A stretch of DNA of 51,363 nt from Candidatus Uhrbacteria bacterium (GTDB lineage: Bacteria; Patescibacteriota; Patescibacteriia; UBA9934), in NCBI GenBank assembly GCA_943358395.1, contig CALRGY010000004.1, positions 1-51,363 of the forward strand, in the 5' to 3' direction. The notes under the pieces are model-generated. The model saw only the letters and a list, made by a program, of their open reading frames with translations. It made no database searches and was not told the DNA's origin. Shown here piece after piece: positions 1 through 51,363 of this stretch (its first letter is position 1; the number at the start of each line of letters is the position of its first letter). The position numbers were made by a program, and so were the translations under genes.

Positions 1-171
1 GCCATGACCGAGAAAATGAACAAAACGGACAAGAAGTTTGCGCCATATTTGGTGGCAAACTTACTCATTGGTGTGGAAAACGTCATTTCATGGCTAACCA
101 AAAAGAAAATCTGCAACCGAGTTGGTGGCAGACTTACTTATTACCCTATATATATTGTAAGTATTGATTAG
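1..171 (+). CDS. C-terminal part of a truncated ORF (5' end outside window)
   Basis: Open frame from base 1 to TAG at 169-171 (...LVANLLIGVENVISWLTKKKICNRVGGRLTYYPIYIVSID*); below the length cutoff of the ORF track. Confidence 0.4.
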   Translation, partial: AMTEKMNKTDKKFAPYLVANLLIGVENVISWLTKKKICNRVGGRLTYYPIYIVSID

Positions 172-195
172 AAATGATATACTTTTGTTATATCT

Positions 196-933
196 ATGAA
201 CTCCCTCCACGAGAAACTTTTACAGTCTGGACTCTTGGAAAGCGAAACGGTGGTGTATTTATATCTTTTAGAACAGGGCGTTTCGTCTCCGCCGCAAGTA
301 GCAAAGGGCACAAAGATTGCACGTCCAAATGTATATGGAACATTACGAAATCTTAAAGAAAAGGGGCTTGTCGTTGAGCAAAAGAGTGGAAAAAGAAGCG
401 TGTATGTAGCAGCGGATCCGTCGGTTCTTGTACAAATGCTGGCAACGCGAGCAACGGCAATGGAACAAGTATTACCAGACCTGCGATCACTGTATGCCGC
501 ACAAACAAACAAGCCCGTCATCAAATATTACGAAGGCGCGGAACAAGTGAAAGAGATCTTTTATGAAATGCTTGAGGCTCGGAGTGTTTATGGCGTGGCC
601 TCAACGAAAAAGCTATACGACGCACTTGGCTGGGACTTTTTCAAAACATACATCGCAAAAATGAAGGATCGAGGAATCGTATTGCACGATATTCTAACCG
701 AAGACTCTCCTCAAACAAGCGCACAGACGCCAATCGAGCTCCTGAAAGGATTGTACGATGCCCGCGTTTTGCCGAAAGGTACAGAAAATCTCGCCGTCGA
801 CATTCTCGTGTGGGACGACAAGGTTGCGCTCATTTCCACAGAAAGCCCAATTTTCGGTACACTCATAAAGAACCAAGCAATTGCTGAGGTACTCAAAATT
901 ATGTTCAATCTTTCCTGGAAACAATTATCATAA
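196..933 (+). CDS. TrmB-family HTH transcriptional regulator
   Basis: N-terminal winged-helix pattern (GLLESETVVYLYLLEQGVSSPPQVAKGTKIARPNVYGTLRNLKEKGLV) followed by TrmB-like effector region. Confidence 0.8.
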   Translation: MNSLHEKLLQSGLLESETVVYLYLLEQGVSSPPQVAKGTKIARPNVYGTLRNLKEKGLVVEQKSGKRSVYVAADPSVLVQMLATRATAMEQVLPDLRSLYAAQTNKPVIKYYEGAEQVKEIFYEMLEARSVYGVASTKKLYDALGWDFFKTYIAKMKDRGIVLHDILTEDSPQTSAQTPIELLKGLYDARVLPKGTENLAVDILVWDDKVALISTESPIFGTLIKNQAIAEVLKIMFNLSWKQLS

Positions 934-937
934 TTCT

Positions 938-1795
938 ATGCGATTTGGAGCACACGTTTCGGCAGCGGGAGGACTTTGGAAGGCAGGACCGGCGGGGAAG
1001 GCGTTAGACTGTGAAGTGATTCAAATCTTTTCTCGTTCCCCGCAAATGTTCGCAGCGAAGCCGATTTCTGATGAGGATGCGACGAAGTTTAAGGAATCGA
1101 TGAAGGAAAATGATATTCGGGATGTGTACATTCACGCTCCGTATATCGTGAACCTCGCTTCAGCGAAGAATACGACACGATTCGGATCGGTGAAGATTCT
1201 TCGTGAGGAACTCGATCGAGGAACTCAGCTTGGCGCGAAAGCGATCATGTTTCACCCAGGGTCAGCAAAAGATGTTGGGCAAGAGGCCGGTGTTGAAGCT
1301 GTTATTAAGGGTCTCGATCGAATTATGGACGGCTACGAAGGTAGCTGTCAGCTCCTCATCGAAATCAGCGCAGGTGCCGGGGCAGTGCTTGGTGACGAAT
1401 TCGAAGAGATTGCGGCGTTCCTCGATGGCGCAAAGCGAGGCAAAGAAATCGGCGTGTGTTTTGATACGCAACACGCATTTGCATCAGGATACGATTTGCG
1501 AACAAAAGAGGATGTCGATCAAACATTTGCCGACTTCGACCGCATCATTGGCCTCGAAAAGCTTGTCGCGTCGCACTGTAATGATTCGAAAATTGAATTC
1601 GACGGCCACAAAGATCGCCACCAACACCTCGGTCACGGTTTCATCGGCGCCGACGCCTTCAAATACATCGTCGAGCACCCAAAACTCCAGCACATCGACC
1701 TCATCCTCGAAACGCCGTTTGATGGTGAGGAAGAAAAGGGAAGTCGCGAAGAAGACATTGCATTACTCAAGAAGTTTCGAAAAGGGATGAAATAG
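938..1795 (+). CDS. nfo: Endonuclease IV (AP endonuclease, xylose-isomerase-like TIM barrel)
   Basis: MRFGAHVSAAGGLWKA..., QIFSRSPQMF, HAPYIVNLAS, CFDTQHAFASGYD, HCNDSK, HQHLGHGFIG, LILETPFDG motifs; start placed at ATG 938. Confidence 0.95.
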   Translation: MRFGAHVSAAGGLWKAGPAGKALDCEVIQIFSRSPQMFAAKPISDEDATKFKESMKENDIRDVYIHAPYIVNLASAKNTTRFGSVKILREELDRGTQLGAKAIMFHPGSAKDVGQEAGVEAVIKGLDRIMDGYEGSCQLLIEISAGAGAVLGDEFEEIAAFLDGAKRGKEIGVCFDTQHAFASGYDLRTKEDVDQTFADFDRIIGLEKLVASHCNDSKIEFDGHKDRHQHLGHGFIGADAFKYIVEHPKLQHIDLILETPFDGEEEKGSREEDIALLKKFRKGMK

Positions 1796-1797
1796 AA

Positions 1798-1828
1798 AAC
1801 AGCCGCTCCTCCAGGGCGGCTGTTCGTT
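1798..1828 (+). terminator. Rho-independent terminator after nfo
   Basis: aacagccgc-tcctccag-ggcggctgtt hairpin followed by cgtttt. Confidence 0.7.
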
Positions 1829-1841
1829 TTGAATTTGAGTT

Positions 1842-2102
1842 TTATTTCCTCGTAGCGAAATTGATGCCAGCTTGGAACGCCTCACTGAGAATATTTTCCA
1901 TGAGAAATTCGAACCCATCCTCCTCCCGTATACCGATACGACACAAGCTCAACAACGCATCGCCGGCCGCCGTTTCCGGCACCTTCATCACATGAGCGAT
2001 CCGCATCAGGCCATCTCCAGCCTCCGCCTCCCATGTACGATACTCCTCGAGACTCTCGAACGAGTTAATGGTAGCCGCTCCGTTTTCTGCGAAAAAGATC
2101 AT
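1842..2102 (-). CDS. Small hypothetical protein (86 aa)
   Basis: ORF between opposing genes; plausible soluble composition; no family recognised. Confidence 0.5.
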   Translation of the reverse strand: MIFFAENGAATINSFESLEEYRTWEAEAGDGLMRIAHVMKVPETAAGDALLSLCRIGIREEDGFEFLMENILSEAFQAGINFATRK

Positions 2103-2152
2103 GGTAGCTCCGAGTGTTGTTGTATTTTATTTTCTTCGGATAATGCGACGTA

Positions 2153-2644
2153 TTACCCGAGCATTCCCTTCAGCTGACCGCGAAACGCGACGACATCCGA
2201 TTCGAGCCCATAAACTTCACCGAACTGTCCATAGCAGAAGAAAAGTAGCTGGCTCTCTTCTGCTGACAAAAATCGACACAAGCGTTCCGGAACTTTCCCA
2301 ATAGTCCGACCAAGCTCACTACTGTGATCTCGAAAGTACGCATTGCCCCAACCCGCACACCCCGGCCGAACCCAGACAAGACCATTCCTATCAACCCACA
2401 GCTCCCACACCGCATTCAATTTTTTTGGAGGAGAGGTATAGCCGTCTCGAGTGAGCACAGAAACCTTGGTGTCGACGAGCTCGCAATTCTTTCTCGTTCG
2501 ATAGCGCCAGTTTTTTTCTCCATAACCCTCCCACCGAATGAACCGATCCTCTTCGACTTCAAACTCTTTTGGAAGAGCCGCATCGCGCCAAAGATCGCCG
2601 ATGATTTTTAAAGCTGAACCGCGAATCTGATTGAGATAGATCAT
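2153..2644 (-). CDS. Hypothetical protein (163 aa from the MIYLNQIRG start)
   Basis: Long ORF; ATG at 2644 gives MIYLNQIRGSALKIIGDLWRDAALP..., preferred over the longer track start. Confidence 0.6.
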   Translation of the reverse strand: MIYLNQIRGSALKIIGDLWRDAALPKEFEVEEDRFIRWEGYGEKNWRYRTRKNCELVDTKVSVLTRDGYTSPPKKLNAVWELWVDRNGLVWVRPGCAGWGNAYFRDHSSELGRTIGKVPERLCRFLSAEESQLLFFCYGQFGEVYGLESDVVAFRGQLKGMLG

Positions 2645-2793
2645 GGTATATCTCCTGCTTGAGCTTTGAGTCGTTCGGAGGACTTCCGTCTCACATCCGA
2701 ACAAAATACTATATCATATATTTACATCTTTATCAATATTTTGCTATATATTCTATTCTCGTGTATACTTTGAATACACACACAAAGCACCCT

Positions 2794-3597
2794 ATGCCCG
2801 TCAATTCGAACAAAAACGAAAGCTCGGCGCTTTACATGGCGCTTCTGCAACTTGGGCTCACCGCTCAAGAGGCGGGACTTTATGTGCTTTCTTTAGAAAT
2901 TGGACCGCATCCGATTGGTCAGATGGCGGAAAAGCTTGGTGTTTCTCGGCCAAATATCTATAAACTCATCAAAAGTCTTGAGAATCTTGGCCTTGCGGCG
3001 CTACCAAAGGGAGGAAAGCTGAAGCGATTTAGCGTTGCGTCGCCAACTATCGTGAACGAGCTTCTCGACGCAAAGCAGAAAAAAGATCGAGAGCTCAAGC
3101 AGGAATTCTCATCGCTCCTTCCAGATTTACTCAGCAAATACCAACGTGGTGATTTACCGAGTCATGTTCGCGTGTATCAAGGCCGTGGGCAGTATCTTGG
3201 TGCGTTCTTTGGCATGTTAGACGAGGGAAAAGACGGACTCGACTTCTTTGGCTCCGTCGATGATTTCTTGAATCTCATCGCCATTGGAGATCAGGCGGAA
3301 TATCTCAAAGAACGAGTAAAACGAGGACTCACTTCAAGAACACTGACGCTTCCCGGAGAACACGCAAACCGAATCGCCGGCGAAGACAAAGAGAACATGC
3401 GTGAAACGCGAATTCTTACCGGATTCAATCCATTCAAGGCATCGTTTCATTTCTTCGCCGATAAAGTCATCTTCTGGCAGCCAGAAAATCTTCTCGCGAT
3501 TCGCATCGAAGACGACATTGTCGCAACAATGATGAAAAGCGTCTTTGAGATGCTCTGGCAAAACGCCGCACGAGCAACGACGAGTAATCTGAACTGA
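2794..3597 (+). CDS. TrmB-family HTH transcriptional regulator (second paralog)
   Basis: LLQLGLTAQEAGLYVLSLEIGPHPIGQMAEKLGVSRPNIYKLIKSLENLGLA winged HTH; start at ATG 2794 (MPVNSNKNES). Confidence 0.8.
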   Translation: MPVNSNKNESSALYMALLQLGLTAQEAGLYVLSLEIGPHPIGQMAEKLGVSRPNIYKLIKSLENLGLAALPKGGKLKRFSVASPTIVNELLDAKQKKDRELKQEFSSLLPDLLSKYQRGDLPSHVRVYQGRGQYLGAFFGMLDEGKDGLDFFGSVDDFLNLIAIGDQAEYLKERVKRGLTSRTLTLPGEHANRIAGEDKENMRETRILTGFNPFKASFHFFADKVIFWQPENLLAIRIEDDIVATMMKSVFEMLWQNAARATTSNLN

Positions 3598-3605
3598 TTG
3601 CACAT

Positions 3606-3830
3606 ATGAAAATTTCACTCAGCGTTAAGCCAAACTCTCGGATATCCGCAATCGAAAAACTCGCTGATGGATCGCTTGCCGTCCATTTAAAATCCGCGCC
3701 AGTCGACGGAAAGGCAAACGAAGAGCTTATTCGCGTGCTTTCAAAGCATTTTCACGTTCCGCAACAATCAATCATTATCAGAAAAGGCGGCAGCGGAAAA
3801 AAGAAAGTAGTAGAAATATTGGGGAAATAG
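3606..3830 (+). CDS. DUF167/YggU family protein
   Basis: MKISLSVKPNSRISAIEKLADGSLAVHLKSAPVDGKANEELIRVLSKHFHVPQQSIIIRKGGSGKKKVVEI is a typical DUF167 pattern. Confidence 0.9.
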   Translation: MKISLSVKPNSRISAIEKLADGSLAVHLKSAPVDGKANEELIRVLSKHFHVPQQSIIIRKGGSGKKKVVEILGK

Positions 3831-3930
3831 CGTTGTCCACACTGTTCGCTTGCGGTTCATTTTCATGCCGCTATACTTCGCAGTAAGAGGATCCTCTGCT
3901 GGCAATTCGCGGCAGAGGATCTGACTATTT

Positions 3931-3954
3931 CCAGAGCAATTGCTCTGGTTTTTT
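3931..3954 (+). terminator. Rho-independent terminator
   Basis: ccagagcaattgctctgg perfect palindrome followed by tttttt. Confidence 0.8.
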
Positions 3955-4201
3955 ATGGAGTTTCAACACCACCTTTTGCCCACGGATGGCATCGAAGAAT
4001 CCGAAACGCGCCCCGCGCAACCCCGATAACCACGCCACGTTTGAGAATCGACTGGCGGCAATACTCAGAGCACGACGGATAAAAGGGACAAAAGCCAAAA
4101 GGATGCATTGCTCTCATAGGGCCGTGATCAAACGAAAGCGTTCGCTGATAGAGCACAATCGGCGCCGTGACGATTGTACGAAACATCAGTCGTGCGGTCA
4201 T
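3953..4201 (-). CDS. yidD: Membrane protein insertion efficiency factor YidD
   Basis: VLYQRTLSFDHGPMRAMHPFGFCPFYPSCSEYCRQSILKRGVVIGVARGAFRILRCHPWAKGGVETP, classic YidD C-terminus. Confidence 0.95.
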   Translation of the reverse strand: MTARLMFRTIVTAPIVLYQRTLSFDHGPMRAMHPFGFCPFYPSCSEYCRQSILKRGVVIGVARGAFRILRCHPWAKGGVETP

Positions 4202-4536
4202 AAAAGCTTTGCGCGATGCATGGTGCTACGAAGCTTTGCGGCTTTTTGATGATAATCGAGCCCAAGCGCAGGCTTTGCTGTCAGGAGAATAACATCGAAT
4301 CCTGAGGTAATCTCTTTCATCATCGAGCGCACAATCTCGCGATATTGCCGACGAATGCGATTACGATCAACCGCTTTTTTACTCACCTTGGTTCCAACAA
4401 CAACAGCAAATCGGGAATACTCCAAGCTATTTTTTACCGTTTTCACCCCACATGCCGAATCAAAAGCGCCTGCCCTCGATTTTAAAACACGGGCAATATC
4501 TTTTTCGTGACGCAGTCGAAAATCTTTTGCGAGCAT
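4198..4536 (-). CDS. rnpA: Ribonuclease P protein component
   Basis: FRLRHEKDIARVLKS..., KVSKKAVDRNRIRRQYREIVR motif; between rpmH and yidD. Confidence 0.95.
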   Translation of the reverse strand: MLAKDFRLRHEKDIARVLKSRAGAFDSACGVKTVKNSLEYSRFAVVVGTKVSKKAVDRNRIRRQYREIVRSMMKEITSGFDVILLTAKPALGLDYHQKAAKLRSTMHRAKLL

Positions 4537-4557
4537 AGGAATAGGGAAATGATACCA

Positions 4558-4583
4558 AAAACCGGCTCTGGGAGCCGGATTTT
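4558..4583 (-). terminator. Terminator/attenuator-like hairpin between rpmH and rnpA
   Basis: On the minus strand CCGGCTCCCAGAGCCGG followed by TTTTTGG. Confidence 0.6.
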
Positions 4584-4593
4584 GTTTCTGCCT

Positions 4594-4746
4594 TTAACGG
4601 GGGCGGGCAGTGACGGTGAGGCGCTTTCTTCCCTTGGCGCGGCGTCGTTTTAAAACGATCTTTCCGTCCTTGGACTTCATTCGCTTCCGAAATCCGTGCA
4701 CTTTCGCGCGCTGCCGCTTTTTCGGCTGATACGTTCGCTTAGGCAT
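4594..4746 (-). CDS. rpmH: 50S ribosomal protein L34
   Basis: Reverse complement translates to [50 protein letters not shown] (50 aa); missing from the ORF track because it is short. Confidence 0.97.
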
Positions 4747-4788
4747 AAGTGGGCAAACTTTACGCCCTCAATTATACCATGTCAATCC

Positions 4789-4911
4789 GGGAATTCCCCA
4801 TTTGGTCTCTTTTCGGCTTGCTGCGTCGGAAATTCGTTCAACGTACCGTGAAGTACGTCTCGCGAACTTTCCTCCTTGCGCACCGAAAATAGCCACAAAT
4901 GGAAAATTCCC
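4789..4911. repeat. ~123-bp palindromic repeat, copy A
   Basis: gggaattccccatttggtc...caacgtaccgtgaagtacgtctcg...cacaaatggaaaattccc; its reverse complement aligns almost gap-free to copies at 17688 and 20104. Confidence 0.85.
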
Positions 4912-5055
4912 GCAATTCTCGTTTTCTCCTCATATGCGATCAAAAATCCCCTTCATCTCCTCGGATGACCACAATACATTTCCATTCGCCGTCCACAGTG
5001 GGTCGTAAAAGTATTTTTTTCGAGTTTCTTTGAAAATGTGCATAACATAGCCCAC

Positions 5056-5134
5056 TTATCCCCGATTATTGGGTGGTTATCCACACTTTCATCCACTTTC
5101 TAGATTTTTTGGAGACTTTCGTTGCTGTGGATAA
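5056..5134. promoter_or_regulatory. oriC: DnaA-box cluster, candidate oriC element upstream of dnaA
   Basis: TTATCCACA at 5077-5085, its reverse complement TGTGGATAA at 5126-5134, and TTATCCCCG at 5056-5064. Confidence 0.7.
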
Positions 5135-5154
5135 TTGGCTATGATGCCAAAACT

Positions 5155-6543
5155 ATGAACACTCACGAGCTTTGGGAGGCGGTTTTAGGGGAAATGGAGC
5201 TCAAAGTCAGCAAAGCACACTTTACGACATGGTTTCGAAAGACATTTGTATGTGACTATCGCAACGGCGAAATTGTCATCGGCGTGCCCAACACCATCAC
5301 ACAACAGTGGATCAGCAAGAAGCATCATCGAGATATCCTCGAAACCGTGCAGGGAATCACCAACCAAGCGGTTCGAAGCCTGACATATCGCGTCGCAACA
5401 CGCACCGAAGCACCACAACCCCTCATGCTCGAAGAGAAAAAGCCTGCCCCCACAAAAGAAAACGGGGAGGATTACGGCTTTGTTGCCACAGGAAGCGTAG
5501 AGACTGGAGGCACCGGCACCATTACCGTAAACCCTCAATACACCTTTCAAACATTCGTTGTTGGCAAGCAGAATGAGCTTGCGCACGCTGCCGCACAGGC
5601 TGTTGCAGCGCAACCAGGCGGGGCATACAACCCCCTTTTCATCTACGGGGGCGTTGGGCTAGGCAAAACCCATCTTCTCCATGCTATCGCAAACGAGATG
5701 CGACGAAGAAATGGCAATGTCCGTATTCTCTATGTGACATGCGAACGCTTTACTAATGATTTTATTAACGCGATTCGTTCCGGAAAAGGCAAAGAATTTA
5801 AAGATCGCTACCGCAACGTTGATCTTCTTCTTATTGACGACATTCAATTTATCACCGGAAAAGAAGGAACACAGGAAGAGTTTTTTCACACATTTAACGC
5901 GCTTCACCAAGAACAACGGCAGATCGTCATTTCTTCCGATCGTCCACCAAAATCCATCAGCAGCCTAGAAAAGCGGCTGCAATCCAGACTCGAGTGGGGA
6001 ATGCTTGTAGACGTTGGCATGCCAGACCTCGAAACCCGTATCGCGATTCTTCAGCGCAAATGTATTGAAAAGTCTTTTTCTCTTGATCGGGAAATTCTCC
6101 ACTACATTGCATCGAATATCTATTCCAACATTCGCGAACTCGAGGGTGCGCTGAATAAAATCATCGCTATTCACCAGTTCCGAAACATTGCTCCCACATT
6201 GGAAACCGTGAAGCCCATCATTACCAGCTTTGAATCGGAAAACGTACGCAAAACCGTTACGCCCCGGCAGCTCATTTCTGTTGTTTCCGAGTATTTCGAC
6301 ATCACCATCGAGGATATTCTCGGAAAGTCACGCGAAAAAAAGCTCGCCTTCCCGCGCCAAATCATCATGTATTTGATGCGTGAGGAAATGAAAACCTCGT
6401 ATCCCGCAATTGGCGATGAGCTTGGCGGACGCGATCACACCACCGCTATGCACGCATACGGAAAAATATCCGGGCTCGTTAAAACCGACGAAAAGTTACA
6501 AAAAGATCTTGAGCTCATTAAGCAGAAGCTTTACACGGGATAA
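5155..6543 (+). CDS. dnaA: Chromosomal replication initiator protein DnaA
   Basis: NPLFIYGGVGLGKTHLLHAI Walker A, LLIDDIQFI Walker B, GGRDHTTAMHA box-binding signature; start at MNTHELWEAVL. Confidence 0.98.
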   Translation: MNTHELWEAVLGEMELKVSKAHFTTWFRKTFVCDYRNGEIVIGVPNTITQQWISKKHHRDILETVQGITNQAVRSLTYRVATRTEAPQPLMLEEKKPAPTKENGEDYGFVATGSVETGGTGTITVNPQYTFQTFVVGKQNELAHAAAQAVAAQPGGAYNPLFIYGGVGLGKTHLLHAIANEMRRRNGNVRILYVTCERFTNDFINAIRSGKGKEFKDRYRNVDLLLIDDIQFITGKEGTQEEFFHTFNALHQEQRQIVISSDRPPKSISSLEKRLQSRLEWGMLVDVGMPDLETRIAILQRKCIEKSFSLDREILHYIASNIYSNIRELEGALNKIIAIHQFRNIAPTLETVKPIITSFESENVRKTVTPRQLISVVSEYFDITIEDILGKSREKKLAFPRQIIMYLMREEMKTSYPAIGDELGGRDHTTAMHAYGKISGLVKTDEKLQKDLELIKQKLYTG

Positions 6544-6831
6544 CGTGTGGAACATATGTGACTTCCCTGTGATCTGTGTACGAACTGTGCAGAAGCCCGT
6601 GGATACCCACATGGAATTCCCTGGGGAAACAGGTAGGATAACAAGGGGACGAAATATGGTTCTTCCCGCCAAGGCTAACCTTTCCACACACTTCACACAT
6701 CGCCCGTCACGATCTACCCACCGTCACTTTCTCACGAATCATCTGCTCTATAAGAGCTTCCGACGTTATCCACTTCATTCACACCCCTTACTGTTACTAC
6801 TGGTTCTTAAAGAGATATTAATTTCCTGATT
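6544..6831. other. dnaA-dnaN intergenic region, possible second part of oriC
   Basis: ~290 bp non-coding with TTATCCACT at 6766-6774 and several tgtgga/tccaca words. Confidence 0.4.
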
Positions 6832-7965
6832 GTGAAGCTCTCCTGTACGCGAGAAAATTTATACCAAGGTTTGTCCATCACCGGGCACATCAGCGGAAAG
6901 AATGCGAACCTCCCCATTTTAAGTAACGTCTTACTTCGTGCAGACATCGGCGGAATGAAGCTTACTGCAACAAATTTAGAATTGACGATTACCTGCACCA
7001 TTCGCGGCAAAGTCGATCAGCCCGGTGAATACACGCTTCCATCAAAGCTCTTCTCCGATTACGTCGCTCTGTTGCCAAATGAACGCGTTGATCTTGATTT
7101 GCTCGATCACGCCGTTTCTATCGTCTGTGAAAAAACAAAAACAAAAATGAATGGGTTGCCGGCAAATGAATTTCCGCTCATTCCGCCGGTGACTGGAGGC
7201 GTTCATTTCTCGGTTCCTGCGATAGCGTTGGACGCCGCACTCGGGCAAACGCTTTTTGCAGTAGCGACGAATGAGGCGCGTCAGGCGTTGACAGGAGTGT
7301 TTATGCACTTTGACGGCTTAAATAAGCAGCTCGTTCTTGCGGCGACGGATAGTTATCGTTTAGGCGAAAAGACGATTGCTCTTGCCGAGGGTGCAGAAGG
7401 CGAGCGAAAGGCTATTGTGCCATCGCGAACACTCGGTGAGCTGCGAAGAATTTTGAGCGTGCTTCGCGACAGTGTGGACACTCCAGAAAATATCGACATT
7501 GAACTGACGGAGAGTCAGATTGTGTTCCGGTACGGCACCGTGGAGCTGTCATCCCGAACGGTGGAAGGGGTGTATCCTGATTATCGACAGATTATCCCCA
7601 AAACAGCATCAACAGAAATTACTATCGATAAAACGGCATTTTCTCAGGCCATTCGGAGAACCAGTCTGTTTTCGAAGGTCGGATTGTTTGATGTGCGGCT
7701 TGAGGCAAACCCCGCCGAAAAAACCGTTACCCTTTCTGCGGCAGATGTTGGCAGGGGTGAGAATACGGTAACGATCGAGGGCGAAATGACAGGAGCGGTG
7801 AATGCGGCGGTGCTGAACTTCCGTTATCTCCTCGACGGCGTCAACGCAATGACGTCCGAAAAGATTGTCCTTAAATTTATCGACGCCATGCAGCCGTGTG
7901 TTGTAACTCCTCACAATCTTCCGGAAGAAAAGTATCTCTACATCGTCATGCCAATCCGGCAGTAG
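6832..7965 (+). CDS. dnaN: DNA polymerase III beta subunit (sliding clamp), GTG start
   Basis: MKLSCTRENLYQGLSITGHISGKNANLPILSNVLLRAD... to YLYIVMPIRQ; position after dnaA. Confidence 0.97.
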   Translation: MKLSCTRENLYQGLSITGHISGKNANLPILSNVLLRADIGGMKLTATNLELTITCTIRGKVDQPGEYTLPSKLFSDYVALLPNERVDLDLLDHAVSIVCEKTKTKMNGLPANEFPLIPPVTGGVHFSVPAIALDAALGQTLFAVATNEARQALTGVFMHFDGLNKQLVLAATDSYRLGEKTIALAEGAEGERKAIVPSRTLGELRRILSVLRDSVDTPENIDIELTESQIVFRYGTVELSSRTVEGVYPDYRQIIPKTASTEITIDKTAFSQAIRRTSLFSKVGLFDVRLEANPAEKTVTLSAADVGRGENTVTIEGEMTGAVNAAVLNFRYLLDGVNAMTSEKIVLKFIDAMQPCVVTPHNLPEEKYLYIVMPIRQ

Positions 7966-7983
7966 GTGAATCTCGAGAACACA

Positions 7984-8017
7984 AAACACCGCTCACGGAA
8001 TCGTGAGCGGTGTTTTT
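7984..8017. terminator. Bidirectional terminator between dnaN and the PBP gene
   Basis: aaacaccgctcacggaatcgtgagcggtgttttt; strong hairpin with A/T flanks on both sides. Confidence 0.8.
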
Positions 8018-8037
8018 ATGAGGGACGTTTCGATGTT

Positions 8038-10971
8038 TTATGGGGTGAGGATCGAACTTGGCTGCGTGATGAGTATGCCGTCGAGGGGGATGCCTGGGGA
8101 GGCCGTGGGGGATGACGGCAAGGAAACGGTGACGACGACGGGGCTGGATTCGAGGGTGGTTCCGGTAGGTGTGGATGCTCTGCCGATAAGTTGGTAGCGA
8201 CCGTTTCCGGGAATATTCCACGAGAAACTCGTGACCGATGATGGTTGCGTGGTGCTCCCAACGATTGCCGTTGCGCCCGTCCACAGATTTTTTGCGGTCA
8301 CTTCAAGATACGTAATTTCATTGATATTCGGAACTTCGATGGCGATGGTGTATGCGGCACCGGTATTATCGATGATTTGGTTTTGGAACGGATTCGTGAT
8401 GTGAAATGTAGCGGTTTCTCCTCCAGATTCGGTAATAGTCACGGAAACGCTGTCGGTTGCATTGTTATCGGCATCGTCATAGATGGTGGCACTCAGCGTG
8501 TGATTCCCGGACGTTACCCAGCTTGGCAGCGCGAATGTTTCGCCGTTCATTGTGTTTCCCGTATGCACTATTGCTCCGTCGATGCTGTATTCCACGCGAG
8601 AGAAGGGGCGACGCACAGATGCGTTGAGCACGGTAGTGATGGTGCGACCGAATTCTTGTCCGCTGTGTGGAACGGTGAAGCGAAGTGTGGGCTGGTTTTC
8701 TGGTGTGTGAACGTCGTCGGTTTCGGTGGGCACGTTTTTGCATGCCACAAGAGCCGGTTCTCCTGACGTGAGTGCTGCATTATGCTTTGCGATCCACGCC
8801 TGTACCGCATCTTCCCACGCCTGATAATTGGAATCTGCAGCAGGATTCTCGGGAACCGCACCGCGAGGGTCGTCTTTGTTCACGTACGTAAGGATGGTGT
8901 GAAATTCACCGCAGGTTTCTGTTTTTTTGAAACGTTCCGGTGTGAACGCTGTGGCAAGCTTTCCGCTTGAGGTGTCGATGGTATACGTATTTGTGGGGAT
9001 AGTGCCGTCCAGCATGTTTTTTCCTGTAGCAGCGATGGTTGGTGTGGGGAAATTTTCTACCGGCGTTCCCTCGAGCGCCTTTTGCATAAACTCTTTCCAG
9101 ATTGGTGCCGCAACAAAAATGGCTTCTGCATTTTTATACATCTGCGTACCATCGGTATTGCCCACCCACACGCCAGCGGCAAGGGAGGGCGTGTATCCCA
9201 TCGTCCACGCATCGTTGAAATCATTGGTGGTTCCGGTTTTGGCAGCAATCGGTCTGTCGCTGATCTGCAGTGCGCTATTCGCGCCGAACACGTACGATCG
9301 TGCACCGTTATCTGAAAGAACGTTGCTCGTTGTTGCTGCAAGATTCGCGTCGATGACGGGTGCTCCCGGGTGTTCCTCTGCCTTCCACTCCTGAAGAATG
9401 GCTCCTGTTGCATTGGTGACTTTAAGAATGCCCGTTGTTTGCTGTTGAATGCCGTTATTCGCAAGCGTGCCGTATGCGCGAAGATGGTCGATGAGAGTAA
9501 CCTCTGCGCCACCAAGAACCAGCGAGAGCCCAAAACGGGAGCGATCGCCCAGCGTGGAGTACCCCATGCGTTCCAGGAAGGTAATGGCGCTGTCGACGCC
9601 AACCAGGTACATCGTTTTCACCGCGGGAATATTCAACGATCCCTGAAGCGCTTTTCTCATGGTGAGGTATCCACGTTCTCCATTGTCGTAATTGTGAGGA
9701 TTATATGGGCCGGTTTCGGTAGGGAAAACGGTGTCGACATCCCAAAGAATGGTGTTTGGCGTGTATCCCTTTTCCCATGCGGCAGTGTAAATGAGTGGCT
9801 TCATGCTGCTCCCCGGCTGAAGTGCGCGCTCGGTGATGTTTACTTGCCCTTGGATTTCGTCATTAAAATAATCTGCGCTTCCGACCATGGCGAGCACCTG
9901 TCCGGTTTTAGGGTCGATGGCGAGAAAGCCGGCGTTATTAAATCCAAATGTCGTCCCTTTAGCATCCACGCCAGCCTTTACTGCGGCTTCTGCGATGCTC
10001 TGCTTATCATAATCGAGGGTTGTGATGACATTGAGCCCCCCGGTTTCTACTTCGCGTTCGGTATAGATGGTTTCAAGTTGGTCTTTCACCCAAAGCACAA
10101 AATGCGGCGCGGTGATATTGCCGAGCTTGGCAACAACGGGCGTTTCTTGGGCGAGTGCGGCGGCAACGTCGTCGTGGCTGGCATAGCCAAGCTCCTCCAT
10201 GTTGATGAGCACCCAATCTCGTCGCGCCTTGAGTAATTCTGGATTTTTGAGGTATCGGCTGGGCTGTTTGGGGAGCGCGGCAAGCGTTGCTGCTTCTGCA
10301 AGAGTAATGTCCTGAATATTCTTTCCAAAATATGCCTGGCTTGCGGATTGCACGCCATAATTGGTTGCGCCGTACCCAATTTGGTTCAAATATAATCCAA
10401 GAATTTCTTCTTTGGTGAACTTGTCCTCCACGGCATACGACAAGAGAATTTCTTTGATTTTTCTGGTAACGGTTTTATCGAGCGTTAAAATGACGTTGCG
10501 TACCATTTGCTGGGTGAGTGTTGATGCGCCCTGGGCTTTACATCCACATTTAATATTTTCAACCATCGATCGCACGATACTCAGATAATTAATTCCGTTG
10601 TGGGAATAAAATTTGCGATCTTCTGCGGTAATGGTGGCGTTGATGAGGTTTTGGGGGATCTGCTCAAAGGGAACAATGGTGCGCTTTTCATTTTTTGCGA
10701 TTTCGTACAACAAGTGTGTGCCGGTGCGATCAAAAATCTTTGTGGACTGCGCAACGTCGCGATTTAAAATGTCTTCTGGGGTGGGGAGCGTTTGCTTAAT
10801 CCAAAGATACCCTGCAAAAAGCCCTAATACACCAACTAATCCAAGCGCAACGCTGCCAAGAAGGACGTTTTTCATAAACGAACCCTTCGTAATGACCTTG
10901 ATACGATTCATGAGGGCGGCGAGGTGGCGATTTTTGTGAAAGTCCGAACGAGATGTTCCGTGGCGCTGCAT
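8038..10971 (-). CDS. Class A penicillin-binding protein (GT51 transglycosylase + transpeptidase) with C-terminal Ig-like tail
   Basis: TITAEDRKFYSHNGINYLSIVRS, QGASTLTQQMVRN, PGSSMKPLIY (SxxK), KTGTTNDFNDAW; N-terminal TM segment. Confidence 0.95.
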   Translation of the reverse strand: MQRHGTSRSDFHKNRHLAALMNRIKVITKGSFMKNVLLGSVALGLVGVLGLFAGYLWIKQTLPTPEDILNRDVAQSTKIFDRTGTHLLYEIAKNEKRTIVPFEQIPQNLINATITAEDRKFYSHNGINYLSIVRSMVENIKCGCKAQGASTLTQQMVRNVILTLDKTVTRKIKEILLSYAVEDKFTKEEILGLYLNQIGYGATNYGVQSASQAYFGKNIQDITLAEAATLAALPKQPSRYLKNPELLKARRDWVLINMEELGYASHDDVAAALAQETPVVAKLGNITAPHFVLWVKDQLETIYTEREVETGGLNVITTLDYDKQSIAEAAVKAGVDAKGTTFGFNNAGFLAIDPKTGQVLAMVGSADYFNDEIQGQVNITERALQPGSSMKPLIYTAAWEKGYTPNTILWDVDTVFPTETGPYNPHNYDNGERGYLTMRKALQGSLNIPAVKTMYLVGVDSAITFLERMGYSTLGDRSRFGLSLVLGGAEVTLIDHLRAYGTLANNGIQQQTTGILKVTNATGAILQEWKAEEHPGAPVIDANLAATTSNVLSDNGARSYVFGANSALQISDRPIAAKTGTTNDFNDAWTMGYTPSLAAGVWVGNTDGTQMYKNAEAIFVAAPIWKEFMQKALEGTPVENFPTPTIAATGKNMLDGTIPTNTYTIDTSSGKLATAFTPERFKKTETCGEFHTILTYVNKDDPRGAVPENPAADSNYQAWEDAVQAWIAKHNAALTSGEPALVACKNVPTETDDVHTPENQPTLRFTVPHSGQEFGRTITTVLNASVRRPFSRVEYSIDGAIVHTGNTMNGETFALPSWVTSGNHTLSATIYDDADNNATDSVSVTITESGGETATFHITNPFQNQIIDNTGAAYTIAIEVPNINEITYLEVTAKNLWTGATAIVGSTTQPSSVTSFSWNIPGNGRYQLIGRASTPTGTTLESSPVVVTVSLPSSPTASPGIPLDGILITQPSSILTP

Positions 10972-11116
10972 AGGATGGTGGAAAAAGAGGAGATGCTCTC
11001 ATCATACGATGATGGGGGGAAAAGGGCAAAAAATCGCTCAAATAATGTGGCTTATATTAGCCAAATAATACAGAAAATACGTTGACAAAATGCCCTCAAA
11101 ATGCTACACTGTTCGC

Positions 11117-11671
11117 ATGAAAAATTCGGCGGTAATAGCCGATTTTTCTTATTCTATGACGTATCGCCTTCGCACGGTTCTGCAGCGATCTTTGGTAGAA
11201 GTTGTGACATTGGGCGCCTTGGTTCTTCTTGGAAGCTACTTTGTGCTTCCGTCTGTTGCGAGTGCAACGGTGGCAGCGCTTTCTGTTGGCCGCGCTACAG
11301 ATCTTGAAATTGCAGTCATGAAAAATGCCACGGTTCCGTACGGCAACTTGCCGGAAGCGGATTTGCGCGACCCGTCATACACCATGCGGGTAACGGCAAC
11401 GGCGTATAACAGCCTTCCCGAGCAAACTGACGACACCCCGTTTATTACGGCAAGTGGAACTCATGTGCGTATGGGCGTGATTGCGGCGAATTTCTTGCCC
11501 ATGGGAACGCTGGTAAAGATTCCAGACTATTTCGGTGATCAAGTGTTTACTGTGGAAGATCGTATGAATCCTCGCTACGACAAGCGTATCGACATCTGGA
11601 TGGACGGCGTTCACGAAGCCCGTCAGTTCGGTGTCAGAACAGTGGCGATCGAGGTCTACCGTCATAAATAA
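11117..11671 (+). CDS. 3D (Asp-Asp-Asp) domain-containing protein with N-terminal signal/TM
   Basis: VTATAYNSLPEQTDDTPFITASGTHVRMGVIAANFLPMGTLVKIPDYFGDQVFTVEDRMNPRYDKRIDIWM. Confidence 0.85.
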   Translation: MKNSAVIADFSYSMTYRLRTVLQRSLVEVVTLGALVLLGSYFVLPSVASATVAALSVGRATDLEIAVMKNATVPYGNLPEADLRDPSYTMRVTATAYNSLPEQTDDTPFITASGTHVRMGVIAANFLPMGTLVKIPDYFGDQVFTVEDRMNPRYDKRIDIWMDGVHEARQFGVRTVAIEVYRHK

Positions 11672-11676
11672 GAGAA

Positions 11677-11706
11677 AAGACCTCCGAAATTCGGGGGTCT
11701 TTTTGC
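11677..11706 (+). terminator. Rho-independent terminator after the 3D protein
   Basis: aaaagacctccgaaattcgggggtcttttt. Confidence 0.8.
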
Positions 11707-11739
11707 TGAGACAGCGAAATTCTTCTATACTCACCGCAT

Positions 11740-12351
11740 ATGAAACATCTCTTTTTGGCGCTGGGTGCGATGGTGTTGGTGCTTACTGGTGCCGGGTGCG
11801 CGGCATCGAATGTGGTGTCGGTGATTACTGGGAACGATGGCGTGGTAGAGGGGAAGTGGAAATTGGCGTTTGATTTGCCGGAAGGTTGGGTACAGGTTGA
11901 GGGATATGCTCAGCCGAACACGGAGCTTCCAACGTTATCGCAAAATGTGAATCACACCATGGGAATGATCACGCTCCAGAGCACATCAAAGCCGATCGCG
12001 CGAACAACAACGCCCGCAGAATCGATTCTGAAGGATGCGTACGTTACCACCAATTACACAAAGATCGACGTCGACTTCTTGGATCCACGCCGTTCAATCC
12101 CGAAGGATGCTACAGACTTGGGAAATGGATTTTTCCGCGCCAGTCCCGTTGCAAATGACTGTACACCGGGATCATGTACAATGACGTATTATCTGAAAAT
12201 GGTCGATAATGTGAAATATATGTTTACTGTTTGGCAAGTAGATCAGGAGCCCGCTGTTGCAGAAAAAGTCATTCTTTCCGCAAAGCCAGTGACTCGATTT
12301 ACGGACACGGTTCCCGGGGCAACGGCGACAGATGTGAAAACAAAGGAATAA
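11740..12351 (+). CDS. Predicted lipoprotein (203 aa)
   Basis: N-terminal MKHLFLALGAMVLVLTGAGCAAS lipobox (TGAGC); no family recognised. Confidence 0.7.
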   Translation: MKHLFLALGAMVLVLTGAGCAASNVVSVITGNDGVVEGKWKLAFDLPEGWVQVEGYAQPNTELPTLSQNVNHTMGMITLQSTSKPIARTTTPAESILKDAYVTTNYTKIDVDFLDPRRSIPKDATDLGNGFFRASPVANDCTPGSCTMTYYLKMVDNVKYMFTVWQVDQEPAVAEKVILSAKPVTRFTDTVPGATATDVKTKE

Positions 12352-12360
12352 CAGATCATA

Positions 12361-12394
12361 CAAAAACACCTCGCTTTTCAGCGGGGTGTTTTTT
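12361..12394 (+). terminator. Rho-independent terminator
   Basis: aaaacacctcgcttttcagcggggtgtttttt. Confidence 0.8.
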
Positions 12395-12469
12395 GGAGGC
12401 CGTGGCCAGATTCGAACCGGCGTATCGCGGTTTTGCAGACCGCTGTGTTAACCACTTCACCACACGGCC
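12394..12469 (-). tRNA. tRNA-Cys (GCA), CCA encoded
   Basis: Reverse complement GGCCGTGTGGTGAAGTGGTTAACACAGCGGTCTGCAAAACCGCGATACGCCGGTTCGAATCTGGCCACGGCCTCCA; anticodon loop CTGCAAA. Confidence 0.95.
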
Positions 12470-12550
12470 GTAGAGACGAAGAACGTGAGGAATGTATCAG
12501 AAAAAAGAGGGAAGTGAAAGGGATGTCGACCTCGTGTAGAATATGGCGAT

Positions 12551-14269
12551 ATGATCCAAGCTGACGCGCTCGATATTCTCAAGTCCGGAGCCAATGTGTT
12601 TTTGACGGGAGAGCCTGGGGCAGGGAAGAGCCACACGGTGCGGGAATATGTGAAGTTTTTGCAGTCGCGGGGCGTGGCGCCGGCAATGACGGCGTCTACC
12701 GGAATTGCGGCAACGCATATTGGCGGCATGACCATTCATTCGTGGAGCGGTTTGGGTATTCGGAAGAATATTTCCCGTCGGGAATGTAAGGAACTTGCCA
12801 CGAATAGCGCCGTTGCTTCCCGTTTCCGTAAAACATCCGTGCTTATTATCGACGAAATCTCCATGCTTGATGCCGCGATGCTCGATTCCGTCGATCTTGT
12901 TTGCCGCGTGCTTAAGGATTCCGATGCACCGTTTGGCGGGATTCAGATTGTGTTGGTTGGTGATTTCTTTCAGCTGCCTCCCGTGACTCGGTTCGATGAA
13001 CCGCCTGCGCGCTTTGCTTTTGCGGCACGAAGCTGGGACGACGCGAACCTCACCGTGTGCTATTTATCAGAGCAACATCGCCAAGAAGATCCTTTATTCC
13101 TTGCAATTCTTGCCGCGCTGCGCAGAGGATCGCTTACAGAAGATCATGTTGCAACGCTGCACGATCGAAGGCGGATATCGGATGATCGGGACATTACAAA
13201 GCTGTATTCGCACAACGCCGATGTTGATCGCATTAACACAGACCGGCTGCGAACGCTCATGGGCAAGGAAAAAACGTATGTGATGACCGCGTCGGGGAAC
13301 CCAAAATTGATTGAACAGATGAAGCGCGGGTGTTTGTCGCCGGAAAAGTTAACGCTCAAAATTGGTGCACGGGTGATGTTCACGAGGAATAATCCTATCG
13401 AGGGATTTGTAAACGGATCCATCGCCGACGTGGTTGATTTTGATGCGGAGACGAAATACCCGGTGGTGCAAATGAAGAATGGACGAATGGTTTGTGTTGC
13501 TCCGGGCATGTGGAGTGTGGACGGTGATGGTGCTCCGCTTGCGATTCTTCGCCAGCTTCCGTTGCGCCTTGCCTGGGCAATGACGGTGCATAAAAGCCAA
13601 GGGATGTCGCTGGACGGCGCGTTCATCGATTTAGGAACGGCGTTCGCGTACGGCCAAGGCTACGTTGCGCTTTCCCGCGTTCGATCGTTGGCGGGGCTTT
13701 TTCTTGGCGGCCTGAATGCACGATCGTTAGAAGTTGATCCGGGCGTACTTGAGAAGGATGAGCAATTTCGCGCGCAATCGCTCGCCGCAGAAACAACGCT
13801 CGCGAATCAATCTGCATCGGAACGCATAGCGTCTGCGGATGCGTTTATTGCTGCGTGTGGCGGAAAGAAAGAGCCGATCATTCGTGAAACCATCGACGCA
13901 CTTTCCGTGTTCTTTTCATCGAAACCGAAGAAGATCAAAGAACCAAAATGGACGGAAACGCTTGCGCTCATTATCGACGGGCATTCCATCGCCGATGTCG
14001 CAAAAGCGCGATCTCGTACGATTGGCACCATTGTTGGGCATTTGGCAGAAGCACATTCCCTTGAAAAGATTCCCGTCGATACACTCGAGCACTTGAAGGA
14101 GTCGATGAAATCGCTTACCGATCCCATCCATCCCATCATAATCGAACTCAAAACCCGCGGTCGGTTCCTTCGCCCCGTCTTCGACCATTTCCAAGGAAAA
14201 TATTCCTACGACGACCTCCGCATCGCGCAATGGCTGCTGGATGTGAATGGGGGCAAGGTCAATTCTTAA
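12551..14269 (+). CDS. PIF1-like/RecD-type helicase with C-terminal HTH region
   Basis: NVFLTGEPGAGKSHTVREYV, VLIIDEISMLDAAMLDSVD, VGDFFQLPPV, LRLAWAMTVHKSQGMSLDGAFIDL, YVALSRVRSLAGL; HTH_40-like C-terminus. Confidence 0.9.
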   Translation: MIQADALDILKSGANVFLTGEPGAGKSHTVREYVKFLQSRGVAPAMTASTGIAATHIGGMTIHSWSGLGIRKNISRRECKELATNSAVASRFRKTSVLIIDEISMLDAAMLDSVDLVCRVLKDSDAPFGGIQIVLVGDFFQLPPVTRFDEPPARFAFAARSWDDANLTVCYLSEQHRQEDPLFLAILAALRRGSLTEDHVATLHDRRRISDDRDITKLYSHNADVDRINTDRLRTLMGKEKTYVMTASGNPKLIEQMKRGCLSPEKLTLKIGARVMFTRNNPIEGFVNGSIADVVDFDAETKYPVVQMKNGRMVCVAPGMWSVDGDGAPLAILRQLPLRLAWAMTVHKSQGMSLDGAFIDLGTAFAYGQGYVALSRVRSLAGLFLGGLNARSLEVDPGVLEKDEQFRAQSLAAETTLANQSASERIASADAFIAACGGKKEPIIRETIDALSVFFSSKPKKIKEPKWTETLALIIDGHSIADVAKARSRTIGTIVGHLAEAHSLEKIPVDTLEHLKESMKSLTDPIHPIIIELKTRGRFLRPVFDHFQGKYSYDDLRIAQWLLDVNGGKVNS

Positions 14270-14274
14270 AATGT

Positions 14275-15024
14275 ATGAACGTATACGACGATCCAAAATA
14301 TTACGACATCGCATTTTCATTTCGAAATATTTTAGAAGAAGCAAATTTCATTGAAGAGTGCATCGCGAAGTATTCAAGGACTCCAGTAAAAACATTTCTT
14401 GAATTAGCGTCGGGCAACAGTCCGCACATCGAAGAGCTTTCAAGTCGTGGGTATGGGTATGTTGGGCTTGAGTTGAACAGCGAAATGATACGGTACGCGC
14501 AACAGAAAATTGAATCTCTGGGATGTCCTGCGGAAATTGTTCGCGCTGACATGAGACAATTTTCGCTTCCTGCATCCGTCGATTGTGCGCTTGTTTTTCT
14601 AGGATCGCTCTATGTTGCGAACGATGAGGAGCTTGGCGAACATCTTATTTCCGTCGCGCGAGCACTGCGAAGCGGTGGGCTCTATATTTTGGAAAGCGTT
14701 GTGGAGTTTTATCCCGAAGACGTTCATACGCAAACATGGAACATGGAAAGAGGAACGACAAAGGTTTCTACAACGTATGAGGTGACGTGGCTGAATCGCG
14801 AAGAGAAGATATTGAGCGGCAAGATCATCTTGGACATCGATGATGCTGGAACACAGAAGAGAATCGAGCATTCAGAGATCCGAAAGATATATTCCGTAAA
14901 AACCTTCATCGAGCGCGCAGAGCAAACGCATCAATGGGAATATGTTGCTGCATGCAGCGACTTTGACCTCGATCAGCCTCCTCGCGAGGGCGCGAGGAAT
15001 ATTCTCGTGTTGCGCAGAAGATAA
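14275..15024 (+). CDS. Class I SAM-dependent methyltransferase
   Basis: FLELASGNSPHIEELSSRGYGYVGLELNSEMIRYAQQKIESLG motif I-like; start at MNVYDDPKYYD. Confidence 0.85.
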   Translation: MNVYDDPKYYDIAFSFRNILEEANFIEECIAKYSRTPVKTFLELASGNSPHIEELSSRGYGYVGLELNSEMIRYAQQKIESLGCPAEIVRADMRQFSLPASVDCALVFLGSLYVANDEELGEHLISVARALRSGGLYILESVVEFYPEDVHTQTWNMERGTTKVSTTYEVTWLNREEKILSGKIILDIDDAGTQKRIEHSEIRKIYSVKTFIERAEQTHQWEYVAACSDFDLDQPPREGARNILVLRRR

Positions 15025-15063
15025 AAACCGTACGATAAACGACCTGACCCCTTTTGACTCGCA

Positions 15064-15531
15064 CTACTCGATGCCCAAAATCTCATCTCGTACCTCAAAA
15101 TCGCGTTTTCCTTCGCAAAGCGCGCGGATGTCCTCGGTGTGGGTTTCGAGGTATGCACCGAAATAGGAACTAAACTTTTCGTTTGCCTGAAGGTGCAACA
15201 TTTCTTCGATGGGAAACCACTCGAGGCGTTGCCCTTCGTGAACTAAGCGGATATTCGCGAATTGCTCATCGGTGACGGGAACGAAAAAGCGATGAACAAT
15301 GCTGCCGTCGGTGTATGTGGTGATTCCGGTGAAGATGAGGTCTGTGGCGTTGAGATTAATCTCTTCTTTCAATTCACGTGCCATTGCTTCGCGGGGCGTT
15401 TCGCCTTCCTCGACTGCGCCACCTGGCGTATTCCACATGTTCGGATGCGGAATATTGGGGTTATTGTCTCGAAGAACAAGGCAAATTTTGTTTCCGTGAA
15501 CAACAATGGCTTTTGATCCTGGTTTTCGCAT
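15064..15531 (-). CDS. NUDIX hydrolase
   Basis: Nudix box GGAVEEGETPREAMARELKEEI. Confidence 0.9.
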   Translation of the reverse strand: MRKPGSKAIVVHGNKICLVLRDNNPNIPHPNMWNTPGGAVEEGETPREAMARELKEEINLNATDLIFTGITTYTDGSIVHRFFVPVTDEQFANIRLVHEGQRLEWFPIEEMLHLQANEKFSSYFGAYLETHTEDIRALCEGKRDFEVRDEILGIE

Positions 15532-15537
15532 AGTCCT

Positions 15538-15927
15538 CTAATGCTCCAATACAATCCTCATCACAACATCAAGTTTCATCGCGGAAAGATTTTTTGGAAT
15601 GATCGTTTCGCATTTGGCGACGATGGCGGGATCCATGGCGGCAAGGAGCTGTTCGCGGTTGACTTCGGGAACACAAAGGATTGCTGCAGTGCACGTGGTA
15701 GAAAGAAATGTTGCAAGCGTTTTGGATACTTTTTTGGCGAGCGCGGTAATTTGTGCCACCTTTTGCGCCTCAAAATCCGCCATTTCCGTTACATTCACCG
15801 TTATCTCTTCATGTTCGGTCACCTCTCTCCCGTTGACTGTTAATACACGAGCTTTCTCCGTATTCGTAAGAATAATCACGGTTTTTTCGGAGAATGGAGG
15901 GTAATGGGTGGAGAATTCGATGACCAT
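15538..15927 (-). CDS. Hypothetical protein, possibly related to host-attachment / bacterial eRF1-like family
   Basis: FSEKTVIILTNTEKARVLTVNGREV... and IIPKNLSAMKLDVVMRIVLEH resemble that family's layout; start at MVIEFSTH. Weak family call. Confidence 0.5.
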   Translation of the reverse strand: MVIEFSTHYPPFSEKTVIILTNTEKARVLTVNGREVTEHEEITVNVTEMADFEAQKVAQITALAKKVSKTLATFLSTTCTAAILCVPEVNREQLLAAMDPAIVAKCETIIPKNLSAMKLDVVMRIVLEH

Positions 15928-15971
15928 AGGATGAGGGGATTCTAACACAGGTCTCTGCTGTGCGTGGTAAA

Positions 15972-16670
15972 ATGACGAATATGAACGGAGGGATCTGGGG
16001 ACGATTGCGAGAAAACGTGCGGGACGTGGTGTTTGGGTTGGAAGATAGTTTAGTGTCGACACTGGGAACGGTTACGGGTGTGGCGATTGCATCTCACAGC
16101 TCGTTTTACGTGGTGCTTACGGGAACAATTTTGGTATGCGTTGAAGCGGTATCGATGGCAGCGGGGAGCTATCTTTCTTCACAATCAGCAAAAGATTTGT
16201 ATAACGAGCGCGCCAAACAAGATCATGCTCGCGTTCTGCATGAATGGGTTTCCGATGAGGAGTCGCTGTCTGAGCTGTTTACACGGAAGGGGTTTTCGAA
16301 GAACGAAGTGGCGTTTGTGGTGGCAGCAATTGGGCGTGAACGGAAGCTATGGCTAAAAGAGGTTGCACGATGCGAATATCGCTACGCCCCAAGTACCAGT
16401 AGCACGCCGGTTATTGCAGCAATGTTCATGGGTGGGTTTTACCTTCTTGGTGGATTCTTTACTTTTGCTCCGTATCTTTTCCTGCCTCTTGAAACCGCGT
16501 TACCGGTAACGGTCGCGATGACCTTGATTGCATTATTTCTGGTCGGGGTACTAAAGGCGCGACTAACGGGAACGAATCCGTGGAAATCAGGACTTGAGAT
16601 GTTTATTGTTTCCACAAGTGCTGCAGCAATTGGCTACGGTCTTGGTGTACTGATTCCGATGGTGCTCTAA
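15972..16670 (+). CDS. VIT1/CCC1-family Fe2+/Mn2+ transporter
   Basis: VRDVVFGLEDSLVSTLGTVTGVAIAS..., EAVSMAAGSYLSSQSAKDLY and four hydrophobic segments; exact start ambiguous (GTG 15960, ATG 15972 or 15981). Confidence 0.9.
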   Translation: MTNMNGGIWGRLRENVRDVVFGLEDSLVSTLGTVTGVAIASHSSFYVVLTGTILVCVEAVSMAAGSYLSSQSAKDLYNERAKQDHARVLHEWVSDEESLSELFTRKGFSKNEVAFVVAAIGRERKLWLKEVARCEYRYAPSTSSTPVIAAMFMGGFYLLGGFFTFAPYLFLPLETALPVTVAMTLIALFLVGVLKARLTGTNPWKSGLEMFIVSTSAAAIGYGLGVLIPMVL

Positions 16671-16691
16671 TTTAGAGATCTCCGATGACCT

Positions 16692-17681
16692 ATGGCATTA
16701 TTCGGAAAAACACGGGCACCAGAATTTCCTCCGCAGAGCGTGTGGTTGAATTCGGATGCGCTGACGATGAAATCGCTACGAGGAAAAGTGGTGCTCATCG
16801 ATTTCTGGACGTATTCCTGTATAAATTGCGCGCGCACGCTGCCTCATGTGAAGCGGTGGCATGAGCGATATGCAAGGCACGGTCTCGTCATCATCGGCGT
16901 TCACGCGCCGGAATTCGATTTTGAAAAAGAGGAGGGCAATGTTCGGCGAGCGATCAGTGATCTTGGCGTTACGTATCCCGTGGTGCTCGATGCCAATTTT
17001 TCCATCTGGAACGCATACGCGAACCATGTGTGGCCCCACGCATTTCTCATCAATTCCCACGGAGTTATTGTGCATGATCATGCGGGTGAGGGTGGCGTTG
17101 CGGAAACAGAAATGGCGATACAAAGCGCGTTGCGTTCTGCGGGAGCAACGGATTTGCCTGCGATTCCACCAGACGGCACAGAGGGTGAGGGCGTGTGTTA
17201 CCGCACAACGCCGGAGCTATACTTGGGGTATGTTCGTGGATCCATTGGCAATGCTCACGATACACTGCCGAATGCTGAAGAGGTGTTTAATGACGTTCCC
17301 GATCACACTGACGACATTTCGTATCTTCATGGGCACTGGAAAGTAACATCGGAATATGTCGAACATACACGAGCGCTTGCTGTAGCAACGGAGTATGTGC
17401 GACTCATCTACTCCGCATTCGATGTGCATCTCGTCATGGGGAGCGCCGATGACCAGGATGCGGTGATCGACGTTACGCTCGACGGGAAGCCCATTCCTGC
17501 AGCAATGGCAGGCGCCGACGTCGTCATCGACCCCGATGGGAAAACCCATGTTCACGTTCGGCATCACCGCATGTACACCCTTATTCGCGCCGATCATTAT
17601 CACCGCGGCACATTGAAAATCGGAGTAAAAGCTGCTGGTCTTCAGATGTTTGCATTTACGTTTGGCGGATGTCGATCATGA
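16692..17681 (+). CDS. DipZ/TlpA-like thioredoxin-family protein with C-terminal DipZ-like domain
   Basis: VVLIDFWTYSCINCARTLPHVKRWHERYARHGLVIIGVHAPEF (CINC active site). Confidence 0.9.
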   Translation: MALFGKTRAPEFPPQSVWLNSDALTMKSLRGKVVLIDFWTYSCINCARTLPHVKRWHERYARHGLVIIGVHAPEFDFEKEEGNVRRAISDLGVTYPVVLDANFSIWNAYANHVWPHAFLINSHGVIVHDHAGEGGVAETEMAIQSALRSAGATDLPAIPPDGTEGEGVCYRTTPELYLGYVRGSIGNAHDTLPNAEEVFNDVPDHTDDISYLHGHWKVTSEYVEHTRALAVATEYVRLIYSAFDVHLVMGSADDQDAVIDVTLDGKPIPAAMAGADVVIDPDGKTHVHVRHHRMYTLIRADHYHRGTLKIGVKAAGLQMFAFTFGGCRS

Positions 17682-17687
17682 TGGATT

Positions 17688-17810
17688 GGGACTTTCTCAT
17701 TTGTGGCGAGTTTCGACGAAGATCGAGGAAATCTTCCGAGGCGTACTTCATGGTACGATGAGGAAGTTTCCGATGATCTGAATCGAAAATCGACCAAAGG
17801 AGGAAGTCCC
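17688..17810. repeat. ~123-bp palindromic repeat, copy B
   Basis: gggactttctcatttg...ggcgtacttcatggtacg...ccaaaggaggaagtccc; ends 4 bp before the cysteine desulfurase ATG. Confidence 0.85.
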
Positions 17811-17814
17811 AAGT

Positions 17815-18957
17815 ATGAATCATCGAATCTATCTCGATCACGCTGCGGCAACGCCCCTTTCATCGGCGGCATGGATGGCGATGGAGCCGGTGTTGATGCA
17901 TGAATGGGGGAACCCCTCGAGCATTCATCGGGAAGGCGTGCGCGCCGCCGATATTTTGCGGAGAGCACATGAATCTCTTGCGATGTGTATCGGCGCACAT
18001 GCCGATGAAATCATCGTCACCTCCGGCGCGACGGAATCGATGAATCTTGCGGTGATGGGGGTGATGAAAGCGGCAGCGCATCATGGAGGTCACGTCGTCA
18101 CGCTTGCCACCGAGCACGCGGCAATGCTTGGCGCACTGCGATCAGCAAATGCAGACACGACGATTCTTCCCGTTGATGAACGTGGTCACGTCTTCACCGA
18201 ATCGATTCTCGATGCACTCCGCGAAGATACCGTGCTGGTTTCCGTGATGACGGCAAATAATGAAATCGGCGTTATTCATGACATTCATGCCATCGGAAAG
18301 GCGATCGATACGTGGCGCAAGAAGCGAGGCTCGGTATATCCACTCTTTCACACCGATGCCAGTCAGGCGTCTAATTACCTTCACATCGATGTCGTGCCGC
18401 TGCACGTCGATCTTCTTACGCTTTCGAGTGCAAAGGTGTATGGGCCCAAAGGGGTGGGCGCGCTGTATCTTCGACGAAATGCGCCGTGGCAATCGGTGTT
18501 TGGCGGGGGAAAGCAAGAGGGCGGTCGCCGGCCAGGCACGGAAAATATTGCTGGCACCGTGGGGTTTGCTGCGGCACTTGCGGAGTCGGTAGCAATGCGC
18601 GAACGAGAATCTGCTCGCCTCCTTATTCTTCGAGAGCGACTCATCGATGGACTCGTAGCGATCGATGGCACAAGGCTCAACGGCGACCGCATTCGTCGTC
18701 TTCCCAATAACGTCAACGCTGCGTTTCCTGATATCGATGCCGAAGAATTGGTGCTTCGTCTCGACGCTATCGGAATCGCGGCATCAACAGGATCGGCGTG
18801 TAAAGGTGGTGCAGAGCCGAGCCATGTGCTGAAGGCGCTGGGACTCGATGCGCAACGCATCAACAGCAGCGCGCGCTTCACCCTCGGCCGATCCACTACA
18901 GAATCCGACATCGATCACGTCATTGCTGCCGTCCGCACCTGCATTCTGGGGAGATGA
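17815..18957 (+). CDS. Cysteine desulfurase (NifS/IscS type)
   Basis: IYLDHAAATPLSSAAW, GNPSSIHREG, TSGATESMN, HTDASQA, SSAKVYGPKGVGALYLRR (PLP Lys), ASTGSACKGG (active Cys). Confidence 0.95.
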   Translation: MNHRIYLDHAAATPLSSAAWMAMEPVLMHEWGNPSSIHREGVRAADILRRAHESLAMCIGAHADEIIVTSGATESMNLAVMGVMKAAAHHGGHVVTLATEHAAMLGALRSANADTTILPVDERGHVFTESILDALREDTVLVSVMTANNEIGVIHDIHAIGKAIDTWRKKRGSVYPLFHTDASQASNYLHIDVVPLHVDLLTLSSAKVYGPKGVGALYLRRNAPWQSVFGGGKQEGGRRPGTENIAGTVGFAAALAESVAMRERESARLLILRERLIDGLVAIDGTRLNGDRIRRLPNNVNAAFPDIDAEELVLRLDAIGIAASTGSACKGGAEPSHVLKALGLDAQRINSSARFTLGRSTTESDIDHVIAAVRTCILGR

Positions 18958-20046
18958 GTTCAACTTCTCAATGCATCACTTTTCCTCCGTTTCAGGCAGG
19001 CAGCGAGCTTCTCATTGGGAGTTAAGAAATTAAGCTTTTTGCGGGGTCTGTTGTTGAGTTTGTTTTCAACCCAAGCAACATGTTCTGGGGTAATCATACT
19101 CATATCCGTGTTCCTCGGGAAATACTCCCGGATGAGTCCATTGAGGTTTTCGACGCCGCCCTTCTGCCATGAGGAATACGTGTCGCAGAAGTAGCTTTTG
19201 ACACCATAGTGTTTTCTGGTGTTTTCATGAAGCACGTTCTCGGTTCCATTATCTCGTGTGGTGGTCTTCCAGATGCTTTTTGGATCTTTTTCTATCTTTG
19301 CTCGGAGCGCCCACTCATGGCTTACGGCTTCTTTGTTCGGCACCTTCGTAATCCGTGCGAGCATAATCTTTCGCTCGTACTGCACTGCGAGACATGGAGA
19401 TTGCCCTGAGAACACCATTGAGTCATCTTCCCAGTGGCCGACCTCGCGTCTTTGGGTGATCTTCTTTGGTCTTTGGTGGACACTTACACGGTTTTCTATC
19501 CGTGTTTGCTGTGGTTTTACGCCACGGCCACGTTTTCTCCTTCGTGTTTGTTTTCTCCGGAGATACGGAATGAGTACTTGGTATTTTCCTTCACCGTTGT
19601 AGATCCAGTCGTAGATCGTTTCGTGACTGACGGAATGTCCACGAAGCCCTCTTGGTGGTCGAATCTTCAGTCGACCGACCACTTCTTCCGGAGACAATCC
19701 TTCGCGAATCCATGCCACAACAAACGCACGAAGTGCGTGATCCCTATCGAGTGTCCGAGGCTTCATGTGCTTCGCACGTTTCTCGGTGAGCTTCTTTGCA
19801 ACAGCGACCATATATCCTCGTTGGGTCATATTCCGCTCAATCTCTCGAGAGACGACGCTTTGGCTCCGACCAATGCTCGTTGCGATAGCGCGGTGACTCT
19901 TTTTATCCAAGATTCCCCGAGCGATAATTTGTCGGTCAATATCCGTTAGCAGTCGTCCACGAGGCATATCCATAGAGTGTCCCAGGAAACGGCCTCACCG
20001 ACCAAGGCAACTGAGGGATGGGAGTGATGCTATGGAACTTGAACTC
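18956..20046. mobile_element. IS30-family insertion sequence with ~24-bp imperfect TIRs
   Basis: Left GAGTTCAACTTCTCAATGCATCAC and right (reverse complement) GAGTTCAAGTTCCATAGCATCAC surround the transposase; no convincing TSD by eye. Confidence 0.8.
18960..19973 (-). CDS. IS30-family transposase
   Basis: N-terminal HTH (HRAIATSIGRSQSVVSREIERN) and DDE region (VGHWEDDSMVF..., TRDNGTENVLHE, FCDTYSSWQKGGVENLNGLIREYFPR). Confidence 0.95.
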   Translation of the reverse strand: MDMPRGRLLTDIDRQIIARGILDKKSHRAIATSIGRSQSVVSREIERNMTQRGYMVAVAKKLTEKRAKHMKPRTLDRDHALRAFVVAWIREGLSPEEVVGRLKIRPPRGLRGHSVSHETIYDWIYNGEGKYQVLIPYLRRKQTRRRKRGRGVKPQQTRIENRVSVHQRPKKITQRREVGHWEDDSMVFSGQSPCLAVQYERKIMLARITKVPNKEAVSHEWALRAKIEKDPKSIWKTTTRDNGTENVLHENTRKHYGVKSYFCDTYSSWQKGGVENLNGLIREYFPRNTDMSMITPEHVAWVENKLNNRPRKKLNFLTPNEKLAACLKRRKSDALRS

Positions 20047-20103
20047 GGGGGATGAATCGCCATGGTCAATAAGTGGTATTTTTGATATTATAGTATCAAT
20101 GGT

Positions 20104-20226
20104 AGAACTTTCTCACTTGAGGCTATTTTCGGTGCGCAAGGAGGAAGGTTCGCGAGACGTACTTCACGGTACGTTGAGCGAATTTCCGACGCAGCAAGCC
20201 GAAAAGAGACCAAATGAGAAAGTTCT
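20104..20226. repeat. ~123-bp palindromic repeat, copy C
   Basis: agaactttctcacttgaggctattttcgg...gacgtacttcacggtacgttg...gaccaaatgagaaagttct; near base-for-base match to reverse complement of copy A. Confidence 0.85.
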
Positions 20227-20257
20227 AAACGTTTTCAATCATCAATCGCGCAATATT

Positions 20258-20512
20258 ATGCTCGATAAGAACGATATTCAGATTATTCGTGACCTTTTTC
20301 AGGAAAACAACGCTATTCTCAAGCGGGAAATTCGCGACGAGATGCATTCGTGCATTGCCGCATCAGAGGTGCGTACAATGGAAAAAATGGAGAAGATGAA
20401 GGAAGAAATTATCGACGGCATCACTGATGTTCTCGATGATTCCATTCTACCTCGACTCGAGGAACATGAGAACGACATTCGGCTTATTAAGCGCCGGCTG
20501 CAACTCGCATAA
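20258..20512 (+). CDS. Small coiled-coil protein (84 aa)
   Basis: MLDKNDIQIIRDLFQENNAILKREIRDEMHSCIAASEVRTMEKMEKMKEEIIDGITDVLDDSILPRLEEHENDIRLIKRRLQLA; ATG 20258 preferred because the longer track ORF runs through repeat copy C. Confidence 0.7.
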   Translation: MLDKNDIQIIRDLFQENNAILKREIRDEMHSCIAASEVRTMEKMEKMKEEIIDGITDVLDDSILPRLEEHENDIRLIKRRLQLA

Positions 20513-20535
20513 CCTTGTTTTTGCTACCTCGTTGT

Positions 20536-20805
20536 ATGAAAATTCGAATTATCGTTGATCCAGATTTGTGTATCGGTGCCGCAAGCTGTGTAACAATTGC
20601 GCCGGACACGTTTATTATGAATATGGAGAATAAGGCAGAAGTGATTGATCACGGCATTATGCCGGATGCGCCAATGTATGAACGGGTCATCGACGTTACG
20701 GAAGATGAAAGGCAAAACATCATTCTTGGCGCACAGTCATGCCCAACGTTAGCGATTACGATTTTCGATGAGGACACCGGATTACAGATCTATCCCACCG
20801 CATAA
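20536..20805 (+). CDS. Ferredoxin, three-Cys type
   Basis: DPDLCIGAASCVTIAPDTF...AQSCPTLAITI: C-x5-C ... CP. Confidence 0.8.
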   Translation: MKIRIIVDPDLCIGAASCVTIAPDTFIMNMENKAEVIDHGIMPDAPMYERVIDVTEDERQNIILGAQSCPTLAITIFDEDTGLQIYPTA

Positions 20806-20806
20806 T

Positions 20807-21985
20807 ATGGAACACGTGATCATTCTTGGCGGAGGCATTGCCGGAACCACTGCAGCCGAGGACATTCGTAAGGGGAATGCGAGTGTTGAAATTACGATCA
20901 TTGAGCAAGAGCATCATCCGTTGTACTCGCGAGTATTGTTGCCGCATTACGTCAAAGGAAAGATTCCGCGTGAAAAAGTCTTCATGAAAACGTGGGAATG
21001 GTACGCGGCACAACGTATCGAAATTATGGCGGGGGTTCGAGTGGACGCGATTGATATTCAAAATCGATTTGTCACGACGAGCGAAGGCAGAGAATTACCA
21101 TTCGATGTGCTCATTCTCGCCGGTGGCGGGGAATTAAATGTGATCGGCGGCGAACCACGTGGCACATCGTATTTACGGGGGATCGATGATGCCGATGAAT
21201 TGATCGGATTGCTGAAAGAAACGGGCATGCGCCATGCAGATGATCGACGTGGCGTGGTGTATGGCGGTGGATTCATCGCCTTGGAATACATGAATATTTT
21301 TCATCATTTTGGAGTGTCGTGCGACGTTGTGATGCGTGGATCTGGGTTTTGGTCATCGGTGCTTTCAGCACATTCGCAGAGTGTTCTCGCAAGGAAAGCG
21401 GTCGACGGCGGGATTGTATTGCACACGAACGAGCCAGAACCAACTATTCTTGGTGATCGCGAGGTGACTGGTGTACGCCTTGCGTCTGGCGCCGAGATTC
21501 CGTGTTCGATTCTCGGTATTGGTATCGGCATGCACCCTGATCGTTCTTTTTATCGCGATTGCGATATTGAAATCAATCACGGCATTGTTGCGAACGAATA
21601 TCTCGAAACACCCCATCCCTCCGTGTATGCCATTGGCGACGGAGCCGAATTTCTTGACGGAAATGTTGGCAGACGTGTGGTGTATGGCAATTGGATGAAT
21701 GCTCAAAGCCAAGGGCGCGCAGTGGCAAAAACAATTCTCGGCGATCGTCAGCCGTTTGCACTTGTATCAAGCTACGCTACCCAACTTTTGGGTATGCACA
21801 TTGTATTTATCGGCGATGTTGATCGCGTAGCGGCACACGAAATCAAACAAGGCACTGCCACAGAAACGGCATCGGTGGAGGAGTTCTATCGGAACGGCAC
21901 CATTGTGGGAGCAATTCTTATCGGTGACATCTCGTCTCGTGCTACTATAACGGCAAGGATTGCATCGAATAGCAAGACCGTATGA
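20807..21985 (+). CDS. FAD-dependent NAD(P)H oxidoreductase (ferredoxin/rubredoxin reductase-like)
   Basis: HVIILGGGIAGTTAAEDIRKGN FAD motif, VVYGGGFIALEYMNIF NAD motif, VYAIGDGAEF. Confidence 0.9.
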   Translation: MEHVIILGGGIAGTTAAEDIRKGNASVEITIIEQEHHPLYSRVLLPHYVKGKIPREKVFMKTWEWYAAQRIEIMAGVRVDAIDIQNRFVTTSEGRELPFDVLILAGGGELNVIGGEPRGTSYLRGIDDADELIGLLKETGMRHADDRRGVVYGGGFIALEYMNIFHHFGVSCDVVMRGSGFWSSVLSAHSQSVLARKAVDGGIVLHTNEPEPTILGDREVTGVRLASGAEIPCSILGIGIGMHPDRSFYRDCDIEINHGIVANEYLETPHPSVYAIGDGAEFLDGNVGRRVVYGNWMNAQSQGRAVAKTILGDRQPFALVSSYATQLLGMHIVFIGDVDRVAAHEIKQGTATETASVEEFYRNGTIVGAILIGDISSRATITARIASNSKTV

Positions 21986-23046
21986 ATCTCGACAGCCATA
22001 AAACGTATGCGGCTCTTGATGGATCAGATATTCGTTTTGGCATTGAGCATTTGCCCGAGCAAATCCGGATTGCGTGGGAAGAAACGCGTGAACTTGAGAT
22101 TCCAGAAGCATTTCGGAAGGCGTCTTCGGTGGTGATTGTGGGCATGGGCGGTTCCGCCTTGGGGCCGCATATGCTGGTTACTACGTTTTTCGATAGGATC
22201 ACCGTTCCTGTAACGTTAGTAAACGGCTATGCGTTGCCTGGGTTCGTCGATAAAAAAACACTCGTTATTCTTTCGAGTTTCTCCGGAACTACCGAGGAAG
22301 TGCTTGCTGCGGGTGACGATGCAATGAAGCGCGGTGCGATGATTTTTGCGATTGATGCTGGTGGCGACTTGGCAAAGCGAGCAAAGAAACATCGTTGGCC
22401 CATGTATCAATTCGATCCGGGTGATTTAGCAAAGCAACCACGGCTTGGAACGGGCTTTTCGTTGGCGGGCATGCTCGGGTTCTTTGAACGAGCAAAGTTT
22501 TTGAAGATTACTGGTGCAGAACTCGACCGCATGCGCATTGCCATGGGGGAGGTGATCGATTCCTGTGCCGTGGATGTTCCCACAAAGGAAAATCCCGCAA
22601 AGCTTGTAGCGAAGTCATTAGCAGAAAGCGCGGTACTCATCATCGCCGCAGAGCATCTCGTTGGCACCGCTCATGTTCTTGCAAACTCCATCAATGAAAC
22701 CGCGAAGCAATTTGCAACATTCTGCGCATTGCCCGAGCTCGACCACCATCTTCTTGAAGGGCTCACGTATCCAAAGACGTTTGCCCGAAAAACCGTCGCA
22801 CTCATCATGCAATCCGATCTGTACAACGCACGCACGCAAAAGCGCGTTGCCGTTACCGCGAAAATGCTCGAAGAACAGGGTTTAGCCGTGGTGGATTACG
22901 TCACAAGCGGCAGCGAACGCCTTGAAGAAGTAGGCGAAGTCCTCCAATTCGGCAGTTTCGTTAGCTATTACTTAGCCATGAAAAACGGCGTAAAGCCAGA
23001 CGAGATTCCGTTTGTCGAGGCGTTTAAGAAGGCGATGGGGAAATAA
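21982..23046 (+). CDS. Bifunctional phosphoglucose/phosphomannose isomerase (SIS domains)
   Basis: SVVIVGMGGSALGPHML, LVILSSFSGTTEEVLAAGDDAMKRGA, FSLAGMLGFFER, NSINETAKQFATFCALPELDHHLLEGL. Confidence 0.9.
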   Translation: MNLDSHKTYAALDGSDIRFGIEHLPEQIRIAWEETRELEIPEAFRKASSVVIVGMGGSALGPHMLVTTFFDRITVPVTLVNGYALPGFVDKKTLVILSSFSGTTEEVLAAGDDAMKRGAMIFAIDAGGDLAKRAKKHRWPMYQFDPGDLAKQPRLGTGFSLAGMLGFFERAKFLKITGAELDRMRIAMGEVIDSCAVDVPTKENPAKLVAKSLAESAVLIIAAEHLVGTAHVLANSINETAKQFATFCALPELDHHLLEGLTYPKTFARKTVALIMQSDLYNARTQKRVAVTAKMLEEQGLAVVDYVTSGSERLEEVGEVLQFGSFVSYYLAMKNGVKPDEIPFVEAFKKAMGK

Positions 23047-23049
23047 TGT

Positions 23050-24252
23050 ATGCCGATGCCGAAGATGTTTGAGAGAGAGGTTCCACCAGTCACCATCGAA
23101 TCCGTTCCCGATCGTGAGAAGCCTGGTGCTCGACAAGAGCGAAGAAAAGAGATCGTGCACGAGAAAATAGTTCAATACGCAGATGCTGTGGTTGAATGCA
23201 TGCGTTGGATTGATTCAGTCACCATAGATACGCCCCGTGAAGAAGTCTTCCGACGTTTGGACGAAATGGTGAAGGGAGTCCCAGATTCCGACAGGAATAC
23301 GATGGGATATGTTCAACGATGGAAGGACGGTAGGCGTGCGGCGTGGGAAAAAGCGCACGCGTATCATGGAGACACAGAGGGTGTGACTCAGTATTTTAAT
23401 AGCGTGTGTTCAGAAATTCCTACGGCACCATTGCGAAAGGATGAGATTGTGAGCATACGTTTTGAGCCGTTCTGTGTAGAGATTGCGCTCACGAATACGG
23501 CATTTAATGCGAGGCAGGCTTTCAGTGGGGACGGAAAGGGTGATATTCGTGGCTGTTCTTTTGGGAGCCTTGGGCTAACGTTTGTTATTGAGGATTGGAG
23601 AGGGATCACGAAATCGAGAAGGATAAATGACCACGAAATCGGTCATCAATTACTTGGTGGCGCACCAATCCATCCATGGGTGAAGCCCGGAGCGAGGTTG
23701 GTAGAAATGATGGGTTGGATTTTTGCCGCACGGGGAGGAGATTCTGGAAGAAAATTAAGCCACGATGAAAAGCTTTCGCTGAAGGCGTGCATGAGATATG
23801 CATTAGAGGGACTGCACGAAGAATTTCTTGCTGAATTTTACGCTATTCTTCAGTCGCCGTATCCGTTGCACGTTAGCCCTCGGTATTGGTCGACTGCGGA
23901 AATGCATGCATTCCATTTTGAAGGGATAGCACGGGAAGGGCGGGGAACACTTTCATTGATTGATGAAGACTACGCAGAGCTCATGTTTCGTGCAGGGCAG
24001 CGGGTACAGAGGCAATTTCAGCGGGCAAAGGCGAGTATGATCGAGGCGTTTGTGGCAGCGCAGAATATGCCATATTCGGACGCACGGCGTTTCGTCGTGG
24101 CAACGGCAGTCGTCATGCCAATCCGTTCCTATCATCACATCTGGGATATTTTAACCGCAAAGTACGGCGTCGACGTCGTTGAAAGCGCCAAGGCCCAGCT
24201 CCTCACCGACGGATTGCCGGAGTTTCCGAGCGAATCCTTGAAAAAGCCGTAG
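23050..24252 (+). CDS. Hypothetical protein with HExxH-type motif (putative metallopeptidase)
   Basis: RRINDHEIGHQLLGGAPIHPW with downstream EGLHEEFLAEFYAIL; no family recognised. Confidence 0.6.
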   Translation: MPMPKMFEREVPPVTIESVPDREKPGARQERRKEIVHEKIVQYADAVVECMRWIDSVTIDTPREEVFRRLDEMVKGVPDSDRNTMGYVQRWKDGRRAAWEKAHAYHGDTEGVTQYFNSVCSEIPTAPLRKDEIVSIRFEPFCVEIALTNTAFNARQAFSGDGKGDIRGCSFGSLGLTFVIEDWRGITKSRRINDHEIGHQLLGGAPIHPWVKPGARLVEMMGWIFAARGGDSGRKLSHDEKLSLKACMRYALEGLHEEFLAEFYAILQSPYPLHVSPRYWSTAEMHAFHFEGIAREGRGTLSLIDEDYAELMFRAGQRVQRQFQRAKASMIEAFVAAQNMPYSDARRFVVATAVVMPIRSYHHIWDILTAKYGVDVVESAKAQLLTDGLPEFPSESLKKP

Positions 24253-24255
24253 AAC

Positions 24256-24290
24256 AAAAACATCTCCCTGGAATTAGGGAGATGTTTTTT
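24256..24290. terminator. Bidirectional terminator between convergent genes
   Basis: aaaaacatctccctggaattagggagatgtttttt. Confidence 0.85.
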
Positions 24291-24912
24291 GTTTGGCGAG
24301 GAATGCTGTGTTCGCGATTGTGTAGAGGGTATTAATGCGGTTCAGATAGCGAAGGGCACGAGTTTGCTCGGCACCGTGAAGTGTTTCGTGAATCGCATTT
24401 CGAATCGCGTTTTCGTTATACAGGCGTTCGAGCTTTCGTCGTCCTGCCTGTATTCGAACGTCTTGCCATGGCTCAAAGGAGTCAATGTACACAACGCTTT
24501 TGTTTGCGGTGTATCCGTAATTTTGTTCGACATTATCAACATGAGCGAATTGCTGGATCGCGCGATGAAGTTCCGGACGATCGCGGTTGAACGCTGGAAC
24601 GCCTGGAGAAACTCTTTCGTGGACCGTTTCAGCTGTTCCTGTTGCTCCGGACGCAAAAAGGATTTTTGGGCTACAGTGCGGAACCAGCAAGAGCATGAGT
24701 TTGTGAAGATAAAATTCTGCCTTGATGTATTCTGGAGTAAGAAGATTGCGCAGTTCTCGTTCTTCTGAGCCGAATCGATCGTGACGCTTTCGTACCAAGC
24801 CTTCTTTGTAGGGATACGTCGATTTAAAACGCCCTTCCTTCTCCATTTTTTCTTTCCCCGGAACATCTTTCGGTGGCATCTCTGGCATAGATACGAAGAT
24901 GCTATTTCGCAT
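24274..24912 (-). CDS. Hypothetical protein with HExxH motif
   Basis: ENAIRNAIHETLHGAEQTRALRYLNRINTLYTIANT; frame chosen over an overlapping alternate frame for composition. Confidence 0.6.
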   Translation of the reverse strand: MRNSIFVSMPEMPPKDVPGKEKMEKEGRFKSTYPYKEGLVRKRHDRFGSEERELRNLLTPEYIKAEFYLHKLMLLLVPHCSPKILFASGATGTAETVHERVSPGVPAFNRDRPELHRAIQQFAHVDNVEQNYGYTANKSVVYIDSFEPWQDVRIQAGRRKLERLYNENAIRNAIHETLHGAEQTRALRYLNRINTLYTIANTAFLAKQKTSP

Positions 24913-25300
24913 TCACATCCGCCTGATGCAAGCCAACGGTGTTGCCTTCGGGGTCGAGGAAGTAGCCTTGCCATGCCATGCCCGCAATGGAGAATTTCGG
25001 CATCGCGATGGTTGCGCCGTGTTCAAGGGCTTTGGCCATGGCGGCGTCGAAGTCGTCGACCACAATGGTGCAGCAGTAGGCGTTGAGTCCGGATGCTGGG
25101 GCTGGTGCTGGGCATGGTCGGTGGATAATCCCACCGTTAATGCCGCCAGCAGAATCCCGTTCTCCCGTCATCACCATCCAATATTCCATTTGTCCGCCTT
25201 CCCATTTTTGAATATCCCATCCAAACACGTCCGTATAAAACTTCACCGCACGTTCCGGATCGTCAGCATGAATCTCGAAATGGGCAACGCGGTTCGGCAT
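24902..25300 (-). CDS. VOC/glyoxalase-family protein
   Basis: MPNRVAHFEIHADDPERAVKFYTDVFGWDIQKWEGGQMEYWMVMTG...GYFLDPEGNTVGLHQ. Confidence 0.9.
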   Translation of the reverse strand: MPNRVAHFEIHADDPERAVKFYTDVFGWDIQKWEGGQMEYWMVMTGERDSAGGINGGIIHRPCPAPAPASGLNAYCCTIVVDDFDAAMAKALEHGATIAMPKFSIAGMAWQGYFLDPEGNTVGLHQADVNAK

Positions 25301-25520
25301 AGGGTGCGGAGAAGAGTGATGGATGAATGATACAATGAATGCACGGTATGGAAAAATCTCCCGCTTTCTGTAAAAGCATGAATCTCCCACAATCTCCTAT
25401 AGTCATAGTATGAGATTACGCCGGCTCCGCTTCACATCGAGGTTTTGTTGTAACTAAGGAGGATCGAGCACCTTGGTCAGGAACGAACAATGCGGTATCA
25501 AAAAACGTAGAGGCGGATCA

Positions 25521-25548
25521 AGAATACAACCCAACAGGGTTGTATTTT
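25521..25548. terminator. Hairpin terminator at the edge of decayed repeat R1
   Basis: agaatacaacccaacagggttgtatttt. Confidence 0.6.
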
Positions 25549-25641
25549 CGTGGCGGTGTCTGTGAGTTTAGTATCAAAATTACGAAAGTGTTTGAAGGGG
25601 TTTCCGATGATGTGTTGGGGCAATTTTGAGGTGTATCGGCT
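25521..25641. repeat. R1: diverged copy of a terminator-linked repeat also at 33894 and 34607
   Basis: Shares terminator position, ggcggtgt, the tttagtatcaaaatt block and caattttgaggtgtatcgg with R2/R3. Confidence 0.45.
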
Positions 25642-25650
25642 GGGATGTTT

Positions 25651-26190
25651 TTAGTCGTACCAAAGTGCAAAAAGCGCAAGATTATACATGACGGCGAAGA
25701 AGGTAAGTAGGATGCAGACGCGCATGGGCCTTGTACTAGGATTCTTTTTCTTTGAAACGATGATGGTGGCGATAATGAAAGCAATGACGAGCCAAACAAT
25801 CTGATTTGTAAATACTCCACTCCACATATCTATTGGCACGGTATCGTTCCCCATCGGAGAGGGTGGTAGTTCGAGTGCCGAAAATGGAAATCCCGCTTTT
25901 GCCACACTTGGCAAGTTCATCGCCCATTGGCGAGTAGCCTCATTCGCTTCTATTGAATGACGTGAAGCGATCCAGGAAAGAAATAATAACCAGTGACCAA
26001 GAGACGCGGTGAGCACCAAGAGCAAGGCTGCTTTAGCCTTACCGTAGTTTTTCGCAATGATCGCGCTGATGGTAAGAACGATGCTAGGTAGTGCGTAAAG
26101 TATCCCGAAACTCGTAAAAAGTCCCATGATGCCGATGGGAATACCCATCACGAGTATAAATGGAGCAGCAAGAATCATTCCAAAATTCAT
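25651..26190 (-). CDS. Multi-pass membrane protein, hypothetical
   Basis: Several hydrophobic segments (ILAAPFILVMGIPIGIMGLFTSFGILYALPSIVLTISAII...). Confidence 0.65.
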   Translation of the reverse strand: MNFGMILAAPFILVMGIPIGIMGLFTSFGILYALPSIVLTISAIIAKNYGKAKAALLLVLTASLGHWLLFLSWIASRHSIEANEATRQWAMNLPSVAKAGFPFSALELPPSPMGNDTVPIDMWSGVFTNQIVWLVIAFIIATIIVSKKKNPSTRPMRVCILLTFFAVMYNLALFALWYD

Positions 26191-26240
26191 ATGGTCAAAT
26201 TTTTATTGAATGGGTGGAGCTTTATGAAATACTAACACAA

Positions 26241-26268
26241 CAAAACAACCCCGCGAAGGGTTGTTTTG
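26241..26268. terminator. Hairpin terminator
   Basis: caaaacaaccccgcgaagggttgttttg. Confidence 0.7.
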
Positions 26269-26269
26269 T

Positions 26270-26357
26270 TGGCGGAGGGAGCGAGATTCGAACTCGCGGA
26301 CCCTTGCGGGTCAGTGGTTTTCAAGACCACCGCACTAGACCGCTATGCGACCCCTCC
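26270..26357 (-). tRNA. tRNA-Ser (UGA), CCA encoded
   Basis: GGAGGGGTCGCATAGCGGTCTAGTGCGGTGGTCTTGAAAACCACTGACCCGCAAGGGTCCGCGAGTTCGAATCTCGCTCCCTCCGCCA; long variable arm, anticodon loop CTTGAAA. Confidence 0.95.
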
Positions 26358-26389
26358 GAGGGGTACGATAGTCGAAAATGAGGTTACGA

Positions 26390-26854
26390 TCAAGAAATTG
26401 CCTTCATGGCTAGTGCCATTTCCACGGCGCTCATGCCAGCTTCCCAGCCTTTTTTGTGGGTTCCAAGGGATCGGACTTCGGCTTGGGTAAGGTTTTCGGT
26501 GGTAAGAACGCCGAAAAGCACGGGGATTTCTGCGCCCAGTGCAACGTTCATGATGCCGTTGGCGCAAGCGTCGGCAATGTAATGATCGTGCTTGGTTTCG
26601 CCTTTAATGAGTACACCGAGGCAGATAATGGCATCGAGGTCACGTTGATCGGCAAGTGTAGCCGCTGCAACGGGAAGCTCAAACGCACCCGGAACACGCA
26701 CCGTCACCATGTTTGATTCTTTCACGCCACATAATGCCAACGCATTCACGCAGTCGGCAAGCATGGCGTCAGTCAGATTCTGGTTAAACCGCGCCGCAAC
26801 AATGCCGATGCGTAGGATAGAGCCATCGAGGTGGGCAAAGGTATTCGCTTGCAT
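26390..26854 (-). CDS. ribH: 6,7-dimethyl-8-ribityllumazine synthase
   Basis: LRIGIVAARFNQNLTDAML, VRVPGAFELPVAAATLA, DAIICLGVLIKGETKHDHYIADACANGIM, PVLFGVLTTENLTQA. Confidence 0.95.
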   Translation of the reverse strand: MQANTFAHLDGSILRIGIVAARFNQNLTDAMLADCVNALALCGVKESNMVTVRVPGAFELPVAAATLADQRDLDAIICLGVLIKGETKHDHYIADACANGIMNVALGAEIPVLFGVLTTENLTQAEVRSLGTHKKGWEAGMSAVEMALAMKAIS

Positions 26855-26910
26855 ATGAGAAAAACAGTACCATATGTTGTGCGAAGAATGGAGGATTTTA
26901 TGAACGCTCT

Positions 26911-27963
26911 ATGAAAAAGATCCTTTTAGTCATTTATGGAGGCACGATTTCGATGGTAGTGAAGGATAATAAGGTGATGCCAGCGGAAAATATTGAAGAT
27001 ATTAATAAGCTTCTCCCGCACATTAAAGATATTGCAGAGATCGAAATGCTCGTATTGGCGAACAAAGATAGCACAAACGTGAATCATGAGGATTGGACGA
27101 AGATTGCGTATTGTCTTTTTAGTAATAAAGATGCGTACGACGGCTTCATTATTACGCACGGCACCAATACGATGGCGTATACCGCGTCGGCGCTGTCACT
27201 GGCGCTGGGGGCACATTTTCCAAAGCCTATTGTGATTACCGGGTCGCAATTGCCGTTGACCGTGTACGGGAATGACGCGCGGTTTAATTTTGAAAATGCG
27301 GTAAAGACCGTTGTGGTTGCGGCGGAAGAAAATATTAATGAAGTCATGATTGTGTTCAATGACGTTGTGCTGCGCGGAGGACGTGCGCTCAAAATTAGTG
27401 AAAGCGCGTTCAGAGCATTTGCTTCTCCGGCCTTCCCATCGATTGCAGACATTACGAGTACCGGCATCCATTTTAATTACCACGCACGGAAGAATATTCC
27501 CGGGAGCGTTCCCGATCTTCGACCACATTTTACTCCCGGCGTTCTGAGCATCGATCTTACTCCAGGGCAGCTTCCCGACCTTTTTGAAGCCATTGTTGCT
27601 ACGGGAAAATGCAAAGGCATCATTTTGAAATCGCATGGTGCAGGATCGGTGCCCACGGGAGGATCGTATAATTTCTTGCCGTTTATTGAAAAAACTGTGC
27701 ATCAATATAAAGTTCCTGTGGTTGTTTCCACGAAGTTTATTGGCGGAAATTCATATAAAGAGGTGAATGATGAATGTGCGGTGCTCGCGATAGAGGCAGG
27801 GGCAATCCCGTCGGGCGATCTGACCGATGTCATGACGGAGGTGAAGATGATGTGGATTCTTTCGCAGGGCGCAAACAGTATCCCTGACGTGCGGAGCGGA
27901 ATTTTGCGCGAGTACTCTGGAGAGATTACTCCGTATAAAGTTGCAAAGCTGAATGAGGTGTAG
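26911..27963 (+). CDS. L-asparaginase type I
   Basis: KKILLVIYGGTISMV, GFIITHGTNTMAYTASALSLALG, PIVITGSQLPL, ILKSHGAGSVP. Confidence 0.92.
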   Translation: MKKILLVIYGGTISMVVKDNKVMPAENIEDINKLLPHIKDIAEIEMLVLANKDSTNVNHEDWTKIAYCLFSNKDAYDGFIITHGTNTMAYTASALSLALGAHFPKPIVITGSQLPLTVYGNDARFNFENAVKTVVVAAEENINEVMIVFNDVVLRGGRALKISESAFRAFASPAFPSIADITSTGIHFNYHARKNIPGSVPDLRPHFTPGVLSIDLTPGQLPDLFEAIVATGKCKGIILKSHGAGSVPTGGSYNFLPFIEKTVHQYKVPVVVSTKFIGGNSYKEVNDECAVLAIEAGAIPSGDLTDVMTEVKMMWILSQGANSIPDVRSGILREYSGEITPYKVAKLNEV

Positions 27964-28002
27964 CGGAGTGCTATAGTGGTTCTAGTCACCATGATTTCAT
28001 CT

Positions 28003-28506
28003 ATGGAAGAAAAAACCCTCATTGAAGCAACGGTGGTGTTTCCAGTACGGGAAGATGGTGCGGTGTTGCTGGGAAAGAAGGTGGCGAAGATTGGGATGGG
28101 GTGCTGGAATGGGTATGGGGGAGGACGAGAAGCGGGGGAGACGCTCGAACAGACGGCGATTCGGGAGCTGTATGAAGAATCTGGCTTGGTGGCAGAGGCG
28201 CAGGCGCTGGAAAAGATCGCCATTCTTCATGCGTATAATCATAAAACCGACGGTAGGGTTGTTCCGTGTGCGGTGCATTTTTACGTGGCACGGCATTGCA
28301 CAGGAGAGCCAACAAGCACAGAGGAAATGACAACGCCAACATGGTTTGCCATCGCCGATCTTCCGCTCACAGAAATGATGCCTGCCGATGCCCTCTGGGT
28401 TCCTGCCGCCCTCGGCGGAAAAAAGCTCATCGTCACCGTGCATTACAGCCCGTTTCAGAAAGAGATGCTGCAGCCGATTGAAATTGAGGAGGTTTTAGCG
28501 CTGTAA
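28003..28506 (+). CDS. NUDIX hydrolase, 8-oxo-dGTPase (MTH1)-like
   Basis: VAKIGMGCWNGYGGGREAGETLEQTAIRELYEESGL; start at MEEKTLIEATVVF. Confidence 0.9.
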   Translation: MEEKTLIEATVVFPVREDGAVLLGKKVAKIGMGCWNGYGGGREAGETLEQTAIRELYEESGLVAEAQALEKIAILHAYNHKTDGRVVPCAVHFYVARHCTGEPTSTEEMTTPTWFAIADLPLTEMMPADALWVPAALGGKKLIVTVHYSPFQKEMLQPIEIEEVLAL

Positions 28507-29160
28507 CACCCAGCGAATGTCCTCGATGGCATGATCGATATTCCGCATGCCTTGGCCGACGGGATAAAAGGTGGGGTATACCGGGTATGATTGGGATTTG
28601 ATGCGTAGTGGCATTGCGGATTTGCGTACGGCAGAGACTTTGATGGGCGCATCAAGAAGAATGGAGCTGACTTGGTTCCCAAATGTGATAATTCGTTGTG
28701 GGGCGATGACGGTCATTTCTTTGTGAAACGAAGGAAGATATGCACGAAAGACAGAGTTGGGGAGCGGTCGGGCATCTTGCTGCGTGCATTTGGCAAGATT
28801 CGTGATGTACAAGTCCTGATCGGCAAGCGATTGATAGATCTCGTGCGCAAAATCCAGGGTCCACTCAGAGGAGTGAAGGCGTTGGGTACGTTCGAAGATG
28901 TGTTTGGGGAGTACGCCAATCTGATAAAAAAGTTTCCAGATATTTTTCGTCCCAAGCCAAGGAGCGCGCAATCCCGTCCATGTTGGATCTGCGGCAACAT
29001 TTCGCCCGGGGGGATTCATAAACACAAAGCACGCTTTCGGTGAAGATACGCATCCTGCGCCGTAAATCGCGTTCAGATTAGGGTCTCCGAATTGTCGTTG
29101 GAGATCGTCGAACGACTGCTGAAGCTGCATCAATTGCATAGATAATGCGCAGTGTAACAC
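28495..29160 (-). CDS. Uracil-DNA glycosylase family protein
   Basis: KACFVFMNPPGRNVAADPTWTGLRAPWLG, LYITNLAKCTQQDARPLPN, ITFGNQVSSIL. Confidence 0.85.
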   Translation of the reverse strand: MLHCALSMQLMQLQQSFDDLQRQFGDPNLNAIYGAGCVSSPKACFVFMNPPGRNVAADPTWTGLRAPWLGTKNIWKLFYQIGVLPKHIFERTQRLHSSEWTLDFAHEIYQSLADQDLYITNLAKCTQQDARPLPNSVFRAYLPSFHKEMTVIAPQRIITFGNQVSSILLDAPIKVSAVRKSAMPLRIKSQSYPVYPTFYPVGQGMRNIDHAIEDIRWVLQR

Positions 29161-29209
29161 GCTGAATCGCCGCGATTATTGCAGCGATGCATGATACGAT
29201 AGAGCGAGT

Positions 29210-29734
29210 ATGATGAAATCCATTGCAGAATTTTATGAGGGCGCGCAAAGGCACGTTGGCTATGCTAATGCGTGGTTTGAGTACTATCGTCCCAAGGCGA
29301 TTGCCGATCATATATGTTACAAATGCGCATCATCGGAAGAATTTGAGCAGATGCGAACGATGCTTGAAAAGGAAAGTGTGTTTGTGTATCAATCGATTAT
29401 TTCCAATCGTCGGATTGCGATTATCAGGCTTAAGAACTCGATCGCGACAACGTTGGGAGAGGTTTGGTTCGTGGAATTAAGCGATCAGAAAGTAGACGGG
29501 AGCCAAAGATCGGAATTCGATCACATCGAGATATATCCAGAAACCGGATCGATGGAGGACCTTGTAAGAATTTTGGAGGAAAAAGGGGTAATTGTAGAAA
29601 AAGTTTCCCGTCCGCACCACACCACGTTCGACGTTGCCATTCATGAATCATTCAAAACGCGCATTGAACCAGAGGCGTTGATTGAGAAAATTATTCGTGA
29701 CGAACTGACGTGTTCGTCAAAGAAATCCCTATGA
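29210..29734 (+). CDS. YecM-like VOC-superfamily protein
   Basis: ADHICYKCASSEEFEQMRTMLEKES...ISNRRIAIIRLKNSI...FVELSDQK...FDHIEIYPETGS resembles YecM. Confidence 0.7.
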   Translation: MMKSIAEFYEGAQRHVGYANAWFEYYRPKAIADHICYKCASSEEFEQMRTMLEKESVFVYQSIISNRRIAIIRLKNSIATTLGEVWFVELSDQKVDGSQRSEFDHIEIYPETGSMEDLVRILEEKGVIVEKVSRPHHTTFDVAIHESFKTRIEPEALIEKIIRDELTCSSKKSL

Positions 29735-29816
29735 AATATGCATGAGTCATCATTATTTCCACGGAAAATACAAATCTTGATTTCTTTGATGGGCTTTCAA
29801 GATAGCCGGTGTCGTT

Positions 29817-31445
29817 CTAAAGATGCGTAGGGGTTTCCCAGATTTTGGTGCTGGTTTTTGGTGCGGCGGGGTACGCGCCGGTGATGGTGACTTTTCCGGT
29901 GAGGGCATTCAGTGCTGCGGTTTGTGAACCGCGGGTGAGGGTGTAAAACGATGTGCCTGGAACCAGCTTGAGGACGTAACTTGCGGTAAGGAATGTTGTA
30001 AAAACAGTGTAGTCGTAGCACGATCCGTCGGTGTACGTTACGCGCACGGCACCAGGGTTTGCTGGGGCAAGCGCGGTAACATACCCGGTGTTTACGGCGC
30101 TATATGTGCTGTAAACGGGGTGTGCGCGGTTCACAAAAAGCGTATTCGCCTCGTCGATAAATGCGTCACCATCGTTATCTTTACCGTCGTTACAAATCTC
30201 GATGCGATTATTGGGGTAAAGAATGTCGCTCGCGTTATTGGCGTAGCCGCTTGGTGCTGTGCTCGCGCAAAGGCTGACGGGGTATGCAGGATCACCGTAG
30301 CCGTCGCTATCAACGTCCGTGTAATACAGCGTGGTGCTTGAAATGGAAGCATCGGCATCATCGCAATCGAGGGAATTGGTTGCGTAGCCCGTGGGAGCAG
30401 TTGCTGCGCAAAATGATGCAGAAACTGTCGATCCTTTTCCGTCGCCATCCGCATCGCGATAATAGGCGGTGTACGTAGAAATGGTGGTATCAGCATCGTT
30501 GCAGTCAACGGTACTCGAAACGCCGTCGCCGTCAGCATCAGTCACAACCGGTGCGGTAACAGCGCACGGTACCGTGTAATTCCCAAACGTGCTTATCGCA
30601 CCATACGTGCTCGAAATTCCGTCGTCATCGGCAAGGACAAGCGTTCCAATATTGGATGTCGGGCAATTATCAACAAAGGTTACTCCCTCCCATGCTCCGC
30701 TGACAGGAGTGGGATACCAATGTCCGGATGTGTAATTTCCTGCACCATCATATTCTTCGAGTGTATCGTAGCCGTCGTACACCGCAAAAAGCGTGTCGGT
30801 ATCGTGGTTATAATCAAGATCCGAAAGATCGGTGTAGCCTTTGTAGGTAAGGACGACACCCTTGTATGTCATCGCTCCGGTAGAAAGATTTGGTTCAAAA
30901 ATATAAATGTCGCCATTGTACTGCCAGCCTGCATAAAATAATCCGCCGCTGACGGTGGTGCCGTAAGCATGGTCACCATCGGGCACCCAGGTGAGTGCTT
31001 CGAATCCGTATATTCCAATGGGGTAAATATGGCTTGCAACGCTCCACGTTTTGCCGGTAAGCGCACCGGTCGAGAGGTCGAATTCCTCGATGTCGCTTCT
31101 GTTTTCCTCCGCTAAATACACTTTTGTGCTTGAAGTATCGATAAGAGTTACGCCTTCCCAATTCCCCGAAGCACTCCAGGTATTGACGACGGTTCCTGCG
31201 GTTGAAAGTTCGGCGACTACTCCGCTGTCGCTTACCACAATGTACGTGCCTCGACCGGAGTGCCAAACAATGCCGCTGGGTTCGAACGTGGGCTGCGCCG
31301 CGATTAGTGCCGAGCCAATATTGGTGGGCGTGGTCGACCCTGGCCATGTACCGGCAAGAAGTGTGAGGGGGAGTGCAAGAATACACGCGGCAAAGAAGAG
31401 GGAGATGCGGTTCGTCATACGGGGATTTTTGGCAAACGATAGCAA
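29817..31445 (-). CDS. Secreted beta-propeller-like (SdiA-regulated/phytase-like) protein with MopE-type DxDxDG repeats
   Basis: Signal peptide; GIVWHSGRGTYIVVSDSGVVAEL..., then DADGDGVSSTVDCNDAD, DADGDGKGS, CDDADASIS, DVDSDGYGD, ICNDGKDNDGDAFIDE. Confidence 0.75.
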   Translation of the reverse strand: MLSFAKNPRMTNRISLFFAACILALPLTLLAGTWPGSTTPTNIGSALIAAQPTFEPSGIVWHSGRGTYIVVSDSGVVAELSTAGTVVNTWSASGNWEGVTLIDTSSTKVYLAEENRSDIEEFDLSTGALTGKTWSVASHIYPIGIYGFEALTWVPDGDHAYGTTVSGGLFYAGWQYNGDIYIFEPNLSTGAMTYKGVVLTYKGYTDLSDLDYNHDTDTLFAVYDGYDTLEEYDGAGNYTSGHWYPTPVSGAWEGVTFVDNCPTSNIGTLVLADDDGISSTYGAISTFGNYTVPCAVTAPVVTDADGDGVSSTVDCNDADTTISTYTAYYRDADGDGKGSTVSASFCAATAPTGYATNSLDCDDADASISSTTLYYTDVDSDGYGDPAYPVSLCASTAPSGYANNASDILYPNNRIEICNDGKDNDGDAFIDEANTLFVNRAHPVYSTYSAVNTGYVTALAPANPGAVRVTYTDGSCYDYTVFTTFLTASYVLKLVPGTSFYTLTRGSQTAALNALTGKVTITGAYPAAPKTSTKIWETPTHL

Positions 31446-31579
31446 AAATAAGGGATTCTTTCAATGAACGGAGCCATTTTGTTACGAGGCATTTATGATT
31501 CGTCTTGTCGCAGAGGGGGTAGGGCCATGTTTGTCACGTTTTGCTTCAACACGCGGTAGAATGTGGTGAAGGCCTTCAT

Positions 31580-32089
31580 ATGCGTATGGATCATCAGAAA
31601 AATACACGGCAAGAACTTGAGGAAACATTCGAAGAGCTCTTCGATAGGCTTTTCCGCTATCTGCGCCTTCGAATTCCCTCAAGCGAGGATGCGGAAGATA
31701 TTGTTGCAGAAATATTCACCAAAGCATGGAAGCGCGCTCATTCCTATGATTCGCAGCAGGGCACGATGCTGATGTGGTTGTTTGGAATTGCGCGACATGA
31801 AATTGCCACGTACTGGAAAAGTCACTCAATACAGCAGGTTGATTACGATGCGGTTGAATTCATGCTTCACGATGAGGGATTACGCACCGTACGACAAAAC
31901 GATGAACTTGATCTCGATCGCTTGCTGCAAGGGGTATCGGAAGAACAGCGAGCGCTCGTTATCCGGCATTATATCGACGGAATTTCTCATGCTGAAATTG
32001 CTCGTAGCGTTGGTCGTACAGAATCAGGAGTCCGTAAAATTGTTTCGCGTGCTATGCGAGTTTTGAAGAGTAGCGTGATATCCAAATAA
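31580..32089 (+). CDS. ECF-type RNA polymerase sigma factor (sigma-70 family)
   Basis: LFDRLFRYLRLRIPSSEDAEDIVAEIFTKAWKRAHSYD region 2 and HYIDGISHAEIARSVGRTESGVRKIVSRAMRVLK region 4. Confidence 0.9.
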   Translation: MRMDHQKNTRQELEETFEELFDRLFRYLRLRIPSSEDAEDIVAEIFTKAWKRAHSYDSQQGTMLMWLFGIARHEIATYWKSHSIQQVDYDAVEFMLHDEGLRTVRQNDELDLDRLLQGVSEEQRALVIRHYIDGISHAEIARSVGRTESGVRKIVSRAMRVLKSSVISK

Positions 32090-32092
32090 TTT

Positions 32093-33841
32093 ATGAACAC
32101 ATATATTCATCCCAACAAGGAAGAAGAACGAATGATGGATCGCGTCACCATTCCTCTCGGCGCCTCACATCGTGTTCGCGAAAGATTCATGACAGCGATT
32201 CATAAAAAACCGTCGAAACGCGTTGTGAATATTTCAGTGATGGTTTTTTCGGGAGCTTTTGCGGTTGTTGCGTTCATGATGGCAATGCAGCCAAGTACAA
32301 GTTTTATCACCCAAGCGATCGCAGCTTCTCGCGCGAAGGTAGAGATGATACAAGAGGGTGATGTGCGACATATGGTGACGGTCATGTCGCCGGATCCTTT
32401 CTCGTCGATGCACTATGACGACATTCGCGACAGTACACTCTCTGACGAATGGTGGTTGAGCAGCGATGCGAGTTCGTACGCCTTCACGTTTCAGCGCGAT
32501 AGTAACGATCGTGAAATATACAGTGAAAAAAAGATTATCCTTAATGGAAAAGAATACGTGACGCAGGAAAAGTACGATCTGTACCGTGCTGAAATGCAAT
32601 CTGCATCCACGAACTCGGTTGAAGCGAAGGATGAAGATGTGCAGACGGATGCTCAAGGAGATGAAGACGTGTCGGTGCTGGGCGAAGGTGCCGTTTTGGA
32701 AATGCGCATTCAAAATCTTCTCGGATTCGGAGTACAGAGAAATATTGTGCCAAATATCACGGGAGCGCTCGAAGAACTCGCCATGTCATCACTCGTCAAA
32801 GACCTCGGTAAACAGAGACGAGATGATCTGGGGAAGGTTTACGTATACAGTCTGAGCTACCTTGATGAACGTGATCCAGTAAATGTCATTACTCAGGGCA
32901 TCGATTATGTCTTTGATGCTGATACGAAAGAGCTAAAGGAAATTGATCATTGGACGCAGGTCAACGATGAAGCTCCGCAAGAATCCTCGATCACCAAGAT
33001 AGTCATCGATGAAGTTGTGAGTCTGAAATCTTTGGCGACGAATCCCTTCGATCCATCTGTGCACGGACTTGTGGCGATGGCAGAAGGTGGCGCAAGTGAT
33101 AGTCTCGTCACGTCGAGTGCGTTGATGATCAATCCGTACGAGATTCAGAACTTCAGATGTAAAGACGATTGTCAGAATCTTATCGTGACTAACTATCAGT
33201 CCCCGCTCTTTTCTGATCCAACATGTTCGACCTGTGATGAAATTCTTCTTTGGGCGAACATTGACGTAGAAAATGATGCTATTACTCTCATGGGCGAGAT
33301 GACTCTTCAAGGAAAGTTTGTTTCCATGCCGGATCAGATTTTGCTCCTCAGCGATTATCCAAATTGGGTAGGTCGCGCTTTCCCTATGAGGATTCATGGC
33401 ACAGATACCGTGCTCACCGTCATGTTACGTCAAGCAAACGAAGAGAATCTTCTCGAGAATCTTATTGCTGATGTAAAATGTTCGTCTGGCTGCGAAAACA
33501 TAAAAGTGGGGGTACAGCGAGACAGTGGTATCAACGAGCTCCTCATCGACACGTGCCAACCAAAACTATGTGACATGTTTTCCATTATTTCTACTCCGAT
33601 AATGGATGAAACGAACCGCTCTGAGGATGGACTTTGGATAGAGGAAAATAATTGGAAAGGCGGTTATTCTGTTAGCGTGTGGAAAATCTCGAGTCTGTTC
33701 GCTTTTAACGATGATCACGGAGAAGAGATTGTTCGAGTAGAGTATTCTCCCGATCAGACCGCGACCGGCAAGACGCTACACTTTAATCAGGTCGTCGATG
33801 GGCATGAACTCACTTTTGATCTGATATCGATGTGGCCGTAA
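32093..33841 (+). CDS. Single-TM protein downstream of the sigma factor, possible anti-sigma/regulon protein with duplicated Cys-pair module
   Basis: TM at VVNISVMVFSGAFAVVAFMMAM; CKDDC...CSTCD and CSSGC...CQPKLCD modules. Confidence 0.6.
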   Translation: MNTYIHPNKEEERMMDRVTIPLGASHRVRERFMTAIHKKPSKRVVNISVMVFSGAFAVVAFMMAMQPSTSFITQAIAASRAKVEMIQEGDVRHMVTVMSPDPFSSMHYDDIRDSTLSDEWWLSSDASSYAFTFQRDSNDREIYSEKKIILNGKEYVTQEKYDLYRAEMQSASTNSVEAKDEDVQTDAQGDEDVSVLGEGAVLEMRIQNLLGFGVQRNIVPNITGALEELAMSSLVKDLGKQRRDDLGKVYVYSLSYLDERDPVNVITQGIDYVFDADTKELKEIDHWTQVNDEAPQESSITKIVIDEVVSLKSLATNPFDPSVHGLVAMAEGGASDSLVTSSALMINPYEIQNFRCKDDCQNLIVTNYQSPLFSDPTCSTCDEILLWANIDVENDAITLMGEMTLQGKFVSMPDQILLLSDYPNWVGRAFPMRIHGTDTVLTVMLRQANEENLLENLIADVKCSSGCENIKVGVQRDSGINELLIDTCQPKLCDMFSIISTPIMDETNRSEDGLWIEENNWKGGYSVSVWKISSLFAFNDDHGEEIVRVEYSPDQTATGKTLHFNQVVDGHELTFDLISMWP

Positions 33842-33893
33842 GGTTTGGGCGGAGGTTGCGTTGATTGACGTAAGACAGGAATCTGCCAATACC

Positions 33894-34057
33894 AAGACAA
33901 CCCTTCACGCGAAGGGTTGTTTTGATTCACGTTGATGCGACGCTTGTGGCTCGAGCCAGTGACGGCGGGCTGCATGGGTTCAGTACCAAGTTTACTCGGG
34001 TCGTTAAAAAGATTTTTAACGATTTGTCAGATGGAGATTTTGAGGCATGTGGGTCGG
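33894..34057. repeat. R2: terminator-linked repeat copy
   Basis: aagacaacccttcacgcgaagggttgttttgattcacgttgatgcgacgcttgtggctcgagccagtgacggcgg...gattttgaggcatgtgggtcgg; near-identical ends to R3. Confidence 0.75.
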
Positions 34058-34091
34058 CAAACGACCAGATGATTCCGCTTACCTTTCGAAT

Positions 34092-34583
34092 CTATTTTCT
34101 TGCCACTGTGTGGGAGATGCATTCCAATGGAAACCTCTTGCCTCCAAAGTAATCCTTTACCATCTGCTTGATATCCAGATCCCTCAGCGTCACATTATCC
34201 ATTCCATAAATTTCATCCGGAGAAAACCAACGTATCTCCGTAACATCATCTTCAATTTTTTCGTTTGATGTTTCCGAAATTGTTCCAATAAAAATAATTT
34301 TGATTGCGTGGGGCGTGGCACCAATTTCATCTTCGATATCTTTTCGTGCCAATGAGTAAACACCGAGAAGGTATTTTGGTGTAAAGGTGAAGCCAGATTC
34401 TTCTAGGATTTCTCGTTGAACTGCTTCAATGGGACTCTCACCAACATCGATCCAGCCAGCCGGATGATTCCACTTGCCTTGATCAGGTCCTTTTCTTTGC
34501 GCCTCGCGAACTAAAAGAATTTTCCCTTCTCGCTCGAGAATACCTCCTACTACTCCGAATGTTTGCGTAAATACTCTTGGCAT
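34092..34583 (-). CDS. NUDIX hydrolase
   Basis: GWIDVGESPIEAVQREILEESGF nudix box. Confidence 0.9.
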   Translation of the reverse strand: MPRVFTQTFGVVGGILEREGKILLVREAQRKGPDQGKWNHPAGWIDVGESPIEAVQREILEESGFTFTPKYLLGVYSLARKDIEDEIGATPHAIKIIFIGTISETSNEKIEDDVTEIRWFSPDEIYGMDNVTLRDLDIKQMVKDYFGGKRFPLECISHTVARK

Positions 34584-34606
34584 ATTTTATTCACATCTTA
34601 ACATGA

Positions 34607-34800
34607 CAAAACAACCCTTCACGCGAAGGGTTGTTTTGATTCACTTTGATGCGACGTTTGTGGCCCGAGCCAGTGACGGCGGAGCCACATCGGTCGCGAC
34701 CGATGTGGCGGTGTACACGCGTTCAGTGCCCAATTTGTAGGGGTGTTGCAAGGGCTTTTCGACGACTTCGGTTTGGGCGATTTTGAGGCATGTGAGTCGG
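34607..34800. repeat. R3: terminator-linked repeat copy containing a perfect 26-bp palindrome (34684-34709)
   Basis: caaaacaacccttcacgcgaagggttgttttgattcactttgatgcgacgtttgtggcccgagccagtgacggcgg + GCCACATCGGTCGCGACCGATGTGGC + ...gattttgaggcatgtgagtcgg. Confidence 0.75.
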
Positions 34801-34852
34801 GTGTTTTCGATGTCAAAACTGGCACAAAGTGGAACACGGCCGGAGAGTAAAA

Positions 34853-34963
34853 TGAGACAAATGAGACACTACATACGGGGTATTGAGACAGTGTCTCATT
34901 CTGCATATTTTGATATTTTTGTTGGTCTTTTCATGCGAAAGCGACTAAAAAGCCACTGTCTCA
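34853..34963. promoter_or_regulatory. TGAGACA heptamer array and putative promoter upstream of the serine recombinase
   Basis: TGAGACA at 34853, 34862, 34884; inverted TGTCTCA at 34892, 34957; TTGAGA (34883) - 17 bp - TATTTT (34906) overlaps the central palindrome. Confidence 0.5.
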
Positions 34964-35048
34964 CTTTTCCGAGGCGTTTCGAGCGTAAAAGTTACCAACT
35001 CCAACCAGCCTGGACGCCCCACGACCGTTGCGGCATTCCTTGTGTTGT

Positions 35049-36389
35049 ATGGAAAATACGAGGTCAGTAATAGTGGCACCAGCACGCACACATCACGAAC
35101 AGGAAAAGGCGGTGGTTGAGGAGAAAATCCGCTATTGCCTCTACGCTCGTAAGTCGACGGAATCCGAGGAGCGGCAAATACTGTCCATCGACTCGCAGAT
35201 CAAGGAGATGCTTCAACTTGCCGAGCGCGAAGGACTCGACGTGGCTGAAATCCGGCGCGAGAGCCATTCGGCAAAGTCGACGGGGCAACGACCCATTTAC
35301 AACGAACTTCTCGCCGACATCCGCCAACGAAAATTTGGCGGCATTCTCACCTGGGCACCAGATCGATTAAGCCGTAACGCGGGCGACCTCGGGGCCATCG
35401 TGGATTTGATGGATCAAGGACTCCTCCACGAAATCCGCACCTACGGCCAGCGATTCACCAATTCGCCCAACGAAAAGTTCATGCTCATGATTCTTGGCTC
35501 GACCGCCAAGCTAGAAAACGATCATCGCGGCGAGAACGTGAAACGCGGATTACGCACAAGAGTCGAGATGGGGCTGTGGCCAGGCGTGGCACCGCTCGGC
35601 TATTTGAATCAAGGGCTTATGGATAAGAAATGCCAAGTCATCATTGACCCAGTCCGCGCGCCAATCATCAAACAGATGTTTGAGAAACTCGCCTACGAGA
35701 AATGGAGTGGACGCAAGATCTATAACTGGCTCAGGCACGACCTTAACTTCAAAACCCGTGGCAACAAAACCTTAACCCTCGGTGGTGTCTACCGTGTTCT
35801 CGATAATCCCTTTTACTACGGCAAATTCGAGCGTCCCCGCGACAGCGGCAATTGGTATGACGGCAAACACAAACCGATCATCACGAAAGAGCTTTTTGAC
35901 CTCGGCCAAACCCAGCTCAAACGTGACCAGATCGTGCGCGAAAATAAAGAATTTGCGTTCACTAAACTGTTCACATGTGGCCTGTGCCAATCTGGCATCT
36001 CGGCCGAGGACAAGTATAAGAAACTTCGTGACGGCACGACGGCGCACTACGTTTACTACGGCTGCACTCGGGCAAGAGATCGTGATTGCAAAAACCAATA
36101 CATCCGCGAGGAAGAACTCATCGCCGAACTCCTCAAGATTTTCGATCAGATCAACATCAACGAACTGGGCATGAAAACCAAGCTCGAGGATGAAATCAAG
36201 CGGTTTAGCCACTTCCAAAGAACCGTCTTCGGTTCTGACGGCACGCAAGAAGCCGACGAGGCGGAGGTAAATATTCGGGCATATGCGAAATATCTATTGC
36301 GGAAAGGTAGTATTTCCGAAAAGCGGGAGTTGCTCGGGAATTTGCGGAGCAGGTTGATCTACAAAAACAAAGGTTTAACACTCATGTGA
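35049..36389 (+). CDS. Large serine recombinase with zinc-ribbon/recombinase domains
   Basis: YCLYARKSTESEERQILSIDSQIKEM (catalytic Ser), GGILTWAPDRLSRNAGD, GLRTRVEMGLWPGVAPLGYLN, FTCGLCQSGISAEDK. Confidence 0.95.
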   Translation: MENTRSVIVAPARTHHEQEKAVVEEKIRYCLYARKSTESEERQILSIDSQIKEMLQLAEREGLDVAEIRRESHSAKSTGQRPIYNELLADIRQRKFGGILTWAPDRLSRNAGDLGAIVDLMDQGLLHEIRTYGQRFTNSPNEKFMLMILGSTAKLENDHRGENVKRGLRTRVEMGLWPGVAPLGYLNQGLMDKKCQVIIDPVRAPIIKQMFEKLAYEKWSGRKIYNWLRHDLNFKTRGNKTLTLGGVYRVLDNPFYYGKFERPRDSGNWYDGKHKPIITKELFDLGQTQLKRDQIVRENKEFAFTKLFTCGLCQSGISAEDKYKKLRDGTTAHYVYYGCTRARDRDCKNQYIREEELIAELLKIFDQININELGMKTKLEDEIKRFSHFQRTVFGSDGTQEADEAEVNIRAYAKYLLRKGSISEKRELLGNLRSRLIYKNKGLTLM

Positions 36390-36459
36390 CATTATCGTCA
36401 CCGTTCTGTTAAAATGCAGAGCATCCAGCCTACTTGGCTCAAAGATAACGCGATTTAAT

Positions 36460-38661
36460 ATGGGTGAAAGACCGTCTAACGTTTTGGAAAAAGCAGCTGG
36501 CTTCTGTCCCCATGGAAATTTCGTGGCAAGTTGCAAAACATGTAAGGCGGAGGCTTCGCCCGAACCCCTTGAGCAGAAAGAGGATGAAGCTGCTCGGGAA
36601 AAAGAAATCAATCGTTACCTCAGCGAATCCCTAGAGGGGGAGACCCGCATTGCGGAGCCGATGCACAAAGAATGTGAGGTTTCCGTCGTTATTCCGGTTT
36701 ATGCAGAGCGTGAATATATTTTCCGGCCACTATTATCTTTAGTTGAACAGCAAGGGATCAAAAAAGATCAATTTGAAACGATACTCGTGGTGAACAATCC
36801 TCCCGATGCTCCCGTCCGTCGAGAAGCTGAGGATGATGCAGCTTACGGCAAGCGCGTGGCACGATACCAGCAAGCTGTCTCTGAGAATAAGACCGTTCTT
36901 GGGTTTATTGATTATCTTCGCGGCGGCGAACTGCCGCAGGAATGCACTAGCGATGAGATCGCTCAGCTCAATCAAATTAAAGATTCGGGTCTGCGTATTT
37001 TTGCAGTCGACAAGACGACTCCAGAAAACGCCTTCTCTCCCGAAAATTCCCATGTTGGCTCAGCGCGAAATCGTGGTGTGGCAGAAGCCGTGGCTCGTTT
37101 TCGAGATATTGGCAAAAATGGGATTATCGCGCAAACAGATGCAGATACGCGGTTTGCACCCAACTATATTGCGACCCTACTCGATGCCTTCAGGAGTGAT
37201 CCAGAGCTTACGGGACTCGGCGGAAAACATGAACACGAAATTGTCGATACGGACGATGTTCTCCTTGAACAGGTCGCGTTCCTAGCGTCGGTCGAGTCGA
37301 ATTACGAAACGCTCATGTGGCTTAAGGAGGAAAGCATTCTTCCTGCTGAAGAATGGCCAATGTTCATTGGGTCAAACATGACAAGTCGAGCGTTTGAAAC
37401 TGCGCTTATTGGTGGTGTTCCTAAAGTACCCGCGGGAGAAGATACGCTTTTTGGCATTAAACTTGCCATGTCCGGTAAGGCGAGAAAAGCTCCTGAGTTG
37501 ATCACCTATCCTGCTGATCGATTGTCTGATCGCACCATTGGCTCGGGAATGCAGAGAGATGTGGCACGTCAGGAATTGGAACGAAGGGGAGAAATCACAC
37601 TTTTGAGTCCCGACCTAATTCAGTTCCAAAATCAACTCACAAAGGACTTCCTCGCCGCTATACGGGGAGGCCAGGAAATTGAGCAATTACGTTCTTTCTT
37701 TGATCACAAGGGCACCGAGGTGCTCGATGAAAAAGAGTGGAATCTCTTTAAAGATGGCTTTGAAAAAGATCGCACGCAATTCCCGGAGTCGGTCGCCTTC
37801 ATGGTGAACCTTCAAAAATTAAGGATCATGGGAGTGTTTAATCGTACATTTGATCGAGTGCCTCTCAGCGAAGGCATTGATGACGTTATTACAGATTTCA
37901 GTCAAAATACCGACGTAAGAGCCGCTTATGATAAAACACTGGTTCAAAAGCTAGATGTAGACCGTAGCGATGTAGCAAAGCGACGACACCTCGTTGAGAC
38001 ACTTCTTACATCCTGGTTCTCGGATGAGCGTACGCCTTCAAAGGACGGCGGAGAAGTATATGAGTTCATTCGAAAATATTTAGTCAGTCTTGGTTTTTCT
38101 GATCAATCGATAAGCCTAGATGACCACTTCTTTAAAAAGATCTCTGTCATCGTCGCGGCGGAAGATTCCGCCGAAGCGGCAAGGAGGAAATTGGAGTCTG
38201 TACTTTCTCATCACTTACTTCCTATTGAGGCAGATCCGCTGCGCATGGCAAAAATACAACTTTCTGCCATGCACGAAGCCGTTCACGAGGCAAAGAGAGA
38301 GCGTCGTTTCCCATTAAGCGACACGCTTACCTACGGCTACGATGGAGACACTGCCCATATCCATTTTTCTCCTGCGGGAGATATGGGACCGAAGAAACTC
38401 ATGACAGATGTCACGGTTGGTTTGCAAGAGTTAGCACGGCAATTACAACAGAATGACAATCTGGAAAGGATTGACAACATCACTGCCGTATCTTGGATTG
38501 TCGCAGCGCATCCCGGACTTCTAGAGAGAATGGGCTTTCACGTTCAGGGTTCAGTCTCAGACGAGTATAAACAAAGGTATTTCAAAGACGAGACCCGAGA
38601 CGTATCGATATCGAGCATGACCCGTGAAGAACTATTGCAAAAATACGGTAAGGAAAAATAA
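36460..38661 (+). CDS. Glycosyltransferase family 2-like protein with short Cys/His N-terminal motif and extra C-terminal domain
   Basis: FCPHGNFVASCKTC at N-terminus; EVSVVIPVYAEREYIFRPLLSLVEQQ, GIIAQTDADTRFAPNYI. Confidence 0.8.
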   Translation: MGERPSNVLEKAAGFCPHGNFVASCKTCKAEASPEPLEQKEDEAAREKEINRYLSESLEGETRIAEPMHKECEVSVVIPVYAEREYIFRPLLSLVEQQGIKKDQFETILVVNNPPDAPVRREAEDDAAYGKRVARYQQAVSENKTVLGFIDYLRGGELPQECTSDEIAQLNQIKDSGLRIFAVDKTTPENAFSPENSHVGSARNRGVAEAVARFRDIGKNGIIAQTDADTRFAPNYIATLLDAFRSDPELTGLGGKHEHEIVDTDDVLLEQVAFLASVESNYETLMWLKEESILPAEEWPMFIGSNMTSRAFETALIGGVPKVPAGEDTLFGIKLAMSGKARKAPELITYPADRLSDRTIGSGMQRDVARQELERRGEITLLSPDLIQFQNQLTKDFLAAIRGGQEIEQLRSFFDHKGTEVLDEKEWNLFKDGFEKDRTQFPESVAFMVNLQKLRIMGVFNRTFDRVPLSEGIDDVITDFSQNTDVRAAYDKTLVQKLDVDRSDVAKRRHLVETLLTSWFSDERTPSKDGGEVYEFIRKYLVSLGFSDQSISLDDHFFKKISVIVAAEDSAEAARRKLESVLSHHLLPIEADPLRMAKIQLSAMHEAVHEAKRERRFPLSDTLTYGYDGDTAHIHFSPAGDMGPKKLMTDVTVGLQELARQLQQNDNLERIDNITAVSWIVAAHPGLLERMGFHVQGSVSDEYKQRYFKDETRDVSISSMTREELLQKYGKEK

Positions 38662-38673
38662 AGACTCCTCTAT

Positions 38674-38706
38674 AACAAAATGACTCCGCAATGGAGTCAT
38701 TTTGTT
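38674..38706. terminator. Hairpin terminator
   Basis: aacaaaatgactccgcaatggagtcattttgtt. Confidence 0.85.
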
Positions 38707-38773
38707 ATCGGACACATCCCTATTGGTCGTCGCTCATACCTGAGTACGCGCGTTGCACGATAAGAAATTGTCC

Positions 38774-38863
38774 TGGCGGAGAGGGGGGGATTCGAACTCC
38801 CGATAGCCTTTCGGCTATACATGATTTCGAGTCATGCGCATTCGACCACTCTGCCACCTCTCC
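38774..38863 (-). tRNA. tRNA-Ser (CGA), CCA encoded
   Basis: GGAGAGGTGGCAGAGTGGTCGAATGCGCATGACTCGAAATCATGTATAGCCGAAAGGCTATCGGGAGTTCGAATCCCCCCCTCTCCGCCA; anticodon loop CTCGAAA. Confidence 0.95.
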
Positions 38864-38990
38864 GGGTGTTGGTGCTAGCCTTTTGCAGGAAAACACGTGG
38901 CGAACGCCCGAAAAAGTATCATGAATGGGGGAGAATGGCAATTGAAGATGGGAGAGAATTTTGATGCAAAAGCCTGAAATATGGTATTCT

Positions 38991-39005
38991 TGTACAAAAT
39001 GTACA
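38991..39005. promoter_or_regulatory. Candidate operator palindrome upstream of toxin-antitoxin pair
   Basis: tgtac-aaaat-gtaca perfect inverted repeat 3 bp before the antitoxin ATG. Confidence 0.45.
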
Positions 39006-39007
39006 TT

Positions 39008-39259
39008 ATGCGTATTCATACAACAACGGCAGCACGAAAAGATCTGGCACGGCTTGTGAACTTGGTGAAGTTTACCCGAAAGCCTGTTGCGATTGGGCGG
39101 CGGAATGCTGCGGACGTGTTGATGATTAAATTTCCAGACCACGCCAATGTGCACGTGACCGATGAAACAAATATGAATCAATATGGCGGCGGCTTTGATT
39201 TTCTTAATGCTGAGCCAGAGCTCTACACACGAAAAGACTTGAAGAAGTCGTATGTTTGA
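39008..39259 (+). CDS. Putative antitoxin (Phd/YefM-like) of MazF-type pair
   Basis: MRIHTTTAARKDLARLVNLVKFTRKPVAIGRRNAADVLMIKF; overlaps the toxin start. Confidence 0.65.
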   Translation: MRIHTTTAARKDLARLVNLVKFTRKPVAIGRRNAADVLMIKFPDHANVHVTDETNMNQYGGGFDFLNAEPELYTRKDLKKSYV

Positions 39260-39590
39260 ACGTGGAAAAATTGTGCTTGTCCCATTTCCGTTTACCGATC
39301 TTTCTGCACAAAAAGTTCGTCCAGCACTCATTGTTTCGTCAACGCACGCGGGTAAGGCAGATGTTATCGTTGCGTTTATTGGATCATCTGTTCCTCAGAA
39401 AATAGCAAAGAGCATTGTTGCGCTCCCTGCAACAAAAATATCGGGACTGAAAGTGCCGTCGTGTTTGTATTCCGATAAGATTGCAACGCTTGATCGAAAT
39501 ATTGTTTTGGGAGAAATTGGGTCTGTTACTCGCGTGCAAATGAAAGACATTGAAGTCGCCTTGTGTTTTTCATTAGGGATTGTGGCATAA
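39252..39590 (+). CDS. PemK/MazF-family toxin
   Basis: RGKIVLVPFPFTDLSAQKVRPALIVSSTHAGKADVIVAFIGS...LDRNIVLGEIGSVTRVQM. Confidence 0.9.
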   Translation: MFERGKIVLVPFPFTDLSAQKVRPALIVSSTHAGKADVIVAFIGSSVPQKIAKSIVALPATKISGLKVPSCLYSDKIATLDRNIVLGEIGSVTRVQMKDIEVALCFSLGIVA

Positions 39591-39632
39591 ATTCCTCACC
39601 GTTCTTTGAAATGCTTTATACTACTCAGTACT

Positions 39633-40502
39633 ATGAAGATTTCCAAAGCAATTATTCCTGTTGCAGGAATGGGAACGCGGTTTTTGCCGGCAACGAAGGC
39701 ACAGCCAAAAGAGATGTTACCGGTGGTGGATAAGCCGGTGATTCAATATATCGTGGAAGAAGCAGTGGCAGCGGGCATTGAGGAGATTATTTTCGTGACG
39801 GCTATTGGGAAGCGAGCGCTTGAGGATCACTTTGATCGAAACTTTGAATTGGAGTATCGGCTTGAACAAAAGAAGATGTTTAAGGAATTGGAGGCGATTG
39901 AGACCATCGGCAAGCTGGCGAAGTTTGCATTCGTCCGCCAGCAGAAACCTTTGGGCGATGGTCACGCCATTCTTGCGGCTGCACCATTTGTGGGCGATGA
40001 TGAATCGGTGGCGATTTTTTTTGGCGATGACATCATTGACGGGGCGACGCCGGCGATTGGTCAGCTCATTGAGACGTACAACCGTCAGAACGGTCCCGTT
40101 ATTGCGCTGCAACAGGTACCGAAAACATCGGTATCGAGGTATGGCGTGATCGCTGGATCGGAGCTTGGTGATCGCGAGTGGAGCATTTCGAAGTTTGTCG
40201 AAAAGCCAAAGCCGGAAGAAGCGCCGTCAAATCTTGCGTTTGTTGGTCGAGCAATTCTTACGCCGGAGATTCTCAAGCTTCTTGCAACACAGGAGCCTGG
40301 AAAAGATGGCGAGATTCGTCTTGCTGATGCGCTTGGTACGCATCTTGCGAACGGCGGAAAACTCTACGGTAACGAGTTCATCGGCGACCGTTACGACTGT
40401 GGAAATAAGCTCCAATTCGTGATTGCGCAAATCCAGATGGGTATGAAACATCCGGAAGTGGAGGAAGGGCTGCGGGCATATTTGAAAACAGTGAAAGTGT
40501 AA
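39633..40502 (+). CDS. galU: UTP-glucose-1-phosphate uridylyltransferase
   Basis: KAIIPVAGMGTRFLPATKAQPKEMLPVVDKPVIQYIVEEAVAAGIEEIIFVT. Confidence 0.95.
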   Translation: MKISKAIIPVAGMGTRFLPATKAQPKEMLPVVDKPVIQYIVEEAVAAGIEEIIFVTAIGKRALEDHFDRNFELEYRLEQKKMFKELEAIETIGKLAKFAFVRQQKPLGDGHAILAAAPFVGDDESVAIFFGDDIIDGATPAIGQLIETYNRQNGPVIALQQVPKTSVSRYGVIAGSELGDREWSISKFVEKPKPEEAPSNLAFVGRAILTPEILKLLATQEPGKDGEIRLADALGTHLANGGKLYGNEFIGDRYDCGNKLQFVIAQIQMGMKHPEVEEGLRAYLKTVKV

Positions 40503-40510
40503 TATTTTTT

Positions 40511-41917
40511 ATGCGAATCCATCGATTTCTTAGCAGCGCTCTTCTCTTTGTCACCTTGATGACCACGGGTGCTGGATGCTTGGGTGGCAGCGCGGCACCA
40601 ACGTCAACAAAAATAACGTTGAACGTGTGGGGCGTGTTTGATGATACTGATGCGTGGAAAACGCTTATTGAAACGTATCGCACCGTGCACCCAAATGTTA
40701 CTGTGCAATATACCAAGTTGCGATTTGAGGACTATCAAGACGAGCTTATTCGTGCAATTGCAGAAGGGAAGGGCCCGGACGTGATGGCGGTGCACAATAC
40801 ATGGCTTGGCGGGTTTACAAACCTTCTTGCGCCCATGCCAGACGCGGTGAATGTTACACGCCTGGAAACGCAAGGCACATTGCGCAAGGAGTCTGTATTG
40901 GTTTCAACATCGCAAGCCACGATGAGTATGAAGGCGCTCAAGCAGAACTTTGTTCCTGCGGTGATCGACGACGTGGTTATGCCGTACTTGGCGAATGAAA
41001 AGGCAGATCCCGTCGATAAAATCTATGCGTTGCCGATGGCGATGGATACGTTGGCGCTTTTTTACAATCAAGACCTGTTAAATGCAGCGGGCATTCCTCA
41101 GCCACCAGCCACATGGAAAGATTTTCAAGAAGCCGTAAAGTCGCTCACGAAAATCGATACCATGGGGAAGGTATTGCAATCAGGTGTTGGGCTTGGAACG
41201 TCGGAAAACGTTGAGCGCGCTTCCGATATTCTCTCGGTACTGATGATGCAGAATGGCGTGGAAATGGTAGACGAACGTGGACGAGTAACGCTGAACGACG
41301 TACCAGACGGCACGCCCCGCGGCCAGGAGCCTGGTGTGGACGCAGTGCGCTTCTATACCGACTTCGCGAACCCTACAAAAGAGGTATACACCTGGAATGC
41401 AACGATGCCATCGTCGTTAGATGCGTTTGTGAACGGCCAAGCGGGAATGTTCTTGGGGTATAGCTATCACTTGCCGATTATTCGTACGTTGGCACCAAAA
41501 TTGAATGTTGCGGTTGCGGCATTGCCACAAATCAGCACCGCAGATCAAACGCGCCAAGTGAATTACGGCAATTATTGGGCAGAAGGCGTTTCTAAAGACT
41601 CAAAATATCAAGACTACGCATGGGACTTTGTGCTGTTTGCCACGAACGAAGCAAACGTAGGCACGTATCTTGCGGATGCAAAGAAGCCAACGGCACTGCG
41701 CTCACTTATTGCCAGTCAGCTCAACGATGAAGATTTAGGCGTGTTTGCATCGCAGCTTTTAACGGCGCGCACTTGGTACCGTGGTACAGATGTGAATGCA
41801 CAGGAACATGCGATGAACACACTCATCGACGATTTTCTTGGCAATACGTATAGCGACGACCCGCAAAAGGCGTTAGACACCGCTGCGCGCGTTATCGCTC
41901 AAACCTATTTGAAATAG
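40511..41917 (+). CDS. Extracellular solute-binding lipoprotein (ABC family 1-like)
   Basis: Lipobox TGAGC; ITLNVWGVFDDTDAWKTLIETYRTVHPNVTVQYTKL, MAMDTLALFYNQDLLNAAGIPQPPATWKDF. Confidence 0.9.
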   Translation: MRIHRFLSSALLFVTLMTTGAGCLGGSAAPTSTKITLNVWGVFDDTDAWKTLIETYRTVHPNVTVQYTKLRFEDYQDELIRAIAEGKGPDVMAVHNTWLGGFTNLLAPMPDAVNVTRLETQGTLRKESVLVSTSQATMSMKALKQNFVPAVIDDVVMPYLANEKADPVDKIYALPMAMDTLALFYNQDLLNAAGIPQPPATWKDFQEAVKSLTKIDTMGKVLQSGVGLGTSENVERASDILSVLMMQNGVEMVDERGRVTLNDVPDGTPRGQEPGVDAVRFYTDFANPTKEVYTWNATMPSSLDAFVNGQAGMFLGYSYHLPIIRTLAPKLNVAVAALPQISTADQTRQVNYGNYWAEGVSKDSKYQDYAWDFVLFATNEANVGTYLADAKKPTALRSLIASQLNDEDLGVFASQLLTARTWYRGTDVNAQEHAMNTLIDDFLGNTYSDDPQKALDTAARVIAQTYLK

Positions 41918-41948
41918 GACATCATTCATCGTGCTATACTTTTCCTAT

Positions 41949-42464
41949 ATGTTCCGATCGCTTCGATTTGTGCTGTGCGGAGCTGCGCTGCTTGGCGTAT
42001 TCGGATTTGGTGCACCAATTCCCGTGGCGCACGCAGCGAATTCATATGGAGACATTACATCGCAAGGGATCATCTTTGCAGTAATTTGTACAAGCAAAGA
42101 CGCAGCATGTCCGTGTCGTGATACTGGCGACTGCACCCTAGATCACGCTCTGCAGGTCTTCGTAAATCTTTCCACATTCATTCTTGGCATCAGCGGCTCA
42201 GCAGTACTCTTCGTCTTTATTTACGGGGGTTTTAAGTGGATAATTGCTCGAGGTGATCATAAAAACATTCATTCTGGAACCCAGGCGATAACTGCTGGAG
42301 TCATCGGTCTCCTCATCATCTTTGGTGCATATGTTGCCATCAATTTCATCGTTTCTGGTTTAACCACGCCAACCGGAGAAGCGCCGAAGTCAGATGAGCT
42401 CGAAAAGACCGTGAATCAAGGGCTCACGGGCGGGAAGGGTGTGGAAGTGTTTGAAACCGAATAA
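41949..42464 (+). CDS. VirB2/TrbC-like (pilin-like) membrane protein, member 1, with Cys-rich insertion
   Basis: Signal peptide ending AHAA; CTSKDAACPCRDTGDC; LFVFIYGGFKWIIARGDHKNIHSGTQAITAGVIGLLIIFGAYVAINFI. Confidence 0.75.
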   Translation: MFRSLRFVLCGAALLGVFGFGAPIPVAHAANSYGDITSQGIIFAVICTSKDAACPCRDTGDCTLDHALQVFVNLSTFILGISGSAVLFVFIYGGFKWIIARGDHKNIHSGTQAITAGVIGLLIIFGAYVAINFIVSGLTTPTGEAPKSDELEKTVNQGLTGGKGVEVFETE

Positions 42465-42471
42465 TGCATTT

Positions 42472-42813
42472 ATGAAAAAACTGCTCTCTTTCCTGTTTGC
42501 CACCGTTCTTCTCACGATGCCGTCATTTGTCCATGCCGTTGCACTCGTGAACCCCCTTGGTAACGATGTTCTCGATGTCCGCCTGCTCTTTGCGCGGGTT
42601 ATCTCTGCTGCGCTGTCCATCGTGGGATCATTAGCGCTCCTCATGTTCGTGTACGGCGGTGTGCTGTGGATGACGTCGCGGGGGGAGACGAAGCAAGTGA
42701 CGAAGGGAAAAGATACTATTATGTGGGCAACGCTCGGTTTGGTGATTATCTTCGCATCGTACACGTTGGTCGCGGCCTTGATCCAAGGCATCACCACCGG
42801 TAGCGCGGCGTGA
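42472..42813 (+). CDS. VirB2/TrbC-like (pilin-like) protein, member 2
   Basis: Signal peptide; LLMFVYGGVLWMTSRGETKQVTKGKDTIMWATLGLVIIFASYTLVAALI. Confidence 0.75.
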   Translation: MKKLLSFLFATVLLTMPSFVHAVALVNPLGNDVLDVRLLFARVISAALSIVGSLALLMFVYGGVLWMTSRGETKQVTKGKDTIMWATLGLVIIFASYTLVAALIQGITTGSAA

Positions 42814-42844
42814 TATACTTTCCATAACCTTTATTTCTTTCTTT

Positions 42845-43246
42845 ATGATGAAGTCGATATTTCGTTTCGCGGTGAGCGTGGCACTGGGCTTGGCAATCTC
42901 ACTTCCATTCGTGGGGCTGAATATGGTGCGTGCCGCAAGTGGTCCGCTAGAGGCAAGCGATTTACTCAGCCAAGACTTTGGTGATTCCACCGGCCTTGGT
43001 CAAGGCGAGCTCACGGAAACTATCGGATCACTCATCCGCGTTGCTCTGGGATTCCTCGGAGTCGTTGCTGTGGTGATTATTCTCTTGGGTGGCTTTAAGT
43101 GGATGACGGCTGGTGGGAACGACGAGAAAGTTGGCGAAGCAAAGAAGCTCATTATTGCCGGCATTATCGGCTTAGCGATTATTCTCTCTGCATACGCCAT
43201 CGCATCGTTCGTCATTGGATCCATCGTTGGTGCAACCGCAGGATAA
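42845..43246 (+). CDS. VirB2/TrbC-like (pilin-like) protein, member 3
   Basis: VVIILLGGFKWMTAGGNDEKVGEAKKLIIAGIIGLAIILSAYAIASFVIGSI. Confidence 0.8.
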   Translation: MMKSIFRFAVSVALGLAISLPFVGLNMVRAASGPLEASDLLSQDFGDSTGLGQGELTETIGSLIRVALGFLGVVAVVIILLGGFKWMTAGGNDEKVGEAKKLIIAGIIGLAIILSAYAIASFVIGSIVGATAG

Positions 43247-43263
43247 GTTCTCTCATTGCGCTC

Positions 43264-43286
43264 GCCCCGAAGCGTTGTTTCGGGGC
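43264..43286 (+). other. Hairpin between members 3 and 4, no T-tract
   Basis: gccccgaa-gcgttgt-ttcggggc perfect 8-bp stem. Confidence 0.5.
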
Positions 43287-43293
43287 CTGCACT

Positions 43294-43671
43294 ATGCGAA
43301 AACGCTTTGGAATATTTGGGGCCGCTATCGGATTATTGTCGCCATTCATGGCATATGCCGCAATCGGTGTAGAAAATACCGGACTTAGTGCAACGGGGAA
43401 TGCCGCTTTTAGTACTACAGGAGCTACAAGTCTTTCCACCTTCATTGGTTTTTATATTATTCAGCCAGTATTCGGTTTGATTGGCTTACTCTTTTTCTGC
43501 TTGTCACTCTACGCGGGTATTTTATGGATGACGGCGCGTGGCGATACCAAAAAGGTGGACAGCGCAAAGAACATTTTGGTATCGTCAACGATTGGCTTGG
43601 TGATTATTGTGGCATCGTATGTGCTAACCAATGCAGTGTTGGGCGCAATAACAACGGGGTCGATAACATAA
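43294..43671 (+). CDS. VirB2/TrbC-like (pilin-like) protein, member 4
   Basis: MRKRFGIFGAAIGLLSPFMAYA...FFCLSLYAGILWMTARGDTKKVDSAKNILVSSTIGLVIIVASYVLTNAVL; start corrected from the track. Confidence 0.8.
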   Translation: MRKRFGIFGAAIGLLSPFMAYAAIGVENTGLSATGNAAFSTTGATSLSTFIGFYIIQPVFGLIGLLFFCLSLYAGILWMTARGDTKKVDSAKNILVSSTIGLVIIVASYVLTNAVLGAITTGSIT

Positions 43672-43678
43672 TTTGTTT

Positions 43679-43999
43679 ATGGCAAATCCCTTTATCGATT
43701 CTCTTGCGCTCCCGAACGCCGCCAGTAAAGCCTATGGCGGCACTGCACCGGTAGAAAATATCTTTACTCTTACGGGTTCAGTATTGAAGGGAGCATTTAG
43801 TGTGCTGGGGCTGCTGTTCCTTCTTTTGTTCTTGTACGCAGGGTATTTGTGGATGACGGCGATGGGTGACCCAAAGAAAGTGACGAAGGCAAAGGACATT
43901 TTGCAGCAGTCGTTTATTGGCTTGGTGATTATTCTCTCGTCATATGGATTGTCCTATTTTGTCCTTTCATTACTCGATAAGTCCGTGAACGGGACGTAG
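43679..43999 (+). CDS. VirB2/TrbC-like (pilin-like) protein, member 5 (no obvious signal peptide)
   Basis: LLLFLYAGYLWMTAMGDPKKVTKAKDILQQSFIGLVIILSSYGLSYFVLSLL. Confidence 0.75.
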   Translation: MANPFIDSLALPNAASKAYGGTAPVENIFTLTGSVLKGAFSVLGLLFLLLFLYAGYLWMTAMGDPKKVTKAKDILQQSFIGLVIILSSYGLSYFVLSLLDKSVNGT

Positions 44000-44066
44000 G
44001 GAAGAATCATCCACAGTCATTGATCGATGATCGTGATACACTATTCACATAATTTTCTTACCTTGT

Positions 44067-44456
44067 ATGCAAAAGCTCAAGAACATCCTCATTGGTGCCG
44101 CGCTCGTTGTTTTGCCCCTTGGTGCTGCAATGCATGTTCCTTTCGCTCACGCAGACTCTGCGCTCAGTGCAAACTTGAGTGATGTGAATGCAAGCGGTGG
44201 ACTTGGCTCTGCAGATCTGACCGACACCATTGGTTCATTGATCGCTGCATTGCTGAGTGTACTTGGTGTTATTTTCTTGCTCTTGATCATCTGGGCAGGA
44301 TTCAAGTGGATGACAGCACAGGGCGATCCAAAGAAAGTTACTGCAGCTAGAGACATTCTTGTCACCGCCGTGGTTGGTCTCATCATTCTCCTTTCCGCCT
44401 ACGCTATCAGCACATTCGTTATCGAAAGCCTCACAAAGGCAACGGGAACGGCATAG
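44067..44456 (+). CDS. VirB2/TrbC-like (pilin-like) protein, member 6
   Basis: LLLIIWAGFKWMTAQGDPKKVTAARDILVTAVVGLIILLSAYAISTFVIESL. Confidence 0.8.
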   Translation: MQKLKNILIGAALVVLPLGAAMHVPFAHADSALSANLSDVNASGGLGSADLTDTIGSLIAALLSVLGVIFLLLIIWAGFKWMTAQGDPKKVTAARDILVTAVVGLIILLSAYAISTFVIESLTKATGTA

Positions 44457-44483
44457 TCCTTCGGAAAAGTCCTACACTTTACT

Positions 44484-44513
44484 GAAAAAGCGATCCGAAA
44501 TGGATCGCTTTTT
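44484..44513 (+). terminator. Terminator after the pilin-like cluster
   Basis: aaaaagcgatccgaaatggatcgctttttc. Confidence 0.85.
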
Positions 44514-44542
44514 CGTTATCGATGAGATTCATCCGATTGAGT

Positions 44543-44609
44543 ACCCTCCCCCTGCAACTCGTCCCTCGAAGCTCGAAGAGCGAAGTGGGAAGGGGGAGTC
44601 GGAGGGGGT
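44543..44609. repeat. GC-rich palindromic repeat, intergenic copy
   Basis: accctccccctgcaactcg...gaagggggagtcggagggggt. Confidence 0.6.
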
Positions 44610-44615
44610 CTGAGC

Positions 44616-45917
44616 CTACGGGAGATCCCTTTTTGTGATCATCACTCCCATCACACACATCACCGTCAGCAATGCTAAATCATTCTTGAAGAATGGCACG
44701 TCGACCAGCCCATGAATCATCATGGCAATGAGTGCTGCGCCAAAGGCAAGAGAAAGTGGATCGGTTCTTTTCTGCCAGAGTGTATGCGCTAGCATCGTTG
44801 CGGCGATGATAAGTCCCACGAGCCCCATTAAACCTATTTCACTCCACACATTCAAAAAAACATTGTGCGGATACTGGAAAATTTCGTAGAAGGTTGCGTT
44901 GTGGTACGGCGAAAGCGCTGCGGGATAGCCGTTTAAACCGGCACCGAGGAACGGATGATCAGCAAGCATGCGCAGCGTTTCACTCCACTGCGATCGACGC
45001 ACCAGCCCGGAGGAATCGTGAAGGGTAAGTTTTTGTGTGATCGATGGTGCAAGGGTGGTGACGAATGTGGCGGCGAGGATCGTGCCGGTGAGTATCCCGA
45101 TCTTGAGCGAAGTTCGCATCGGAGCGATCAATCCGATGATAACGAGCGCCGCAGGAATCGCCACAAGCGCTGCCTCTGTTTTTGCCGCAACAATTCCCCC
45201 GATCATCAGTATGATCATAATCAGATCGCGAACCCTCCCCCTGCAAAGGGGGAGTAAGGAGGGGGTTTTTGATATGAATCTCACCACTGCCATCACCACA
45301 ATCGGCGCCAGAAAAAGCCCCACAGCATTCGGATAATCGTACAAAGACGTTGCCCGATTTTCCAGTACCCATGCAGCTGGGATTCCGATATGAGTAATCA
45401 CTTGAGCGATTGCGAATGCGCCGATGATGGCCCCAGAGGCGGTGAGTGCGGTGATGATGCGATCAAAATCAGCGCGGTCGATGACGGTTGTTTTGATGAT
45501 GACCGCGAGGAGCAGAGGTTCGATGATATACGCTTTGAGAATCCCAAGTGCGGAAAGAGTATCAGGTACGATGATTGTTCCGATGATGGCTCCAATAACG
45601 ATAAGGACAATCGGGATTCGATACCAACCAATAGAACGCGAAACCTCCCCCAAACCCCCTCCCTCCTTCGCTGGATTACCAGCTTCGGAGGGCAAGCCTT
45701 CTTTTCCCTTGTCGGGAGTACACGATCGGATTACGCCGATTCCGATGGTGATCAGCACGAATCCCTCGAGGAGCGTGGTGGGCATGGGCCCGATGCTGAA
45801 TCGGATGAGGTATGTGGGAAGAAGTCCAAAAAGCAGAGCAATGCCAAGGCGTTGGTTGCGCCAAGATATGAGAGCGAAGGCAATGAGAATTATCGCAATG
45901 AGGAATAGGAAGATCAT
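44616..45917 (-). CDS. O-antigen ligase/polymerase-like membrane protein (Wzy-like)
   Basis: Many TM segments and C-terminal AGLNGYPAALSPYHNATFYEIFQYPHNVFLNVWSEIGLMGL. Confidence 0.85.
   Translation of the reverse strand: MIFLFLIAIILIAFALISWRNQRLGIALLFGLLPTYLIRFSIGPMPTTLLEGFVLITIGIGVIRSCTPDKGKEGLPSEAGNPAKEGGGLGEVSRSIGWYRIPIVLIVIGAIIGTIIVPDTLSALGILKAYIIEPLLLAVIIKTTVIDRADFDRIITALTASGAIIGAFAIAQVITHIGIPAAWVLENRATSLYDYPNAVGLFLAPIVVMAVVRFISKTPSLLPLCRGRVRDLIMIILMIGGIVAAKTEAALVAIPAALVIIGLIAPMRTSLKIGILTGTILAATFVTTLAPSITQKLTLHDSSGLVRRSQWSETLRMLADHPFLGAGLNGYPAALSPYHNATFYEIFQYPHNVFLNVWSEIGLMGLVGLIIAATMLAHTLWQKRTDPLSLAFGAALIAMMIHGLVDVPFFKNDLALLTVMCVMGVMITKRDLP
45232..45267. repeat. GC-rich palindromic repeat inside the O-antigen ligase CDS (copy 2)
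   Basis: accctccccctgcaaagggggagtaaggagggggtt, encoding TPSLLPLCRGRV in frame. Confidence 0.7.
45641..45716. repeat. GC-rich repeat inside the O-antigen ligase CDS (copy 3)
   Basis: aaacctcccccaaaccccctccctccttcgctggattaccagcttcggagggcaagcc..., encoding DKGKEGLPSEAGNPAKEGGGLGEV in frame. Confidence 0.6.
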
Positions 45918-47350
45918 AGCGTTATGCCAGTATCCGGTTTAAAGAGGCGGACGAATGACTTCGGCGATGGGCCGCCAAGAGCGGCAAGCGTGCCGGCGTA
46001 AAGCAGGGTGCCGATGAGGACGGTAACAATAATGTGAATGTCGCGTAATGCGTAAAGCCCAATGCTCATAACGATAGACGCAAGAAGCGCTTTACCAAAC
46101 ATACCAAGATGCGGTGTCCACCGGGTGGTGCGCATCACCACAATTGCGGCGATGATGCCGATGAGTGTTTCGGCGAAGAGTGACATTGCCGCTGCTGCCC
46201 ACATGCCGTATGTCGGAATAAAAAGCGCATAACCAATAATGGTAAGAACGGCAACAAAGGCATACGCAAGCGTCATTGCGCGCTGCTTTTCAATGGCGAT
46301 CACCGTGTAGGAGAAGAGGGAGCCAAGAAACACAACGGCGGCTGTAGGGCCTAAAAGCGCAAGAACATGGCCTGCTGGCGCAAGCGAAGATTTAATGAGT
46401 GTCATCACGCCAACGCCGCAAAGCACACTGCCAAACGCAAACGGAACGCCGAGCATCACGAGCACGTCAAAGCCGTCTTGCATCCGTTTAGCAAACAGTG
46501 GGCGATTGTGTGCTGCCCATGCGGCAACAAGAAGGGGGAGGAGGAGGCCCATGAGTGTTGTTGGTACCGTTGTCACCACGTCGATGACTTTGTATGCGCC
46601 GCCGTAATATCCAATTTCAAGATCGGAACGGCCAAACAACCACATAAACAGCACGTCGCCTTTTAAATATAAAAGATTAAAGAAGATAGAAATGCCGATG
46701 GGCCAGCTTTTGGTCACAATAGCGCGAGCAATCGCAAGGTCGAATCCGAATGACATCGGGATATGCTTGTGGACACTGCGGAGCATAAGGATAACGTGAA
46801 CAATGCCGCCAAGAACAAACGCAAAGCTCGCGGCACCAAGTCCCAAATGCCAGTGCCACACTGCAACCACACCAAGGAATGCCACAAGTCGATTCGCGGT
46901 TTCTGCAATGGTGGCACGAGCAAGAAGAAGACGCTTTTGAAACACGCTTACAAACACTTGGGCAATGGAGCTAAAAAAGAACGCGCCGGCAAAGCAGAGA
47001 ATGGCAAGGCGTTCGCTCGGCGTTGTAGGAAGGAAAAACGCAGAGAGTGGTGCAAGGCTTAAAAAGACGAATGCACTCGCGACGCGAAGGGAAAACATGG
47101 TGCCGAGAATCTTCTTTTCATCGGCCTTTGGCGCAGAAATCATCTGCGCTGTGGTGAGTGTAAGCCCAAAGTCGACCAAAATCGCAAATACAGATGCATA
47201 TGTTTGCGCCTTGGTGAGCGCTCCATATCCATCGTCGCCCAAGGAATGAAGAAGGAACCAGAATGTTGCTAATCCCAGCACGGTGCCGATCATCTTCCCA
47301 ATCACTTGAATAAGCGTGTTTTTTGCAATAGCTTGGCGTTCTGTGGGCAT
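45914..47350 (-). CDS. Polysaccharide flippase (Wzx/MATE-like)
   Basis: MPTERQAIAKNTLIQVIGKMIGTVLGLATFWFLLHSLGDDGYGALTKAQTYASVFAILVDFGLTL; multi-TM; 4-bp overlap with the ligase start. Confidence 0.9.
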   Translation of the reverse strand: MPTERQAIAKNTLIQVIGKMIGTVLGLATFWFLLHSLGDDGYGALTKAQTYASVFAILVDFGLTLTTAQMISAPKADEKKILGTMFSLRVASAFVFLSLAPLSAFFLPTTPSERLAILCFAGAFFFSSIAQVFVSVFQKRLLLARATIAETANRLVAFLGVVAVWHWHLGLGAASFAFVLGGIVHVILMLRSVHKHIPMSFGFDLAIARAIVTKSWPIGISIFFNLLYLKGDVLFMWLFGRSDLEIGYYGGAYKVIDVVTTVPTTLMGLLLPLLVAAWAAHNRPLFAKRMQDGFDVLVMLGVPFAFGSVLCGVGVMTLIKSSLAPAGHVLALLGPTAAVVFLGSLFSYTVIAIEKQRAMTLAYAFVAVLTIIGYALFIPTYGMWAAAAMSLFAETLIGIIAAIVVMRTTRWTPHLGMFGKALLASIVMSIGLYALRDIHIIVTVLIGTLLYAGTLAALGGPSPKSFVRLFKPDTGITL

Positions 47351-47394
47351 AGATACTGCAAAGTGTATCAAATTTGCTATACTCGAAGAGTCAT

Positions 47395-49242
47395 ATGCCT
47401 TCATTTCTTCGTAGAATGGTAGTCGCGTTGGTTGTGTTTGGGTTCGTGATATTGGGGTATCCGCCACAAAATGCTCACGCGGCAATCTATTCGGCGGTAC
47501 AGATAACAAATTCCGGAAGTGGAACGATCATGATGGCGCCTGGTGAAGTGAAGACGATTACGACAACATTTCAAAATACTTCCGACTTTACGTGGAAGAA
47601 CGACGGCGCGGGGTATGTTTCGCTCTACACATACGGCCCGAAGTATCGCACGAGTGTTTTTGATCCTGGCACGTGGCTTTCGCCGAGCCAGGTGAAGCGA
47701 ATGACGGAATCATCGGTTGTAAAAGGGAAGATCGGAACACTGACATTTCAGCTCAAAGCCCCGTCAACCACGGGAACATATACGGAGACATTTAAGCTTG
47801 CTTCAGAGTTGTATTCTTGGTTTGACGGCGGAGAATTTTCATTGAAAATCGTGGTGAAGTCGTCATCGGCGAGTGCATCATCGAAAAGTACAACGTCGAC
47901 AACATCTGTATCGACAACTCCCACGTCGACCACAGCATCATCGGCGAGTGCTGCGCTCACAATGGTTTCGGCAAACAAGGTGAAGGCGGTGGCAGGGAAG
48001 GCGATTACGCTTTCGGCTGGGTTTAAGAATACCGGGAAGACATCGTGGAAAACGTATGGCTTGCGCGCGCCAGACATGAATATTGCATCTGCGGGGTCGT
48101 TCAAGCACGCGTCGTGGAAGAGCGATGTGGTTACCGATGTGACATCGACCATCAAAGCTGGGGAAACTGCCTATGTGACGTTTGCGATTACTGCCCCAAA
48201 AACGAATGGGAGCCACACGGTAAAACTGCAATTTACCGCGAACGGAGAATTGGTTGATGATGCGTTTGTTTCAATTCCGGTAGAGGTAACCGGCGGTGCA
48301 GCGGAGGCGATTACGGCGCCAAAAGACGAAACAGTCGATGACGGCGAGGGCACTGTGGCGTATATCACTGAGCCAACCATGCGGGTGGGTGTGCTGATCG
48401 TCGATGAAGAGACGGATGATGAGGTGGTGATTACATCGGCGGAAAGCGATTTTGACGTGAAGGATCTTGAGGGGAATTTGCTTGCCGAGATGAAGGCGGG
48501 GCAATCGGTTACCGCGGCGTGGAATGGGAAAACGTACACGTTTGACAGGGGCAAGGGCGTGGAGAAAGTATCCAGCGGGATTCGATTTCTTCCCAAAACA
48601 GTGAATGCCGTGATGACGGTGACAAACTTTGATCGGAAAGTAACGCGTGGATCATCGTTCACTGATAATACGTTCCGCAATATTCTTGAGCTTCGATACA
48701 ACACGCCAAACGATCGGACCTGGCTCATTAATGAGTTATCGATGGAATATTATCTTCGAGGTTTGGCTGAAACGTCGAACATTTCCCCAGCAGAATTTCA
48801 GAAAACACTTATCACGGCTGCTCGAACATACGGTTTTTACCATTGGACGCGTGCCACCAAGCACAAGAGCGAATATTTTCATGTCGATGCCTGGCTCGAC
48901 CAGGTGTACAAAGGGTACGGGCAAGAGCAGCGCACGCCGAATTTAACAGCAGCCGTAGAGGCAACGCGCGGAAGAATTGTTACATACCAAGGCGCAACAG
49001 CAATCACGCCATATTTCTCCCGTAGTGACGGCCGTACCCGAAGTTGGGACGAAGTATGGCACGGCACCGTGCCTTGGGCAGTTTCCGTTTCCGTTCCCTG
49101 CGACGAAGGAAAGACCCTTTGGGGCCACGGTGTAGGCATGTCTGCCTCCGGAGCACTCTGCATGGCAAATCAAGGGCAAATGTATAACGAAATCTTGAAG
49201 CATTTTTATACCGGGATTGAGGTGGAGAAGAAGTGGGAATAG
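47395..49242 (+). CDS. SpoIID/LytB-domain protein with two N-terminal NBR1/FW-like Ig domains
   Basis: Signal peptide; TTTFQNTSDFTWKN and AGFKNTGKTSWKT modules; Ser/Thr linker; ELSMEYYLRGLAETSN..., RTYGFYHW..., GHGVGMSASGALCMANQG. Confidence 0.85.
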   Translation: MPSFLRRMVVALVVFGFVILGYPPQNAHAAIYSAVQITNSGSGTIMMAPGEVKTITTTFQNTSDFTWKNDGAGYVSLYTYGPKYRTSVFDPGTWLSPSQVKRMTESSVVKGKIGTLTFQLKAPSTTGTYTETFKLASELYSWFDGGEFSLKIVVKSSSASASSKSTTSTTSVSTTPTSTTASSASAALTMVSANKVKAVAGKAITLSAGFKNTGKTSWKTYGLRAPDMNIASAGSFKHASWKSDVVTDVTSTIKAGETAYVTFAITAPKTNGSHTVKLQFTANGELVDDAFVSIPVEVTGGAAEAITAPKDETVDDGEGTVAYITEPTMRVGVLIVDEETDDEVVITSAESDFDVKDLEGNLLAEMKAGQSVTAAWNGKTYTFDRGKGVEKVSSGIRFLPKTVNAVMTVTNFDRKVTRGSSFTDNTFRNILELRYNTPNDRTWLINELSMEYYLRGLAETSNISPAEFQKTLITAARTYGFYHWTRATKHKSEYFHVDAWLDQVYKGYGQEQRTPNLTAAVEATRGRIVTYQGATAITPYFSRSDGRTRSWDEVWHGTVPWAVSVSVPCDEGKTLWGHGVGMSASGALCMANQGQMYNEILKHFYTGIEVEKKWE

Positions 49243-49245
49243 AAG

Positions 49246-49470
49246 CTATCGAAACGAAAAAAGCTTTTCAACAGATGTTCTGAAATATTCAGCAATACGT
49301 AACGCGGTAAAAAGGGATGGCTGTGCCGTCCCTTTTTCGATCGCGATGAGTGTTTGACGACTGATGCCGAGTTCTTTCGCGAGTTCGGTTTGAGAGATTG
49401 GAACGAGGATGCGATGAGAGTATAGGCGAGAAGTGAAGGTGAGGTTCTTTTGAGGAGGTGAGATACGCAT
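49246..49470 (-). CDS. XRE-family HTH regulator (short)
   Basis: SQTELAKELGISRQTLIAIEKGTAQPSLFTALRIAEYFRTSVEKLF. Confidence 0.75.
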   Translation of the reverse strand: MRISPPQKNLTFTSRLYSHRILVPISQTELAKELGISRQTLIAIEKGTAQPSLFTALRIAEYFRTSVEKLFSFR

Positions 49471-49570
49471 AGGAAAGAGTCGGGGAGGGGAGTCTTTGGA
49501 AAGGGTTGTGAGGAGGTGAGATACGGGTATGAAGTGATCGGGGGTTGGGATGGGGAGTCTTTGGAGGGGT
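49451..49570. repeat. Imperfect tandem duplication (~58-65 bp unit)
   Basis: tgaggaggtgagatacg at 49451 and 49509; ggggagtctttgga at 49487 and 49552. Confidence 0.7.
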
Positions 49571-49652
49571 TGGGAGAGATGAGGCGAAAGAGTGACCGTC
49601 GTCGGCGATCCTCATTTTCCGATCGGATGTCTCAATAAGACGATTCCTGAAG

Positions 49653-49726
49653 TGTCGCTTTGACTTTACATTTTATGTGCAAAATCATTAGCAAATATGC
49701 ATAAGACATGTAAAGTCAAAGCGACA
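49653..49726. repeat. Inverted repeat with perfect 18-bp arms
   Basis: TGTCGCTTTGACTTTACA (49653-49670) and TGTAAAGTCAAAGCGACA (49709-49726). Confidence 0.9.
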
Positions 49727-49814
49727 ATCCGAAAATGCAATAGAGAGAACGCCACGGTTCTGACGAGACAGGATTCCGCCCCCCCAACCTCCAAAGACAT
49801 CACCTCACCTATCG

Positions 49815-50387
49815 CTATTCAATCTCTGCAGGGTTCTCGCGAGTAACAGGGTGACCGTGTTTTGATTTGCAGATTTTCGAAAGTCCGCCGATGGCAATTT
49901 TGACGTCGTCGGGGTTGTCGATATTTTTAAATTGGAAGCGTTCGCGTTCGGCAGCGGTTTGGATGAACACGTCGCCAAAGGTCATAAACGTGCCGAGGAA
50001 TCCCTTTTGTTCGCTGGTAATATCTTGGATTTGATGCAGATACACTTCCGAAACAATGCGATTAAAGAGTCCGTGTTGTTCGGTGTTGATAATGCGTTCA
50101 TTCGTGACAATCCATACGTCCAGCCAATAATCCGTGAGGTTCGTGATGGTAAGAATAAGAACAATGAGAAGATATGCAAAAAGAACCACCATAAGTACTG
50201 GCCCGAGAAAAACGTGGCCGAGAATGGTTGTGTTCCCAATGCTGAGCACGATGCCAATAACAATGGGTAAGAGAAGAAGCCCTGTGGTGGTAAGAAAAAT
50301 GCGAAACACTTCTATCCAATGGCGGCGCAAAAATAAAACGACTTTTTCATTGGGTAATGCATTCGGCAGGAGGTTGAGGTTCATCAT
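49815..50387 (-). CDS. PH (bPH2/YdbS-like)-domain membrane protein
   Basis: Two TM segments then VTNERIINTEQHGLFNRIVSEVYLHQIQDITSEQKGFLGTFMTFGDVFIQTAAE. Confidence 0.85.
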   Translation of the reverse strand: MMNLNLLPNALPNEKVVLFLRRHWIEVFRIFLTTTGLLLLPIVIGIVLSIGNTTILGHVFLGPVLMVVLFAYLLIVLILTITNLTDYWLDVWIVTNERIINTEQHGLFNRIVSEVYLHQIQDITSEQKGFLGTFMTFGDVFIQTAAERERFQFKNIDNPDDVKIAIGGLSKICKSKHGHPVTRENPAEIE

Positions 50388-50653
50388 AAGCCAAGGTGGG
50401 AAGACGATTCTCCAGAAAAGGGAAGGACATTGACGAGTGGCACGCTTTCCGTCCACGCAACACCAGAAAGCGCGATAAGTCCGAGGAGGAGAACAGCGGC
50501 GTAGCTTATGATATATGCCAAAATCATCCCTAAAGCACCGCGCCCTACAATGCCGTAGCGCGCAAGGTGAAAAATATTAAACACAAGAAATGTTGCGCTG
50601 AAAAAAATAACACACGCGAGCGGCACCAGGAGAATCCACAACGGAATGTCCAT
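50384..50653 (-). CDS. Small membrane protein, hypothetical
   Basis: Two or three hydrophobic segments; overlaps the PH-domain gene start. Confidence 0.6.
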   Translation of the reverse strand: MDIPLWILLVPLACVIFFSATFLVFNIFHLARYGIVGRGALGMILAYIISYAAVLLLGLIALSGVAWTESVPLVNVLPFSGESSSHLGL

Positions 50654-50676
50654 ATAGGGCTATTGTAACACGTCAC

Positions 50677-51363
50677 TCATGCTTTTGTTTTTCCCAGATG
50701 GGTGTATGCACGAGCAGTGGCAACGCGCCCGCGGGGTGTGCGCTCCAGGAACCCAAGCTGCAGCAAATACGGTTCGTATACTTCCTCGATGGTTTCTGTT
50801 TCTTCTTGAGTTGCGGCAGCAAGCGTGCCTAAGCCAACGGGGCCGCCATTGAATTTCTCGATCAGCGTGAGAAGCAGATGGCGGTCGACGGGATCCAGAC
50901 CAAGATCGTCAATGGCGAGCAGGGCAAGGGCTTCGCGGGCGACGTCTGGGGTAAGCACTCCGTTGTGACGAATTTGCGCCACATCACGAACGCGTTTTAA
51001 CAGGCGGTTGGCAATGCGAGGCGTTTTGCGCGCCCGGCACGCAATGGTTGCTGCAGTGGCATCATCCATGGCTAAACCAAGGATTTTTGCACTTCGGTGA
51101 AGAATCTTCGCAATATCGTCATCGGAGTAGAAGCTCAGGTGAAGCGTGCTTCCGAATCTGTCGCGGAGCGGGGCAGAAAGAAGGGAAAGACGAGTTGTTG
51201 CGCCGATGATGGTAAACGGCTCAAGATTCAATCGTAATGTGCGTGCGGAAGGCCCTTTGCCGACCACAATGTCCAGCGCAAAGTCTTCCATGGCGGGATA
51301 CAGAACCTCCTCGATGTTATGGTTCATGCGGTGAATTTCGTCGATAAACAGCACGTCGCCACG
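50677..51363 (-). CDS. ruvB: Holliday junction ATP-dependent helicase RuvB (5' part outside window)
   Basis: [14 protein letters not shown]...[25 protein letters not shown]...[44 protein letters not shown]. Confidence 0.97.

Follow-up and report, generated by a model that had tools for sequence, protein, structure and literature searches.

A conserved array of VirB2-like genes and an adjoining solute-binding lipoprotein suggest a fixed multi-part surface machine in Candidatus Uhrbacteria

It is an open question by what means ultrasmall, host-dependent bacteria cling to other cells and feed from them, and a T4SS with a series of pilins is one of a small number of machines with a demonstrated essential part in this (Southlakia, PMC10633639). 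Candidatus Uhrbacteria is ultrasmall too, and probably host-dependent. A 51,363-nucleotide stretch of one of its genomes (hereafter the window) carries six short pilin-like genes in tandem behind a gene for a solute-binding lipoprotein (SBP). The question raised by this locus is whether the six genes encode interchangeable variants of one pilin or different parts of one machine.

The array and its pilin-like products

The genes considered are as follows.

39606..40502, + strand: galU-like nucleotidyltransferase (named from sequence), first in the galU-SBP-array run
40511..41917, + strand: solute-binding lipoprotein (SBP_bac_1, sugar type; PF01547, 105 bits), apparently orphan
41949..42464, + strand: p1, long Cys-containing pilin-like protein with a C-terminal tail (171 aa; PF18895 23.1 bits, below cut-off)
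42472..42813, + strand: p2, pilin-like, NPLG motif behind the signal peptide (113 aa; PF18895 39.8 bits)
42845..43246, + strand: p3, most conserved pilin-like subunit (133 aa; PF18895 40.8 bits)
43294..43671, + strand: p4, pilin-like (125 aa; PF18895 31.0 bits)
43679..43999, + strand: p5, pilin-like, without an obvious signal peptide (106 aa; PF18895 43.4 bits)
44067..44456, + strand: p6, pilin-like, well conserved in the genus (129 aa; PF18895 39.8 bits)

A first-pass annotation of the window had claimed six consecutive same-strand open reading frames, and these were found on the + strand at 41949-44456, encoding proteins of 106-171 aa with intergenic gaps of 7, 31, 47, 7 and 67 bases from p1 to p6. 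The curated cut-off of PF18895 (Pfam T4SS_pilin; 26.6 bits) is passed by five of the six genes (genes 2-6), and gene 1 falls just short. None of the six reaches the cut-off of PF04956 (TrbC/VirB2; 27.9 bits), the family named at first pass, the best score being 19.5 for gene 2. Weak Pfam matches such as FixQ, DUF350 and DctQ were discarded as membrane-helix noise.

The paralogues are 22-31% identical to gene 1 and share nine invariant columns, including G83, G94, W97, G102, G120 and Y128. The conserved part is a helix-loop-helix, as the proposed common architecture implied, except that gene 1 carries W-I-I in place of the W-M-T motif and has a C-terminal extension; the signal peptide described as usual is not obvious in gene 5. 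The segment ahead of the first helix, described as highly variable, is so between paralogues, whereas between orthologues it is recognisably conserved. An AlphaFold2 model of gene 3 built from 67 sequences contains helices at 56-88 and 93-132 with block mean pLDDT values of 90-96 across residues 61-120, a confident helical hairpin of the kind expected for VirB2/TrbC-like proteins. A Foldseek search with this model returned no solved structure at E <= 0.001, which may be expected for a bare hairpin; the best match, ATP synthase subunit c (E 0.95), was set aside as a generic hairpin match. The p3 alignment profile gave only chance matches to solved structures.

Conservation, orthology and expression signals

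PF18895 matches occur in all 40 genomes compared (the source genome and 39 relatives) and in 189 of the 193 genomes sampled from the phylum. In the window and in 31 relatives, five or six small genes stand in an array; further arrays comprise one split over two contigs (L062/L063) and those of two more genomes. Because the family is present in 40/40 genomes and arrays are read across relatives, the array is not a chance arrangement, and the first-pass reading, which turned on conservation in relatives, is upheld on this point. In the sample of four families, five genes is the prevailing array size in three.

The 182 array proteins were placed in a tree on 128 usable columns, in which many of the deep forks are unresolved. 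All p3 rows (33/33) form one clade with a support of 99, and 33 of 34 p1 rows and 33 of 34 p2 rows group with their own kind. The odd p1 and p2 rows stem from L062, an array fragment beginning at a contig end. Mapped on the tree, the position label changes 16 times, against a shuffled mean of 116.7. Genes 4-6 form no clean orthologue groups. Gene order was also read in 80 named loci spanning Uhrbacteria, Magasanikbacteria, Falkowbacteria and others; these loci were found via p3, which is therefore present by construction, and part of them share contigs with the training set, the Magasanikbacteria and Falkowbacteria loci lying outside it. The genes ahead of the first p3 are 1-2 (44 loci) or 1-2-2 (16 loci) in 60 of the 80, and those after p3 are almost only of the distal type, their number varying between loci. 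Judged from tree and gene order, genes 1, 2 and 3 are distinct orthologues whose order is kept across the taxonomic order, and the distal block is less fixed. This orthology and order speak against the variable repertoire proposed in the literature. In comparisons inside the genus, N-terminal segments show 49-79% identity (p3 79%, p6 74%, other array proteins 49-54%) compared with 68-97% for the core; by this measure they evolve faster than the core, yet are orthologous.

The following expression signals accompany the genes.

41932..41940, + strand: extended -10 promoter-like motif TGCTATACT before gene 1 (motif scan)
42811..42819, + strand: extended -10 promoter-like motif TGATATACT before gene 3, in 5/5 genus genomes
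43265..43285, + strand: RNA hairpin shortly 5' of the gene 4 start (read by eye)
44034..44042, + strand: extended -10 promoter-like motif TGATACACT before gene 6, in 5/5 genus genomes
44490..44513, + strand: terminator-like hairpin and T-run behind gene 6 (read by eye; absent from the scan listing)

The extended -10 motif TGNTAYACT occurs eight times in the window (1.0 expected), a count for a pattern picked after it had been seen before three array genes, so that its conservation in relatives is the better evidence. Among 17 six-gene arrays it precedes p1, p3 and p6 in 9, 12 and 13 cases and p2, p4 and p5 in 2, 0 and 0, with a background of 2.4%. A sigma-70 scan found 4 matches in the window, no real excess over the 3.4 expected from shuffled sequence. 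Because the extended motif mainly precedes p1, p3 and p6, it suggests the transcription units p1-p2, p3-p5 and p6, together with read-through from the SBP gene. The motif before p1 ends eight bases ahead of the ATG, so the p1 transcript may be leaderless. Stems similar to the hairpin before gene 4 are present in three of four genus relatives with bases changed yet pairing, and this hairpin is possibly a translational or processing element. A divergent pair of extended -10 motifs also lies at 47362-47383.

The solute-binding lipoprotein, the T4SS and long pilin-headed proteins

The SBP gene, which the first-pass annotation listed as a mere neighbour, is indeed a neighbour, but it is in fact the most constant partner of the array. 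It lies directly 5' of p1 in 31 of 33 arrays (a script gave 30/34; L054, whose start had been called too early, was added by reading, and L062, which has no upstream sequence, was left out), and a galU homologue stands directly 5' of the SBP gene in most related arrays. Both exceptions come from one genus: in G016 the SBP gene is about 4 kb off on the same contig, and in G007 it is on another contig. A four-base overlap between the SBP gene and p1, as is typical of translationally coupled genes, is present in 11 arrays. At least 95% of 64 orthologues retain the lipobox cysteine (Cys23), and several aromatic residues are also kept among them. Farther upstream in the window, a Phd/YefM-like antitoxin (below cut-off) and a PemK/MazF-like toxin lie at 38981-39590 beside a tRNA-Ser gene, and a large serine recombinase, possibly a mobile element, lies at 35028-36389 close to polysaccharide and pilin genes.

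The SBP is present in one copy in 35 of the 40 genomes, comprising 35/35 of those with the array and 0/5 of those without it. The five genomes missing it (G010, G013, G015, G020 and G029) have no small PF18895 frame, each match lying in a frame of at least 268 aa. They are drafts of 88-98% completeness, two of them from one genus, and since the SBP gene and the array are neighbours, one assembly gap removes both; the joint absences therefore cannot count as five independent losses. Assembly gaps could explain some of them.

The SBP-dependent ABC importer for sugars (CUT1 type) requires a BPD_transp_1 permease, and the source genome, a draft of 912,413 bases in 28 contigs and 97.6% complete, has no match to one (PF00528). 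This permease was likewise not found in 22 of 25 relatives, with controls found 14/14; in the class, 13 of 75 genomes have a PF00528 match and 62 have none. The search covered PF00528 among the ABC permease families. Because the source genome has no such match, the SBP looks orphan. Genes resembling a metal ABC transporter were read on contig C10. A second SBP, of oligopeptide type by sequence, is encoded on contig C2 (L077:3186-4721, - strand), at a distance of about 2 kb from the gene of a 482-aa protein with a pilin hairpin, likewise in this genome without a PF00528 permease. A literature search joining Patescibacteria/CPR, solute-binding proteins and pilins or T4SS found nothing.

The array lies on contig C4, and a VirB4 (NF045971, 342.9 bits against a cut-off of 325) is encoded on C10; its solved relative is 4ag5, a VirB4-like protein. 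C10 also holds PrgI and a TrsD-like protein (below the TrsD family cut-off), and a 1058-aa polytopic protein adjoining these T4SS genes is VirB6-like by position and hydrophobicity only. TraG-D_C, the domain of VirD4/TraG-type coupling proteins, has two matches over cut-off, on C12 and C15. The absence of VirB4/VirD4-type ATPases from the window was thus correctly noted, the VirB4-type and TraG-D_C searches matching other contigs only, but for the genome as a whole the hint that no T4SS accompanies the array is wrong. A search with PF03432, the one relaxase family used, gave no match in the genome. Four of the five genomes in which no array was detected keep VirB4, so retention of the T4SS does not depend on the array.

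Hairpins of the T4SS pilin type also head long proteins. On C3, a 583-aa protein with an N-terminal hairpin and a Big_5 domain (L075:9401-11152, - strand) is encoded next to a protein of about 3,130 aa with an N-terminal hairpin and TIG, Big_5, DUF4215 and VWA domains (L075:2-9391, - strand), and the pair is conserved across the order. Full or near-full matches to the 583-aa protein (38-100% identity) occur in 36 of the 40 genomes, mostly with the giant frame adjacent, and long pilin-headed proteins persist in genomes in which no array was detected, for example G013, G015, G020 and G029. An AlphaFold2 model of the 583-aa protein from four sequences was unusable (mean pLDDT 37.7). PrgB-like adhesins were not detected in the published survey of patescibacterial arrays (PMC12102498); the pilin-headed pair are candidate adhesins. 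On C21, a 407-aa protein (L078:6155-7378, - strand) joins a hairpin to an M15 (D-Ala-D-Ala carboxypeptidase) domain and could be a VirB1-like cell-wall enzyme; its gene is next to recG/radA and the gene for a DsbA-like protein. This recG/radA neighbourhood, with a remark in PMC12102498, places the source genome probably in class ABY1. Repeats of the motifs D-x-D-G-D-G-Y and D-C-D-D, of calcium-binding style, occur in lipoprotein-like proteins encoded at L075:14316-15851 (- strand) and L077:1962-2657 (- strand).

A proposed surface assembly and its relation to known systems

Taken together, the array and the SBP suggest a surface machine of several fixed parts and not a set of interchangeable variants. 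The explanation that we favour, and to which we give about an even chance, is that dedicated subunits and the SBP lipoprotein make up a heteromeric VirB2-like surface assembly, which would serve in host attachment or capture. This explanation builds on the hairpin-type subunits, the orthology and order of genes 1-3, the synteny of the SBP gene, the lack of a PF00528 match and the presence of a T4SS ATPase. The six genes would encode different, non-interchangeable subunits that assemble together, either as a short pilus of heteromeric make-up or as a complex anchored in the membrane. The VirB4/PrgI/TrsD-type T4SS, encoded on a contig other than that of the array, would presumably build them. 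The SBP would act with the assembly at the cell surface by binding a glycan or sugar, and, since no PF00528-type ABC importer was detected, its role would not be that of a receptor for one. The probable use is contact with a host cell or the capture of material from it. Counting against this explanation, no filament is known to have been seen in this lineage, the array and virB4 lie on different contigs, VirB4 is kept in genomes with no detected array, and genes 4-6 form no clean orthologue groups.

Of the readings offered at first pass, the multi-subunit surface filament or membrane complex is favoured, the array being conserved and gene 3 a hairpin, and the variable pilin repertoire is disfavoured. 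The latter, in which the paralogues are alternative versions serving host-range or antigenic variation (PMC12102498), would account for N-terminal segments that are very unlike between paralogues and faster-evolving than the core within the genus, and for a distal block that differs in gene number. It is nevertheless very improbable in view of the identity and fixed order that genes 1-3 hold across four families of the order and related groups, and of the conserved promoter-like motifs that genes 1, 3 and 6 each have upstream. A T4SS-derived uptake complex, in which a hairpin membrane channel takes the SBP substrate in place of an ABC permease, would fit the linkage of the SBP to the array, the absence of a PF00528 permease from the source genome and most relatives, and the aromatic residues of the SBP, which are expected to be kept if sugar binding persists. 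However, the run contains no ATPase or energy source, PF00528 matches are present in 13/75 genomes of the class, and we know of no precedent for uptake through such a channel, all of which make this reading decidedly unlikely.

It is rather unlikely that the subunits form a scaffold or anchor embedded in the membrane and never an extracellular filament, although PF18895 hairpins at the head of long proteins (the M15 peptidase, the Big_5 protein and the VWA giant) hint that the hairpin could serve generally as an anchor module. Against the scaffold stands the related and essential series in the T4SS cluster of Southlakia epibionticum, which is read as pilins (PMC10633639). A further and more tentative proposal, which we consider doubtful, is that the SBP has been freed from ABC transport to become the dedicated partner of the heteromeric VirB2-like assembly, the two giving a T4SS-derived organelle for capturing host glycans or solutes, with the giant pilin-headed proteins perhaps in or on the assembly.

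A tandem VirB2-like array as such is not new in Patescibacteria (PMC12102498, PMC10633639). A survey of 3,035 patescibacterial assemblies reported 441 VirB2 arrays of 2-11 genes in 383 of them, with a mean identity of 25%, and suggested that their variation suits different hosts (PMC12102498); in S. epibionticum, the pilin series of the T4SS cluster is essential (PMC10633639). The present locus likewise consists of tandem low-identity pilins of the PF18895/VirB2 type, with at least two such genes adjacent in a VirB4-bearing genome, and the published array genomes carry an MPF-FATA-like VirB4, usually without a relaxase. Unlike many published arrays, it lies far from virB4, proximity being common but not obligatory. 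It also differs in its upstream SBP lipoprotein and galU genes and in its position-specific orthologues; the main text of PMC12102498 uses none of the terms solute, ABC transporter or ortholog.

Among other systems, the Mbov_0395 pilin-like family of mycoplasma ICEs (NF045849) aligns with the same two-helix region at up to 38.2 bits (gene 6), which is below its cut-off of 40 bits, and no conjugative element is seen around the array. The TrbC/VirB2 conjugative pilins (PF04956) resemble the array products in their small size, signal peptide, two helices and short basic loop; they differ in the sub-threshold family score and in the lack of a PF03432 match in the genome. The Trw T4SS of Bartonella, with duplicated VirB2 and VirB5, offers a parallel of tandem divergent pilin paralogues for which antigenic variation has been proposed (PMC12857230), whereas in the present array at least three paralogues hold fixed positions. 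New here are the position-specific orthology, the partnership with an apparently orphan SBP and the giant pilin-headed pair. With fixed subunit roles, a constant SBP and pilin-headed giants, the variable-pilin idea becomes testable through the composition of the assembly and the ligand of the SBP.
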